This document shows, one piece after another, positions 1 through 64,000 of a stretch of 64,000 bases of DNA (positions within the stretch are counted from its first letter, which is position 1; each line of letters starts with the position of its first letter). Below the pieces are notes generated by a model, which ran no database searches, had not been told where the DNA came from, and worked only from the letters and a program-made list of their open reading frames with translations. The DNA is from Enterobacter oligotrophicus. Its GTDB lineage: Bacteria; Pseudomonadota; Gammaproteobacteria; Enterobacterales; Enterobacteriaceae. Where the stretch lies: contig NZ_AP019007.1 in the NCBI RefSeq assembly GCF_009176645.1, forward strand, positions 2,046,001-2,110,000, written 5' to 3'. The position numbers were made by a program, and so were the translations under genes.

Positions 1-628
1 AGCGTGGACGAGAAAGCGTGACGGAATTAAATGCATCGACCAGTTTCTGCGCGGGCTCCGCCAGCAGTTCACAGTGCGACGGCACGCTGACCGCCAGGCG
101 ATGCGCCTTACTCGCGCCTTTCGCCAGGGCACGTGATGCCACCTGCGCCATTCCTTCATCACTTCCGGCAATCACAATCTGCGTTTCGGCATTCAGGTTG
201 GCGATATGTGTTCCGGTGCCTTCGATAAGCTGTTCCACCTGCGGCAGGGTTAAGCCCATGATTGCCGTCAGACCGTAACCGTGCGGGTACGCCTGCTCCA
301 TCAGATCGCCGCGCAGCGCCACCAGCGTAAGCGCGTCCGTAAAGTCCAGCGCACCGGCGACGACCGCCGCAGGGTATGCCCCAATGGACAGCCCGCTGAC
401 AATATCCGGCGACACGCCACGTCGTTCCAGCTCACGCGCCCAGGCCACGCCTGCAATCAGCAGTGAAAGCTGTACCGCACGGGTGTGCGCCAGCGAGGCT
501 GTGCTGTCCAGCGTATCGACTTCAGCACCCAGCACGTCGCGCGCCTGAGCCAGCTCCGTTCCCGGCAGGTTCTGCAGCATACCTTCGTGCTGCGTGCCCT
601 GCCCCGGAAAGGTAAACAGTATTTTCAT
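1..628 (-). CDS. mdcH: Malonyl-CoA:ACP transacylase of malonate decarboxylase, 3'-truncated by window edge
   Basis: This protein loads malonyl groups from malonyl-CoA onto the malonate decarboxylase carrier protein, activating the enzyme for its cycle. Reading the minus strand from ATG at 628 gives about 209 residues before the window ends; the C-terminus is missing. The start carries the acyltransferase motif PGQGTQ (residues 8–13) and GLSIG with the nucleophile Ser81, as in FabD-like transacylases. The ATG overlaps the mdcG stop by one base (TGATG) and follows a GGGAGGAG ribosome site, so it is translated with mdcG. It is the last mdc gene visible. In Klebsiella an mdcR regulator follows mdcH, but that position lies outside the window. 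Confidence 0.9.
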   Translation of the reverse strand, partial: MKILFTFPGQGTQHEGMLQNLPGTELAQARDVLGAEVDTLDSTASLAHTRAVQLSLLIAGVAWARELERRGVSPDIVSGLSIGAYPAAVVAGALDFTDALTLVALRGDLMEQAYPHGYGLTAIMGLTLPQVEQLIEGTGTHIANLNAETQIVIAGSDEGMAQVASRALAKGASKAHRLAVSVPSHCELLAEPAQKLVDAFNSVTLSRPR

Positions 629-1245
629 CACTCCTCCCTGTGCCACGGGTCCGTCACCAGACGTGGCCCACGGCCGGTTTTCAGCAGCGTTTTGCCGTCG
701 CGCAGCCACTCCGCCAGCGCGAATCCACCTTCGGGTGTGTCCACCTGCGTATCCGCCCGGCACAACGCGCGGCTGAGCTGAGACTGCCAGCCAGAAAAGG
801 CGTCAGCGGCAATCGGCAGTGGGGCGCGGATCAGCAGATCAAGATCGCTGTCGGCATGAATAACCGGAATACCGGTCGCCAGCGCGTAGCCGGTGCTGCC
901 GGTAATGCCCCACGTCCACGGCCACGCCTGCTGAGAAAGCTGTAACGCCACCTGAACCGGTGGCTGAGTCACAAAGGGTGAACGCAGCAGAACGGCTGTT
1001 ACGCTCAGATCTTCCGGTGAAACCACACGCAACACGTTTTCAGGTTTCACCCATCCGGCCGCCCGCTGGTCGCGACGCAATCCACGCACACCAACGGGAA
1101 TACGGCCTTCATTATCAACATCACGCCGCACTACCACCGGCAAGCCGGTATGCCACGCCGCATCCACCCAGGATTCGGTGATACCTTCCAGCGCGTCACG
1201 CGCGTTAAGCCAGATGAGGTCGTGCGGGCGTAATGTTGTGGTCAT
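628..1245 (-). CDS. mdcG: Phosphoribosyl-dephospho-CoA transferase (holo-ACP synthase)
   Basis: MdcG transfers the 2'-(5''-triphosphoribosyl)-3'-dephospho-CoA group made by MdcB onto the serine of apo-MdcC, giving the active carrier. The chosen ATG at 1245 gives 205 residues starting MTTTLRPHDL. An upstream in-frame start at 1296 would run into mdcF and is less likely. AGGA lies 8 bases before the chosen ATG, and the gap to the mdcF stop is 2 bases. The nucleotidyltransferase signature is visible in the middle as GSTGYALATG followed by DSDLDLL, with the metal-binding aspartates. It lies between mdcF and mdcH and overlaps mdcH by one base. Confidence 0.92.
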   Translation of the reverse strand: MTTTLRPHDLIWLNARDALEGITESWVDAAWHTGLPVVVRRDVDNEGRIPVGVRGLRRDQRAAGWVKPENVLRVVSPEDLSVTAVLLRSPFVTQPPVQVALQLSQQAWPWTWGITGSTGYALATGIPVIHADSDLDLLIRAPLPIAADAFSGWQSQLSRALCRADTQVDTPEGGFALAEWLRDGKTLLKTGRGPRLVTDPWHREE

Positions 1246-1247
1246 GA

Positions 1248-2207
1248 TTACATTCCTGAAGTCAGCGAGATAAACAGCGGCAGCGACAGGATACACAGTA
1301 CGGAGCTTAACAGCAGCACGGCTTCTGCATCTGGCGACTGCACGCCAAAGCGGTTACCGAATACCACGCCGAAGAAGCCCGCAGAGAGCGCAATCATCAG
1401 AATAGCGGTGATCGCCACGGAGCCGTGCAGACCGAAGATTAAAACGATACCCCAGGCAATGGCTGGCTGAATCAGCAGCTTGGCAATGGTTGAAGTGATA
1501 ACCATGGTGTTGATCTGCAGCTTACGGGCAGAGAGGATCACCCCGGTCAGGAACAGCGCCGCAGCGGTCGCAGACAGTCCCAGCGGTTTAATGGCAGCAA
1601 GCACCAGCTCCGGCATTTTGATGCCAATGGCGGACAAAATCACACCCAGCAGCGGCCCCATCACGATCGGTTTTTTAATCGAGCGCCACATCAGCACCGG
1701 CAGCATGGAGAGCGTAGAACCCGAGTTATTCCCCTCAGCACGCGCTTTCTCACGCTCCAGGATCAGCAGGCAGAACGGCGTCATCAGTACCGAACCGCAG
1801 GCAATGGAGACCGCCACAGACAGCGACGTGGAAGACCCTTCACCCAGTACGCTACCCAGAATCGGCAGACCGAGCGCCGCATAGTTCGGCAGAGCAACCG
1901 TCAGGGTCAGCACCGCTGCATCCTGCGGAGATTTTTTAAAGACTTTGGTGGCGAGGAAGTAGATTGCCGCATAGGTAATCCACATCGCCAGCGTCAGCAC
2001 CAGGATCAGCGGCGACTGCGCCACAATGCCGGTCCACGGGGTCTGCACGGTCGCGCTGAACAGCGCAGCAGGCAGGGCAAAATCCATCACGAAAATATTG
2101 AGCAGGGAAACATTTTTGTTATCGACCATCTTTGCCTTACCGGCCCAGAATCCCAGCAGCATGATGACGAAAATCGGTGCAAGAGCATGAACAATTACGT
2201 AAGTCAT
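1248..2207 (-). CDS. mdcF: Malonate transporter, auxin efflux carrier (AEC) family
   Basis: A 319-residue inner-membrane protein with about ten hydrophobic segments spread over its length, typical of the AEC family. Position between mdcE and mdcG matches the Klebsiella mdcABCDEFGH order, so malonate uptake is the inferred role. AEC proteins can also be exporters, so the direction of transport is not shown by sequence. The start ATG at 2207 is preceded by an AGGTGA ribosome site. It is separated from mdcE by 123 bases, the only real gap in the operon, which may allow separate control of transporter expression. Confidence 0.85.
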   Translation of the reverse strand: MTYVIVHALAPIFVIMLLGFWAGKAKMVDNKNVSLLNIFVMDFALPAALFSATVQTPWTGIVAQSPLILVLTLAMWITYAAIYFLATKVFKKSPQDAAVLTLTVALPNYAALGLPILGSVLGEGSSTSLSVAVSIACGSVLMTPFCLLILEREKARAEGNNSGSTLSMLPVLMWRSIKKPIVMGPLLGVILSAIGIKMPELVLAAIKPLGLSATAAALFLTGVILSARKLQINTMVITSTIAKLLIQPAIAWGIVLIFGLHGSVAITAILMIALSAGFFGVVFGNRFGVQSPDAEAVLLLSSVLCILSLPLFISLTSGM

Positions 2208-2330
2208 AAATCACCTGTGATTAAAAAGAAGTAGCACTGGCGCGATGATTATTATTTTCAGGATGCAGGTTCCCACGCAGGCGCAGCCTTCGCGCCCGCG
2301 GGGTAATGCATCTGGCAGGTCTCTTTTTAC

Positions 2331-3134
2331 TTACCAGCTTGCTCGCATACGTTCGCGTACGAGGGCAGAGCTGCGGCGGTTGTCAGCACCCAGACGGGTT
2401 TTCAACGTGGTGTCCTGACGAGCGTCATTGATGGCCTGTTGCAGGGTGGTTTTCACCTGCGTCAGATCGTTTTCAGACGGGGCATCCGGGTTGCTGATAT
2501 CCAGCAGGTTAGAAAGCAGCCCCAGCGTGGCGTAGTTGCTGATGTCATAGGCCATTGGCGGAATGGTCGCCGCCAGTTTTTCCAGCGCCTCGACGGTACG
2601 CAGCGTAATGCGCGCCGCAGACTCTTTGCCCATCGCGTGGATCAGCACACCTTTGTCGTTGAACGCGATCAGACGGTTGGCCTGGTAGCCGTGCGCCAGA
2701 AACGCGCCAGACATCGCTTTGCCGACGATAAGCCCAATCACCGGGTGACCGGCCAGACGCGCGTTAGCATACGCAGCGGCGGCACCGGCCAGCGCCTGGT
2801 GGATACCAAACGCCTCTTCGCGACGGCCATAGGCCTGGCTTGGGACGTCGATCACCGCCACAATCGGGCGTTTCACGGATTTGTCAGCATCGGCAGCCAC
2901 GGTTTCGCTGACCACTTTTGCCAGGGTCCAGCCCTCCAGCAGGCCGACTTCACCTTTCGCCGCGCGCGGGAAGTGGTTGTTGGCATCCGGTACGACGGCA
3001 ACAAAACGCACCGTTTCACCGTTAAGCTCGCCATCGGCCGCCTGCACGGACGGACATAATCCCTCCAGACGTTTGGCGTTCGGGGCGAGGGTTTCCAGCC
3101 AGAGTTCGCCACGGCTTACTGAGTTAGTCATCAT
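2331..3134 (-). CDS. mdcE: Malonate decarboxylase gamma subunit
   Basis: MdcE pairs with MdcD as the carboxyltransferase-like half that decarboxylates malonyl-S-ACP to acetyl-S-ACP in the biotin-independent enzyme. It is 267 residues with a crotonase/carboxyltransferase-type core; the Gly/Ala-rich stretch GLIVGKAMSGAFLAHG near residue 150 fits the oxyanion-forming region of that fold. Two adjacent ATG codons (3134 and 3131) can start it. Both overlap the mdcD stop, and the second sits at a better distance (7 bases) from GGAGG, giving 266 residues. It ends with TAA, then a 123-base gap before mdcF. Confidence 0.92.
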   Translation of the reverse strand: MMTNSVSRGELWLETLAPNAKRLEGLCPSVQAADGELNGETVRFVAVVPDANNHFPRAAKGEVGLLEGWTLAKVVSETVAADADKSVKRPIVAVIDVPSQAYGRREEAFGIHQALAGAAAAYANARLAGHPVIGLIVGKAMSGAFLAHGYQANRLIAFNDKGVLIHAMGKESAARITLRTVEALEKLAATIPPMAYDISNYATLGLLSNLLDISNPDAPSENDLTQVKTTLQQAINDARQDTTLKTRLGADNRRSSALVRERMRASW

Positions 3135-3964
3135 TTCACCTCCCGTGCAAAGAGCGCGTTAATCTGTTCGGCATCGGCCTGTTTGCGGGTGTCGAAATTC
3201 GTCAGACGCTTCAGGTAATCGTCATAGTTATCGGTGCGATGTTTTGCCGGTACACCTTTAGCAATCGCCTCGTTCATCGCCTGTTTCACGGCGTTAACAC
3301 CGTCGCCCACCAGCGCATCTACCAGACCACTCTGATAGCGTACTTCGCCGCCGGTCATGCTCCAGATAAACGGGCGGTCGCGGGAGTCATACTCTTCAAT
3401 GCCCGCTTCCTGCTCGATAACCTGCGGACCGTTGAGGCCGAGACGCGCTTCACGGGTCACAATCAGGTAGCTGCAGAGCGCCGCCGCGATGGACATCCCG
3501 CCGAAGCAGCCCACGGTCCCGGCGACAATCCCGACCACCGGGGTATAGCGACGCAGGTCAACAATCGCGGCGTGGATATCGGCAATCGCCGCCAGGCCGA
3601 GGTTGGCTTCCTGCAGACGCACGCCGCCGGTTTCGAGGCACAGCACCGCCTGAGTCGGAATGCCGTTACGGTTATCTTCTGCCGCCAGCTCCAGCGCCGC
3701 CGCCATTTTCGCGCCGGACACTTCGCCCATGCTGCCGCCCTGGAACGCGCCTTCAATCGCCACAACCACCGCAGGCTGACCGTTGAGGGTGCCTTTGGCG
3801 ACAACCATGCCGTCATCCGCCTGCGGGACAATACCCTGAGGCCCAAGCCACGGGGAGATAATGCCTTCAAACGGCCCCAGCAGTTCACGATAGCTGCCGT
3901 CATCCAGCAGCGCCTGCGCACGCTGGCGCGCTTTCAATTCGATAAAGCTGCTGTCATCACGCAT
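3131..3964 (-). CDS. mdcD: Malonate decarboxylase beta subunit
   Basis: A 277-residue carboxyltransferase-fold subunit that with MdcE decarboxylates malonyl-S-ACP. The protein shows the family region GGVRLQEANLGLAAIADIHA and the glycine-rich GIVAGTVGCFGGMSIAAA, typical of the acetyl-CoA carboxylase beta/MdcD group. It overlaps mdcC by 8 bases at its start and mdcE by up to 4 bases at its end, so the subunits are probably translationally coupled. No biotin carrier or biotin-dependent subunit is visible nearby, which places this system with the biotin-independent Mdc type rather than the Mad type of Malonomonas. Confidence 0.93.
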   Translation of the reverse strand: MRDDSSFIELKARQRAQALLDDGSYRELLGPFEGIISPWLGPQGIVPQADDGMVVAKGTLNGQPAVVVAIEGAFQGGSMGEVSGAKMAAALELAAEDNRNGIPTQAVLCLETGGVRLQEANLGLAAIADIHAAIVDLRRYTPVVGIVAGTVGCFGGMSIAAALCSYLIVTREARLGLNGPQVIEQEAGIEEYDSRDRPFIWSMTGGEVRYQSGLVDALVGDGVNAVKQAMNEAIAKGVPAKHRTDNYDDYLKRLTNFDTRKQADAEQINALFAREVK

Positions 3965-4256
3965 GGCTCACCCCTTCAAAAACCTGTTCGATACGAATGC
4001 GTGCCACGCCCGGCGTTGCGCCGAAATCGTGGATGGTCAGTTTGCCCGCAGGCAAGCTGCTGACGGTCTGCAGGCGGTTGAACAACGCCTCCCAGCGACC
4101 ACGGCTGTTATCGACGGAGGTGGTGATATCAATGGTTAAGGTCTGGCCCGGTTCGGCGGTGAATAGCACCTCCATATCCCCGGAGCCGACTACCCCTGCC
4201 ATCGCCCTGCCGCTTAATGCGCGGCTGGCTGGCACGGTTAATGTGATTTTTTCCAT
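3957..4256 (-). CDS. mdcC: Malonate decarboxylase acyl carrier protein (delta subunit)
   Basis: A 99-residue carrier protein that holds the acetyl or malonyl group as a thioester during the decarboxylation cycle. Its attachment residue is Ser25 in the segment VVGSGDME, the same position known for Klebsiella MdcC. MdcB makes the unusual prosthetic group and MdcG attaches it here. The length is normal for the family. The gene lies 9 bases after mdcB and overlaps mdcD by 8 bases. A short AGGA ribosome site precedes the ATG at 4256. Confidence 0.94.
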   Translation of the reverse strand: MEKITLTVPASRALSGRAMAGVVGSGDMEVLFTAEPGQTLTIDITTSVDNSRGRWEALFNRLQTVSSLPAGKLTIHDFGATPGVARIRIEQVFEGVSHA

Positions 4257-4265
4257 AACATCCTC

Positions 4266-5123
4266 TTAATGCTTTGAATATGGCGTTTCGACGCGGTCAA
4301 GAAACAGCGTGGCGGCAAGCAGATCGGCGGCTCCGCCGGGAGAAGCATTCAGCGCCAGCATCTCGCGATCCAGCCTCGTCAGCGCCTGCTGGCCTGCAAA
4401 CGTTGCGCACCCTCCGGCGTTGAGCACCGCGCGGGCACCGTCCTGCATGGCATCCAGCCCCTCCATTCCGGCGCGAGACAGCACGCAGGTATCGGTGAGC
4501 GAGGTCATGATCGCCATCAGCGCGTCGAGCCTCGCCTGCGCTTCACTGCTGCCGTTGAGACGGCTCAGGCGAAGCTGCGGCAACGCGCGTTGCATGATGT
4601 GCGGGAACGCCTGCTGCGCCTCTTCGCGTGCGCCCGGCACGCGGTAGCGGTGCGTAGCGCGCAGCCCTTTACTGAACACTTTTGGAGCCGCATCGTCCGG
4701 CAGTTTCGCCAGCTGTGCGGCGGTGTTGGCAACGGCTTGCGCACGGGCGTCACCGCCCAGCATTGCCACGGCGCTCACCAGCAATCCCAATGCCCAAATC
4801 GCGCCACGGTGCGTGTTGACGCCACCGGTTGCCGCCATCATCTGCTTTTCGCCTTCGCGTCCGAGCCGCCCGACGGTTTGTCTGAGCGCGATATCTGCGG
4901 GACGCTGCCAGCTCTGTTGCGCCAGCGCCTGAAACGTGGGGGTCAGGCTGTGCGCGGAGCGCTCCATCAGCGCAAGTGATAAATCGTGGTGCGCGCCGTT
5001 CCCCCGACTGTCCACCAGACCGGGTTTCGGGCTTAATCGTGCTTCGTCAATCAGACATTGCGTGGCGGTTCGCGCCAGCCATTCGGCACCGCCTTCAACC
5101 TGAATCCGGGGCAGAAGTTTCAT
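4266..5123 (-). CDS. mdcB: Triphosphoribosyl-dephospho-CoA synthase
   Basis: MdcB condenses ATP and 3'-dephospho-CoA into the triphosphoribosyl-dephospho-CoA precursor of the MdcC prosthetic group; it is related to CitG of citrate lyase. The ATG at 5123 overlaps the mdcA stop as TAATG and gives 285 residues starting MKLLPRIQVEGG; an earlier in-frame ATG at 5171 would lie inside mdcA. Visible family features are the N-terminal EARLSPKPGLVDSRGNGAH segment (residues 27–45) and the TGGVNTHRGAIWALGLL segment, matching CitG/MdcB proteins. Confidence 0.93.
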   Translation of the reverse strand: MKLLPRIQVEGGAEWLARTATQCLIDEARLSPKPGLVDSRGNGAHHDLSLALMERSAHSLTPTFQALAQQSWQRPADIALRQTVGRLGREGEKQMMAATGGVNTHRGAIWALGLLVSAVAMLGGDARAQAVANTAAQLAKLPDDAAPKVFSKGLRATHRYRVPGAREEAQQAFPHIMQRALPQLRLSRLNGSSEAQARLDALMAIMTSLTDTCVLSRAGMEGLDAMQDGARAVLNAGGCATFAGQQALTRLDREMLALNASPGGAADLLAATLFLDRVETPYSKH

Positions 5124-6778
5124 TACCAGCTCCGGAATTTCGCAGGTGGGTTGTAAAGACCGCCGGACCATTCCACCAGGTCAGACACGCTGCCTGCTGC
5201 CAGCAGAGAACGCGTTGCGTCGGTACGGCGAATCCCCATATCTTCCGGGTACACCACTTTTCCGCTCTGGCGCAGTTCCGCCACGCGTCTGGCGTCGACG
5301 CCCAGACCGATATCGGTGATACCCGCAACAGCCGCGACCATGGCACGACGCTCCTCAAGGTCTTTCGCGCGGTAGAGGTAAGCAATCCCCTCTTCCGTCA
5401 GCACGTGAGTCACGTCATCGCCGTAGATCATCACCGGCGCGAGCGGCATGCCGGAGGCTTTCGCCACGTCGATGGCATCCAGTTTTTCCACAAAGGTTGG
5501 CTTCACGCCCGCCTGGAAGGTTTCCACCATCTGCACGACCAGTTTTTTACCGCGCTGCATTGGGTCAGGCTCGGTGATCATGTTGAGCCAGGCCGGAGTA
5601 GCATGACGACGACCATGCGGGTCATGGCCCATGTTTGGTGCGCCGCCGAAGCCGGAGAGACGACCGCGCGTCACCGTTGAAGAGTTAGCGTAACCATCCA
5701 CCTGCAGCGTAGAACCGATAAACATATCGACCGCATACTGGCCTGCCAGCTGGCAGAAGGCGCGGTTGGAACGCATGGAGCCATCGGCACCGGTAAAGAA
5801 GACATCAGGGCGGGCGCGGATGTACTCTTCCATCCCCAGTTCGCCGCCGAAGCAGTGCACGCTCTCCACCCAACCGCTCTCGATCGCCGGGATCAGCGTC
5901 GGGTGCGGGTTCAGCGTCCAGTGTTTACAGATTTTGCCTTTAAGTCCGAGCTGTTCACCGTAGGTTGGCAGCAGCAGCTCAATCGCTGCAGTGTTAAAGC
6001 CAATCCCGTGGTTCAAAGACTGCACCTGGTGTTCCGCGTAGATGCCTTTGATCGCCATCATCGCCATCAGGATATGTTCCTGTTTGATCAGGCGCGGGTC
6101 GCGGGTGAACAGCGGTTCGATAAAGAACGGCTTATCAGCAACGACGACGTAATCAATCCAGGAACCCGGAATATCGACGCGCGGCAGGTCGCATTCGTCG
6201 TCCACCAGCTCGTTCACCTGTGCGATGACGATACCGTCATGGAACGCGGCGGCTTCCACCAGCGCAGGTGTATCTTCGGTGCTCGCGCCGGTATAGAGGT
6301 TGCCTTTGCGATCCGCTTTAAAGCCCGCGATCAGCGCCACGTTGGGCGAGAGATCAACATACAGGCGGGAATAGAGTTCGATGTAGGTGTGGATCGCACC
6401 GATTTCGAGCTGACCATCTTCCAGCAGTTGCGAGATACGCAGGCTCTGAGTGCCGGAGAAAGAGAAGTCCAGTTTGCGGGCGATGCCTTTCTCAAAGATA
6501 TCCAGATGCTCACTGCGGCCAACGCTTGGCATGATCATATGCAGGTCGTGCACGATTTGCGGGTTCACTTCAGCCAGTGAACGGGAAAGGAAATCCGCCT
6601 GCTTCTGGTTGTTGCCTTCCAGAACGACTTTGTCGCCCGGTGCGATCAGTTTTTCCAGCATGGCGACAAGATCGCCGGTTGGCAGTACCTTGCCCTGCAC
6701 CGGTATGGACGCCAGACGACGCGCTTTTTCTGTGCGTCGAGTGTTCCATTGCCGGGTGGGTGTTTGCCCAGATAACAT
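5123..6778 (-). CDS. mdcA: Malonate decarboxylase alpha subunit (acetyl-S-ACP:malonate ACP transferase)
   Basis: MdcA exchanges the acetyl group on holo-MdcC for malonate, releasing acetate and forming malonyl-S-ACP for MdcDE. At 551 residues it has the usual length. Regions shared with CoA-transferase-like alpha subunits are visible, such as GDKVVLEGNNQKQADF near the N-terminus and ASTEDTPALVEAAAF. It is the first gene of the operon. The ATG at 6778 follows AGGAGG with good spacing. The 227-base region to the divergent yheT must hold its promoter and probably the site for a LysR-type MdcR, whose gene is not in the window. Confidence 0.95.
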   Translation of the reverse strand: MLSGQTPTRQWNTRRTEKARRLASIPVQGKVLPTGDLVAMLEKLIAPGDKVVLEGNNQKQADFLSRSLAEVNPQIVHDLHMIMPSVGRSEHLDIFEKGIARKLDFSFSGTQSLRISQLLEDGQLEIGAIHTYIELYSRLYVDLSPNVALIAGFKADRKGNLYTGASTEDTPALVEAAAFHDGIVIAQVNELVDDECDLPRVDIPGSWIDYVVVADKPFFIEPLFTRDPRLIKQEHILMAMMAIKGIYAEHQVQSLNHGIGFNTAAIELLLPTYGEQLGLKGKICKHWTLNPHPTLIPAIESGWVESVHCFGGELGMEEYIRARPDVFFTGADGSMRSNRAFCQLAGQYAVDMFIGSTLQVDGYANSSTVTRGRLSGFGGAPNMGHDPHGRRHATPAWLNMITEPDPMQRGKKLVVQMVETFQAGVKPTFVEKLDAIDVAKASGMPLAPVMIYGDDVTHVLTEEGIAYLYRAKDLEERRAMVAAVAGITDIGLGVDARRVAELRQSGKVVYPEDMGIRRTDATRSLLAAGSVSDLVEWSGGLYNPPAKFRSW

Positions 6779-6910
6779 TATTAACCTCCTGATTCAGCGC
6801 ATCATTCTGATTTGCTTAACGTTGAGTAAAGTGTGCGCTCTGGCGAGAAAGGCATCAATTAAGCGTAGAGTGGAATCATTAGCCTGAGAGTAATAATCAG
6901 GGTAAAGATT

Positions 6911-6926
6911 TGTGATCGGGATCAGT
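6911..6926. promoter_or_regulatory. Possible CRP site between mdcA and yheT
   Basis: TGTGA-N6-TCAGT lies about 130 bases upstream of mdcA and 80 bases upstream of yheT. The left half is perfect and the right half matches 3 of 5. CRP control of a malonate catabolic operon would make sense, but the site could equally act on yheT or be chance. I could not place convincing -10/-35 boxes. Confidence 0.35.
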
Positions 6927-7005
6927 TCATGTTTCGGAAAAACGGGCTAAACGGGGTACAATTCGGAAGGTATAGTAAATAACTGACAATAATTACATCG
7001 CCGTT

Positions 7006-8028
7006 ATGACCCAAATCATTCCATCAGACTTCGACATTGCAGCCGAAGAGAGCGCCGGATTCGTGCCGATGCGCGGCGTGGCTAACCCGCACCTGCAGAC
7101 CATGCTGCCGCGCCTGATCCGCCGCAAGCTACAGTTCACCCCACACTGGCAACGCCTTGAGTTGCCGGACGGTGATTTTGTGGATCTCGCCTGGAGCGAA
7201 GCACCAGACCAGGCCCGCCATAAACCGCGTCTGGTTGTTTTTCATGGTCTGGAAGGCAGCCTGAATAGCCCTTACGCACACGGGTTGATTCAGGCGGCAA
7301 AAGCGCGCGGCTGGCTCGGCGTGGTGATGCATTTTCGCGGCTGCAGCGGCGAGCCGAACCGCCAGAAACGCATTTACCACTCCGGTGAAACCGAAGACGG
7401 CACCTGGTTTTTATGCTGGCTGAGGGAGAACTTTGGCACAGTGCCAACCGCAGCCGTGGGCTACTCGCTGGGGGGCAACATGCTGGCCTGCCTGCTGGCC
7501 AAAGAGGGTGACGCGGTGCCGCTGGAGGCGGCGGTAATTGTTTCCGCGCCGTTTATGCTGGAGCAGTGCAGCTACCATATGGAAAAAGGGTTTTCACGGG
7601 TGTATCAGCGCTACCTTCTTAACCTGCTGAAAGCCAACGCGGCTCGCAAACTTAAGGCGTATCCGGATACATTGCCCGTCAGCCTGCAACAGCTCAAGCG
7701 CGTGAAGCGTCTGCGCGAGTTTGACGATCTGATCACCTCGAAGATCCACGGCTTTGCGGATGCCATTGACTACTACCGTCAGTGCAGCGCGATGCCGTTA
7801 TTGAACCAAATCACAAAGCCGACGCTGATTATCCACGCCAAAGATGACCCGTTTATGGATCACCACTCTATTCCGGCACCCGACCATTTACCGGCAAACG
7901 TGCAGTATCAACTTACGGAATACGGCGGACACGTCGGCTTCGTTGGCGGCACGCTGCGTCGACCCAAAATGTGGCTGGAAACGCGCATTCCTGACTGGTT
8001 AACGGCTTATCTGGACGGTAAACAATGA
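7006..8028 (+). CDS. yheT: Alpha/beta-hydrolase of the YheT family
   Basis: A 340-residue predicted serine hydrolase. The nucleophile elbow is GYSLGGN with Ser154. The segment VVFHGLEGS near residue 80 fits the oxyanion region, and the Asp of AKDDPF and the His of GGHVGF near the C-terminus complete the likely triad. The natural substrate is not established; relatives include esterases acting on small esters. It overlaps yheU by 4 bases (ATGA). In E. coli yheS precedes it, whereas here the mdc operon occupies that side. Confidence 0.9.
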
Positions 8029-8243
8029 TTATTCCCTGGCAGGATCTGGCTCCCGAAACGCTCGATAATCTGATTGAAAGTTTTGTATTACGTGAAGGCA
8101 CCGATTATGGTGAACATGAACGTTCGCTTGAGCAAAAGGTCAGCGATGTGAAGCGCCAGCTCAAAAGCGGCGACGTGGTGCTGGTGTGGTCCGAACTGCA
8201 TGAGACAGTCAATATCATGCCCCGCAACGCGTTTCACGGCTGA
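8025..8243 (+). CDS. yheU: Conserved small protein YheU (UPF0270)
   Basis: A 72-residue soluble protein of the UPF0270 family with no known biochemical role. It starts [20 protein letters not shown] and contains a central basic stretch. The start overlaps the yheT stop (ATGA), so the two are probably coupled, and prkB follows after 30 bases. The same three-gene order is found in E. coli. Confidence 0.88.
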
Positions 8244-8273
8244 GCTTAAAACCTTTCCAGTCAGGGAGTTGCT

Positions 8274-9143
8274 ATGTCTGCCAGACATCCGGTTATTGCC
8301 GTAACGGGTTCGAGTGGTGCGGGAACCACCACCACCAGCCTCGCCTTTCGCAAGATTTTCGCCCAGCTGAATTTACGGGCGGCAGAGGTCGAAGGCGACA
8401 GCTTTCACCGCTACACGCGCCCGGAGATGGACATGGCCATCCGCAAGGCGCGCGATCTGGGTAAACACATCAGCTATTTCGGCCCGGAGGCCAATGATTT
8501 CGGCCTGCTGGAGCAAACCTTCGCTGAATACGGTCAGAGCGGTAAAGGGCAATCCCGTAAATACCTGCATACCTACGATGAAGCCGTTCCCTGGAACCAG
8601 GTGCCGGGGACGTTCACGCCCTGGCAGCCGCTGCCGGAACCGACCGACGTGCTGTTTTATGAAGGGCTACACGGCGGCGTGGTCACGCCACAGCACGACG
8701 TGGCGCGCCATGTGGATCTGCTGGTCGGCGTAGTGCCGATCGTTAACCTCGAGTGGATACAGAAGCTGACGCGTGACATGAGCGAGCGCGGCCATTCGCG
8801 TGAAGCGGTGATGGATTCGGTGGTACGCTCCATGGAAGATTACATCAACTACCTCACGCCGCAGTTCTCCCGTACCCACATTAACTTCCAGCGCGTGCCG
8901 ACGGTGGACACCTCTAACCCGTTCGCCGCCAAAAGTATCCCGTCGCTGGATGAGAGCTTTGTGGTGATCCATTTCCGCAATCTCGAAGATATCGATTACC
9001 CCTGGCTGCTGGCGATGCTGCAGGGCTCGTTTATTTCTCACATGAATACATTGGTGGTGCCGGGCGGGAAAATGGGGCTGGCGATGGAGTTAATTATGAC
9101 ACCGCTGGTGCAGCGGTTGATGGAAGGAAAGCAGATCGCGTGA
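8274..9143 (+). CDS. prkB: Phosphoribulokinase-like protein PrkB
   Basis: A 289-residue P-loop kinase of the phosphoribulokinase/uridine kinase group, with the nucleotide loop TGSSGAGTTTTS at residues 11–22. Because these bacteria have no Rubisco, a role in the Calvin cycle is not expected and the true substrate is unknown. GGGAG precedes the ATG (cagtcagggagttgctatg-type context). It is the third gene after yheT-yheU and is followed by a REP palindrome pair. Confidence 0.88.
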   Translation: MSARHPVIAVTGSSGAGTTTTSLAFRKIFAQLNLRAAEVEGDSFHRYTRPEMDMAIRKARDLGKHISYFGPEANDFGLLEQTFAEYGQSGKGQSRKYLHTYDEAVPWNQVPGTFTPWQPLPEPTDVLFYEGLHGGVVTPQHDVARHVDLLVGVVPIVNLEWIQKLTRDMSERGHSREAVMDSVVRSMEDYINYLTPQFSRTHINFQRVPTVDTSNPFAAKSIPSLDESFVVIHFRNLEDIDYPWLLAMLQGSFISHMNTLVVPGGKMGLAMELIMTPLVQRLMEGKQIA

Positions 9144-9152
9144 CGCCTGTTA

Positions 9153-9224
9153 CCGGATGGCGTTTCGCTTATCCGGCCTACGTTCGTGCAGTTGTAGGCC
9201 CGGTAAGCGCAGCGCCACCGGGCT
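9153..9224. repeat. REP/BIME palindrome pair
   Basis: Two inverted REP-like units face each other between prkB and yhfA. The first starts CCGGATGGCG and contains TTATCCGGCCTACG; the second is TAGGCCCGGTAAGCGCAGCG followed by CCACCGGGC. It sits between convergent genes, where it may act in 3'-end processing or gyrase binding. Similar units occur at 30104–30173, 42839–42875 and 62700–62784. Confidence 0.8.
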
Positions 9225-9229
9225 TTGTT

Positions 9230-9634
9230 TTAAGCCTCGATCACTTCATACGAATGGGTGATTTTTACCGCTTTCTCCAGCATTAACGCCACAGAGCAGT
9301 ATTTCTCCGCAGAAAGATCCACCGCGCGTGATACCGCCGCATCTTTCAGCTCCTTGCCGGTAACAATAAAGTGCAGATTAATGTGCGTAAACAGGCGCGG
9401 TGCCTCTTCGCGGCGTTCAGACGTGAGTTTGACTTCGCAATCGGTCACATTGTGGCGGCCTTTTTGCAGAATCGACACCACGTCGATTGCGCTGCATCCG
9501 CCCGCCGCCATCAGCACCATCTCCATCGGGCTTGGGGCTTTGTCGCCGGAGTTCCCGTCCATCAAAATCTGGTGTCCTGAAGCGGACTCGCCCAGGAACG
9601 TTAACCCTTCAACCCACTTTACACGCGCTTGCAT
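9230..9634 (-). CDS. yhfA: OsmC-family protein YhfA
   Basis: A 134-residue OsmC/Ohr-fold protein. The two family cysteines are visible in AAGGCSAID and AEKYCSVAL, so a thiol-peroxidase activity is possible but unproven. I start it at ATG 9634 (MQARVKWVEG), which has GGAG nine bases upstream and matches the length of E. coli YhfA; ATG codons at 9640 and 9649 are alternatives. It is transcribed away from crp, and its promoter lies in the shared 311-base region. Confidence 0.9.
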   Translation of the reverse strand: MQARVKWVEGLTFLGESASGHQILMDGNSGDKAPSPMEMVLMAAGGCSAIDVVSILQKGRHNVTDCEVKLTSERREEAPRLFTHINLHFIVTGKELKDAAVSRAVDLSAEKYCSVALMLEKAVKITHSYEVIEA

Positions 9635-9945
9635 ATTCATTAACTCCAACGTTGCATTTTTGGTGACAGATTACGCGCGCGTTACATTTCTCGCAACGGA
9701 AGGCGACCTGCATCATGCTGAAGCGAGACACCAGGAGACACGCGGCTAAAGCTATGCTAAAACACTCTGGATGCTACAGTAATACATTGACGTTACACAT
9801 GTATGCAGAGGACATCAAACTTTACTGGCTGCGAAACGTTACGACAGCCGACTTCCCAGGGTATGGGTAAGAATTCGATTGCAACCCCAGAGTCCGGATG
9901 CATCTTATGACTCTGGTGACAGCTTATAACAGAGGATAACAGCGC
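9635..9945. promoter_or_regulatory. Divergent yhfA/crp control region with long crp leader
   Basis: This 311-base gap matches the layout of the E. coli crp promoter region. The block around 9750–9800 (atgctaaaac, then gctacagtaat) resembles the conserved crp core promoter, leaving a leader of about 160 bases. A degenerate CRP half-site pair, TGCAG-N6-TCAAA, lies at 9804–9819, where E. coli has an autoregulatory CRP site. The AGAGGATAAC just before the start serves as ribosome site. Exact transcription starts cannot be set by eye. Confidence 0.6.
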
Positions 9946-10578
9946 ATGGTGCTTGGCAAACCGCAAACAGACCCGACTCTCGAATGGTTCTTGTCTCATT
10001 GCCACATTCATAAGTACCCATCGAAAAGCACTCTGATTCACCAGGGTGAAAAAGCCGAAACGTTGTATTACATCGTTAAAGGCTCGGTGGCAGTGCTGAT
10101 CAAAGATGAAGAAGGGAAAGAGATGATCCTTTCTTATCTGAACCAGGGCGATTTCATCGGTGAACTGGGCCTGTTTGAAGAGGGCCAGGAACGTAGCGCC
10201 TGGGTTCGTGCAAAAACAGCATGTGAAGTGGCTGAAATTTCCTACAAGAAATTCCGTCAGTTGATCCAGGTTAACCCGGACATCCTGATGCGTCTTTCTT
10301 CCCAGATGGCTCGCCGTCTGCAGGTCACGTCTGAGAAAGTGGGTAACCTCGCCTTCCTGGACGTTACCGGCCGTATCGCGCAGACGCTGCTGAACCTGGC
10401 GAAACAGCCAGACGCCATGACCCACCCTGACGGCATGCAAATTAAAATTACCCGTCAGGAAATTGGTCAGATCGTCGGTTGCTCCCGCGAAACAGTGGGC
10501 CGTATCCTGAAAATGCTGGAAGACCAGAACCTGATCTCTGCCCACGGTAAAACTATCGTGGTTTACGGAACCCGTTAA
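9946..10578 (+). CDS. crp: cAMP receptor protein (CRP/CAP)
   Basis: The global cAMP-dependent transcription regulator, 210 residues. The N-terminal cyclic nucleotide domain carries [15 protein letters not shown] with the cAMP-contacting Arg and Ser. The long dimer helix holds the Thr-Ser pair (RRLQVTSEK). The C-terminal helix-turn-helix includes [18 protein letters not shown], whose Arg-Glu-Arg contacts read TGTGA sites. It is nearly identical to the E. coli protein; the visible change is Ser instead of Ala at mature position 118 (RLSSQM). Several CRP-type sites in this window (ppiA/tsgA, pckA, mdcA/yheT) are candidate targets. Confidence 0.99.
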
Positions 10579-10586
10579 TTCCGGCC

Positions 10587-10622
10587 AAACGGCGTGCCAT
10601 CGCAAGGTGGCACGCCGTTTTT
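10587..10622 (+). terminator. crp terminator
   Basis: A 13-base perfect stem, AAACGGCGTGCCA paired with TGGCACGCCGTTT around an 8-base loop, ends in a T run 8 bases after the crp stop. This is a strong Rho-independent terminator. yhfK begins only 13 bases further on, so yhfK is read through or has a promoter in or near the stem. Confidence 0.9.
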
Positions 10623-10634
10623 GTCTCTATTCCC

Positions 10635-14010
<3,376 letters not shown>

Positions 14011-14026
14011 GCAAGGCAACAGATAT

Positions 14027-14590
14027 TCAGCGATTAAGGAAATTCGCCAGCAGGTCGTGCCCCTGCTCGCTGAGAATGCTTTCCGGGTGGAACTGCACCC
14101 CTTCGAGATCCCACTCGCGATGGCGGATGCCCATGATCTCCTGGGTGTCGCTCCAGGCGGTCACGTCAAAACAGGCAGGCAGGGTTGGCGGGTCAATCAC
14201 CAGAGAATGGTAGCGCGTCACGGTTAACGGGTTATTTAACCCAGTGAATACGCCCGTGCCGGTATGCGTAACCGGCGAGGTTTTACCGTGCATCACTTTG
14301 GCGGCACGCACGATGGTCGCACCAAAGACCTGCGCTATCGCCTGATGGCCCAGGCAGACACCCAGAATCGGCAGCTTGCCGGCAAAGTGTTGGATAACAT
14401 CGAGAGAAATGCCCGATTCCGACGGCGTACAGGGGCCTGGTGAAATCACAATTTTCTGCGGGGCCAGCATGTCAATGTCGGCCAGGCCGATCTCATCGTT
14501 GCGGCGGACAACCACCTCCGCACCCAGTTCACAAAAATACTGGTAAAGGTTCCAGGTGAAGGAATCGTAGTTATCTATCAGCAGGATCAT
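14027..14590 (-). CDS. pabA: Aminodeoxychorismate synthase glutamine amidotransferase subunit
   Basis: PabA releases ammonia from glutamine for PabB, making 4-amino-4-deoxychorismate for p-aminobenzoate and folate. It is a 187-residue class I amidotransferase. The triad is visible as Cys79 in GVCLGHQ and His168 with Glu170 in QFHPES. The N-terminal [15 protein letters not shown] is typical of the PabA/TrpG group. It follows the fic fusion gene by 30 bases and precedes argD, the same order as in E. coli, where transcription from fic reads into pabA. Confidence 0.96.
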
Positions 14591-14620
14591 GGCGGCTCCG
14601 GAAAAAAATGCCGCCCTATT

Positions 14621-15205
14621 CTACTCAGTTTCCCGCGCTTCGCTCACTACTTTGGCAAAGATGGCGTTCAGGGCCGTTAAATCTCCCATTGCCCCGCTCT
14701 GGTTAGCTACCGCCCAGTCGTCCGGGTCGATACCTTTCCAGCTCAGCTGATAGCCCGCATGGATCGCCAGCTGTTCAAAGAAGATCCGCTGGGCAATGCC
14801 ATTGCCGCTCATAAAAGGGTGCAGCATATTGATTTCACAGTAGTAATGGCTAACTTTGTCTGTGAACGCCTCTTTCTGAAGACCCACCAGATACTTGTCG
14901 CTTTCCATCGCCGCCATCAGTTCGTTACCCATCTTTTCGATGTACTCGAAATGACAAAAAGGAATGTTACCCTTAGAAATGTCGGCGGTGCGAAGCTCGC
15001 CAGCCCGCTTCATCTCTCTGCGGTATAAATGGCGGTGAATGAGACACAAATGGGGTAAACCAGGCGCAGACGGCCCCAGTTCCAGCGTCTCAATGTGGGG
15101 TTCTGAAGGACCATTACCTTTTTCAAGGAGGCAACTGGCCTGAAAATTGACGTTACGCTGCTGCTCCCAGAGACGGGATTTTTGCTTGTCGGTGAGTTTT
15201 TTCAC
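14621..15205 (-). CDS. fic: In-frame fusion of YhfG (FicA) antitoxin N-terminus to N-terminally shortened Fic protein
   Basis: A 194-residue protein from a GTG start at 15205, with GGAGG six bases upstream. Residues 1–28 (MKKLTDKQKSRLWEQQRN, then ..FQASCLLE) match the start of E. coli YhfG, the partner antitoxin of Fic, as I remember it. From about residue 40 (ETLELGPSAPGLPHL) to the end it matches Fic from about its residue 46. So the YhfG C-terminus, the intergenic junction and the first Fic helix are absent. The antitoxin inhibitory signature (S/T)xxxE(G/N) is kept in part as Ser24–Glu28, followed by Lys instead of Gly. The Fic active-site motif is HPFMSGNGIAQR (residues 129–140): His and GNG are present, the usual acidic residue is Ser and the usual Arg after GNG is Ile. 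The flap region FCHFEYIEK remains. It may be a deletion remnant or a self-inhibited single-chain Fic; activity is unknown. Confidence 0.8.
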   Translation of the reverse strand: MKKLTDKQKSRLWEQQRNVNFQASCLLEKGNGPSEPHIETLELGPSAPGLPHLCLIHRHLYRREMKRAGELRTADISKGNIPFCHFEYIEKMGNELMAAMESDKYLVGLQKEAFTDKVSHYYCEINMLHPFMSGNGIAQRIFFEQLAIHAGYQLSWKGIDPDDWAVANQSGAMGDLTALNAIFAKVVSEARETE

Positions 15206-15277
15206 TTAACGCCTCCCTGAATGTCCGTTTGCCACAAGTATAAGCAGCAAAACGCGCTTTCGCAGGGAGGACGAAAG

Positions 15278-15302
15278 AACACGAGCGAGATGGGCCCGTG
15301 TT
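15278..15302 (-). terminator. Possible ppiA terminator
   Basis: An imperfect 9-base stem (AACACGGGC with GCTCGTGTT on the minus strand, one G·T pair) lies just after the ppiA stop. The downstream tract is CTTTC rather than a clean T run, so it is a weak candidate. Confidence 0.35.
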
Positions 15303-15310
15303 AATGGTAA

Positions 15311-15892
<582 letters not shown>

Positions 15893-16025
15893 TTAACAAA
15901 GCGCAGTATAAAAAGCGAATGGCTTGATTCTAAAGAGCAGTATGAACTGAGACCAGCCTTTTACCTAATTTTACGAAATTGAAACAGTTGTAACCGCGCA
16001 AACGATTGGTTTTCACGCCGATTAA

Positions 16026-16041
16026 TGTGACTCAGATCACA
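16026..16041. promoter_or_regulatory. Perfect CRP site between ppiA and tsgA
   Basis: TGTGACTCAGATCACA matches the consensus TGTGA-N6-TCACA in all ten fixed positions. It lies 142 bases upstream of the ppiA ATG and 120 bases upstream of the tsgA ATG, in the divergent gap 15884–16161. CRP control of ppiA is known in E. coli; an effect on tsgA is inference. Confidence 0.85.
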
Positions 16042-16161
16042 TTAAAAACTGCAATAGAGTTCAAATTTTCTTTAAAAGATATGAATGGATCACTTTCGCG
16101 ACTAAAATCTGCCCGCTCAAACGCAGTCAATGCGTTTTACTTTACTTTGAACAGGCCAGAC

Positions 16162-17346
16162 ATGACTAACAGCAATCGCATCAAGCTCACATGGATCAGC
16201 TTCTTCTCCTACGCCCTGACCGGCGCGTTGGTGATCGTCACCGGGATGGTGATGGGAAATATCGCAGACTACTTCCAGCTGCCCGTTTCCAGCATGAGTA
16301 ACACCTTCACCTTCCTCAACGCGGGGATACTGATCTCCATCTTCCTGAATGCCTGGCTGATGGAGATCGTGCCGCTGAAAACGCAGCTACGCTTTGGTTT
16401 TGTGCTGATGGTCGCCGCTGTCGCTGGCCTGATGCTGAGCCACAGCATCGCGTTGTTCTCTGCCGCCATGTTCGTGCTCGGCCTGGTGAGCGGGATCACC
16501 ATGTCGATCGGGACGTTCCTCATTACCCATATGTATGAAGGCCGCCAGCGCGGCGCGCGTCTGCTGTTTACCGACTCCTTCTTCAGCATGGCCGGGATGA
16601 TTTTCCCGATGGTGGCGGCCTATCTTCTTGCTCGCAGCATTGAGTGGTACTGGGTGTATGCCTGCATTGGTCTGGTTTACGTCGCTATCTTCATTCTGAC
16701 CTTCGGCTGTGAATTCCCGGTGCTGGGTAAAAAAGCGCAGACCACTGAGGAACCTGTCGCGAAAGAGAAATGGGGCATCGGCGTGCTGTTTCTCTCCGTT
16801 GCCGCACTGTGCTACATCCTGGGCCAACTGGGCTTTATCTCCTGGGTGCCGGAGTACGCCAAAGGTCTGGGCATGAGCCTGAACGATGCCGGTAAACTGG
16901 TGAGCGATTTCTGGATGTCTTACATGTTCGGCATGTGGGCGTTTAGCTTCATCCTGCGCTTCTTCGACCTGCAGCGCATCCTGACCGTGCTGGCAGGCCT
17001 GGCGACGGTGCTGATGTATCTGTTCATCAACGGTTCACCGGAACATATGCCGTGGTTCATTCTGACCCTGGGCTTCTTCTCCAGCGCGATTTACACCTCC
17101 ATCATCACGCTCGGTTCCCTGCAGACCAAAGTGGCCTCGCCGAAGCTGGTCAATTTTGTACTGACCTGCGGCACCATCGGCACCATGCTGACCTTCGTCG
17201 TCACGGGCCCGATTGTTGCGCACAGCGGCCCACTGGCCGCGCTGCACACCGCTAACGGGCTATATGCCGTGGTGTTCATTATGTGCTTCGTTCTCGGCTT
17301 CGTGACGCGCCACCGCCAGCACAACGTAGCAGCGGCGTCTCACTGA
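16162..17346 (+). CDS. tsgA: Major facilitator superfamily protein TsgA
   Basis: A 394-residue inner-membrane transporter of the MFS with about twelve hydrophobic segments and a central cytoplasmic loop near residues 190–205 ([14 protein letters not shown]). Its substrate is not known; the Salmonella gene was named for growth on selenate (tellurite/selenite/growth-type phenotype, recalled). I start at ATG 16162 ([15 protein letters not shown]); a longer in-frame frame back to 16006 would cross the CRP site and begins with non-family sequence. It is convergent with codA, with only 3 bases between stops. Confidence 0.88.
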
Positions 17347-17349
17347 TCC

Positions 17350-18666
17350 CTACGCCCCTTTGCGCTCAGCAGAGGGGCTGTTTCCGGTAAAGAACACCTC
17401 TTCTCCCCCCTTGTCCGTTTTTATCCAGGTCTGAGCCAGTTGCGTGGTCGCAATCACGCGTCCCTGACGAATCGACCAGCGCACCGGCACCTGGCAGCGT
17501 ACCGCTTCAAACCCGCTCTCCGCAGGCAGAATAATCAGGTTAGCCGGATTTCCCGTCTCAATACCGTAATCGCTCAGGCCAAAGGTTCGCGCGCTATTAT
17601 GGGTAATGAGATTCAGGCCGCTGTCGATTTGCGGATACCCCATCATCTGGCAGACGTGCAGCCCCATATGCAGCACCTGCAGCATATTGCCGGTGCCAAG
17701 CGGATACCACGGGTCAAAGACATCATCATGACCGAAGCAGACGTTAATTCCCGCGTCCTGCAGCTCTTTCACGCGGGTAATGCCGCGACGCTTCGGATAG
17801 TCGTCAAAGCGCCCCTGCAGATGGATGTTTACCAGCGGGTTGGCGACAAAGTTAATTCCCGACATTTTCAGCAGACGGAACAGCCGCGAGGTGTAAGCGC
17901 CGTTGTAGGAGTGCATGGCGGTGGTGTGGCTGGCGGTCACGCGCGGGCCGATCCCGGCCTCATAGGCCAGCGTGGCGACCGTCTCGACAAAGCGCGACTG
18001 TTCGTCGTCAATTTCATCACAGTGGATATCCAGCGGACGGTCGTATTTCTTCGCCAGCTCGAAGGCAATATGCAGCGACTGCACGCCATATTCGCGGGTG
18101 AACTCGAAATGCGGAATAGCCCCCACCACATCCGCTCCCAGCCTTAACGCCTCTTCCAGCAGCGCCGCGCCGTTCGGGTAAGAGAGAATACCCTCCTGCG
18201 GGAACGCCACGATTTGCAGCGTCACCCACGGCGCGACCTCCTGCTTCACCTCCAGCATCGCCTTCAGCGCGGTAAGCGTCGGGTCAGAAACATCGACGTG
18301 GGTACGCACAAACTGGATACCGTTGGCGATTTGCCACTTCAGCGTTTTCCATGCGCGTGCTTTCACATCCTCATGGCTGAGCAGCGCCTTGCGTTCGGCC
18401 CAGCGTTCAATGCCTTCAAACAGCGTCCCGGACTGGTTCCAGTTCGGTTCGCCCGCCGTCTGGGTGGTATCAAGATGAATATGCGGCTCAATAAACGGGG
18501 GTATCGCCAGCCCGCCGCGAGCATTCAATACCTCATAGCTTTCGGTGTGGGTATCGTCCATGGGCGTAATGTCACCAAAACGACCGTTCTCAATGGCGAT
18601 TTGCCACAGCCCTTCCCGACCCGGTAAACGAACATTCTGGACAAGCCAAAGCGGTGTTGTAGACAT
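17350..18666 (-). CDS. codA: Cytosine deaminase
   Basis: A 438-residue amidohydrolase that deaminates cytosine to uracil and ammonia. The metal ligands are visible as PHIHLD (His62, His64), [10 protein letters not shown] near residue 215 and FGHDDVFDP near residue 312. The stretch [20 protein letters not shown] is almost the same as in E. coli CodA. Unlike the E. coli codBA operon, no permease gene codB lies beside it: tsgA is convergent on one side and nirB divergent on the other. The ATG at 18666 follows a GGGGGAAAGG ribosome site. Its promoter must lie in the gap shared with nirB, where ATTTTTAAAAAT (18708–18719) is a perfect 12-base palindrome. Confidence 0.93.
17354..17377 (+). terminator. 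Possible tsgA terminator inside the codA 3' end
   Basis: GCCCCT pairs with AGGGGC around a 12-base loop, followed by TGTTT, 8 bases after the tsgA stop. It overlaps the last codons of codA on the other strand. The stem is short, so the call is weak. Confidence 0.3.
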
Positions 18667-18804
18667 ACCTTTCCCCCGAAAAACGCGGCTGAAATTTAGG
18701 AGTACGCATTTTTAAAAATCCGCCTCCAGTTTGTACACAAAATCGACGAGAACGAAAAGCCAGCGATTTCCACAATTTATAAAAATCCTGACAAATCAGC
18801 AATC

Positions 18805-18882
18805 TACCCACTAAGGGGTAGTTGAAGGCGTATTTGATTTGCATCAATAAGCGCCGTTGCTGAATCGTTAAGGTAGGCAGTA
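18805..18882 (+). promoter_or_regulatory. nirB promoter with NarL/NarP and FNR sites
   Basis: The NarL/NarP 7-2-7 element TACCCAC-TA-AGGGGTA lies at 18805–18820. A perfect FNR site, TTGAT-TTGC-ATCAA, lies at 18834–18847. Their centres are 28 bases apart, the same as the -69.5 and -41.5 positions in E. coli nirB, which places the start of transcription near 18882. A plausible -10 box (TAAGGT) lies at 18869–18874. This predicts anaerobic activation enhanced by nitrate or nitrite. Confidence 0.88.
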
Positions 18883-18905
18883 ATAGAAAAGAAATCGAGG
18901 CAAAA

Positions 18906-21449
18906 ATGAGCAAAGTCAGACTCGCTATCATCGGTAACGGCATGGTCGGCCACCGCTTTATTGAGGATCTTCTCGATAAAGCCGATGCCGATCGGTTCGA
19001 TATTACCGTGTTCTGTGAAGAACCCCGCAAGGCGTACGACCGTGTGCACTTGTCTTCCTACTTCTCCCATCATACCGCCGAAGAGCTTTCTCTGGTGCGT
19101 GAAGGTTTCTATGAGAAGCATGGCGTAAAAGTGCTGGTGGGCGAACGCGCTATCACCATCAACCGTCAGGAAAAAGTGATCCACTCCAGCGCCGGACGCA
19201 CGGTTTTTTACGACAAGCTGATCATGGCGACTGGCTCGTATCCGTGGGTTCCGCCAATCAAAGGCTCGGAAACGCAGGATTGCTTTGTATACCGTACCAT
19301 TGAAGACCTCAAAGCCATCGAAAACTGTGCACGTCGCAGTAAACGCGGCGCGGTGGTCGGTGGCGGCCTGCTGGGTCTGGAAGCAGCTGGCGCGCTGAAA
19401 AACCTCGGTGTTGAAACCCACGTTATCGAATTTGCCCCGATGCTGATGGCCGAACAGCTGGACCACATGGGTGGTGACCAGCTGCGCCGTAAAATCGAAA
19501 GCATGGGCGTGAAAGTTCACACCAGCAAGAATACCAAAGAGATCGTCCAGGAAGGCACTGAAGCGCGTAAAACCATGCGCTTTGCCGACGGCAGCGAGCT
19601 GGAAGTGGACTTCATCGTCTTCTCCACCGGTATTCGCCCGCGCGACAAAATGGCTACCCAGTGCGGCCTGGCCGTTGCGCAGCGCGGCGGGATCATGATT
19701 AATGACTCCTGCCAGACCTCCGACCCGGATATCTACGCTATCGGCGAGTGCGCCAGCTGGAATAACCGCGTGTACGGCCTGGTGGCTCCGGGTTACAAAA
19801 TGGCGCAGGTCGCCGTTGACCATATCCTCGGCACCGAAAACGCCTTCACCGGCGCAGACATGAGCGCCAAGCTGAAGCTGCTGGGCGTGGACGTGGGTGG
19901 TATCGGTGATGCGCACGGCCGCACCCCGAACTCTCGCAGCTACGTTTACCTCGACGAAAGCAAAGAAGTCTACAAACGTCTCATCGTCAGCCAGGACAAT
20001 AAAACCCTTCTCGGTGCGGTACTGGTGGGCGACACCAGCGACTTCGGCAACCTGCTCCAGCTGGTGCTGAACGCCATTGAGCTGCCGGAAAACCCGGACG
20101 CGCTGATCCTCCCGGCCCACGCCTCCAGCGGCAAGCCGTCTATCGGCGTGGATAAACTGCCGGACAGCGCACAAATTTGCTCCTGCTTCGACGTCACCAA
20201 AGGCATGCTGATTTCCGCCATCAACAAAGGCTGCCACACCGTTGCGGCGCTGAAAGCGGAAACCAAAGCCGGTACTGGCTGCGGCGGCTGCATTCCGCTG
20301 GTCACTCAGGTGCTGAACGCCGAACTGGCGAAACAGGGCATCGAAGTGAACAACAACCTGTGCGAGCACTTCGCTTACTCTCGCCAGGAGCTGTACCACC
20401 TGATCCGCGTGGAAGGCATCAAATCCTTCGACGAGCTGCTGGAAAAACACGGCCAGGGCTACGGCTGTGAAGTATGTAAACCGACCGTTGGCTCCCTGCT
20501 GGCCTCCTGCTGGAACGACTACGTGCTCAAACCAGAGCACACGCCGCTGCAGGACACCAACGATAACTTCCTGGCGAACATCCAGAAAGACGGCACCTAC
20601 TCCGTGATCCCACGGTCTGCGGGCGGTGAAATCACCCCGGAAGGGCTGGTCGCGGTGGGTCGTATCGCCCGTGAATATAACCTGTACACCAAAATCACCG
20701 GCTCCCAGCGTATCGGCCTGTTTGGTGCGCAGAAAGATGATCTGCCTGAAATCTGGCGTCAGCTGATTGAAGCAGGCTTCGAAACCGGCCACGCGTATGC
20801 CAAAGCGCTGCGTATGGCGAAAACCTGCGTGGGCAGCACCTGGTGCCGCTACGGTGTGGGCGACAGCGTGGGCTTCGGCGTGGAGCTGGAAAACCGCTAT
20901 AAAGGCATCCGTACCCCGCACAAAATGAAGTTCGGCGTCTCCGGCTGTACCCGTGAATGTGCGGAAGCGCAGGGTAAAGACGTGGGTATCATCGCCACCG
21001 AGAAAGGCTGGAACCTGTACGTCTGCGGTAACGGCGGGATGAAACCACGCCACGCGGACCTGCTGGCAGCGGATCTCGACCACGATACGCTGATCAAATA
21101 CCTCGACCGCTTCATGATGTTCTACATTCGCACCGCCGATAAGCTGACCCGTACCGCCTCCTGGCTGGATAACCTGGAAGGTGGCATCGACTACCTGAAG
21201 TCGGTCATTATCGACGACAAACTGGGTCTGAACGAACATCTGGAAGAAGAGATGGCTCGCCTGCGCGACGCGGTGATCTGCGAGTGGACCGAAACCGTGA
21301 ACACGCCAGCGGCGCAGACGCGCTTCAAACACTTTATCAACAGCACCCAGCGCGACCCTAACGTGCAGGTGGTGGCAGAACGCGAGCAGCATCGTCCGGC
21401 GACACCTTATGAACGTATTCCGGTGACTCTGGTGGAGGAAAACGCATGA
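18906..21449 (+). CDS. nirB: NADH-dependent nitrite reductase, large subunit
   Basis: The cytoplasmic catalytic subunit (847 residues) reducing nitrite to ammonium with NADH. Domains in order: FAD/NAD(P)H part at about 1–390 (start AIIGNGMVGHRF; NADH loop GGGLLGLEAAG near 150), a BFD-like [2Fe-2S] region at about 420–480 (CSCF, later CGGCIP), then the nitrite/sulphite reductase half. The siroheme–[4Fe-4S] ligands are visible as C-x5-C (TCVGSTWC) and C-x3-C (SGCTREC) near residues 640–685. Siroheme comes from CysG, two genes downstream. It overlaps nirD by 4 bases. Confidence 0.98.
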   Translation: MSKVRLAIIGNGMVGHRFIEDLLDKADADRFDITVFCEEPRKAYDRVHLSSYFSHHTAEELSLVREGFYEKHGVKVLVGERAITINRQEKVIHSSAGRTVFYDKLIMATGSYPWVPPIKGSETQDCFVYRTIEDLKAIENCARRSKRGAVVGGGLLGLEAAGALKNLGVETHVIEFAPMLMAEQLDHMGGDQLRRKIESMGVKVHTSKNTKEIVQEGTEARKTMRFADGSELEVDFIVFSTGIRPRDKMATQCGLAVAQRGGIMINDSCQTSDPDIYAIGECASWNNRVYGLVAPGYKMAQVAVDHILGTENAFTGADMSAKLKLLGVDVGGIGDAHGRTPNSRSYVYLDESKEVYKRLIVSQDNKTLLGAVLVGDTSDFGNLLQLVLNAIELPENPDALILPAHASSGKPSIGVDKLPDSAQICSCFDVTKGMLISAINKGCHTVAALKAETKAGTGCGGCIPLVTQVLNAELAKQGIEVNNNLCEHFAYSRQELYHLIRVEGIKSFDELLEKHGQGYGCEVCKPTVGSLLASCWNDYVLKPEHTPLQDTNDNFLANIQKDGTYSVIPRSAGGEITPEGLVAVGRIAREYNLYTKITGSQRIGLFGAQKDDLPEIWRQLIEAGFETGHAYAKALRMAKTCVGSTWCRYGVGDSVGFGVELENRYKGIRTPHKMKFGVSGCTRECAEAQGKDVGIIATEKGWNLYVCGNGGMKPRHADLLAADLDHDTLIKYLDRFMMFYIRTADKLTRTASWLDNLEGGIDYLKSVIIDDKLGLNEHLEEEMARLRDAVICEWTETVNTPAAQTRFKHFINSTQRDPNVQVVAEREQHRPATPYERIPVTLVEENA

Positions 21450-21772
21450 GCCAGTGGGTAAACATCTGCAACATTAACGACATCCTGCCTGCCACCGGCG
21501 TCTGTGCGCTGCTGGGTAAAGAGCAGGTCGCGATTTTCCGCCCTCGCCACGATGAACAGGTCTTTGCCATCAGCAATATCGACCCGTTCTTCGAGGCCAG
21601 CGTGCTCTCCCGCGGTTTGATCGCAGAGCATCAGGGTGAGCTGTGGGTCGCCAGTCCGCTGAAAAAACAGCGTTTCCGTTTGAGTGACGGGCATTGCATG
21701 GAAGATGAGAGTCACTCTGTGAAGCACTACGACGTCCGCGTGAAAGACGGTAAAGTGCAGTTACGCGGTTAA
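21446..21772 (+). CDS. nirD: NADH-dependent nitrite reductase, small subunit
   Basis: A 108-residue Rieske-fold subunit needed for NirB activity. As is usual for enteric NirD, the Rieske CxH ligands are not seen, so it probably binds no cluster. The start overlaps the nirB stop (ATGA). A terminator-like hairpin follows before nirC. Confidence 0.96.
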   Translation: MSQWVNICNINDILPATGVCALLGKEQVAIFRPRHDEQVFAISNIDPFFEASVLSRGLIAEHQGELWVASPLKKQRFRLSDGHCMEDESHSVKHYDVRVKDGKVQLRG

Positions 21773-21780
21773 CTATTTTG

Positions 21781-21805
21781 AGGGAGGCGCAATGCCTCCC
21801 TTTTT
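21781..21805 (+). terminator. Hairpin between nirD and nirC
   Basis: AGGGAGGC pairs with GCCTCCCT around a 5-base loop and is followed by TTTTT. It may partly end nirBD transcripts and lower the amount of nirC-cysG message, since no clear nirC promoter was found in the 68-base gap. Confidence 0.75.
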
Positions 21806-21840
21806 AAACTTTTTCTTTTATTTTTCAGGATAATCAAACC

Positions 21841-22650
21841 ATGTTTACAGACACTATTAACAAGTGTGCGGCTAACGCTGCGCGCATCGCACGGCTCAGC
21901 CAACATAACCCGCTCGGCTTCTGGGTCAGCTCCGCGATGGCAGGCGCTTATGTCGGCCTGGGAATTATTTTAATTTTCACGCTCGGGAATCTGCTCGAAC
22001 CTTCCGTTCGTCCCCTCGTCATGGGCGCAACCTTTGGTATCGCGCTGACGCTGGTGATCATCGCCGGGTCTGAACTCTTCACCGGCCACACGATGTTCCT
22101 GACGCTCGGCGTGAAAGCGGGCACCATCAGCCACCGCCAGATGTGGGCGATCCTGCCGCAGACCTGGGTGGGCAACCTGCTGGGTTCTATATTCGTGGCG
22201 CTGCTGTACAGCTGGGGCGGCGGTAGCCTGCTGCCGGTGGATACCAGCATCGTTCACACCGTGGCGCTGGTAAAAACCACGCAGCCCGCGATGGTGCTGT
22301 TCTTCAAAGGCGCGCTGTGTAACTGGCTGGTGTGTCTGGCTATCTGGATGGCAATTCGTACCGAAGGCGCGGCGAAGTTCATCGCCATCTGGTGGTGTCT
22401 GTTGGCGTTTATCGCATCCGGTTACGAGCATTCCGTTGCCAATATGACGCTGTTCGCTCTCTCCTGGTTTGGTCACCACAACGACGCCTTCACCCTTTCG
22501 GGTATCGGCCATAACCTGTTGTGGGTAACGCTGGGCAATACCCTTTCAGGTGCAGTGTTTATGGGGTTAGGTTACTGGTATGCTACCCCGAAAGCGGAGC
22601 GTCCGACTCCGGCAAACATCGCAACTGCTCAGGCGAAAGCCCATTCTTAA
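21841..22650 (+). CDS. nirC: Nitrite channel/transporter, FNT family
   Basis: A 269-residue inner-membrane formate-nitrite channel that moves nitrite across the membrane for NirBD. Six hydrophobic segments are visible, with the FNT signatures [11 protein letters not shown] near residue 80 and [14 protein letters not shown] near residue 195. AGGA precedes the ATG at 21841. cysG starts 11 bases after its stop. Confidence 0.96.
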
Positions 22651-22661
22651 GAGGTAATGTC

Positions 22662-24035
22662 GTGGATCACCTGCCGATTTTCTGTCAATTACGCAATCGC
22701 GACTGCCTGCTTGTAGGCGGCGGCGATGTCGCTGAACGCAAAGCGCGCTTGCTGTTAGAAGCAGGTGCCCGACTCACCGTAAATGCCCTCACCTTCGCGC
22801 CGCAGTTTGAGGTGTGGGCGCAGGAAGGGATGCTCACGCTCATGCAGGGTGAGTTCAACGAATCCCTGCTTGATACCTGCTGGCTGACCATCGCCGCCAC
22901 GGATGACGATGCAGTGAACCAGCGCGTCAGCGATGCCTGCGAAACGCGCCGAATCTTCTGCAACGTGGTGGACGCGCCGAAAGAAGCCAGCTTTATCATG
23001 CCATCGATTATTGACCGTTCGCCGTTAATGGTGGCGGTCTCGTCCGGCGGGACTTCGCCGGTGCTGGCTCGTCTGCTGCGCGAAAAACTGGAATCGATTC
23101 TGCCTCAGCATCTCGGCCAGGTGGCGCATTATGCAGGCCAGCTGCGTTCCCGCGTGAAAAAAACCTTCGCTACCGTCGGTGAGCGACGTCGCTTCTGGGA
23201 AAAGTTCTTTGTGAACGACAGGCTGGCGCAGTCGCTGGCGAATCAGGATCAACAAGCCGTTGCAGAAACGACAGAGCAACTGCTTAGCGAACCGCTGGAT
23301 CATCGCGGCGAAGTGGTGCTGGTGGGCGCGGGTCCTGGCGATGCTGGCTTACTGACGCTCAAAGGGCTGCAGCAGATCCAGCAGGCAGATATCGTGGTTT
23401 ATGACCGTCTGGTCTCCGATGACATCATGAACCTTGTACGCCGCGACGCCGACCGCGTATTCGTGGGCAAACGTGCGGGTTACCACTGCGTGCCGCAGGA
23501 AGAGATTAACCAGATCCTGCTGCGTGAAGCGCAAAAAGGGAAGCGTGTGGTGCGTCTGAAAGGCGGCGATCCGTTTATCTTTGGCCGCGGCGGAGAAGAG
23601 CTGGAAACCTTGTGCAACGCAGGTATTCCGTTCTCCGTTGTACCAGGTATTACGGCGGCGTCCGGCTGTTCGGCCTACTCCGGTATTCCGTTGACCCACC
23701 GTGACTACGCCCAGAGCGTGCGTCTGGTAACCGGTCACCTGAAAACCGGCAGCGAGCTGGACTGGCACAACCTGGCCGCTGAAAAGCAGACGCTGGTGTT
23801 TTATATGGGGCTGAATCAGGCCGCGACCATCCAGGCAAAACTGCTGGAGCATGGCATGGATGAAGCAATGCCCGTCGCGCTGGTAGAGAATGGAACATCC
23901 ATTAAGCAGCGCGTGGTGAATGGCGTGCTGACGCAGTTAGGGGAACTGGCACAGCAGGTTGAAAGCCCGGCGCTGATCGTCGTGGGTCGCGTGGTCGCGC
24001 TTCGCGAAAAATTAAACTGGTTTTCCAATCATTAA
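22662..24035 (+). CDS. cysG: Siroheme synthase (trifunctional)
   Basis: CysG turns uroporphyrinogen III into siroheme, the cofactor of NirB and of sulphite reductase. I start at GTG 22662 ([14 protein letters not shown]), preceded by GAGGTAA, which gives 457 residues as in E. coli; longer in-frame reading would run back inside nirC. The N-terminal half (1–about 210) is the dehydrogenase/ferrochelatase with GGGDVAERK. The C-terminal half is the SAM-dependent methyltransferase beginning [15 protein letters not shown] near residue 217. Its place in the nir operon links cofactor supply to anaerobic nitrite use. Confidence 0.97.
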
Positions 24036-24044
24036 GAACAATGT

Positions 24045-24070
24045 TAAATGCCCTGTAACCGGGGCATTTA
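24045..24070 (+). terminator. cysG terminator
   Basis: TAAATGCCC pairs with GGGGCATTTA around a short loop, 9 bases after the cysG stop, followed by an AT-rich tract without a long T run. It ends the nirBDC-cysG unit. Confidence 0.7.
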
Positions 24071-24301
24071 TTAATAAATCAATTTAGCCCCTCTGAATTT
24101 ACGTTTCTTTATTTTTTATTTAATAACCATCGTGAATAAATAAAACTGTAAAACACGATTTACCCATAAAAAAACCGCCAATAATTCACAAGACAAATAA
24201 TACGAAAAAACCAGAGACCATTTTTTCCTCCCGTTTATTCTCCATACAGATTTATAATTAATATTAATTCATACATCCAATCTTTTTTGAGGGATTGCCA
24301 C
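24071..24301. other. AT-rich leader region upstream of the autotransporter
   Basis: About 230 bases, much richer in A and T than the neighbours, with long A and T runs (for example around 24109–24125 and 24165–24175). No gene is seen. It probably holds the autotransporter promoter, and its composition resembles H-NS-bound regions of acquired surface genes, which is inference. Confidence 0.5.
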
Positions 24302-27300
24302 ATGCAAAGGAAAAAATTCCTTGCAGCTGCCATTGCTATTGCGCTGCAAACGTCTTATGCGCCCGTTTTTGCTGCAGAAACACCTGATGATGATAATGAT
24401 TGCCCAACCAATATTTCGTCATTATCACAAAAAGAGAAAGAAAAACTCTCTGATAAATGTCTCATTCCGTTAGCTGAGCAAGATAATCAATGGGGATGGA
24501 TCTCCGGTGGTATCGCGGCACTGGCTGCGGGTGTGGCGATTGGTATAGAAAATAACGGAGGGGATGATGCTCATCACAATAACGTCTCTCCCGTACCGCC
24601 AGATGATGGCGGCGATGTGACTCCGGTGCCACCGGACGATGGCGACGATAACACACCTGTGCCACCCGATGACGATGACGACACTCCCGTACCCGATACC
24701 CGCGTAACAACGTACGATAATGGCGTAACGCTTAATCGCGCACAGAAAACCATTACCATTGATTATCTTGATGTAAACGGCACGGCCTTTACAGACGCCA
24801 CTTTCACTTACGCCAGCACTGAAGATGGCAAGCACTATATTCTGACTGCGCCAGACAGCACCACGCTGCTTGTCGATAACTGGCATGCCACTGCCCCGGA
24901 AAGCGGAAACGGGATGAATGCCGTATTTAGTGGCACGACCGACGACGGGCATTTCTGGAAATACGACAGCCGCGGAAACTTTATTCTTGCATCAGATCAA
25001 ACCGTTATTACGGATCAGGACAATGCGAATAACAACTTCGATGACGCAATAACCATTGATGGCAAAAATAAAATCACCAATATTATTTCCGGAGACAAAA
25101 CAAACAATACCATAAATGGTGAAATTGCAACGAGTAACGGCGCAACTGGCTATATCATTACGGGCGACGATACAACAAACACATTTAACAGTGATAGCGT
25201 CAGTGATGGAGCCGTCGGCATTCATATCTCAGGAAACCGCGCTGATACGACCCTGAACGGTAAAACGACAACGACAGATGGCGGCTGGGGTGTATTGATT
25301 GACGGTGATGATTCGCGTCTCGATAACCACGGAACGGTTGAAGCGATCGGTACGGGATCGATTGGTGCCATTATTGAAGGTGATGATTCCATATTCACGA
25401 ATGAAGGTGAGATTTCCGCGAAAGACGGCGGTGCCGGGGTACTGATTTCAGGAGACGGGAACACAACCTACAGCAGCGGCACGATCCACGCCGATGGAAA
25501 ATCCTCCATTGGGATCGCCATCGCGGGTAATGATGCCAATATTATCCAGAATGGCGATTTGATCGTCACCAATGGCGCGTATGGCATCCTGAGCTACGGC
25601 GAAGATAATCTGATCGCCAACACAGGAAAAGCAACAGTGCGTGACGATGGCTCGATCGGCTTCATCGTCACAGGTAAAAATAACACTTTCAGTAACAAGG
25701 GGGACATCGATGTCTCTCTGAACGGCATCGGCACACTGGTCAATGGCGATGAGTCCACGGTAAAACTTGACGGCGATATCCTCGTCACGGCAGCAAAAGG
25801 GAGCGATGGCCTGATGCATGGCGCAACAGGCGTGACGGTATCAGGGGATGCCAATACCACGACAATTTCCGGCGACCTCAACATCAGCGCACTCTTCGCC
25901 ACGGATGACCAAATTGATAGCAGTGATTCCGTTAACGGCGTGATGGTCAGCGGCAGCGGCAATACCGTGACTCTGGACGGTGAGTTGAATATGGATGTGC
26001 ACTATGACAGCACGGCTGAAGAAGTCATCAATACCACAGGGCTGACTGTTGAAGGTGAGAATAATACCGTAAACATTACTCAGGGTCTGAATATGGATGT
26101 TTCATCACGACCCCAGTCTGAAGAAGCGTTTACTACCGGCATTTACATTAACGGTGCCAATACCGTTAATCTGGGCGGCAACTCCACGCTAACCATCAAT
26201 TCGCTTACAGGTGGCCGCCAGATGCTGGCGAATGTGCAAAATGGCGGCCATCTCATTCTGAATAAGGATTCTGAAATCGTCCTTAACAAGACCATTAACT
26301 CACTTTATTACGATTTCTACTCCTTGTTAAATGCCAGCGGAGAAGGCTCTTCGATAGTGAATGAGGGGACTATCGAAAGTAACGGTATCACGGCGTTAAT
26401 GTCCGCCGAAAATGAAGGGACGGTGATAAACAAAGGGGTACTGACTACTGTTGTCAACGTCGATGACTCCGCTGTTTTCGAAACATTCGTCAGTGCAAAC
26501 GGTAAGAATTCTACGGCACATAATGGCAGTGGCGGCATCATCAATTTAACGTCACTGGTAACCCCCACCGGAAGCGCTCAAACAGCCCTGCCATTCTCCC
26601 CAATAAACTTTACCTATAAAATTTTTTACGCTATGTCGACGTATGATTACGGTGAAGTCAGCAATGATGCAGGCGCGACCATTTCATTAAATGGCGCGGG
26701 TGTCTATGGCATGTCAGCCGTTCAAGGTACTGCGATTAACGCTGGTGATATTTATCTGGATGGCTTCGTTCCTGTTTTAGATGACGCAGGGAATATCATT
26801 AGCTCAAGCTACTGGCAAGCCCCGCAATCCTATCTCTATGACACCAGCGCAGCGATGATTGTTGGTTCCGATGACTCAGGCAGAGGCGACGCTACCGCTA
26901 TCAACACCGGTACTATCACCGTCAAGAATGCCGGTTTCGGTATGACCGCGCTTAACGGTGGCACCGCCATTAACCAGGGCACCATTAATCTGATCGCAGA
27001 TGAGGGCGTCACCGGTGAACCCAATCAGCTGGTAGGGATGGCTGCGCTTAAGCAAGGCGTGGTGATCAACGATACCACTGGCGTCATCAATATCGACGCT
27101 GACTATGGACAGGCTTTCCTCACGGATGAAAACAGCTACGTTATCAACAATGGCACCATTAACCTGGATGGTTCCCCGATGGCGGATGACGACTCGCATA
27201 TGGGAGCCACACCGACCGATAAAGCCTGGATACAAACCCTGCCCGGTAGCGGCGAGAGCAGCACTCAAACCTCCGATACCGGTTTTTTCACCAGTGATGT

Positions 27301-29674
27301 GGTAGCGAACTATGGTAACGCCACGCTGAACGGTGATGTGGACATCCAGGACTGGCTGTATAACGAAACGGATGCCAGCCTAACCGTCAACGGCGAGTTG
27401 AATATCAACGCCAGTGGTCTGGAAAACAAAGGCACACTCAACGCTGATACCATCAACACTCACAGCGGGATCTATAACCGTGCGGACGGTAGCATCACCA
27501 CAAACCTGCTCACGCTCAACGGTAACGTCACGCTGTTTAACGAAGGGGATTTCACCGGCTCCATCGCGGGGACCAGCTACCAACAAGAGATCGTCAACAC
27601 GGGCAACATGACGGTGGCAGCAGACGGGAAATCACTGATCGAGGGTAGTTTCATCTTCTATAACCAGGAGGGTGCAACGCTGACCAACAGCGGTAACGCA
27701 GTAGAAGGCGGTGAAAATACCATCATTAACCTGACGCGTACCAGCGACTCTCTTGCCCAGGTTAACAGTGGCACAATCACGGCGACCAACGGTTACAGCG
27801 CCATTACCACGGCAAACGCCAGTAACAATCCTGTCTGGATTTGGAACACGGCAACCGGCGTGATTAACGGCATCAACCCGGATGCACCGCTCATTAATCT
27901 GAGCCGCGGCTTTAACTTTGGCAATGAAGGCACCATCAACGTCCAGGGTGATAACGCGGTAGCGATCAGCGGCGGCACCACCAGCTATAACGTTAATCTG
28001 GTCAACAGCGGCACCATCAACGTGGGTACTGAGCAGGGCCAAAAAGACGGTACAAACGGTACAGGGCTTATCGGTATAAAAGGCAACGGTAAAGCCACTA
28101 CCATCAATAATACCGCCGACGGCGTGATCAACGTCTATGCGGATAACTCATACGCGTTTGGCGGGCAGACTAAAGCCATTATCAACAACGGTGAAATTAA
28201 CCTGCTCTGCGATACCGGTTGTGACATTTATGCCCCCGGCACCACAGGCACCCTGGACGATCACAACGGTACGTCCGATATCGCGATTCCGGATGCCAAC
28301 ACCGCACCGGCTCAGGGCAACGTGCCGGATGCACCGGCCGATCCGAACGCGCCGCAGATGCTGTCCAACTATATTGTCGGCACTAATGCCGATGGCAGTT
28401 CCGGCTCGCTAAAAGCCAACAACCTGGTGATTGGCGACAACGTTGAAGTCAATACTGGCTTTACCGCAGGCACTTCTGCCACTACCGTCGTCGTGGATAA
28501 CGCCTTTACCGGCAACAATATCCAGGGCGCGGAAAAAATCACCTCCACCAGTGTGGTATGGAACGCTCAGGGTAGTACCGACGGTGATGGCAATGTTGAC
28601 GTCACCATGACCAAAAATGCCTATGCGGATGTCGCGACGGACGGCAGCGTGTCCGGCGTAGCACAGGCGCTGGATTCGGGTTACACCAACAACGAGCTGT
28701 ACACCAGCCTCAACGTTGGCACCACCGCAGAGCTAAACAGCGCGCTGAAACAGATTAGCGGCAGCCAGGCCACGACGGTCTTCCGTGAAGCGCGAGTATT
28801 GAGCAACCGTTTCAACATGCTGGCAAATGCTGCACCGCAGATGGGTAACGGTCTGTCTTTCAACGTGGTAGCGAAAGGCGACCCGCGCGCCGAGCTGGGT
28901 AACGATGCCCGGTACGATATGCTGGCGCTGCGTCAGACGCTGGATATCACCGAAAGCCAAAGCCTGACGCTGGAGTACGGTATCGCGCGGCTGGACGGTA
29001 GCGGTGCGCAGGCGGCTGGCGATAACGGCGTGACCGGCGGCTACAGCCAGTTCTTCGGTCTGAAACACAGTATGGCGCTCAATGATGACGGCCTGAACTG
29101 GAACAACGCCCTGCGCTACGATGTACACCACCTCGACAGTAGCCGTTCCGTCTCCTATGGCGACGTCAGCAAAGCGGCGGAATCTGATGCGCGTCAGCAG
29201 TATCTTGAGTTCCGCAGCGAAGGCGCAAAAACCTTCTCCATGCTGGGTGACGCGCTGAAAGTCACGCCTTATGCAGGTGTAAAACTCCGCCATACAATGG
29301 AAGATGGCTATAAAGAGCGCAGCGCCGGAGATTTCAACCTCTCAATGAACGCGGGCAGCGAAACGGCGGTCGATTCCATTGTCGGTATGAAACTGGATTA
29401 CGCCGGGGAAAACGGCTGGGGCGTCAGTGCCACGCTGGAAGGTGGCCCGAACCTGAGCTATACGAAGAGCCAGCGTACTGCTTCGCTGCAGGGTGCGGCA
29501 GGCCAGCAGTTCGCCGTCGATGATGGACAGAAAGGCGGAGGTATCAACAGCCTGGCTTCAGTGGGTGTGAAATACAGCGATAAAGACAAGGCGTTAAGCG
29601 TTGATGCTTACCAGTGGCAGGAAGACAACATCAATGACAAAGGTCTGATGATGACGTTCAAGAAAACATTCTGA
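24302..29674 (+). CDS. bigA: BigA-like autotransporter adhesin
   Basis: A 1790-residue surface protein of the classical autotransporter type. Start: ATG 24302, with GAGGG eight bases upstream; a TTG 15 bases earlier is less likely. In order: signal peptide (about 1–25, ending APVFAAE), a Gly/Ala hydrophobic stretch GGIAALAAGVAIGIE near residue 70, three acidic repeats of about 11 residues built on PVPPDD (about 95–130), a small N-terminal domain to about 235, then a long beta-helix passenger of Gly-Asn-Thr-rich turns (such as VLISGDGNTT, IIEGDDSIFTNEG) to about 1450, and a C-terminal beta-barrel of about 270 residues ending in Phe (MTFKKTF). Position after cysG matches Salmonella bigA as I recall, but the passenger differs in length, so orthology is inferred. 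Adhesion is likely; the receptor is unknown. Confidence 0.8.
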   Translation: MQRKKFLAAAIAIALQTSYAPVFAAETPDDDNDCPTNISSLSQKEKEKLSDKCLIPLAEQDNQWGWISGGIAALAAGVAIGIENNGGDDAHHNNVSPVPPDDGGDVTPVPPDDGDDNTPVPPDDDDDTPVPDTRVTTYDNGVTLNRAQKTITIDYLDVNGTAFTDATFTYASTEDGKHYILTAPDSTTLLVDNWHATAPESGNGMNAVFSGTTDDGHFWKYDSRGNFILASDQTVITDQDNANNNFDDAITIDGKNKITNIISGDKTNNTINGEIATSNGATGYIITGDDTTNTFNSDSVSDGAVGIHISGNRADTTLNGKTTTTDGGWGVLIDGDDSRLDNHGTVEAIGTGSIGAIIEGDDSIFTNEGEISAKDGGAGVLISGDGNTTYSSGTIHADGKSSIGIAIAGNDANIIQNGDLIVTNGAYGILSYGEDNLIANTGKATVRDDGSIGFIVTGKNNTFSNKGDIDVSLNGIGTLVNGDESTVKLDGDILVTAAKGSDGLMHGATGVTVSGDANTTTISGDLNISALFATDDQIDSSDSVNGVMVSGSGNTVTLDGELNMDVHYDSTAEEVINTTGLTVEGENNTVNITQGLNMDVSSRPQSEEAFTTGIYINGANTVNLGGNSTLTINSLTGGRQMLANVQNGGHLILNKDSEIVLNKTINSLYYDFYSLLNASGEGSSIVNEGTIESNGITALMSAENEGTVINKGVLTTVVNVDDSAVFETFVSANGKNSTAHNGSGGIINLTSLVTPTGSAQTALPFSPINFTYKIFYAMSTYDYGEVSNDAGATISLNGAGVYGMSAVQGTAINAGDIYLDGFVPVLDDAGNIISSSYWQAPQSYLYDTSAAMIVGSDDSGRGDATAINTGTITVKNAGFGMTALNGGTAINQGTINLIADEGVTGEPNQLVGMAALKQGVVINDTTGVINIDADYGQAFLTDENSYVINNGTINLDGSPMADDDSHMGATPTDKAWIQTLPGSGESSTQTSDTGFFTSDVVANYGNATLNGDVDIQDWLYNETDASLTVNGELNINASGLENKGTLNADTINTHSGIYNRADGSITTNLLTLNGNVTLFNEGDFTGSIAGTSYQQEIVNTGNMTVAADGKSLIEGSFIFYNQEGATLTNSGNAVEGGENTIINLTRTSDSLAQVNSGTITATNGYSAITTANASNNPVWIWNTATGVINGINPDAPLINLSRGFNFGNEGTINVQGDNAVAISGGTTSYNVNLVNSGTINVGTEQGQKDGTNGTGLIGIKGNGKATTINNTADGVINVYADNSYAFGGQTKAIINNGEINLLCDTGCDIYAPGTTGTLDDHNGTSDIAIPDANTAPAQGNVPDAPADPNAPQMLSNYIVGTNADGSSGSLKANNLVIGDNVEVNTGFTAGTSATTVVVDNAFTGNNIQGAEKITSTSVVWNAQGSTDGDGNVDVTMTKNAYADVATDGSVSGVAQALDSGYTNNELYTSLNVGTTAELNSALKQISGSQATTVFREARVLSNRFNMLANAAPQMGNGLSFNVVAKGDPRAELGNDARYDMLALRQTLDITESQSLTLEYGIARLDGSGAQAAGDNGVTGGYSQFFGLKHSMALNDDGLNWNNALRYDVHHLDSSRSVSYGDVSKAAESDARQQYLEFRSEGAKTFSMLGDALKVTPYAGVKLRHTMEDGYKERSAGDFNLSMNAGSETAVDSIVGMKLDYAGENGWGVSATLEGGPNLSYTKSQRTASLQGAAGQQFAVDDGQKGGGINSLASVGVKYSDKDKALSVDAYQWQEDNINDKGLMMTFKKTF

Positions 29675-29739
29675 TCATCAGGGCAGATTTCGATCTGCCT
29701 TGCCTTCTTCCGCCTGTCCAGGCATCGCGTTTTAGCGTG

Positions 29740-29772
29740 GAAAGTAGTCCTTATACGGACTACTTTCTTTTT
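29740..29772 (+). terminator. Terminator after the autotransporter gene
   Basis: GAAAGTAGTCC pairs perfectly with GGACTACTTTC around a 6-base loop and runs into TTTTT. A smaller hairpin, GGCAGAT-TTCG-ATCTGCC, lies closer to the stop codon near 29683–29700. Confidence 0.88.
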
Positions 29773-29866
29773 CCGACTCCCGCTACTATCCCGCCCGCGA
29801 AATGGAACTTTTCCATTTATTCCCTCGTGTTACATCCAATTAAAGTTTTTTAGACAAGGAATGCGT

Positions 29867-30037
29867 ATGTTCAAACTGGCAAAAGCCGCCATTCTGGTAG
29901 GCGTATTATCGACCCTGACTGCCTGTACCGGTCACGTGCAAAATACCAAAAATAACTGCAGCTACGATTACCTGCTGCACCCGGCGATCTCCATTTCGAA
30001 GATCATCGGTGGTTGCGGACCAGCGGCACAGCAGTAA
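29867..30037 (+). CDS. yhfL: Small lipoprotein YhfL
   Basis: A 56-residue predicted lipoprotein. The signal peptide MFKLAKAAILVGVLSTLTAC ends in the lipobox LTAC with Cys20 as the lipid-bearing residue. The rest contains three more cysteines and the conserved stretch CSYDYLLHPAISISKIIGGC, matching E. coli YhfL. ATG at 29867 has AGGA six bases upstream; ATG at 29861 would add two residues. Function is unknown. In E. coli K-12 the frl and yhf genes lie between yhfL and trpS; they are absent here. Confidence 0.88.
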   Translation: MFKLAKAAILVGVLSTLTACTGHVQNTKNNCSYDYLLHPAISISKIIGGCGPAAQQ

Positions 30038-30052
30038 GCGTTTTTCAGGCGT

Positions 30053-30082
30053 AAAAAAACCGGGAATTTCCCGGTTTTTTTT
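30053..30082 (+). terminator. yhfL terminator
   Basis: A palindrome with core ACCGGGAATTTCCCGGT is flanked by seven A before and eight T after, so it can act in both directions. It lies 16 bases after the yhfL stop. Confidence 0.88.
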
Positions 30083-30103
30083 GTTTGGGCGGTACGGTTT
30101 TTT

Positions 30104-30173
30104 GTCGGGTGGCGCTACGCTTACCCGACCTACACTGTTCCGTAGGCCGGGTAAGGCGAAGCCACCACCCGGC
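30104..30173. repeat. REP/BIME palindrome pair
   Basis: Two inverted REP units between the convergent genes yhfL and trpS. The first is GTCGGGTGGCGCTACGCTTA followed by CCCGACCTAC; the second is GTAGGCCGGGTAAGGCGAAG followed by CCACCACCCGGC. This is the same family as the other three loci in the window. Confidence 0.85.
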
Positions 30174-30181
30174 AAGCAGAC

Positions 30182-31186
30182 TCAAGGTTTCGCCACAAAC
30201 CCAATCGCGTCGTACACCGCTTTCAGGGTTTCGGACGCGCGCGCGCTGGCTTTTTCCGCGCCGTCTCTCATCACCTTCTGCAGGAAGGCTTCATCGTTAC
30301 GGAAGCGGTTATAACGCTCCTGCAGCTCGGTCAGCATGCCGGAGACGGCTTCTGCCACTTCACCTTTCAGATGACCATACATCTTACCTTCGAAGTGCTG
30401 CTCCAGTTCAGGGATGCTCTGGCCAGTCACACCAGAAAGAATATCCAGCAGGTTAGACACGCCCGCTTTGTTCTGCACGTCGTAACGCACCACTGGCGGC
30501 TCGTCGGAATCGGTCACCGCGCGCTTGAGCTTTTTGACCACCGATTTCGGGTCTTCCAGCAGGCCGATCACGTTGTTACGGTTATCGTCAGACTTGGACA
30601 TCTTTTTGGTCGGCTCCAGCAGCGACATTACGCGCGCGCCGGATTTCGGAATGAACGGCTCTGGCACTTTGAACACGTCACCGTAAATCGCGTTGAAGCG
30701 CTGGGCGATATCGCGGCTCAGCTCCAGGTGCTGCTTCTGGTCTTCACCCACCGGAACCTGGTTGGTCTGGTACAGCAGAATGTCAGCCGCCATCAGTACC
30801 GGGTAGTCAAACAGACCGGCGTTAATGTTTTCCGAGTAGCGGGCAGATTTATCTTTGAACTGGGTCATACGGCTCAGCTCACCGAAATAGGTGTAGCAGT
30901 TCAGCGCCCAGCCCAGTTGCGCGTGCTCCGGCACGTGTGACTGAACAAAGATCGTGCTTTTCTCAGGATCGATACCGCAGGCCAGGTAGAGCGCCAGCGT
31001 ATCCAGCGTGGCTTTACGCAGCTTCTCAGGGTCCTGACGGGCGGTGATGGCATGCAGATCCACGATGCAATAGATGCAATGGTAATCATCCTGCATGCTC
31101 ACCCACTGACGCAACGCACCCATGTAGTTACCAATGGTCAATTCACCTGAAGGCTGTGCGCCACTAAAAACGATGGGCTTAGTCAT
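30182..31186 (-). CDS. trpS: Tryptophanyl-tRNA synthetase
   Basis: A 334-residue class Ic synthetase that charges tRNA-Trp. The ATP-binding signatures are visible: PSGELTIGN (HIGH-like, residues 12–20) and KKMSKSD near residue 195. It is the last gene of the aroKB-damX-dam-rpe-gph-trpS unit and overlaps gph by 8 bases. Confidence 0.98.
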
Positions 31187-31940
31187 TTTTCAATTCCTGA
31201 TGTTCACTGTGCGAAAGCCCGAGAGCGGGCAACAAATCTTTGAAGTGATCGAACACAACGTCCGGCTCACTCAGCGTGATGGCCTCACCGTAGTTGTAGC
31301 CATAGGTTAACCCAACGGAAGGACAACCTGCTGCTCTGGCAGCCAGAATATCATTGCGTGAATCCCCGACAAAGAGCAGCTCCGCAGGTGTTAAGGATAA
31401 TTTTCCTGCCACCAGCAAAAGCGGCTCCGGATGCGGCTTTTTGTTTTTCACGTCATCGCCGCCAACAATCACCGAGAAGTATTTCGCAATATCCAGCGCT
31501 TCCAGCAAAGGCGCAACAAACGGCGTCGGCTTGTTCGTGACCAGCCCCAGCGGGATACCTTTGGCGTGAAGGGCGCTCAGCGTTTCAGCGACGTCCGGGA
31601 ACAGGAAACTGCCCTCCTCTACGGTCTCTTCGTAGAAACGGTCAAACAGTTTGCGCAGAATACGCTGCTGCTCTTCCTGTGGGATATCAGCATGATCAAC
31701 GCTCGGTTTACCCTGCGCGGAACGCTGAGCGGCACGTTCCTGGCGAGCCCAGGTCAGGGCCCGTTCCATCAACACATCCGCACCATTACCAATCCACGTC
31801 ACGACACGGTCTTCACCCGCAACGGGTAATTCAAGGGCATACAGCGCCTGATCGACTGCGCTGCTTAAGCCCGGCGCGCTGTCGACCAGCGTGCCATCGA
31901 GGTCAAATGCAATACCTCGGGTTGCCTGCAATTTATCCAT
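31179..31940 (-). CDS. gph: Phosphoglycolate phosphatase
   Basis: A 253-residue HAD-superfamily phosphatase that clears 2-phosphoglycolate, for example from repair of oxidised DNA ends. Motif I is [10 protein letters not shown] with the nucleophile Asp13 and acid Asp15; VTNKPTPF is motif II, and [12 protein letters not shown] is motif IV. It overlaps rpe by 8 bases and trpS by 8 bases. Confidence 0.96.
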
Positions 31941-32610
31941 GACTTACCTTCGCCAGTTCACGGCGCATTTCATCAATGACTTTTTTGTAATCCGGTTGAT
32001 CAAAGATGGCGGAGCCAGCAACGAACATATCCGCGCCCGCTGCCGCAATCTCACCAATGTTGTTCACTTTTACCCCGCCATCTACTTCCAGACGAATGTC
32101 ATAGCCTGACTCATCAATACGGCGACGTACTTCACGCAGTTTATCAAGCGTGTGAGGGATGAACGACTGCCCGCCAAAGCCTGGGTTAACGGACATCAGC
32201 AAAATGACATCCAGCTTGTCCATCACGTAGTCGAGATAGCTCAGCGAGGTAGCCGGGTTAAAGACCAGGCCCGCTTTACAGCCGTTCTCTTTAATCAGCT
32301 GCAGCGTGCGGTCTACGTGTTCGGAGGCTTCAGGATGGAATGTAATAATACTGGCACCCGCAGCGGCGAAATCAGGGACGATGCGATCAACAGGCTTCAC
32401 CATCAAATGCACGTCAATCGGTGCGGTAATGCCGTAATTGCGCAGCGCCTTGAGCACCATCGGGCCGATGGTCAGATTGGGAACGTAGTGGTTATCCATA
32501 ACGTCGAAATGGACGACATCCGCACCAGCCGCGAGCGCTTTAGCGGTATCTTCACCCAGGCGGGCGAAATCGGCCGACAGAATTGAGGGAGCAATCAAAA
32601 ACTGTTTCAT
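31933..32610 (-). CDS. rpe: Ribulose-phosphate 3-epimerase
   Basis: A 225-residue TIM-barrel enzyme of the pentose phosphate pathway, interconverting ribulose-5-phosphate and xylulose-5-phosphate. Catalytic regions [16 protein letters not shown] and VDGGV are visible. I choose ATG 32610 ([11 protein letters not shown]), six bases after AGGAG; the ATG at 32616 lies directly on the ribosome site. It follows dam by 41 bases. Confidence 0.98.
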
Positions 32611-32651
32611 CCGCATCTCCTTGAAATGTGTTTACCGGCGGGCAAAACGGC

Positions 32652-33464
32652 TCAGGGTCGATAAAGAGCCAGGAGTTCGTCCACCTTTTTACGTGTGCCG
32701 CCATTGCTGCTTATGCTGCGCCGGACTTTAACCTGAAAATGCTTCGCGGCTTTGTACCATTCGCGCGTATCAGGCGTATCGTGATTCGAAATTAACACCG
32801 GAATTCTTTTGCTGACCAGCTTTTCCGCTATCTCCGCCAGACGCGCCTGCTCGGCAGGGCTGAAGCTGTTGGTGTGATAAGCGGTAAAGTTCGCCGTCGC
32901 GGACAGCGGCGCGTAAGGCGGATCGCAGTAGACCACCGAGTTTACATCTGCACGGCTCATACACTCTTCATACGAAAGGCAGTGGAACTCTGCATTCTGC
33001 GCTTTTTTCGCGAAGTGGTACAACTCGTCCTGCGGGAAATAGGGGCGCTTATAGCGGCCAAACGGCACATTGAATTCGCCACGCAGGTTATAACGGCACA
33101 GGCCGTTGTAACCATGACGGTTGAGATAGAGGAACAACAGCGCCCGGCGGAAAGGATCATGGCTCTGATTAAACTCCGCGCGGAACTGGTAGTAGACGTC
33201 CGGGTTGTTGTTCTCAGGCGTAAAGAGCTTGCGCGCCTCATCAACGTACTCATCGGTACGCTGTTTTACGATGTTATAGAGACTGATCAGGTCGCTGTTG
33301 ATATCCGCCAGAATATAACGAGAAAAATCGGTATTCAGAAACACCGATCCCGCTCCCACAAAGGGCTCGATAAGACACTCGCCTTTCGGCAGGTGTTTTT
33401 TAATATCGTCGAGCAGGGGGTATTTGCCCCCTGCCCATTTCAGAAAAGCGCGATTTTTTTTCAT
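32652..33464 (-). CDS. dam: DNA adenine methyltransferase (GATC)
   Basis: Methylates adenine N6 in GATC, guiding mismatch repair, replication timing and phase-variable genes. The 270-residue protein shows the SAM-binding FVGAGSVFLN (residues 35–44) and the catalytic DPPY at 181–184. The C-terminus stops at LLALYRP, about eight residues short of the E. coli protein, outside the conserved core. Confidence 0.98.
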   Translation of the reverse strand: MKKNRAFLKWAGGKYPLLDDIKKHLPKGECLIEPFVGAGSVFLNTDFSRYILADINSDLISLYNIVKQRTDEYVDEARKLFTPENNNPDVYYQFRAEFNQSHDPFRRALLFLYLNRHGYNGLCRYNLRGEFNVPFGRYKRPYFPQDELYHFAKKAQNAEFHCLSYEECMSRADVNSVVYCDPPYAPLSATANFTAYHTNSFSPAEQARLAEIAEKLVSKRIPVLISNHDTPDTREWYKAAKHFQVKVRRSISSNGGTRKKVDELLALYRP

Positions 33465-33531
33465 GCTGACTAACTGATTACACCTTCTCCGGCTGTGGAG
33501 AAAGCTCCGACAGCATCCTGCGCTTTAAACA

Positions 33532-34806
33532 TTACTTCAGATCGGCCTGAACCTGATGAATCGGTTTCGCCCACGGGTTTTTCGCCTGAACATCGGCTGG
33601 CAGCGTCGCCACGGCACGTTTTGCCTCATCTTTGGAAGCATAAACGCCGCTCACCAGCACATACCACGGCTGCCCGTTACGGGTCGTCTGATAAACCACG
33701 TAGTTTTTCAGATTCGATTTTTTCGCCCAACCGTTGAGGTTGTCGTAGTTAGACGAACTGCTCAGCTGCAGCGTGTAATTGCTGGATGGCGCAGATTTCA
33801 GGGAACCGACGTTGCCTGCCGTTTTACCTGCCACAGCGCTGGACGCAGTCGCAGCAGGTGCCGCAGTAGCGGCTGGCGCTGTTGTGGTTGCAGTCGCTTT
33901 CGGCGCAGGCGTTGCCGCTGGTGTTTTAACTGTCTCGCTCACTGCGGGCTTCGTCTGGGCTGGCGCTTTCACTTCAGGCGCTTTTGCCACAGCCTGCGGT
34001 TTGGTTTCACGCTTCGGCTCAATCACTACCTGCTTACGTTCCTGACGCGGGGCTGTCTGCGTCTGGCGCGGTTTGGTTTCCGTTGCAGCGGTTTGCGGCT
34101 GAGCGTGACCACCCCGAATCGGGGCGACGGTCGCAGGTTCGGTTGGCAGCGTAGAGTTGACCACGACGTTGTTCATCTGGTCCTGATTCTGTGGCTGCGT
34201 CAGTGCATTATTCAAATCGCCCTGAACTTCTACACGCTGCTGGCCTTCCGGCGTGACGGGAGCTTGTCCCTGAGTCGGGGTAGGCGACACTGGCGGCAGA
34301 GAGATATCCTGTGCGGTATTACCAGCCGTCTGTTCTGCTGAGGTCGTGCCTGGCGCTGGCTGCGCACCATTCGCCTGATCGGATGCATCGTTACCAGACA
34401 GATTGATGCTCTTCTCAGCAGACGCCGTTTGCTCATTTGAGTTTGTTGATGGCGCTTTCAGCGCGGAGCCGATGCCGACAATCAGCAGCACGAGCACCAG
34501 AACGCCCAACCCCATCATAATGTACTGGCGGGAAGCTGGTTTTGCCGCTGCCACTTTTTTACGTCTGCGCGGGCGACGCTCTACGGGCTCTTCGTCCATT
34601 GAATCTTCTTCGGACTCATAACCCTCTTCTTCTCGCTCATCACGCGCATTGCGGCTGCGCGAAGGGCGACGATCGTCTGCATCCAGGTCAACATCGTCAA
34701 AGTTGATCTGCGGCTCGTTATCACGTTCTGAAGATTGACGAGAACGACCAGTACGACGATCGCTGGGATCGGGTTTCAGCTCGTCTTCTGGTTTGAATTC
34801 ATCCAT
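33532..34806 (-). CDS. damX: Cell division protein DamX (SPOR domain)
   Basis: A 424-residue single-pass inner-membrane protein recruited to the division septum. Residues 1–90 are cytoplasmic and highly charged, residues 95–116 form the membrane segment ([20 protein letters not shown]), a long Pro/Thr/Ala/Gln-rich linker spans about 120–330, and a C-terminal SPOR domain (about 335–420, [14 protein letters not shown]) binds denuded septal peptidoglycan. The alanine/threonine-rich part of the linker is of low complexity and likely varies in length between strains. dam follows after 67 bases. Confidence 0.95.
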
Positions 34807-34898
34807 TTAACACCCCACTCAAAGGCTTATGCCAACGACTTTGCATTTCGCCTGAAGCTAAACGACCACCTGTTACAGCGGCCTGACCTTTCTAATAG

Positions 34899-35987
34899 TT
34901 ACGCCTGCTGACAATCAGCAATAGCGCCAAGAACCACGTCGTGCGGCACTCCGCCGCGCACTTCACTTTTCCCTATTGCAAGCGGGAGTACAAGACGCAT
35001 CTCGCCTGCCAATACTTTTTTATCGCGCATCATGTGGGGTAGATACGCCTGCGCAGACATCTCCTGCGGGCCTGAAACCGGCAAGCCAGCACGTTCGAGC
35101 AGCGCGATGATCCGGGCCGTCTCTTCCGGTGTGAACTGACCCAGACGTTCAGACGCACGCGCAGCCATAACCATACCGGCCGCAACCGCTTCGCCGTGAA
35201 GCCAGTTGCCATAGCCCATTTCGGCTTCAATGGCGTGGCCAAACGTATGCCCCAGATTCAGTAAAGCACGTAAGCCGGTTTCACGCTCGTCTGCCGCAAC
35301 GACTTCGGCTTTCAGCTCACAACAACGGCGAATACAGTACGCTAACGCGGGTCCGTCAAGGCGCAGCAGGGCATCCATATTCTCTTCCAGCCAGGTGAAG
35401 AACTCGCCGTCGAGAATAATGCCGTATTTGATCACTTCAGCAAGGCCAGACGCCAGCTCGCGGGCAGGCAAGGTTTTCAGACAGTCGAGATCCACCACCA
35501 CCGAAGCGGGCTGGTAGAACGCGCCAATCATGTTTTTGCCGAGCGGATGGTTAACTGCCGTTTTACCGCCGACAGACGAGTCGACCTGAGACAGCAACGT
35601 GGTAGGAACTTGAATAAAGCGCACGCCACGTTGATAACTTGCGGCGGCAAAACCCGTCAGATCGCCCACAACACCGCCGCCCAGGGCAAGCAGTGTCGTA
35701 TCGCGACCGTGCGGTTTTTGCAGAAGTGCGGTAAAAACGGTATCCAGTACCGTCAGGCTTTTATACTGCTCGCCATCAGGCAGAATCACACTGTCGACCT
35801 TCACGCCCGCCTGCTCAAGCAGGTGACGGACGCGGTCGAGGTAAAGCGGAGCCAGTGTCTCATTGGTGACCAGCATCGCCTGATCACCCGCTTTCAGTGG
35901 TAAGAAGGAAGCTGGGTCGTTAAACAAACCAGCCGCGATGGTGATAGGGTAACTACGTTCCCCGAGAGTAACTGTAATCCTCTCCAT
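34899..35987 (-). CDS. aroB: 3-dehydroquinate synthase
   Basis: The second shikimate-pathway enzyme, turning DAHP into 3-dehydroquinate with NAD+ and a metal ion. It has 362 residues with the NAD loop [15 protein letters not shown] near 100–115 and metal-binding GHTFGHAIE near 268. It follows aroK after 57 bases, and damX comes 92 bases later. Confidence 0.98.
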
Positions 35988-36044
35988 GACGCGACATCCA
36001 CCTTAAATGCTTTTACCCGCAGGCGAGTGTATATAAAGCCAGAA

Positions 36045-36566
36045 TCAGTTGCTTTCCAGCATATGAATAATCTGGTTTGCAACCACTTTAGCGCTCTGGT
36101 CGTCAGTACGAATGGTCACATCCGCAATCTCTTCGTACAGAGGATTGCGTTCGCCTGCCAGGGCTTCCAGAACTTCACGTGGCGGCGTTTCAACCTGCAG
36201 CAGCGGGCGCTTTTTATCGCGCTGCGTACGTGCCAGCTGTTTTTCAATCGTCGTCTCAAGATAGACCACAACGCCACGGGCGGAGAGACGGTTGCGGGTT
36301 TCGCGAGATTTCACAGAGCCGCCGCCAGTTGCCAGCACAATGCCCTGTTTTTCCGTGAGTTCGTTGATCACTTTTTCTTCTCGGTCACGGAAACCTTCTT
36401 CGCCTTCTACGTCGAAGACCCAGCCCACATCCGCTCCGGTTCGTTTCTCAATCTCTTGATCAGAATCGTAAAATTCCATATTGAGTTGTTGAGCTAACTG
36501 ACGCCCAATAGTGCTTTTGCCGGCACCCATAGGCCCAACCAGAAAGATATTGCGTTTCTCTGCCAT
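36045..36566 (-). CDS. aroK: Shikimate kinase I
   Basis: Phosphorylates shikimate using ATP. ATG at 36566 gives the usual 173 residues ([19 protein letters not shown]); an in-frame ATG at 36620 would add 18 residues with no family match. The P-loop is GPMGAGKS at 11–18; shikimate-binding DSD and the RPLLQ lid are visible. It is the first gene of the aroKB-damX-dam-rpe-gph-trpS unit. Its promoter lies in the 286 bases up to hofQ, where I see no other gene. Confidence 0.98.
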
Positions 36567-36852
36567 TTTTTCGGTACTACTAAGACTATTCGTTAATGGT
36601 AATCCCCGCTTCGCAGACACCCAGCGTAGCAGGACATGAACTGAAACCTCATATGCAATAGAGCGAGAGTCAGACTAAAAATTATCTCAATACTCCGGCT
36701 TGTTTGGCAACTGATTAAATCACCGTTCCAGCCGCATAAGGCAACAAGACGTAAGACCGACTCAAATCGGTACTCCTTGTATGCTAATTCATGTCCCACG
36801 TCAAACATCTGCAACAATATGAATGCAAAATCATTGCGGGGATCGTTACCCA

Positions 36853-38091
36853 TCAGTGAATACCCACCAGCCGTGGCGTAATAAACACCACCAGTTCACG
36901 CCGTTCATTATCTTTCCCGTCATGACGAAAAAGCTGCCCAAGCCACGGGATATCGCCCAGCCCCGGTACGCTATCCCGCCCGGTTTTATTCTTTTGCGAG
37001 AAAATACCGCCCAGCGCCAGCGTTTCTCCGCTTTTTACTTCCACCTGCGTTTCGATTTCCTGCTTATCAATTGCCAGCGTTTCACCATCCGCCTGCTGTA
37101 GCACCTGCCCAGGCATATTTTCGCTGATATGAAGTTTCAGACGCACGCGGCCCCCCGGCAATACTACCGGCGTGACCTCCATCCCCAACACCGCCTCTTT
37201 GAACTCCACGGAGGTCGCCCCGCTTTCACCGCTGGAGACCTGATACGGGATCTCACTCCCCTGCTTAATGCTGGCCGGTTGCATGTGTGAAGCCAGCAGG
37301 CGCGGGCTGGCGATGATATCGACCTGCTGCTTTTGCTCCAGCGCCGACAGTTCCAGATCCAGCAACCTGCCGTTAATGCGCCCGATATTAAACCCGACAT
37401 GAGTGGTGGCGCTGGCAACCGACAGATCCGCCCCAAGCGTAGTGACTTGCCCAACCTTGCCCGCTTCTGTAGCCTCCGCGAGATTCCATTTCACGCCCAG
37501 TTCGCGAAGACTCTTTTCATTGATCGTGACAATATGTGCCGCCAGCTCCACCTGCTCGACGGGTATGTCCATCTGCTCCGCCCAGCGCTGGATCGCCTCC
37601 TGTACCGTCTGGTTATCCCGTACCAGCAGGCGGTTGGTGCGCTTATCTACAGATAAGCTACCCTTTGGGCTCAGTAGTTTTTCCGCCGTTTTCTGCAGTT
37701 CTCCGGCATCAGCATAGGCAAAGGGGATACTGCGTGATAACAACGGGGCATCAAGCTGCCGACGAGCCTGCTCCTGCTCTTTGCGCGTCTGTTGTTCTCG
37801 TTGCCAGGCCGCAGTATGAACGTAAAAAATACCGCTCTCTTCACGCAGAACAAGCCCGGCGCTGTTCACAACCGTCTGCAGCGCCTGACGCCAGGGCACA
37901 CGCGTCAAATTCAACGTAAGCGACCCGCTAACATCGGGTGACACCACCAGATTACGGTTCTCCTGCGCGACCAACGCCTGTAGCACCTGCACCACCGGAA
38001 CATCATCCACCACGAGGGTGATCGGCCTGGGGGCGACGGCCCACACGGGATGACTGAGCACCATCAACAACAGCACTATCCTTATCTTCAC
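36853..38091 (-). CDS. hofQ: Secretin-like DNA-uptake porin HofQ
   Basis: An outer-membrane secretin of the PilQ/ComE type, needed in E. coli for using DNA as a nutrient. GTG at 38091 gives 412 residues, the E. coli length, with a signal peptide (VKIRIVLLLMVLSHPVWA). N-terminal STN/N0-like domain at about 20–100, N1-like domain at about 115–180, and the secretin core at about 240–410 with VPGLGDIPWLGQLFR near the end. AGGA is ten bases upstream. Its start overlaps hofP by 89 bases, so it is probably coupled to hofP. Confidence 0.9.
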   Translation of the reverse strand: MKIRIVLLLMVLSHPVWAVAPRPITLVVDDVPVVQVLQALVAQENRNLVVSPDVSGSLTLNLTRVPWRQALQTVVNSAGLVLREESGIFYVHTAAWQREQQTRKEQEQARRQLDAPLLSRSIPFAYADAGELQKTAEKLLSPKGSLSVDKRTNRLLVRDNQTVQEAIQRWAEQMDIPVEQVELAAHIVTINEKSLRELGVKWNLAEATEAGKVGQVTTLGADLSVASATTHVGFNIGRINGRLLDLELSALEQKQQVDIIASPRLLASHMQPASIKQGSEIPYQVSSGESGATSVEFKEAVLGMEVTPVVLPGGRVRLKLHISENMPGQVLQQADGETLAIDKQEIETQVEVKSGETLALGGIFSQKNKTGRDSVPGLGDIPWLGQLFRHDGKDNERRELVVFITPRLVGIH

Positions 38092-38407
38092 TCTTTTTTG
38101 TTCCTTCTCGTTGCCATGTCCATTGTTTCGGCTCGCATTTTTCGCCGACATCCACCGTCAGTTCATGTTCATCCATAGCAGTAACCCGCCATCCCACAGC
38201 GACGCGCTCGTCCACCGTCACGCGGTGCCAGCGCTTTTTTCCATCCTGCAAAATGCCTGTTCCTGTGTTCCCCTTCACCATCCCGTGGTATCGCCACTGG
38301 GCAAGCTGCCCTGCCGCACAGAGATCTTCCGGTGGCTGGAAAGGATCACGCATCCCCGTCAGGAACAACAACGGACACAAAACCAGGTAACGCATCTTAT
38401 TGCGCAT
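38003..38407 (-). CDS. hofP: DNA-utilization protein HofP (PilP-like)
   Basis: A 134-residue exported protein, the same length as E. coli HofP. The hydrophobic start (MRNKMRYLVLCPLLFLTG) is followed by the conserved MRDPFQPPEDLC. I use ATG 38407, seven bases after GGAG; it overlaps hofO by 11 bases. ATG 38395 is an alternative. Its last 89 bases also code for the start of hofQ in another frame. Likely links the inner-membrane HofNO to the HofQ secretin. Confidence 0.82.
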   Translation of the reverse strand: MRNKMRYLVLCPLLFLTGMRDPFQPPEDLCAAGQLAQWRYHGMVKGNTGTGILQDGKKRWHRVTVDERVAVGWRVTAMDEHELTVDVGEKCEPKQWTWQREGTKKSEDKDSAVVDGAQSSRVGRRPQADHPRGG

Positions 38408-38858
38408 GGTTGATCTCCAGCTGTATGCGCACACGCAGAAGCGTCCCCTGCGGGATGATGTCAAACAGGCTCACCCGCACGTCCCGCAACGCCAGCCGGG
38501 AGAACAACGCCGGAATATCCGACCAACCCGCGTCCAGCGCCAACTCTCCTCCACTCTGCTGCGGTTTCCAGTGCACCAGCGTCACACCGTGAGCCTGGAA
38601 TTCCAGAGGAGAAAAGGGTTGAACTGGCCGTGCTACGCCCGCTTCTGGTGTCGGGTGTTGCCGTCTGACCACGGGCCACAGCGAGGCATTTGTCTGACGT
38701 GTCCGGTTCACCTGTGCGTTGAGTTCTTCACTCTGACGATTGACGGGCCTGACCAGCATCCCCCAGATAACCAGAGCCACGACGCACGACACCACACACC
38801 AGCCAAGCACCCGTATAGCAGGACGGCTTTCACACCAGCGTTGAAAGATGAGATCCAC
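38397..38858 (-). CDS. hofO: DNA-utilization protein HofO (PilO-like)
   Basis: A 153-residue protein with one membrane segment at about 16–36 and a periplasmic part with the family segment FSPLEFQAHGVTLVHW. It starts with GTG at 38858, three bases after hofN. E. coli HofO is 146 residues and only moderately similar, so the call rests on both motif and position. Confidence 0.8.
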   Translation of the reverse strand: MDLIFQRWCESRPAIRVLGWCVVSCVVALVIWGMLVRPVNRQSEELNAQVNRTRQTNASLWPVVRRQHPTPEAGVARPVQPFSPLEFQAHGVTLVHWKPQQSGGELALDAGWSDIPALFSRLALRDVRVSLFDIIPQGTLLRVRIQLEINHAQ

Positions 38859-38861
38859 CCG

Positions 38862-39353
38862 CTACCCCCGGCTGTTCAGCTGAAAAGTGAACATCCAGCG
38901 TCCCTGGCTATCCTGCTGCAATTCACCGGCCGTGCCTGGGCTAAAACCGGTTATCCGTTTAAGCGCGTCCGCCATAGCAGAAAGTGCCGGTAGCGTGGCG
39001 GCATACCCGGTCAACATCAGCGAAGGTGGCTGATAGCGTAGCGCCGTCAGCCACACCTGAGCTGGAATCACATCAGAGAGCGAGTCCAGCATCGGTTGCC
39101 AGGCTATCTGCGGCGGCAGCGTGGTTGGAGGTGTTGGTGTAGCCACGCTCCGGCGCGCGTTAAGCGCCTGTTGCACCGCATACATTCCCGTCAGTTCAGT
39201 TTGCAGGGCACGCCGTTTTACGGTGCTGTTCATTCGCAGGATGAGAGCAACAGCCAGCGTGACCAGCAACGTCGCGGTAAACAGCACACACCAGAAACGC
39301 AGGCAGCGGGCACGTCGTTGTTGCCTCCAGGGTAAAAGATTCGCCATGCTCAT
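38862..39353 (-). CDS. hofN: DNA-utilization protein HofN (PilN-like)
   Basis: A 163-residue inner-membrane protein. The start MSMANLLPWRQQRRARCLRF carries the PilN-type NLLPWR motif that docks on HofM, followed by a membrane segment at about 22–42. ATG 39353 overlaps the hofM stop (ATGA) and lies seven bases after GAGG. The periplasmic part diverges strongly from E. coli HofN, as is usual for this gene. Confidence 0.83.
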   Translation of the reverse strand: MSMANLLPWRQQRRARCLRFWCVLFTATLLVTLAVALILRMNSTVKRRALQTELTGMYAVQQALNARRSVATPTPPTTLPPQIAWQPMLDSLSDVIPAQVWLTALRYQPPSLMLTGYAATLPALSAMADALKRITGFSPGTAGELQQDSQGRWMFTFQLNSRG

Positions 39354-40126
39354 CCCGCGACCTCGCTCATGGCCAGCGCCAGTGCGACGGTGAATCCGGC
39401 CCCATCCGCAGGCAGCGGTGGCTGACAGCGAGCCAGCGTTTCCCACGGATCGCGATCTGCATCAAACAGGGCGATATCTGTCGGAGCCAGCGCAAGCAAG
39501 GCTGCCAGTTCGTCGGCGTTCGCCGCCTCGGTGGTAAAACGTCGCCCCCACTGATGTCGCATCGCCCACAGCCACTGGTGCTCATCGCGCCAGGCGACAC
39601 ACGTCGCAGGTGCAACCACAGAAAGAAAGTTCGCCAGCGCCCCGGCATCCGGGATAATCGCCGCCAGGTGCAAGCGCAGCGCTTTCGCCAGCGTCAGAAG
39701 CGTGTCGACCTCTTTGTTTTGCGCGGCGGTGACATGGAATGTGTTGCTAAACGTGTCTTGTGCATAATCGAAACAGAGCGTCTCGACGGGCATCTCCAGT
39801 TCACGTGATAACGCGGAACCCACCCACGAGACCTGTTCACTGTCGCGCAGTGAAATAGCCGGACGAGGCAACACCCTCTGCAAGGTACGTGCTGCAGGGA
39901 ATGAGAGAAATATCCGGTGATGGTGCGGCAGCGTTCGTCGCCAGTCGCGTAGCGCGTCAACCAGTTGTTGTGGCCTGAGGATCTTTCCGTCACGGATGAT
40001 GCCCTCCGTCAGCGGAACAGACCACCAGCGGCGCAAGCACCATGCCGATTTCTCTTTGATCAGCGCAACGATCAGCGCTTTATCTTGTTGAATATGAACG
40101 CCGGTTTGCCATGTTTTGAAAGCCAT
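39350..40126 (-). CDS. hofM: DNA-utilization protein HofM (PilM-like)
   Basis: A 258-residue actin-like cytoplasmic protein related to PilM. The start MAFKTWQTGVHIQQDKAL is the family N-terminus. It heads hofMNOPQ, the enteric remnant of type IV pilus/competence assembly genes used in E. coli for DNA catabolism. It is divergent from mrcA across 120 bases that must hold both promoters. Confidence 0.85.
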   Translation of the reverse strand: MAFKTWQTGVHIQQDKALIVALIKEKSAWCLRRWWSVPLTEGIIRDGKILRPQQLVDALRDWRRTLPHHHRIFLSFPAARTLQRVLPRPAISLRDSEQVSWVGSALSRELEMPVETLCFDYAQDTFSNTFHVTAAQNKEVDTLLTLAKALRLHLAAIIPDAGALANFLSVVAPATCVAWRDEHQWLWAMRHQWGRRFTTEAANADELAALLALAPTDIALFDADRDPWETLARCQPPLPADGAGFTVALALAMSEVAG

Positions 40127-40246
40127 GCTTCACGATCTCCTTATCGCCCGTCGCCTTGACGGCTATATCAATGAATCAGGCTTGCCTTTATACTACCGCG
40201 CGATTGTTTAGAAACTGCCCAAGTGAAACCAAATGGGAAATCTCCG

Positions 40247-42799
40247 GTGAAGTTCGTAAAGTATTTATTGATCCTTGCAGTCTGTTGCATTCTGCTGGGA
40301 GCAGGCTCGATTTATGGTTTGTACAAATATATTGAGCCGCAGCTGCCTGATGTTGCCACGCTTCGCGATGTGCGACTCCAGATCCCTATGCAGGTCTATA
40401 GCGCCGATGGCGAGTTAATGGCGCAATATGGCGAAAAACGCCGTATCCCGCTGACCTTAAACCAAATCCCGCCCGTGATGGTGAAAGCCTTCATTGCCAC
40501 CGAGGACAGCCGTTTTTACGAGCACCACGGCGTCGATCCGGTCGGTATTTTCCGTGCCGCAAGCGTGGCGCTGTTCTCCGGCCATGCGTCTCAGGGGGCG
40601 AGTACTATTACGCAGCAGCTTGCGCGTAACTTCTTCCTCAGCCCTGAAAAAACGCTGATGCGTAAGATCAAAGAGGTGTTCCTCGCGATCCGCATTGAGC
40701 AACTGCTGAGCAAAGACGAGATCCTTGAGCTTTACCTCAACAAGATCTACCTGGGCTACCGCGCCTATGGCGTCGGCGCTGCTGCGCAGGTTTACTTCGG
40801 AAAACCGATTGAACAGTTAACGCTTAGCGAAATGGCGACCATTGCCGGTTTGCCAAAAGCGCCGTCGACCTTTAACCCGCTCTACTCGCTGGATCGCGCC
40901 ACCGCGCGGCGTAACGTTGTGCTGTCACGTATGTTGAGTGAAGGCTATATCAGCCAGACCGAGTACGACCAGGCACATAACGATGTCATCGACGCTAACT
41001 ACCATGCGCCGGAAATTGCGTTCTCCGCACCCTACCTGACGGAGATGGTTCGTCAGGAGATGGTTCGCCGCTACGGTGAAAATGCTTACGAAGATGGTTA
41101 TCGCGTTTACACCACCGTAACCCGCAAAGTGCAGCAGGCCGCGCAGCAGGCGGTGCGTAACAACGTGATGGATTACGATATGCGCCACGGCTATCGCGGC
41201 CCGTCTAACGTGCTGTGGAAAGTGGGTGAAAGCGCATGGGACAGTAAAAAGATTACTGACTCGCTGAAAACCCTGCCGACCTATGGTCCGCTACTGCCCG
41301 CGGTTGTGACGCAAGCCAACCCGCAGGAAGCCGTAGCGTTAATGGCGGATGGTACGTCCGTTTCTCTGCGCATGGACGGTATCCGCTGGGCGCGTCCGTA
41401 CCGCTCCGATACCCTGCAAGGGCCGACGCCACGTAAAGTGACCGACGCCGTTCAGATCGGCCAGCAAATCTGGGTGCGTCAGGTGGGTGATGCCTGGTGG
41501 CTGGCGCAAGTTCCGGACGTGAACTCTGCACTGGTATCCATTAATCCGCAGAACGGTGCCGTGATGGCGCTGGTGGGTGGGTTTGATTTTAACCAGAGCA
41601 AATTTAACCGCGCCACGCAGGCGCTGCGTCAGGTCGGCTCCAACATTAAGCCGTTCCTCTACACCGCAGCGATGGATAAAGGACTGACGCTCGCCAGCAT
41701 TCTCAACGACGTGCCGATTTCCCGCTGGGATGCCGGTGCTGGTTCTGACTGGCAGCCGAAGAACTCCCCGGCTCAGTACGCGGGCCCTATTCGTCTTCGT
41801 CAGGGTCTGGGACAGTCGAAAAACGTGGTCATGGTTCGCGCAATGCGCGCGATGGGCGTCGACTATGCGGCTGAGTACCTGCAACGCTTCGGCTTCCCGG
41901 CACAGAATATCGTCCATACCGAATCGCTGGCGCTGGGCTCTGCCTCCTTTACACCGCTTCAGGTCGCGCGCGGTTACTCGGTGATGGCTAACGGCGGGTT
42001 CCTGATCGATCCGTATTTCATCAGTAAAATCGAAAACGACCAGGGCGGCGTCCTGTTCGAAGCGAAACCGAAAATCGCCTGTGCCGAGTGCGACATTCCG
42101 GTGATTTATGGTGATACGCCGAAGTCCAATGTTCTTGAGAACAAAGACATGGAAGACGTCGCGATCTCCCAGGAACAGCAGAATTTAGCCGTACCACAAC
42201 CTCAGCTGGAGCAGGCTAACCAGGCGCTGGTGGCGCAGAGCGGTGCGCAAGAGTATGCCCCGCATGTGATCAACACGCCGCTGTCATTCCTGATCAAAAG
42301 CGCGCTGAACACCAACATCTTCGGTGAACCCGGCTGGCAGGGAACTGGCTGGCGCGCAGGCCGTGATTTGCAGCGTCATGACATTGGCGGCAAAACCGGG
42401 ACGACCAACAGTTCGAAAGATGCGTGGTTCTCAGGCTACGGTCCGGGAGTGGTGACTTCAGTCTGGATCGGCTTTGACGATCATCGTCGTGATTTGGGGC
42501 GCACCACGGCCTCTGGCGCGATTAAAGATCAGATTTCCGGTTATGAAGGCGGCGCAAAGAGTGCGCAACCAGCCTGGGATGCTTACATGAAAGCCGTTCT
42601 GGAAGGTGTACCGGAACAGCCGTTGACGCCACCACCGGGTGTGGTCACCGTCAATATTGACCGCAGCACCGGGCAGCTTGCTAACGGTGGTAACAGCCGC
42701 GAAGAGTATTTCATCGAGGGCACACAGCCAACCACGCAGGCGGTGCATGAGGTGGGTACAACGCTCATTGATAACGGCGAGACGCACGAGCTGTTTTAA
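40247..42799 (+). CDS. mrcA: Penicillin-binding protein 1A
   Basis: A bifunctional murein synthase with glycosyltransferase and transpeptidase activity. GTG 40247, with GGGA eight bases upstream, gives 850 residues as in E. coli; an in-frame GTG at 40223 would add eight residues. Membrane anchor at 4–24; glycosyltransferase with EDSRFYEHHGVDP near 82 and GASTITQQLARN near 115; transpeptidase with GSNIKPF near 465 and KTGTT near 710. The protein faces the periplasm. Confidence 0.98.
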   Translation: MKFVKYLLILAVCCILLGAGSIYGLYKYIEPQLPDVATLRDVRLQIPMQVYSADGELMAQYGEKRRIPLTLNQIPPVMVKAFIATEDSRFYEHHGVDPVGIFRAASVALFSGHASQGASTITQQLARNFFLSPEKTLMRKIKEVFLAIRIEQLLSKDEILELYLNKIYLGYRAYGVGAAAQVYFGKPIEQLTLSEMATIAGLPKAPSTFNPLYSLDRATARRNVVLSRMLSEGYISQTEYDQAHNDVIDANYHAPEIAFSAPYLTEMVRQEMVRRYGENAYEDGYRVYTTVTRKVQQAAQQAVRNNVMDYDMRHGYRGPSNVLWKVGESAWDSKKITDSLKTLPTYGPLLPAVVTQANPQEAVALMADGTSVSLRMDGIRWARPYRSDTLQGPTPRKVTDAVQIGQQIWVRQVGDAWWLAQVPDVNSALVSINPQNGAVMALVGGFDFNQSKFNRATQALRQVGSNIKPFLYTAAMDKGLTLASILNDVPISRWDAGAGSDWQPKNSPAQYAGPIRLRQGLGQSKNVVMVRAMRAMGVDYAAEYLQRFGFPAQNIVHTESLALGSASFTPLQVARGYSVMANGGFLIDPYFISKIENDQGGVLFEAKPKIACAECDIPVIYGDTPKSNVLENKDMEDVAISQEQQNLAVPQPQLEQANQALVAQSGAQEYAPHVINTPLSFLIKSALNTNIFGEPGWQGTGWRAGRDLQRHDIGGKTGTTNSSKDAWFSGYGPGVVTSVWIGFDDHRRDLGRTTASGAIKDQISGYEGGAKSAQPAWDAYMKAVLEGVPEQPLTPPPGVVTVNIDRSTGQLANGGNSREEYFIEGTQPTTQAVHEVGTTLIDNGETHELF

Positions 42800-42807
42800 A
42801 CAATAAA

Positions 42808-42829
42808 ATGCCCGATAAAAATCGGGCAT
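42808..42829 (+). terminator. mrcA terminator
   Basis: ATGCCCGAT-AAAA-ATCGGGCAT is a perfect stem with a 4-base loop, nine bases after the mrcA stop. The following bases are not T-rich, but the REP unit at 42839 adds a second hairpin ending in a T run. Confidence 0.65.
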
Positions 42830-42838
42830 AACATCGCA

Positions 42839-42875
42839 GGCCGGGTAAGGCGAAGCCGTCACCCGGCTTTTTTAT
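42839..42875. repeat. Single REP unit
   Basis: GGCCGGGTAAGGCGAAGCCG followed by TCACCCGGC and TTTTTT lies between convergent mrcA and nudE. It is the same type as the other REP units, and with its T run may also act as a terminator for mrcA. Confidence 0.8.
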
Positions 42876-42878
42876 GGG

Positions 42879-43439
42879 CTACAGCCGCCCCTGCCCCTTC
42901 AGCCACTCGCGAACCAGGAACAGCGCACTCACGTTGCGCGCTTCGTTAAAGTCTGGTTCTTCCAGCAGATCCATCATATGCGCCAGCGGCCAGCGAACCT
43001 GCGGCAACGGCTCCGGCTCGTCCCCTTCCAGTGATTCCGGGTAGAGATCTTCCGCGACAACAATATTCATTTTGCTGGAGAAATAGGACGGTGCCATGCT
43101 CAGTTTTTTCAGGAACGACAACTCGTTCGCACCAAAACCGACCTCTTCTTTCAGTTCACGGTTTGCCGCTTCAAACACGGACTCGCCTGGGTCGATAAGC
43201 CCTTTTGAAAACCCAAGCTCATAGGATTCTGTTCCCACAGCATATTCGCGGATCAAGATCAGGTGGTCGTCAACGATGGGGATTATCATCACCGCTTCGC
43301 GCGAAGAGGGGCGCATACGTTCATAAACGCGACGCACACCGTTGCTGAACTCCAGGTCCACACTTTCGACATTAAACAGACGCGATTTTGCGACTGTTTC
43401 AACATTCAGAATGGTGGGTTTTTGTAATGGTTTGCTCAT
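42879..43439 (-). CDS. nudE: ADP compounds hydrolase NudE
   Basis: A 186-residue Nudix hydrolase acting on ADP-ribose, NADH and related ADP compounds. The Nudix box is complete: Gly80, Glu86, Arg94-Glu95, Glu98-Glu99, Gly101 (GLIDPGESVFEAANRELKEE). It is divergent from igaA. Confidence 0.95.
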   Translation of the reverse strand: MSKPLQKPTILNVETVAKSRLFNVESVDLEFSNGVRRVYERMRPSSREAVMIIPIVDDHLILIREYAVGTESYELGFSKGLIDPGESVFEAANRELKEEVGFGANELSFLKKLSMAPSYFSSKMNIVVAEDLYPESLEGDEPEPLPQVRWPLAHMMDLLEEPDFNEARNVSALFLVREWLKGQGRL

Positions 43440-43764
43440 CGTGATGGGTCTTTACTGGGTGAACTGGCTTTATTGTGCGATATGCCGCACGGTTTCGGCA
43501 ATGTCAATTGTTCTTTATTTACATTTATGCAACGTACCAGGAAGGCGTCCTCATTTCAAAACAAAAGTCAAGAGGTTGAAATGTTTCCAGGAATTTGCTG
43601 ATATCGCGCCATGGCAGGCTTTGCTATCATCATCGGTCACTGGGATGCGCGTCAAAATGCTCAAGTTAGACTCCATACTTGCCGATAGCCAACCACAGAC
43701 TCTCATTCATTGTTAAAGGTGCAATTGACTACACCTGTAAGAAGATAAGTAAGATGGGGAAAGC
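43440..43764. other. nudE–igaA intergenic region, no gene seen
   Basis: These 325 bases separate two divergent genes. I found no convincing small gene, RNA hairpin or known operator. The end holds the igaA ribosome site (GATGGGG, seven bases before the ATG). Both promoters must lie here. Confidence 0.5.
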
Positions 43765-45903
43765 ATGAGCACCATTTTGATTTTTCTCGCTGCTATGCTG
43801 GCCGGCGCTTTGATTGCAGGGTGGGTATACAGGCGTCGCGTTCAACGCCGATATCGGCTGCCCTTTTTAAACGCCTTCGCTGGTGCGACCACGCGTAAGC
43901 TCACGCCTGAAGAACGCAGTTCCGTAGAACACTACCTCGACACGTTAAACCGATCTCAGCAATCGCCTGGGCCAACGGGTGCCAGTGCTGCTCCGGTTTC
44001 GCTCAATCTTAACGCACAAAGCGACACAGTGCTGTGCGTGACGCGTTCGATCACCCGCTATGGCATCACCACCGACGATCCGAATAAATGGCGCTACTAC
44101 CTTGATTCCGTTGAAGTTCATCTGCCCCCCTTCTGGGAGCAGTATATTAATGATGAAAACAGCGTAGAGCTAATCCATACCGACTCGTTACCGCTGGTTA
44201 TCTCTTTAAACGGCCATACCCTGAGTGAATATGTTCAGGAAGCGCCGCGCTTTGCGCTGGAACGCGCAAGCTCAACGCAGGCCTCTATTCGTGGTGAAGA
44301 GACAGAGCAGATTGAACTGCTAAATATTCGTCAGGAGACGCATGAAGAGTACGCGCTGAGCCGCCCGGACGGTATTCGCGAAGCGGTGCTGATTGTCGCG
44401 GCGTTCCTGCTCTTTTTCTTCTGCCTGCTGACGCCAGACGTCTTCGTTCCCTGGCTGGCAGGTGGCGCAGTGCTGCTGCTGGCGGCCGGACTGTGGGGGC
44501 TGTTTGCGCCTCCGGCGAAAACGTCTCTGCGTGAAATTCACTGCCTGCGCGGAACGCCTAAACGCTGGGGGCTATTCGGTGAGAACGATCAGGAACATAT
44601 CAACAATATCTCGCTTGGTATTATTGATCTCATCTACCCGCGCCACTGGCAGCCATGGATTGCCCAGGATTTAGGGCATAAAACCGATATTGATATCTAT
44701 CTCGACCGTCATGTGGTGCGTCAGGGGCGTTATTTATCCCTGCATGACGAAGTGAAAAACTTCCCGCTTCAGCACTGGCTGCGCAGCACGGTGATTGCTG
44801 GCGGCGCGGCGCTGGTCTTCGCCCTGCTGCTGCTTTTCGTGCCGCTGGATATGCCGATTAAATTCACCCTGTCCTGGATTAAAGGGGCACAAACCGTAGA
44901 AGCCACCAGCGTCAAACAGCTGGAAGAGGCGGGTGTGCGAGTAGGAGATACGCTGCGCCTGAAGGGAACCGGGATGTGTAACATCCATGCTCCAGGGGCC
45001 TGGAACACGCGGCAAAACTCGCCGTTTATGCCGTTCGACTGTTCACAAATCATCTGGAATGATGCCCCGCCGCTACCGTTGCCGGAATCCGACGTGGTCA
45101 ACAAGGCAACCGCGCTCACGCAAACGGTCAATCGTCAGCTTCACCCGAAAGCAGACGATGATTCTCGCGTCAGCCCTGCCCTGCGTTCCGCCATTCAAAA
45201 ATCTGGCATGGTGCTGCTCGATGACTTTGGTGAAATCGTCCTGAAAACGGAGGATTTATGTTCCGCTCAGGATGAGTGTGTGCGGCTTAAAAATGCCCTG
45301 GTGAATCTCGGCAACAGTAAAGACTGGGATGCTCTGGTGAAACGCGCCGAAGCGGGCCGTCTGGACGGCGTGAACGTGCTGCTGCGTCCGGTGAGCGCCG
45401 AGTCGCTGGACAATCTGGTCGCCACGTCTACCGCGCCGTTCGTGATGCGTGAAACCACCCGTGCGGCACAGGCGCTGAATAGCCCGGCTCCGGGCGGTTT
45501 TGTGATTGTCAGCGATGAAGGCAGCGATCTGGTCGATCAGCCTTATCCCCAGGTCGCGCTTTATGATTACCCGGCGCAGGATCAATGGGCCGAGTTCCAG
45601 CGGCTGGCGCAAATGCTGATGCAAACGCCGTTTAGCGCGGAAGGGATCGTGACAGGGATATTTACCGATGCCAACGGTACGCGCCACATCGACCTGCACC
45701 GGATGCCGGACAGCGCAGGCTTATGGCGTTATATCGGCACATCCCTGCTGATGATGGCGATGCTGGTATGTATCTTCTGGAACGGATATACGGCGCTGCG
45801 TCGCTATCAACGTTCGCGCACGCGACTGGCTGAAATCCAGCAATACTATGAAAATTGCCTCAATCCTAAACTGATCCCCGCTCCCGATAGCCTGATCGGA
45901 TAA
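43765..45903 (+). CDS. igaA: Rcs phosphorelay repressor IgaA (YrfF)
   Basis: A 712-residue inner-membrane protein that restrains the Rcs envelope-stress relay; it is often essential when Rcs is intact. Membrane segments lie at about 3–20, 207–225, 229–250, 339–360 and 655–675, with cytoplasmic parts between and a large periplasmic part at about 362–650 containing four or more cysteines (MCNIH, FDCSQ, DLCSAQDEC). The layout matches E. coli/Salmonella IgaA. Confidence 0.95.
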   Translation: MSTILIFLAAMLAGALIAGWVYRRRVQRRYRLPFLNAFAGATTRKLTPEERSSVEHYLDTLNRSQQSPGPTGASAAPVSLNLNAQSDTVLCVTRSITRYGITTDDPNKWRYYLDSVEVHLPPFWEQYINDENSVELIHTDSLPLVISLNGHTLSEYVQEAPRFALERASSTQASIRGEETEQIELLNIRQETHEEYALSRPDGIREAVLIVAAFLLFFFCLLTPDVFVPWLAGGAVLLLAAGLWGLFAPPAKTSLREIHCLRGTPKRWGLFGENDQEHINNISLGIIDLIYPRHWQPWIAQDLGHKTDIDIYLDRHVVRQGRYLSLHDEVKNFPLQHWLRSTVIAGGAALVFALLLLFVPLDMPIKFTLSWIKGAQTVEATSVKQLEEAGVRVGDTLRLKGTGMCNIHAPGAWNTRQNSPFMPFDCSQIIWNDAPPLPLPESDVVNKATALTQTVNRQLHPKADDDSRVSPALRSAIQKSGMVLLDDFGEIVLKTEDLCSAQDECVRLKNALVNLGNSKDWDALVKRAEAGRLDGVNVLLRPVSAESLDNLVATSTAPFVMRETTRAAQALNSPAPGGFVIVSDEGSDLVDQPYPQVALYDYPAQDQWAEFQRLAQMLMQTPFSAEGIVTGIFTDANGTRHIDLHRMPDSAGLWRYIGTSLLMMAMLVCIFWNGYTALRRYQRSRTRLAEIQQYYENCLNPKLIPAPDSLIG

Positions 45904-45966
45904 CCTCACGGCGCGACAAGTTATGCTACCCTGTCGCGCACGTTTCTTCTGGCTGGAGTTCCCCTT

Positions 45967-46650
45967 ATGCATCTTGATATCGCCTGGCAGGAGGTTGATA
46001 CCGTCCTGCTGGATATGGACGGCACGCTGCTCGATCTCGCCTTTGATAACTACTTCTGGCAAACGCTGGTGCCGGAAACCTATGGTGAGCAGCAGGGCAT
46101 CTCCCCGGCGGAAGCGCAGGAATTCATTCGTTCGCAATATAGCGCGGTGCAGCATACGCTAAACTGGTACTGTCTTGACTACTGGAGTGAGCGACTCGGT
46201 TTGGATATTTGTGCCATGACCACCGCCCAGGGGCCACGCGCCGTGTTGCGTGAAGATACCGTCCCCTTCCTGGACGCGCTAAAAGCAAGCGGCAAGCGCC
46301 GTATTTTGCTCACCAATGCGCATCCTCACAATCTGGCCGTGAAGCTGGAACATACGGGTCTGGCTTCACACCTTGATTTATTACTTTCCACCCACACATT
46401 TGGTTATCCGAAAGAGGATCAGCGGTTGTGGCATGCGGTGGCAGAAGAGACCGGTTTGCAGCCGGAACGTACCCTGTTCATTGACGACAGCGAGCCGATT
46501 CTGGATTCCGCAGCGACGTTCGGCATTCGCTATTGCCTGGGCGTCACGAATCCTGATTCTGGCCTGGCTGAAAAAAGTTACCTTCGCCATCCGGGGCTGA
46601 ACGACTATCGCCGGATGATCCCCTCACTGACCGTGAAGGAGACGCCATGA
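45967..46650 (+). CDS. yrfG: GMP/IMP nucleotidase YrfG
   Basis: A 227-residue HAD-superfamily phosphatase releasing phosphate from purine mononucleotides. Motif I is LLDMDGTLLDL (nucleophile Asp near residue 17), motif II is ILLTNAHPHN, and motif IV is LFIDDSEPILD. It starts 63 bases after igaA and overlaps hslR by 4 bases. Confidence 0.93.
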   Translation: MHLDIAWQEVDTVLLDMDGTLLDLAFDNYFWQTLVPETYGEQQGISPAEAQEFIRSQYSAVQHTLNWYCLDYWSERLGLDICAMTTAQGPRAVLREDTVPFLDALKASGKRRILLTNAHPHNLAVKLEHTGLASHLDLLLSTHTFGYPKEDQRLWHAVAEETGLQPERTLFIDDSEPILDSAATFGIRYCLGVTNPDSGLAEKSYLRHPGLNDYRRMIPSLTVKETP

Positions 46651-47048
46651 AAGAAAAGCCCGCTAACGGGGTAAGACTGGATAAATGGCTGTGGGCGGCC
46701 CGTTTTTATAAAACGCGCGCCCTTGCCCGCGAGATGGTTGACGGCGGGAAAGTGCATTACAACGGCCAGCGCAGCAAGCCGAGCAAGCTGGTTGAGCTGA
46801 ATGCCACCTTAACGCTGCGTCAGGGCAACGACGAAAAAACGGTCGTGGTAAAAGCCATTACCGAACAGCGACGCCCCGCAACTGAGGCCGTACAGCTTTA
46901 TGAAGAGACGGCTGAAAGCATTGAAAAGCGTGAGAAGACCGCGCTGGCACGCAAAATGAATGCGCTGACAATGCCACACCCTGACCGGCGACCGGATAAA
47001 AAAGAGCGCCGCGATCTGATGAAATTTAAACACGGTGAGAGCGAGTAA
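46647..47048 (+). CDS. hslR: Ribosome-associated heat shock protein Hsp15
   Basis: A 133-residue S4-domain RNA-binding protein that recycles stalled 50S subunits still carrying nascent chain and tRNA. The S4 region (about 9–60) begins RLDKWLWAARFYKTRALA; the C-terminal tail is very basic. The ATG overlaps yrfG (ATGA), and hslO follows after 24 bases. Confidence 0.96.
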   Translation: MKEKPANGVRLDKWLWAARFYKTRALAREMVDGGKVHYNGQRSKPSKLVELNATLTLRQGNDEKTVVVKAITEQRRPATEAVQLYEETAESIEKREKTALARKMNALTMPHPDRRPDKKERRDLMKFKHGESE

Positions 47049-47072
47049 TTCTCACCTGCACGAGAGACTATT

Positions 47073-47951
47073 ATGGCCCAACACGACCAATTACACCGCT
47101 ATCTGTTTGAACAATTCGCCGTGCGCGGCGAGCTGGTGACCGTATCCGAAACCTGGAAACAGATTCTGGAAAACCACAACTACCCGCTGCCGGTGAAAAC
47201 CCTGTTGGGCGAACTGCTGGTTGCCACCAGCCTGCTGACCGCCACGCTGAAGTTCGCCGGTGATATCACCGTGCAGCTGCAGGGCGACGGTCCAATGACG
47301 CTGGCAGTGATCAACGGCAACAACCAGCAGCAGATGCGCGGCGTGGCGCGCGTTCAGGGCGATGTGCCTGAAAATGCGGACCTGAAAACGCTGGTCGGCA
47401 ATGGCTACCTGGTGATCACCATTTCCCCGGAAGAAGGTGAACGCTATCAGGGTGTGGTCGGTCTGGAAGGCGATACCCTGGCGGCCTGCCTGGAAGATTA
47501 CTTCATGCGTTCCGAACAGCTGCCAACTCGCCTGTTCATCCGTACCGGTGAAGTGGACGGACAGCCCGCTGCGGGCGGTATGCTGCTGCAGGTTCTGCCT
47601 GCACAAGATGCCCAGACCAACGACTTCGAGCATCTGGCAACGCTGACAGAAACCATCAAAGCGGAAGAGCTGTTCAACCTGTCCGCGACCGATGTGCTGT
47701 GGCGTTTGTACCACGAAGAAGAGGTGACGGTTTACGACCCGCAAGCGGTGGAATTTAAATGCACCTGTTCCCGCGAACGCTGTGCTGGCGCGCTGAAAAC
47801 CCTGCCTGATGAAGAGATCGACAGCATCATGGCGGAAGACGGTGAAATCGACATGCACTGTGACTACTGCGGTACACACTATGTGTTTAATTCGATGGAT
47901 ATCGCGGAGATCCGCAATAACGCCTCCCCGGCCGATCCGCAGGTTCACTAA
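47073..47951 (+). CDS. hslO: Redox-regulated chaperone Hsp33
   Basis: A 292-residue holdase switched on by oxidation. The zinc/redox switch is complete: Cys230-x-Cys232 (CTCSRERC, with an additional Cys237) and Cys263-x-x-Cys266 (CDYC). The ATG at 47073 follows CACGAGAG. It ends the igaA-yrfG-hslR-hslO run at a strong terminator. Confidence 0.97.
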
Positions 47952-47958
47952 GCATGAC

Positions 47959-47988
47959 AAAACGGCTCCTTCTGAAGGAGCCGTTTTT
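47959..47988. terminator. Bidirectional terminator between hslO and yhgE
   Basis: AAACGGCTCCTT-CTG-AAGGAGCCGTTT with flanking A and T runs can end hslO on the plus strand and yhgE on the minus strand. Confidence 0.88.
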
Positions 47989-47989
47989 G

Positions 47990-49747
47990 TTAACGCCACT
48001 GCGCGTTGTTGTAGCTATCGTAGCTCATATCAACACGTTCGCCGAAAATCTGAATATCCGCCCAGGGTTTAACAACCGATTTAACCTTCCCTTGTCGTAA
48101 TGCGCGGTCTAGCTCCTCTCGGGTCAATCCCTCCGGCATTTTCCATGCGTCTCCTGCAAGCCTCCAGCTCGTATCCGTTTGGGTATATACCATGATTGTG
48201 CGATCGGTAAATTGATACAGCACGGCTTCCGGTTTGCCGTCACCGTTCAGATCCAGCGGCATCAGCAAACAGTTTCCCTGCGCATGACTGCAGGACTCGA
48301 ATCGATACTGATTACTCAGCATCGCTTGCCATAATCCCTTATCAGGACGAGCCATCCCCGGAGCAAGCTGGATCTGCTCTTCCAGCATCGCGGCGGTCAT
48401 TTTCCCCGCTCCATCGCGGTTTCCAGAGAGAAGGCCATTAACCTCGCGCTGGCGTTTTGGGTTTGAGATAAACTGCGGATCGTTTTGCAGGGTGAGCATA
48501 GCCTCTCGTCCCTTTCGTCCGGCATTGCTGAGCATATACAGGCTGACCTGATCCGCGGTTATTCTGCCGTCCTGATAACGGGCCATATGGCTTTCAACGC
48601 TGATCCGCCAGGGATCGAGCACCGGCGTATGGATCAAGATCAGGAAGGCGAGAGAGAGTAATCCTGTCGCTGGCGTGACATACGCCTGTAGCTTTTGCGG
48701 TTCACGGCGGTAAAAAAGAACGCTGACACAAAAACCGACGGCCCATACCAGCGCGACGATCGTAACCAACACGCCATACAGACGCTCGGGTGACCAGCCA
48801 TATTGTGAAATGCGCAACCACAACGCCCAACCTGCCAGTACGGGATAAACGGGGGCAACCATCACGGCAAGTCGAACCATGCCGCGCAGGGGGGAATAGT
48901 AAGGCAATATTTGACGCTGCGGGTGCCAGACGACCGTCACCAGAAAAAGCAGCAGTATCGCTAACGTAGTCAGCAGGCCCGCAGCGGAAATTCGTGCTGA
49001 GATGGCCTCCAGGCCAACAAAGGGCAATGCACCAATAAAGAGTAACGCCAACGCAGCCAGCAGGGGCAGTAAGCCGGTGGCTATCAACGTCAACAGGTTT
49101 TGTAATGCCAGGATCAGCCGCACCTGCATTCGCGCCAGCACTGCCGCACTCGCAGAAACTACGCCAATCGCCACTGAAATAAACCCGTCAGAATTGAAGA
49201 AAAGCTGATCAAAAAAGCGTATGCCAATAAGTTTGAAAAGCTCAGCCCACAGGAAAAGCACCACCCAGAACAAGCCATTGCTGAAAAAAATAATCAGCAA
49301 GGTCAGGGCGTTATGCCAGTTTCTGTTGTAAAAGTCGCTGTAAAATGAGGCCGTTGGCGAGGGCGTCAAACGCCGTTGAAGCCACGGCAGCATGAACAGT
49401 GTCATCAGCAAAAGGTGAAAACCAAAAAATAGCACCGCCTCCCTGATCTCCCAACTATCCTGCCCTGCAACATTCCATTTAAGCCAGGCTCCCATACCTG
49501 CAACGACAGCGCCAACGATCCCTAACGCCAGCCACAGGAAAGGCGTTCTGAATGACGTTACGGTAAGCGACAGTGTGGTGGTCATCACTACCGTGGCAGG
49601 TACCACGCACAGTAACCACAGCGTATCGGACGGCAATTCCGCGTAGCCGATATACCAGGTAATCAAATAGCAGATGACACCCTGTAATGCGCCCACCAGC
49701 ACCAACGCAAGGCGCGTTGAAGGGGACAACGTTGCACTGTTTTCCAT
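47990..49747 (-). CDS. yhgE: Inner-membrane protein YhgE
   Basis: A 585-residue protein of unknown function. About eleven or twelve hydrophobic segments fill residues 10–360; the last 220 residues are soluble and hold CSHAQGNCLLMPLDLNGDGK near residue 475, a calcium-loop-like DLNGDGKPE. E. coli YhgE at the same place is about 574 residues. It is divergent from pckA across 379 bases. Confidence 0.82.
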   Translation of the reverse strand: MENSATLSPSTRLALVLVGALQGVICYLITWYIGYAELPSDTLWLLCVVPATVVMTTTLSLTVTSFRTPFLWLALGIVGAVVAGMGAWLKWNVAGQDSWEIREAVLFFGFHLLLMTLFMLPWLQRRLTPSPTASFYSDFYNRNWHNALTLLIIFFSNGLFWVVLFLWAELFKLIGIRFFDQLFFNSDGFISVAIGVVSASAAVLARMQVRLILALQNLLTLIATGLLPLLAALALLFIGALPFVGLEAISARISAAGLLTTLAILLLFLVTVVWHPQRQILPYYSPLRGMVRLAVMVAPVYPVLAGWALWLRISQYGWSPERLYGVLVTIVALVWAVGFCVSVLFYRREPQKLQAYVTPATGLLSLAFLILIHTPVLDPWRISVESHMARYQDGRITADQVSLYMLSNAGRKGREAMLTLQNDPQFISNPKRQREVNGLLSGNRDGAGKMTAAMLEEQIQLAPGMARPDKGLWQAMLSNQYRFESCSHAQGNCLLMPLDLNGDGKPEAVLYQFTDRTIMVYTQTDTSWRLAGDAWKMPEGLTREELDRALRQGKVKSVVKPWADIQIFGERVDMSYDSYNNAQWR

Positions 49748-50126
49748 CTCTCATCCCTTATTCATGAAAAGCGTATTGTTTCACCAAAGCGATAAATGGG
49801 TCCCCACAATAAAATCTGAAATATCTTCTGTGGCAGGAGACATGAATCGTTTTTCACACTGTAACTCTTACGTAATTTTCCAACATGTATGCGATTACAT
49901 TCACATTCCTTCGGTTAAATTCACCGTCATTTAACCTTTTAAGAACATTTTCCCCAACCAAAAAGCGATTCCTGCGATAATCTGCCCGCCCTGTGACTGG
50001 AGTCGCAGCGTTTTCCGTTAGCAAGGGTTTTGTCCAGATACGTAAATCTATGAGCCCCGTCGCGGTTAACAACCTCAGAAAAACCCTACAATTTCAGGCA
50101 GTACATATTGGCTAAGGAGCAGTGAT
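49748..50126. other. yhgE–pckA control region
   Basis: These 379 bases hold no gene that I can support. The yhgE side is unremarkable. The middle is AT-rich and contains the CRP site at 49890–49905, and the last bases give the pckA ribosome site (AAGGAG seven bases before the ATG). Promoter boxes for pckA probably lie at about 49930–50100. Confidence 0.55.
49890..49905. promoter_or_regulatory. CRP site upstream of pckA
   Basis: TGCGA-N6-TCACA matches nine of ten fixed CRP positions. It lies about 220 bases upstream of the pckA ATG. cAMP-dependent induction of pckA is known in E. coli, which supports the call. Confidence 0.7.
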
Positions 50127-51746
50127 ATGCGTGTTAATGGTTTAACCCCGCAAGATCTCAAGGCTTATGGTATTCACGACGTCCAGGAAATCGTCTACAA
50201 CCCCGACTACGATACGCTGTATCAGGAAGAGCTCAATCCAGCACTGGAAGGATACGAGCGAGGTGTATTGACGAACCTTGGTGCTATCGCCGTCGATACC
50301 GGTATTTTTACCGGCCGTTCGCCGAAAGATAAGTATATCGTCCGAGACGACACCACCCGCGATACGCTGTGGTGGGCTGATAAAGGCAAAGGGAAGAATG
50401 ATAACAAACCACTCTCCCCGGAAACCTGGCAGCATCTGAAAGGGCTCGTCACTCATCAACTTTCCGGCAAGCGTCTGTTCATTGTGGATGCTTTCTGTGG
50501 CGCTAACGCCGACACCCGTCTTTCCGTGCGTTTTATCACCGAAGTGGCCTGGCAGGCGCATTTCGTGAAAAACATGTTTATTCGTCCAACCGACGAAGAG
50601 CTGCAGGATTTCACCCCTGATTTTATCGTGATGAACGGTGCGAAATGCACGAATCCACAGTGGAAAGAGCAGGGCCTGAATTCCGAAAACTTCATTGCCT
50701 TCAACCTGACCGAGCGTATCCAGCTCATCGGCGGGACCTGGTACGGCGGCGAAATGAAGAAAGGGATGTTCTCGGTGATGAACTACCTGCTGCCGCTGCG
50801 GGGCATTGCCTCTATGCACTGCTCGGCGAACGTCGGCGAAAAAGGCGATGTGGCGGTGTTCTTTGGTCTGTCCGGCACGGGCAAAACCACCCTTTCAACC
50901 GATCCGAAACGCCGTCTGATTGGCGATGACGAACACGGCTGGGATGATGACGGCGTGTTTAACTTCGAAGGCGGTTGCTACGCGAAGACTATTCGCCTGT
51001 CTGAAGAGGCTGAGCCGGATATCTTCCACGCCATCCGTCGCGATGCGCTGCTGGAAAACGTCACCGTGCGCGCCGATGGCTCTGTCGATTTCGACGACGC
51101 CTCGAAAACTGAAAACACCCGTGTCTCGTATCCGATCTATCACATCGACAATATCGTGAAGCCGGTGTCGAAAGCGGGCCATGCCACGAAGGTGATTTTC
51201 CTGACCGCTGACGCGTTCGGCGTACTGCCGCCGGTGTCTCGCCTGACTGCCAGCCAGACGCAGTACCACTTCCTCTCCGGGTTTACCGCTAAACTGGCGG
51301 GAACCGAGCGCGGCGTAACGGAGCCAACGCCAACCTTCTCTGCCTGCTTCGGCGCGGCATTCCTGTCGCTACACCCGACGCAGTATGCAGAAGTGCTGGT
51401 GAAGCGTATGCAGGCATCTGGCGCACAGGCTTATCTGGTCAACACTGGCTGGAACGGCACCGGCAAGCGCATCTCCATCAAAGATACGCGTGCCATTATT
51501 GACGCCATTCTGGATGGTTCGCTGGATAACGCCGAAACCTTTACGCTGCCGATGTTTGACCTGGCGATCCCGACAGAACTGCCGGGCGTGGATACGCGTA
51601 TCCTCGACCCACGCAATACCTACGGCTCACCGGAGCAGTGGCGTGAGAAGGCGGAATCGCTGGCGAAATTGTTTATCGAGAACTTCGAGAAGTATACCGA
51701 TACCCCGGCGGGTGCTGCACTGGTGAGTGCGGGACCGAAGCTGTAG
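50127..51746 (+). CDS. pckA: Phosphoenolpyruvate carboxykinase (ATP)
   Basis: Converts oxaloacetate and ATP to phosphoenolpyruvate, CO2 and ADP, the entry step of gluconeogenesis. 539 residues. The kinase-1a P-loop [11 protein letters not shown] is near residue 248, [18 protein letters not shown] holds the metal aspartate near 268, and RSPKDKYIV near residue 65 binds oxaloacetate. AAGGAG precedes the ATG. A hairpin terminator follows. Confidence 0.98.
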
Positions 51747-51754
51747 GTGAAAAT

Positions 51755-51781
51755 AAAAAGGCAACGAAAGTTGCCTTTTTT
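51755..51781 (+). terminator. pckA terminator
   Basis: AAAAAGGCAAC-GAAA-GTTGCCTTTTTT, a perfect stem with a GAAA loop, nine bases after the pckA stop. The flanking A and T runs allow it to act on envZ from the other side as well. Confidence 0.9.
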
Positions 51782-51791
51782 CATGTTTTCT

Positions 51792-51825
51792 CCCTCTCCC
51801 CGTAGGAGAGGGCCGGAGTGAGGGG
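51792..51825. repeat. Short palindromic repeat next to envZ
   Basis: CCCTCTCCCCGTAGGAGAGG, then GCCGGAGTGAGGGG: an inverted CCCTCTCC/GGAGAGGG unit with a G-rich tail. Similar CCCTCTCCC…GGGAGAGGG elements are common between genes in enterobacteria; this one lies between convergent pckA and envZ and is distinct from the REP family. Confidence 0.6.
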
Positions 51826-51828
51826 AAA

Positions 51829-53891
<2,063 letters not shown>

Positions 53892-54123
53892 TGTGTGTAC
53901 TCCCAAAGGTTCGGATAGTCTAATAACAGCGTATTCTAAAAAAGTGCACGTGTTCGACCAGCTAATTCTGGTATAAATTCTAGTCGAAATTGTTACAAAG
54001 CATATTTAACAGCAGCTTATCTGCACATTTCATCACATAAATCATTATTAATGCTGTCGGTTATTCTATGTGATACGTAATGTGCGCAAGGTTTGCAATG
54101 ATGTCGAGTCTGAAGGTCACCGC

Positions 54124-54597
54124 ATGAAAACGCCACTGATCACCCGCGAAGGGTACGAAAAACTCAAAAAAGAGATGGATTACCTGTGGCGCGAAGAGCG
54201 CCCTGAAGTGACCAAAAAGGTCACCTGGGCGGCAAGCCTGGGCGATCGCAGCGAGAATGCTGACTACCAGTACAACAAAAAGCGCCTGCGTGAAATCGAC
54301 CGTCGGGTGCGCTATCTGACCAAATGCCTTGAGAACCTCAAGATTGTCGATTACTCCCCGCAGCAGGAAGGCAAAGTGTTCTTCGGAGCCTGGGTGGAGA
54401 TCGAAAATGATGACGGCGACACCCTGCGTTTTCGCATCGTCGGCTACGATGAAATTTTTGGCCGTAAAGATTATATCTCCATTGATTCCCCCATGGCCCG
54501 CGCGCTGCTGAAAAAGGAAGTGGGCGATTTGGCCATTGTTCAGACACCTGGCGGTGAAGCCAGCTGGTATGTGAATGAGATCGAGTACGTAAAATAG
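54124..54597 (+). CDS. greB: Transcript cleavage factor GreB
   Basis: A 157-residue factor that rescues backtracked RNA polymerase. The N-terminal coiled coil (about 1–75) carries the acidic tip in [13 protein letters not shown]; the C-terminal FKBP-like domain begins near residue 80. ATG 54124 ([14 protein letters not shown]) matches the family start; an in-frame GTG at 54070 would add 18 unrelated residues. It is divergent from ompR. Confidence 0.97.
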
Positions 54598-54686
54598 TCC
54601 GAGAGCGCCCTCCACGGCTGGCATTTTTTCGTGCCAGTCCGTATAACTATCCCCTGATTTTTTTCGACTCAACAGATGAAATAGCC

Positions 54687-57008
54687 ATGATGAAAGATTC
54701 GCTCTGCCGCATTATTGCGGGTGAACTTCAGGCCAGAGCCGAACAGGTAGAAGCTGCCGTTCGCCTGCTTGATGAAGGGAACACCGTGCCGTTTATTGCA
54801 CGTTATCGTAAGGAAGTCACTGGCGGTCTGGATGACACGCAGTTGCGTAACCTGGAGACCCGTCTGGGTTACCTGCGCGAGCTGGAAGACCGTCGTCAGG
54901 CGATCCTCAAATCCATCGGCGAACAGGGCAAACTGACCAGCGACCTGGAAAAGGCCATTAACGGCACCCTGAGCAAAACCGAGTTAGAAGACCTCTACCT
55001 TCCCTACAAACCGAAGCGCCGCACGCGCGGGCAGATTGCGATTGAAGCAGGTCTGGAGCCGCTGGCTGAGCTGCTGTGGAACGAGCCGTCACACGACCCG
55101 GACACCGAAGCGGCGAAGTTTATCGACGCCGACAAAGGCGTGGCGGACACCAAAGCCGCGCTCGATGGCGCACGCTATATTCTGATGGAGCGCTTCGCCG
55201 AAGACGCCGCCCTGCTCGCCAAAGTGCGAGATTATCTGTGGAAGAACGCCCACATCGTCTCCACCGTTGTGGCAGGGAAAGAGGAAGAAGGGGCGAAATT
55301 CCGCGACTACTTCGATCACCACGAACCGATTTCAACCGCCCCATCACACCGTGCGTTGGCGATGTTCCGCGGCCGCAACGAAGGCGTGCTGCAACTCTCG
55401 CTGAATGCCGACCCGCAGTTTGACGAGCCGCCGAAAGAGAGCCACTGCGAGCAGATCATTATCGACCATCTCGGCCTGCGCCTGAACAACGCCCCGGCGG
55501 ACAGCTGGCGCAAAGGCGTGGTGAGCTGGACGTGGCGTATTAAGGTGCTGATGCACCTCGAAACCGAGCTGATGGGCACCGTCCGCGAGCGCGCTGAAGA
55601 TGAAGCAATCAACGTCTTTGCCCGTAACCTGCACGACCTGCTGATGGCCGCCCCTGCTGGCCTGCGCGCGACTATGGGGCTCGATCCGGGCCTGCGTACC
55701 GGCGTGAAAGTGGCCGTCGTTGACGGCACCGGCAAGCTGGTGGCTACCGACACCATTTATCCGCATACCGGCCAGGCAGCGAAAGCGGCGGTTGTGGTGG
55801 CGGCACTGTGCGAGAAATACAACGTTGAGCTGGTCGCCATCGGTAACGGTACGGCGTCCCGTGAAACCGAGCGTTTCTATCTCGACGTGCAAAAACAGTT
55901 CCCGAAAGTGACGGCGCAGAAAGTGATCGTCAGCGAAGCCGGGGCATCCGTCTATTCCGCGTCTGAACTGGCGGCGCAGGAGTTCCCGGACCTGGACGTC
56001 TCCCTGCGTGGTGCAGTCTCTATCGCTCGCCGTCTGCAGGACCCGCTGGCGGAGCTGGTGAAGATCGACCCGAAATCTATCGGTGTGGGCCAGTATCAGC
56101 ACGACGTAAGCCAGACGCAGCTGGCGCGTAAGCTGGATGCAGTCGTGGAAGACTGTGTAAACGCCGTCGGCGTTGACCTGAACACGGCCTCCGTTCCCCT
56201 GCTGACCCGCGTGGCGGGCTTAACCCGCATGATGGCGCAGAATATCGTCGCCTGGCGTGATGAGAACGGTCAGTTCCAGAACCGTCAGCAGTTGCTGAAG
56301 GTGAGCCGACTGGGGCCGAAAGCCTTTGAGCAGTGCGCGGGCTTCCTGCGTATCAACCACGGCGATAACCCGCTGGATGCCTCTACCGTTCACCCGGAAG
56401 CGTACCCTGTCGTGGAACGCATTCTGGCGGCAACCCAGCAGGCGCTGAAAGCGCTAATGGGCGACAGCAACGCGCTGCGCAACCTGAAAGCCTCAGATTT
56501 CACCGACGAGCAGTTCGGCGTGCCGACGGTCACCGACATCATCAAAGAGCTGGAAAAACCAGGCCGTGACCCGCGCCCTGAGTTTAAAACCGCGACCTTT
56601 GCAGACGGCGTCGAAACCATGAACGACCTGCTGCCAGGTATGGTGCTGGAAGGCGCAGTCACGAACGTCACCAACTTCGGCGCGTTTGTGGATATCGGCG
56701 TGCATCAGGATGGTCTGGTCCACATCTCTTCCCTCGCCGACAAGTTCGTTGAAGATCCGCACACCGTGGTCAAAGCGGGCGACATCGTGAAGGTGAAAGT
56801 GCTGGAGGTTGATCTGCAGCGTAAGCGTATCGCCCTGACCATGCGTCTGGACGAGCAGCCAGGCGAGACCAACGCGCGTCGTGGTGGCAACCGCGAGCCG
56901 CAACGTCCGGCTGCGAAAGCCGCCAAACCGCGCGGTCGCGACGCTCAGCCTGCGGGCAACAGCGCGATGATGGATGCGCTGGCAGCGGCAATGGGTAAAA
57001 AACGGTAA
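54687..57008 (+). CDS. tex: RNA-binding transcription accessory protein Tex
   Basis: A 773-residue cytoplasmic protein (YhgF in E. coli). In order: N-terminal helix-turn-helix region, a YqgF-type nuclease-like fold near 325–450 ([17 protein letters not shown]), a helix-hairpin-helix region near 500–560, and an S1 RNA-binding domain near 650–722 ([20 protein letters not shown]). The basic, Pro/Ala-rich tail is typical. It is thought to act in transcription or RNA handling; the exact task is unclear. Confidence 0.96.
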
Positions 57009-57015
57009 TACGGTT

Positions 57016-57049
57016 AATGCCCGGTGACACTACGTTTGCCGGGCATTTA
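57016..57049 (+). terminator. tex terminator
   Basis: AATGCCCGG pairs with CCGGGCATT around a 13-base loop, seven bases after the tex stop, followed by an AT-rich tract. Confidence 0.7.
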
Positions 57050-57180
57050 AATAAATAAAGATGTACTCACTCATTAATTAATAAATATGAAACCGATTGC
57101 ATATCCATATTTAAACCATCAATTATCACTTCATTAACAAATAAATCCCCCTGTCTTCCCGCCATCAAATTCAATAAATA

Positions 57181-57194
57181 TTGAGCAAGGTCAA
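57181..57194 (+). promoter_or_regulatory. FNR-like site upstream of feoA
   Basis: TTGAG-CAAG-GTCAA matches eight of ten FNR positions. It lies about 118 bases before the feoA ATG in the 303-base AT-rich gap 57009–57311. Anaerobic activation of feo by FNR is known in E. coli, which fits. Confidence 0.6.
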
Positions 57195-57251
57195 ACTGGC
57201 CGTAAATTAATACCATTAACAACATTCCGTCACATTTTTATTATTGCTGAT

Positions 57252-57270
57252 AAAAACTATTCTCATTATC
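57252..57270 (+). promoter_or_regulatory. Fur-box-like site upstream of feoA
   Basis: AAAAACTATTCTCATTATC matches 13 of 19 positions of the classic Fur box, with a perfect right half (CATTATC). It is 42 bases before the feoA ATG, where it would cover the promoter, so repression by Fur with iron is likely. Confidence 0.65.
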
Positions 57271-57311
57271 ATCGCAGTGTAGATTATTTAACCTCTCGTA
57301 AAGTAGGCGCT

Positions 57312-57539
57312 ATGCAATTCACTCCAGACAGTGCATGGAAAATTATCGGTTTTACCCGTGAGATTAGCCCGGCCTATCGGCAGAAGCTGCTGTCACTGGG
57401 CATGCTACCCGGCTCGTCATTCCAGGTTGTACGCGTTGCACCGTTGGGCGATCCTGTTCATATCGAAACCCGACGAGTGAATCTGGTACTGCGTAAGAAA
57501 GATCTCGCATTATTAGAAGTCGAAAACGTATCCCGATAA
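57312..57539 (+). CDS. feoA: Ferrous iron transport protein FeoA
   Basis: A 75-residue SH3-like cytoplasmic protein that assists FeoB. The family segment [23 protein letters not shown] (given here by its ends, residues 27–49) is typical. The ATG at 57312 follows AGTAGG. feoB starts 30 bases after its stop. Confidence 0.96.
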
Positions 57540-57569
57540 CAAGCCAGCGGTTTCAGTGGGTCTAATACA

Positions 57570-59888
57570 ATGAAAAAATTAACTATTGGCTTAATTGGCA
57601 ATCCTAATTCCGGCAAGACAACTTTATTTAACCAGTTAACTGGCGCACGCCAGCGTGTGGGAAACTGGGCAGGCGTAACGGTTGAGCGCAAAGAAGGTCA
57701 GTTCATGACAACAGACAATCAGGTTACCCTGGTTGATCTGCCTGGCACCTATTCGTTAACCACTATTTCATCTCAAACGTCCCTCGATGAGCAGATTGCC
57801 TGCCACTATATTTTGAGCGGCGATGCGGATTTATTAATTAACGTGGTCGATGCCTCCAACCTGGAGCGCAACCTTTATCTCACGCTGCAACTGCTGGAAC
57901 TGGGTATTCCCTGCATCGTGGCACTCAACATGCTCGACATTGCGGAAAAGCAAAAGCTGCGCATTGATATCGATGCCCTTTCTTCACGTCTGGGCTGTCC
58001 GGTGGTTCCGCTGGTCTCCACCCGCGCTCGCGGTATTGATGCCCTGAAGCTGGCGGTTGACCGACACGCGGGCAACACCGATGTTGAGCTAGTGCACTAC
58101 GCGCAACCGCTGCTTCGCGAAGCCAACCTGCTGGCGCAGGAGATGGATAACACCATGCCTGCCCGACAGCGTCAGTGGCTCGGCCTGCAGATGCTGGAAG
58201 GTGACATCTACAGCCGTGCGTATGCAGGCGATGCGGCAGACAAACTGGACGTATCGCTGGCGCGCCTGAGCGACGAACTGAGTGACCCTGCTTTGCACAT
58301 TGCGGATGCGCGTTATCAGTCTATCGCCGCGATTTGCGATGTGGCCAGCAACGCATTAACGGCTGAACCAAGCCGCTTTACCGCCGCCGTCGATAAAATC
58401 GTTCTGAACCGTTTCCTCGGCCTGCCGGTCTTCTTACTGGTGATGTACCTGATGTTCCTGCTCGCCATCAACATTGGCGGTGCGTTACAGCCTGTTTTCG
58501 ATGCCGGTTCCGTCGCGATTTTCGTGCACGGTATTCAGTGGGTCGGTTACACCCTGCACTTCCCGGAATGGCTGACCATCTTCCTCGCCCAGGGGATCGG
58601 CGGCGGCATCAATACCGTTCTGCCGCTGGTGCCGCAAATCGGCATGATGTACCTGTTCCTCTCCTTCCTTGAGGACTCCGGCTACATGGCGCGCGCGGCT
58701 TTCGTCATGGATCGCCTGATGCAGGCGCTGGGCCTGCCCGGAAAATCCTTCGTGCCGCTGATTGTCGGCTTCGGCTGTAACGTTCCGTCGGTGATGGGTG
58801 CCCGCACGCTGGATGCGCCGCGTGAACGCCTGATGACCATCATGATGGCACCGTTTATGTCCTGCGGGGCACGTCTGGCGATCTTCGCGGTCTTTGCGGC
58901 GGCCTTCTTTGGTCAGCAAGGAGCGCTGGCGGTATTCTCTCTGTATGTGCTCGGTATCGTGATGGCGATCCTGACCGGCCTGATGCTGAAACACACCATC
59001 ATGCGTGGTGAAGCATCGCCGTTCGTGATGGAGCTACCGGTCTACCACGTTCCCCATCTTAAAAGCCTGGTGATCCAGACCTGGCAACGCCTGAAAGGGT
59101 TTGTGCTGCGCGCCGGTAAAGTGATTGTCGTCGTCAGTATTTTCCTGAGTGCGCTGAACAGCTTCACGCTGAGCGGCCAGGCGGCGGACAACATCAACGA
59201 CTCTGCCCTTGCCTCCGTCAGCCGCGTCATTACGCCGGTCTTTAAACCGATTGGCGTGCATGAGGATAACTGGCAAGCGACTGTCGGCCTGTTCACCGGG
59301 GCGATGGCAAAAGAGGTGGTTGTCGGGACGCTGAACACACTCTATACCGCTGAGAACATTCAGGAAGAGGAGTTTAACCCGGCAGAATTTAACCTCGGTG
59401 ACGAGCTGCTCGGTGCCGTAGAGGAGACCTGGCAGAGCCTGAAAGACACCTTCAGCCTGAGCGTGCTGGCAAACCCAATCGAAGCCAGCAAAGGCGACGG
59501 CGAAATGGCGACCGGCGCGATGGGCGTGATGAGCGAGAAATTTGGCAGCGCGTCAGCGGCCTACAGCTACCTGATCTTCGTGCTGCTTTACGTTCCGTGC
59601 ATTTCGGTGATGGGGGCGATTGCCCGCGAGTCCAGCCGCGGCTGGATGGGCTTCTCGGTACTGTGGGGGCTGAACATCGCTTACTCGCTGGCGACGGTCT
59701 TTTATCAGACCGCCAATTTCAGCCAGCACCCGCGTTATAGCCTGGTCTGCATCCTGGCGGTGATCCTGTTCAACGTGGTTGTCATTGGCCTTCTGCGCAG
59801 AGCGCGGAGCCGCGTGGATGTCAACCTGCTGGCGACACGTAAAACCGCCGCCACCTGTTGCAGCAGCCCGGCTGGCGACTGTCACTAA
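57570..59888 (+). CDS. feoB: Ferrous iron transporter FeoB
   Basis: The main Fe(II) permease, 772 residues. The N-terminal G domain has GNPNSGKT at 10–17, DLPGTYSL as G3 and NMLD as G4. A linker leads to the membrane part from about 280 on, with two Gate motifs ([14 protein letters not shown] near 395–410 and the later [14 protein letters not shown] near 670). The C-terminal tail contains Cys residues ([11 protein letters not shown]). Works with FeoA and FeoC. Confidence 0.98.
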
Positions 59889-59899
59889 AAGGTAAACAC

Positions 59900-60136
59900 A
59901 TGGCATCGTTGATTCAGGTTCGTGATTTGCTGGCATTGCAGGGAAGAATGGAGGCAAAACAGCTAAGCTACAGCCTGCATACGCCGCAACCGATGATTGA
60001 TGCCATGCTGCAACGGCTGGAAGCAATGGGGAAAGCCGTGCGCATTCAGGAAGATGCGGATGGTTGTTTGTCCGGCAGTTGCAAAAGCTGTCCCGAAGGG
60101 AAAGCCTGCCTCAGAGAGTGGTGGGCGCTGCGCTAA
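59900..60136 (+). CDS. feoC: FeoC, winged-helix partner of FeoB
   Basis: A 78-residue protein with a winged-helix N-terminal part and a cysteine cluster [15 protein letters not shown] (four Cys) that can bind an Fe-S cluster or metal. It is thought to protect or tune FeoB. ATG 59900 ([12 protein letters not shown]) follows AAAAGG; an in-frame start at 59858 would lie inside feoB. It starts 11 bases after feoB. Confidence 0.95.
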
Positions 60137-60138
60137 TA

Positions 60139-60165
60139 AAGCCGGGCCATACCGCCCGGCTTTTT
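60139..60165. terminator. feoABC terminator
   Basis: AAGCCGGGC pairs with GCCCGGCTT around a 6-base loop, followed by TTTTT, three bases after the feoC stop. It can also end the convergent DUF1471 gene. Confidence 0.85.
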
Positions 60166-60169
60166 GGTA

Positions 60170-60439
60170 TTACTTATAAACCTCTGCCGTTGCATGAACG
60201 TCTTTCGTATCTTTCTGTGCACTGGTAACAACGAAATATTTACCGCCCAGCTCATCCGCTTTTTTGGACAGTTCACGTTTCGCATCCATCGGAGCCGTGG
60301 TATCAGAAGTGGTGATTGTCCCCACTTTGGTCAGATTCATCTCTTTGACCTTATCTTTATCCAGCTCTTCTGCAGCAAATGCGCCAAATGACAGTGACCC
60401 AATAACCAGAGATGTAACAATACCTGTGACAAGTTTCAT
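60170..60439 (-). CDS. Small periplasmic DUF1471 (YdgH/BhsA/McbA-like) protein
   Basis: An 89-residue secreted protein. The signal peptide (MKLVTGIVTSLVIGSLSFG, cleavage after AFA before AEEL) is followed by one DUF1471 domain with KEMNLTKVGTITTSD and ADELGGKYFVVTSA. Members of this family are induced by stress and affect biofilm or surface properties; the role of this one is not known. E. coli K-12 has a transposase-like gene between feoC and bioH instead. The ribosome site is GGAGAGG just upstream. Confidence 0.85.
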   Translation of the reverse strand: MKLVTGIVTSLVIGSLSFGAFAAEELDKDKVKEMNLTKVGTITTSDTTAPMDAKRELSKKADELGGKYFVVTSAQKDTKDVHATAEVYK

Positions 60440-60550
60440 AGATCAGCCTCTCCTTAGATTGTTGTTTTGATCATCGTCGGCAGTTCAACCGCAACGACCT
60501 CTGAAGTATTGTTGCGGTATGAAACTTTTTCCAGGCTGGACGGGAAATAA

Positions 60551-61324
60551 TCAGTTTACACGTTGACTTATCGCAACCAGTGCCGAGCAGAACTCAGCGG
60601 GATGGGAGATAAACGGCGCGTGCGCGGCTTTGGCAATCACCCGCGATTCACTTTCAGGCCACAGGGTGTCCAGCAACGGCACCACTTTGCGCGGCACCAG
60701 TCCATCCAGATAGCCATAAATACGCAGATGCGGCATCGTCAGCGACGCCAGCGGCTCACGCAGGTCGACCGTCTTCAGAATGTCCAGACCACCGTTAAGT
60801 ACCTTAACGTCCGGCATCGGCAGGGAGAGCACCGTCTGTTTCAGCAATCTGGCATCCTGACGGGCGGTTTCGGTTCCCATCGTCTGCAGCGCCAGGAAAC
60901 GCTCAACCGTTCGCTGGAAATCTTCGCTCAGTTGCTGCTGGAACCCGGTCAGCACCTCAGGCTTAATGCCCGGCCACGCTTCACGTGCGCTAAAGCACGG
61001 CGAAGAGGCCACCGTCACCAGCGCCTGCACGCGTTCGGGATGGCTCAGCGCAATCTGACTTGCCACCAGCCCGCCCAGGCTCCAGCCGAGCCAGATCGCT
61101 TTTTGCGGCGCAGCACCCAAAACCTGCTTCGCCATCGCGTCAAGCGTCATCGCGCCAAAGCCGTGGCTACGGCCATAACCCGGCAGATCAACCAGATGTA
61201 ACGTAAATTGCGAGGCGAGTTCCTCACTTACGCAACGCCATACTTCAGCGTTCAGTCCCCATCCGTGCAGCAGCACAAGATGGCAATTTCCCGTCCCTAC
61301 GGTCTGCCACCACAGTGTCTTCAT
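60551..61324 (-). CDS. bioH: Pimeloyl-ACP methyl ester carboxylesterase
   Basis: A 257-residue alpha/beta hydrolase that frees pimeloyl-ACP from its methyl ester, closing the early part of biotin synthesis. The triad is complete: Ser82 in GWSLGG, Asp207 in YLDGLVP and His235 in KAAHAPF. It is divergent from gntX, 35 bases apart. Confidence 0.97.
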
Positions 61325-61359
61325 CAGTTACTGTTCTCTTTTTTACATGGAGGTTGCAC

Positions 61360-62043
61360 ATGCTAACAGTGCCCGGCTTGTGCTGGCTATGCCGAATGCC
61401 ACTTGCGCTGAGTGCGTGGGGAGTCTGTTCCGTTTGTACACGATCGCTGGAAGGCCGAATCAACGGCTGCCCGCAATGCGGTTTACCGGCCACAAGCCAG
61501 GTGATCCCCTGCGGGCGTTGCCTGAAGAAATCCCCGCCGTGGAACGCCCTGGTGGCGGTGGACGGTTATGCTCCTCCGCTGAGCGGCCTCATCCATAAAC
61601 TGAAATTTTCTCACCAGAGTACGCTGGCGCGGCCGCTCGCCCGGCTACTTGTACTGGCGGTTTTACAGGCGCGACGTACCCGCGGGTTACCGGCAGTGGA
61701 CATAATTATGAATGTGCCGTTGCACCGGCGTCGTCACTGGCGACGTGGCTATAATCAGAGTGACCTGCTCTGCCGCCCGCTCGCCCGCTGGCTCAGGTGC
61801 CGTTACGATGCCTCTGCGCTGAGGCGCGTGCAGGCGACAGCAATCCAGCATCAACTCAGTGCGCGCCTGCGCAAAAGGAACCTTAAAAATGCCTTTCGCC
61901 TTGAATTGCCCGTTAACGGCCTCCATATCGCGATTGTGGATGATGTCGTCACCACGGGCAGTACCGTTGCTGAACTTTCCCGACTGCTTTTGCGAAGCGG
62001 CGCTGCGTCGGTTCAGGTATGGTGTCTGTGCCGTACCTTGTAG
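61360..62043 (+). CDS. gntX: GntX, phosphoribosyltransferase-like ComF-family protein
   Basis: A 227-residue protein. Four Cys pairs in the first 60 residues (CWLC, CSVC, CPQC, CGRC) form a likely zinc ribbon; the C-terminal PRT fold ends with the PRPP loop IVDDVVTTGST near 190. It belongs to the ComF group linked to DNA uptake in other bacteria, and in E. coli is needed for using DNA as a nutrient or for gluconate growth (recalled). ATG 61360 lies six bases after GGAGG. Confidence 0.9.
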   Translation: MLTVPGLCWLCRMPLALSAWGVCSVCTRSLEGRINGCPQCGLPATSQVIPCGRCLKKSPPWNALVAVDGYAPPLSGLIHKLKFSHQSTLARPLARLLVLAVLQARRTRGLPAVDIIMNVPLHRRRHWRRGYNQSDLLCRPLARWLRCRYDASALRRVQATAIQHQLSARLRKRNLKNAFRLELPVNGLHIAIVDDVVTTGSTVAELSRLLLRSGAASVQVWCLCRTL

Positions 62044-62104
62044 CCCTTCTCCAATGGGCGTATTATTATACCCAGGTAATTTAGTCAACTATTAGGCCAA
62101 AGCT

Positions 62105-62680
62105 ATGATCCGTATTTCCGATTCTGCACAAGCGCACTTTGCCAAACTGCTGGCAAATCAGGAAGAAGGGACGCAGATCCGCGTGTTTGTGATCAATCCA
62201 GGCACTCCGAATGCAGAATGCGGTGTCTCTTATTGTCCTCCGGACGCCGTGGAAGCAACTGACACTGCCCTTAAATTTGACCAGCTCACCGCCTACGTTG
62301 ATGAGCTGAGCGCACCGTATCTTGAAGATGCGGAGATTGACTTCGTCACCGACCAGCTCGGTTCTCAGCTGACGCTGAAAGCGCCAAACGCAAAAATGCG
62401 TAAAGTGTCGGACGATGCCCCACTAATGGAACGTGTAGAGTATTTGCTGCAATCGCAGATCAACCCACAGCTGGCAGGCCACGGCGGTCGTGTTTCCCTG
62501 ATGGAAATCACCGAAGATGGTCTGGCGATCCTGCAGTTTGGCGGCGGCTGTAACGGGTGTTCCATGGTCGACGTGACGCTGAAAGAAGGGATCGAGAAGC
62601 AGCTGCTGAACGAGTTCCCGGAACTGAAAGGCGTGCGCGATCTGACCGAACACCAGCGCGGCGAGCACTCTTACTACTAA
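62105..62680 (+). CDS. nfuA: Fe-S cluster carrier NfuA
   Basis: A 191-residue carrier delivering [4Fe-4S] clusters, important under oxidative stress and iron limitation. The N-terminal degenerate A-type domain is at 1–about 90; the C-terminal Nfu domain holds Cys149-x-x-Cys152 (GGGCNGCSM). It starts 61 bases after gntX. Confidence 0.97.
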
Positions 62681-62699
62681 TTCAATGCCCGTCTGTTTT

Positions 62700-62784
62700 G
62701 CCCGGTGGCGCTGCGCTTACCGGGCCTACAAAAACAGTTCATACGCATCGTAAGCCGGGTAAGGCGAAGCCGCCACCCGGCTTT
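62700..62784. repeat. REP/BIME palindrome pair
   Basis: Two inverted REP units after nfuA: GCCCGGTGGCGCTGCGCTTA followed by CCGGGCCTAC, and GCCGGGTAAGGCGAAGCCGC followed by CACCCGGC with a short T run. Same family as 9153, 30104 and 42839. Confidence 0.85.
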
Positions 62785-62867
62785 TGTTTTCCTGCCTCCC
62801 CCCTCTATATGTTGACCTGCGTCTCATAATTCAAATTTAGCTGCCCTGGGTGATTCTCAATTACGCC

Positions 62868-62883
62868 ATGTTACCCGTATCAT
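62868..62883. promoter_or_regulatory. Candidate GntR operator 1 of gntT
   Basis: ATGTTACCCGTATCAT resembles the palindromic GntR site ATGTTACC…GGTAACAT-like of gluconate genes. It lies 160–175 bases upstream of the gntT ATG, likely around the promoter. Confidence 0.6.
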
Positions 62884-63006
62884 TCTCATGGGCACTAAGC
62901 ACCCACATAACAGCCGACTAAACTTAATCGTTTCACAGGCATCAGTATTAGTGCCGTTAACGCTCTGTTCCCTGTTGGGACAATCGGATTTTGTCGTTGA
63001 AACAAT

Positions 63007-63024
63007 GACGTTACCCATAACAAT
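63007..63024. promoter_or_regulatory. Candidate GntR operator 2 of gntT
   Basis: GACGTTACCCATAACAAT is a second GntR-like palindrome, 19–36 bases before the gntT ATG and so probably inside the transcribed leader. Two spaced operators fit repression with DNA looping, as proposed for E. coli gntT. Confidence 0.6.
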
Positions 63025-63042
63025 TCAAAGGCCAGGTAAATC

Positions 63043-64000
63043 ATGCCATTAGTCATCGTCGCTATAGGTGTTGTGTTATTACTGCTCTTGATGATCCGCT
63101 TCAAAATGAACGGATTTATCGCTTTGGTTCTGGTGGCACTTGCAGTCGGTTTGATGCAAGGGATGCCGCTGGTGAAAGTTATCAACTCCATTAAAGCCGG
63201 GGTCGGCGGTACGCTCGGCAGCCTGGCGCTGATCATGGGCTTCGGTGCCATGCTCGGTAAAATGCTCGCGGATTGCGGTGGTGCGCAGCGTATCGCCACC
63301 ACGCTTATCGCCAAATTTGGTAAGCAGCACATCCAGTGGGCAGTGGTATTAACCGGCTTTACCGTCGGTTTTGCGCTGTTCTACGAAGTGGGCTTTGTGC
63401 TGATGCTGCCGCTGGTATTCACCATTGCAGCTGCAGCAAATATTCCGCTGCTGTACGTCGGTGTGCCAATGGCGGCGGCGCTGTCCGTGACGCACGGCTT
63501 CCTGCCTCCGCATCCAGGCCCTACCGCAATCGCGACCATTTTCCACGCCGATATGGGTAAAACCCTGCTGTTCGGTACGATTCTGGCGATCCCAACCGTG
63601 ATTCTGGCAGGCCCTGTTTATGCGCGTTTCCTGAAAGGCATTGATAAGCCAATCCCGGAAGGTCTGTACAGCGCGAAAACGTTCACTGAAGAAGAGATGC
63701 CGGGCTTTGGCGTCAGCGTCTGGACGTCACTGGTGCCGGTCATTCTGATGGCCATGCGTGCCGTAGCAGAGATGATCCTGCCGAAAGGCCATGCATTCCT
63801 GGCCGTTGCCGAGTTCCTGGGTGATCCGGTGATGGCAACGCTGATTGCCGTGCTGATTGCGATGTTCACTTTCGGCCTGAACCGTGGCCGTTCGATGGAT
63901 CAGATCAACGATACGTTGACCTCTTCCATCAAAATCATTGCCATGATGCTTCTGATCATCGGCGGTGGCGGTGCGTTCAAACAGGTACTGGTCGACAGCG
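63043..64000 (+). CDS. gntT: High-affinity gluconate transporter GntT, 3'-truncated by window edge
   Basis: A gluconate:H+ symporter of the GntP family in the inner membrane. The first 319 residues are present and end at AFKQVLVDS; about 120 more are expected beyond the window. Many hydrophobic segments and the family stretch THGFLPPHPGPTAIA (near residue 150) are visible. The ATG at 63043 follows CCAGG. GntR-type sites upstream predict induction by gluconate. Confidence 0.93.
   Translation, partial: MPLVIVAIGVVLLLLLMIRFKMNGFIALVLVALAVGLMQGMPLVKVINSIKAGVGGTLGSLALIMGFGAMLGKMLADCGGAQRIATTLIAKFGKQHIQWAVVLTGFTVGFALFYEVGFVLMLPLVFTIAAAANIPLLYVGVPMAAALSVTHGFLPPHPGPTAIATIFHADMGKTLLFGTILAIPTVILAGPVYARFLKGIDKPIPEGLYSAKTFTEEEMPGFGVSVWTSLVPVILMAMRAVAEMILPKGHAFLAVAEFLGDPVMATLIAVLIAMFTFGLNRGRSMDQINDTLTSSIKIIAMMLLIIGGGGAFKQVLVDS

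Follow-up and report, generated by a model that had tools for sequence, protein, structure and literature searches.

An antitoxin joined to its toxin in enterobacteria: the in-frame YhfG–Fic protein as a candidate single-chain eraser

Escherichia coli Fic is the founder of its family and, to our knowledge, has no known activity, its function having remained unknown since the 1980s. In class II Fic proteins, such as FICD, SoFic and Fic 0569 of C. difficile, the inhibition helix lies N-terminally in the same chain as the Fic core. FICD is reported to be a deAMPylase that requires the glutamate of this helix, and deAMPylation by EfFIC needs the acidic residue of its motif (PMC6408439). The class I pair EcFicT/EcFicA (E. 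coli Fic and YhfG; 5JFF, 5JFZ) consists of two proteins and carries R0, flap residue Tyr83 and a DPY segment in the Fic N-terminus, which contacts R0 as well as the segment preceding the flap, as a lid over the target dock (PMC5033356). Elsewhere yhfG has been treated as a separate antitoxin gene (PMC5664417, PMC2701414), and the S4 legend of the structural study places an ecFicA homologue upstream of all ecFicT genes except that of E. albertii (PMC5033356). Fic-1 and AntF of Pseudomonas 2P24 (8WT0) are likewise encoded by two genes, Fic-1 having a canonical motif and AMPylating GyrB when free (PMC13327609). A class I Fic–antitoxin complex strips AMP from GyrB, a reaction for which His135 of Fic and Glu28 of the antitoxin are required and which persists with alanine at E139, R143 or R146 (mLife 2026, PMC13327609). 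A precedent for an antitoxin sequence fused N-terminally to a Fic domain is found in Bep3/1, Bep3/2 and Bep4 of Bartonella, which are described as secreted, host-targeted effectors (PMC8401265).

The window analysed here, a stretch of 64,000 nucleotides from Enterobacter oligotrophicus, holds a fused yhfG(ficA)–fic gene on the minus strand (14621..15205, read from 15205 to 14621), which comprises 194 codons plus stop, begins with GTG and has no internal stops. The ribosome binding site GGGAGG (15212..15217, minus strand) stands six bases before the start codon and recurs in 32 of the 33 fused genes of the window's linker type, here called type A, the remaining one (L017) having GGGGGG. A consensus scan of positions 14500–15400 found no sigma-70 promoter, and no Rfam match reached the gathering cut-offs within the window. 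The gene sits between ppiA and pabA, which is also the place of yhfG–fic in E. coli (PMC5033356). In the window genome there is no further copy of either gene, the only other match being insignificant (E 0.55).

The antitoxin part covers residues 1–28 (15122..15205, minus strand, as are all features below). Pfam YhfG (PF10832) matches residues 2–28 with positions 1–27 of its 54-position profile (40.8 bits against a cut-off of 22.6), and the NCBIfam YhfG family matches residues 1–28 with positions 1–28 of 55, at 56.1 bits, a score under the whole-protein cut-off of 77, as expected since only half of the protein is present. Within this part, a helix is predicted by the model over residues 6–27, and the inhibition motif residues are encoded at 15134..15136 (Ser24) and 15122..15124 (Glu28, its carboxylate). 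After the linker (residues 29–37, 15095..15121) comes the Fic part, residues 38–194 (14624..15094), which corresponds to EcFicT 44–200 according to the PDB matches and to NCBIfam E. coli-type Fic NF007672 (positions 44–200 of 200; 250.7 bits, above the cut-off of 181), while Pfam Fic PF02661 covers residues 52–146 (48.8 bits against 24). The same NCBIfam and PDB matches place Fic residues 1–43, with the DPY lid and helix 1, outside the window protein. In the PDB search each part hits a different chain of the EcFicT–EcFicA complex (5jff/5jfz), and the domain make-up is therefore far beyond chance. These Pfam, NCBIfam and PDB matches bear out the sequence-only reading of this DNA in its claims of an in-frame antitoxin–toxin fusion and of a missing Fic head and YhfG tail (Fic 1–43 and YhfG 29–55).

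The window protein is 60% identical to EcFicT over 154 aligned residues, and the two systems share the protein families, the locus, Ser24/Glu28 and the His/R2 pair. It differs from EcFicT/EcFicA in being one chain without Fic 1–43, YhfG 29–55, R0 and Tyr83. The flap region, which forms the target dock (residues 70–83, 14957..14998), has Ser77 in place of Tyr83 and low model confidence. The FIC motif HPFMSGNGIAQR (residues 129–140, 14786..14821) retains His129 and Arg140 (R2), and has Met132 at R0, Ser133 at the Mg site and Ile137 at R1. With respect to the Bartonella effectors, the present gene occupies the chromosomal locus common to E. coli yhfG–fic, the fused segment stands in place of the Fic head and no free antitoxin is left. 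As to how the fusion formed, it had been proposed that a deletion joined the two genes; the fused gene is indeed about 175 bases shorter than the span from yhfG start to fic end in the sister loci L034 and L035, but the linker matches neither yhfG nor fic DNA on either strand, and the deletion holds as a net loss only.

Proteins of this kind seem to have been seen before. Stanger et al. (2016) defined a "subgroup 2" of Enterobacter FicT with a distinctive N-terminus slightly shorter than that of EcFicT, no DPY and a residue other than Arg at R0, and described this N-terminus as a distinctive sequence variant with a five-residue deletion (PMC5033356). Matched on these features of the text, subgroup 2 appears to correspond to type A fusions, and what is added here is that this N-terminus is the antitoxin itself, an identity that the earlier account does not seem to draw; in its main text the word "fusion" does not occur and "fused" is used once, of tags. 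Among the open-licence PMC papers listed in searches for it, none describes a yhfG–fic fusion of this sort by title or opening lines of the abstract.

The distribution of the gene was followed in the window's genus group, sampled as 61 genomes, one per species, of which 60 gave a match. The 194-residue fusion was present at ppiA–pabA in 32/61 genomes, separate yhfG and fic genes in 28/61 and neither in 1/61. YhfG was full-length in 28 genomes, and its match stopped at profile position 27 in 32, which are exactly the fused ones. ppiA adjoins the fused gene in 32/32 of these and pabA in 31/32. No second YhfG was found at E ≤ 0.01 in the 32 fused genomes, which thus lack the separate antitoxin of a class I module; sister species, however, keep both genes apart, so that the absence of any separate yhfG, which the sequence-only reading had named as evidence against itself, holds inside the fused genomes and not beyond them. 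Since sister species keep yhfG and fic separate, the fusion is the derived state. Sequences whose Fic DNA is identical to that of a fused locus are titled, for example, Enterobacter cloacae, E. hormaechei, E. asburiae or E. mori, and in one case Lelliottia nimipressuralis; at separate-gene loci of the group the titles take in Lelliottia, Leclercia, Huaxiibacter and Silvania. With residues 1–60 as query, 48 protein clusters were retained from 51 candidates, and 41/48 are annotated with both PF10832 and PF02661. In the tree of pabA and ppiA flanks, all 32 fused loci fall in one clade of 36 species (100/99) that also contains four separate-gene species, a spread that fits one old fusion plus some retention or replacement. 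The four (L034, L035, L057, L058) have separate yhfG and fic, retained or regained. In the genome with neither gene (G051, 93% complete) the locus is either dispensable or hidden in an assembly gap.

In six further genera, yhfG is fused to fic through other linkers. Our family search covered 392 genomes, 146 of them matching at E ≤ 1e-30, together with three genus searches (6, 7 and 12 genomes), and the loci were classed by script into 70 fused and 110 separate (180 in all). After two entries from a broken type B copy scored as separate were dropped (L079, L164), 178 were kept, of which 149 are distinct (53 fused, 96 separate); the protein tree was built on 83 of these 149, the DNA tree on 82 (L155 left out) and the flank tree on all. 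Type B, with its own linker, comprises 17 intact genes in three genera (12/12, 3/6 and 2/7, the last with one broken gene besides), has Asp at position 28 and shows HPFFVGSGRAQR in nearly all cases. Type C was found in one genome, type D in one genome and in clusters P0044 and P0046, and type E in one genome. A further genome, in the type B genus g42, carries a type A fusion (L076).

In the protein tree of the Fic domain, type B clusters with separate genes from genus g66 (99/97), type C with those of g142 (99/96) and type A beside L089 (89/72). The DNA tree places A in a clade with its own group's separate genes, L089 and L091 (100/99), with weak support for the exact sister (24/11). The YhfG parts agree with the trees, RSRSFQAS being common to type B and g66 YhfG, and QKARLYQ to type C and 2/3 of g142 YhfG. 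AU tests on DNA reject a single clade for A+B (p 0.00012), A+C (0.0008), B+C (0.00018) and A+B+C+D (4.8e-9) and are weaker on protein (A+B 0.075, not rejected; A+C 0.030; B+C 0.0055; B+D 0.28); these tests assume groups named before the tree, and the groups here follow linker type and were named after the protein tree had been seen. As the DNA trees reject one common origin, and the protein trees do so less firmly, it is likely that the fusion arose at least three times, with types D and E unplaced. Separate g66 genes are nested inside type B in the DNA tree, suggesting that B may include reversion or replacement. In addition, the seven species of genus g42 hold type A fused, type B fused and separate yhfG/fic genes at one locus (L076, L078, L148, L125, L132, L133). 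Native flanks there surround fused genes of both type A and type B, and fused alleles have thus probably moved between genera, which suggests allele replacement in g42. Another fusion, cluster P0043 (195 residues, own linker), has Asp at 28, a retained R0 and Thr in place of the flap Tyr, as judged by eye.

Residues were compared, in EcFicT numbering for Fic, across 33 type A, 17 type B and one each of types C, D and E (53 fused) against 96 separate pairs. Ser24 of YhfG is present in 53/53 fused and 96/96 separate proteins. Position 28 is Glu in 33/33 type A, Asp in 17/17 type B and in C, Glu in D and Thr in E, and in the separate YhfG it is Glu in 91, Asp in 3 and Gln in 2; the earlier claim that Ser24 and Glu28 are kept thus extends to the whole of type A. 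The catalytic His135 is conserved in 33/33 A, 17/17 B, C and D and replaced in E, whereas R2 is retained in all fused types. Flap Tyr83, by comparison, is Tyr in 89/96 separate proteins and in 0/53 fused ones, and R0 (Arg138) is Arg in 96/96 separate proteins, in 0/33 A and 0/17 B, absent in C and retained as Arg in D and E. As a pattern, then, the fusion loses the N-terminal DPY lid, with Tyr83 going along in all types and R0 in three (A–C); a sign test on this association has only four independent pairs, cannot reach 0.05 and leaves it a pattern and not a significant result. The loss of Tyr83 may have been caused by that of the lid. The class II consensus [S/T]xxxE[G/N] is matched in part, SxxxE being followed by Lys in 32 and by Glu in one of the 33 type A proteins (Lys in the window protein). 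Glu28 and R2, the two partners of the class II salt bridge, are both invariant in type A. Against the canonical HxFx[D/E]GNGRxxR, 33/33 type A motifs have neither D/E nor R1.

The fused gene is under purifying selection, about twofold relaxed with respect to the separate genes and far from neutral. Codon-model omega is 0.122 over the fused gene as a whole, 0.195 in its YhfG part and 0.109 in its Fic part, compared with 0.068 for separate yhfG and 0.052 for separate fic (tests on 32 type A, 28 separate and 12 type B genes). Constraint on the linker is weaker (median NG86 dN/dS 0.25); the codon-model omega of these nine codons, which stayed at its start value of 1.000, is disregarded.

AlphaFold models can be aligned along their full length with class II Fic proteins, and in sequence order the antitoxin helix comes before the Fic core, so that the class II-like layout proposed earlier holds, as a model, with the helix predicted in that position. 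With respect to class II proteins the layout is secondary, having come from a class I pair, and type A lacks both the canonical FIC motif and the G/N after Glu28; the fused protein is class II-like in layout and class I in descent. If the antitoxin did nothing but inhibit, a fusion that is clade-wide, repeated and selected would be hard to account for. An antitoxin-bound Fic complex is a deAMPylase and type A keeps the His135/Glu28 pair this needs, lacking two of E139, R143 and R146, from which we infer a single-chain Fic of the eraser type. We hold with moderate confidence that YhfG 1–28, joined to a Fic protein without its first 43 residues, would place its Ser24/Glu28 helix in the chain's own active site and that the protein is likely permanently antitoxin-bound and of deAMPylase type. 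By analogy to the mechanism proposed for EfFIC/FICD, Glu28 would activate water and His129 would protonate the leaving hydroxyl; loss of the DPY lid and flap Tyr83, and in types A–C of R0, would leave the target dock open, and a nucleotide tag would be removed from other proteins rather than added. Two findings count against this eraser reading: type A is without the acidic motif residue that EfFIC needs, and type B has Asp28 and retains R1.

More tentatively, enterobacteria may have repeatedly hard-wired the Fic toxin–antitoxin pair into a one-chain eraser, in which case the antitoxin-bound form might be the working state of the EcFicT-like family, YhfG a catalytic subunit and E. coli Fic a dedicated demodification enzyme. 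A recurrent, conserved fusion is evolution's own experiment in this regard, and a clade-wide lock to a mere off-switch would be useless. The fusion also indicates which residues are retained (His, R2, Ser24, Glu/Asp28) and which are prone to loss along with the lid (Tyr83, R0), supplies a one-chain protein for assay and shows a possible route from class I to class II architecture.

A different and rather unlikely reading takes the protein as a class II-like writer, whose tethered helix acts as a switch by swinging out of the way, the group transferred coming from a non-ATP substrate as Stanger et al. proposed for EcFicT-like proteins. The intact His, anion-binding glycines and R2 would suit such an enzyme, and R1 and the Mg residue are replaced just as they are in EcFicT, a protein argued to have a new substrate pocket (PMC5033356); several residues of that pocket, however, are gone in type A, A36 and T40 with the lost head and F71 by change to Met in 30/33, and no release mechanism is visible. 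Doubtful, too, is a permanently inhibited pseudo-enzyme retained as a binding or scaffold protein, to which the inhibitory carboxylate now in cis, the replaced R0 and Mg residues and hydrophobic R1 of type A, and the constraint weaker than in the separate genes would all point. Yet in A and B the catalytic His and R2 never vary (50/50), even though the R0 and Mg positions do so within A.

Single-chain toxin–antitoxin sensors are known, one of them from Enterobacter chengduensis, but a CapRel-like sensor, with its helix pulled off by a phage or stress ligand to release a toxic Fic, is improbable for a gene at the chromosomal ppiA–pabA locus common to the separate genes, with a clade-like spread in the genus group and a type A motif that is not AMPylation-competent. 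That the gene is a decaying deletion remnant or an assembly error, for which the omega above that of the separate genes, some broken alleles and the degenerate look of type E (where the reading still stands) may be cited, is hardly credible with identical junction and length in 32 type A species, both domains in most protein clusters and an omega of 0.12. The dead remnant that the sequence-only reading had considered is discarded for the same 32 species, all open at 194 codons, and the comparison of relatives and of dN/dS that it called for came out in favour of an old, clade-wide gene under purifying selection. A deletion or assembly error confined to a single genome is ruled out by the 32 species.

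Broken forms do occur. The broken type B copy of genus g42 (L164 and L079, one genome, G449) has an internal TAG, with intact copies in sister species. In clusters P0002 (36 members) and P0007 (10) the fused protein carries a different C-terminus from a point within or just past the FIC motif, and these are likely disrupted alleles in some strains. The single type E protein (L155, G230), in which Ser replaces the catalytic His and Thr replaces Glu28, is either degenerate or repurposed.
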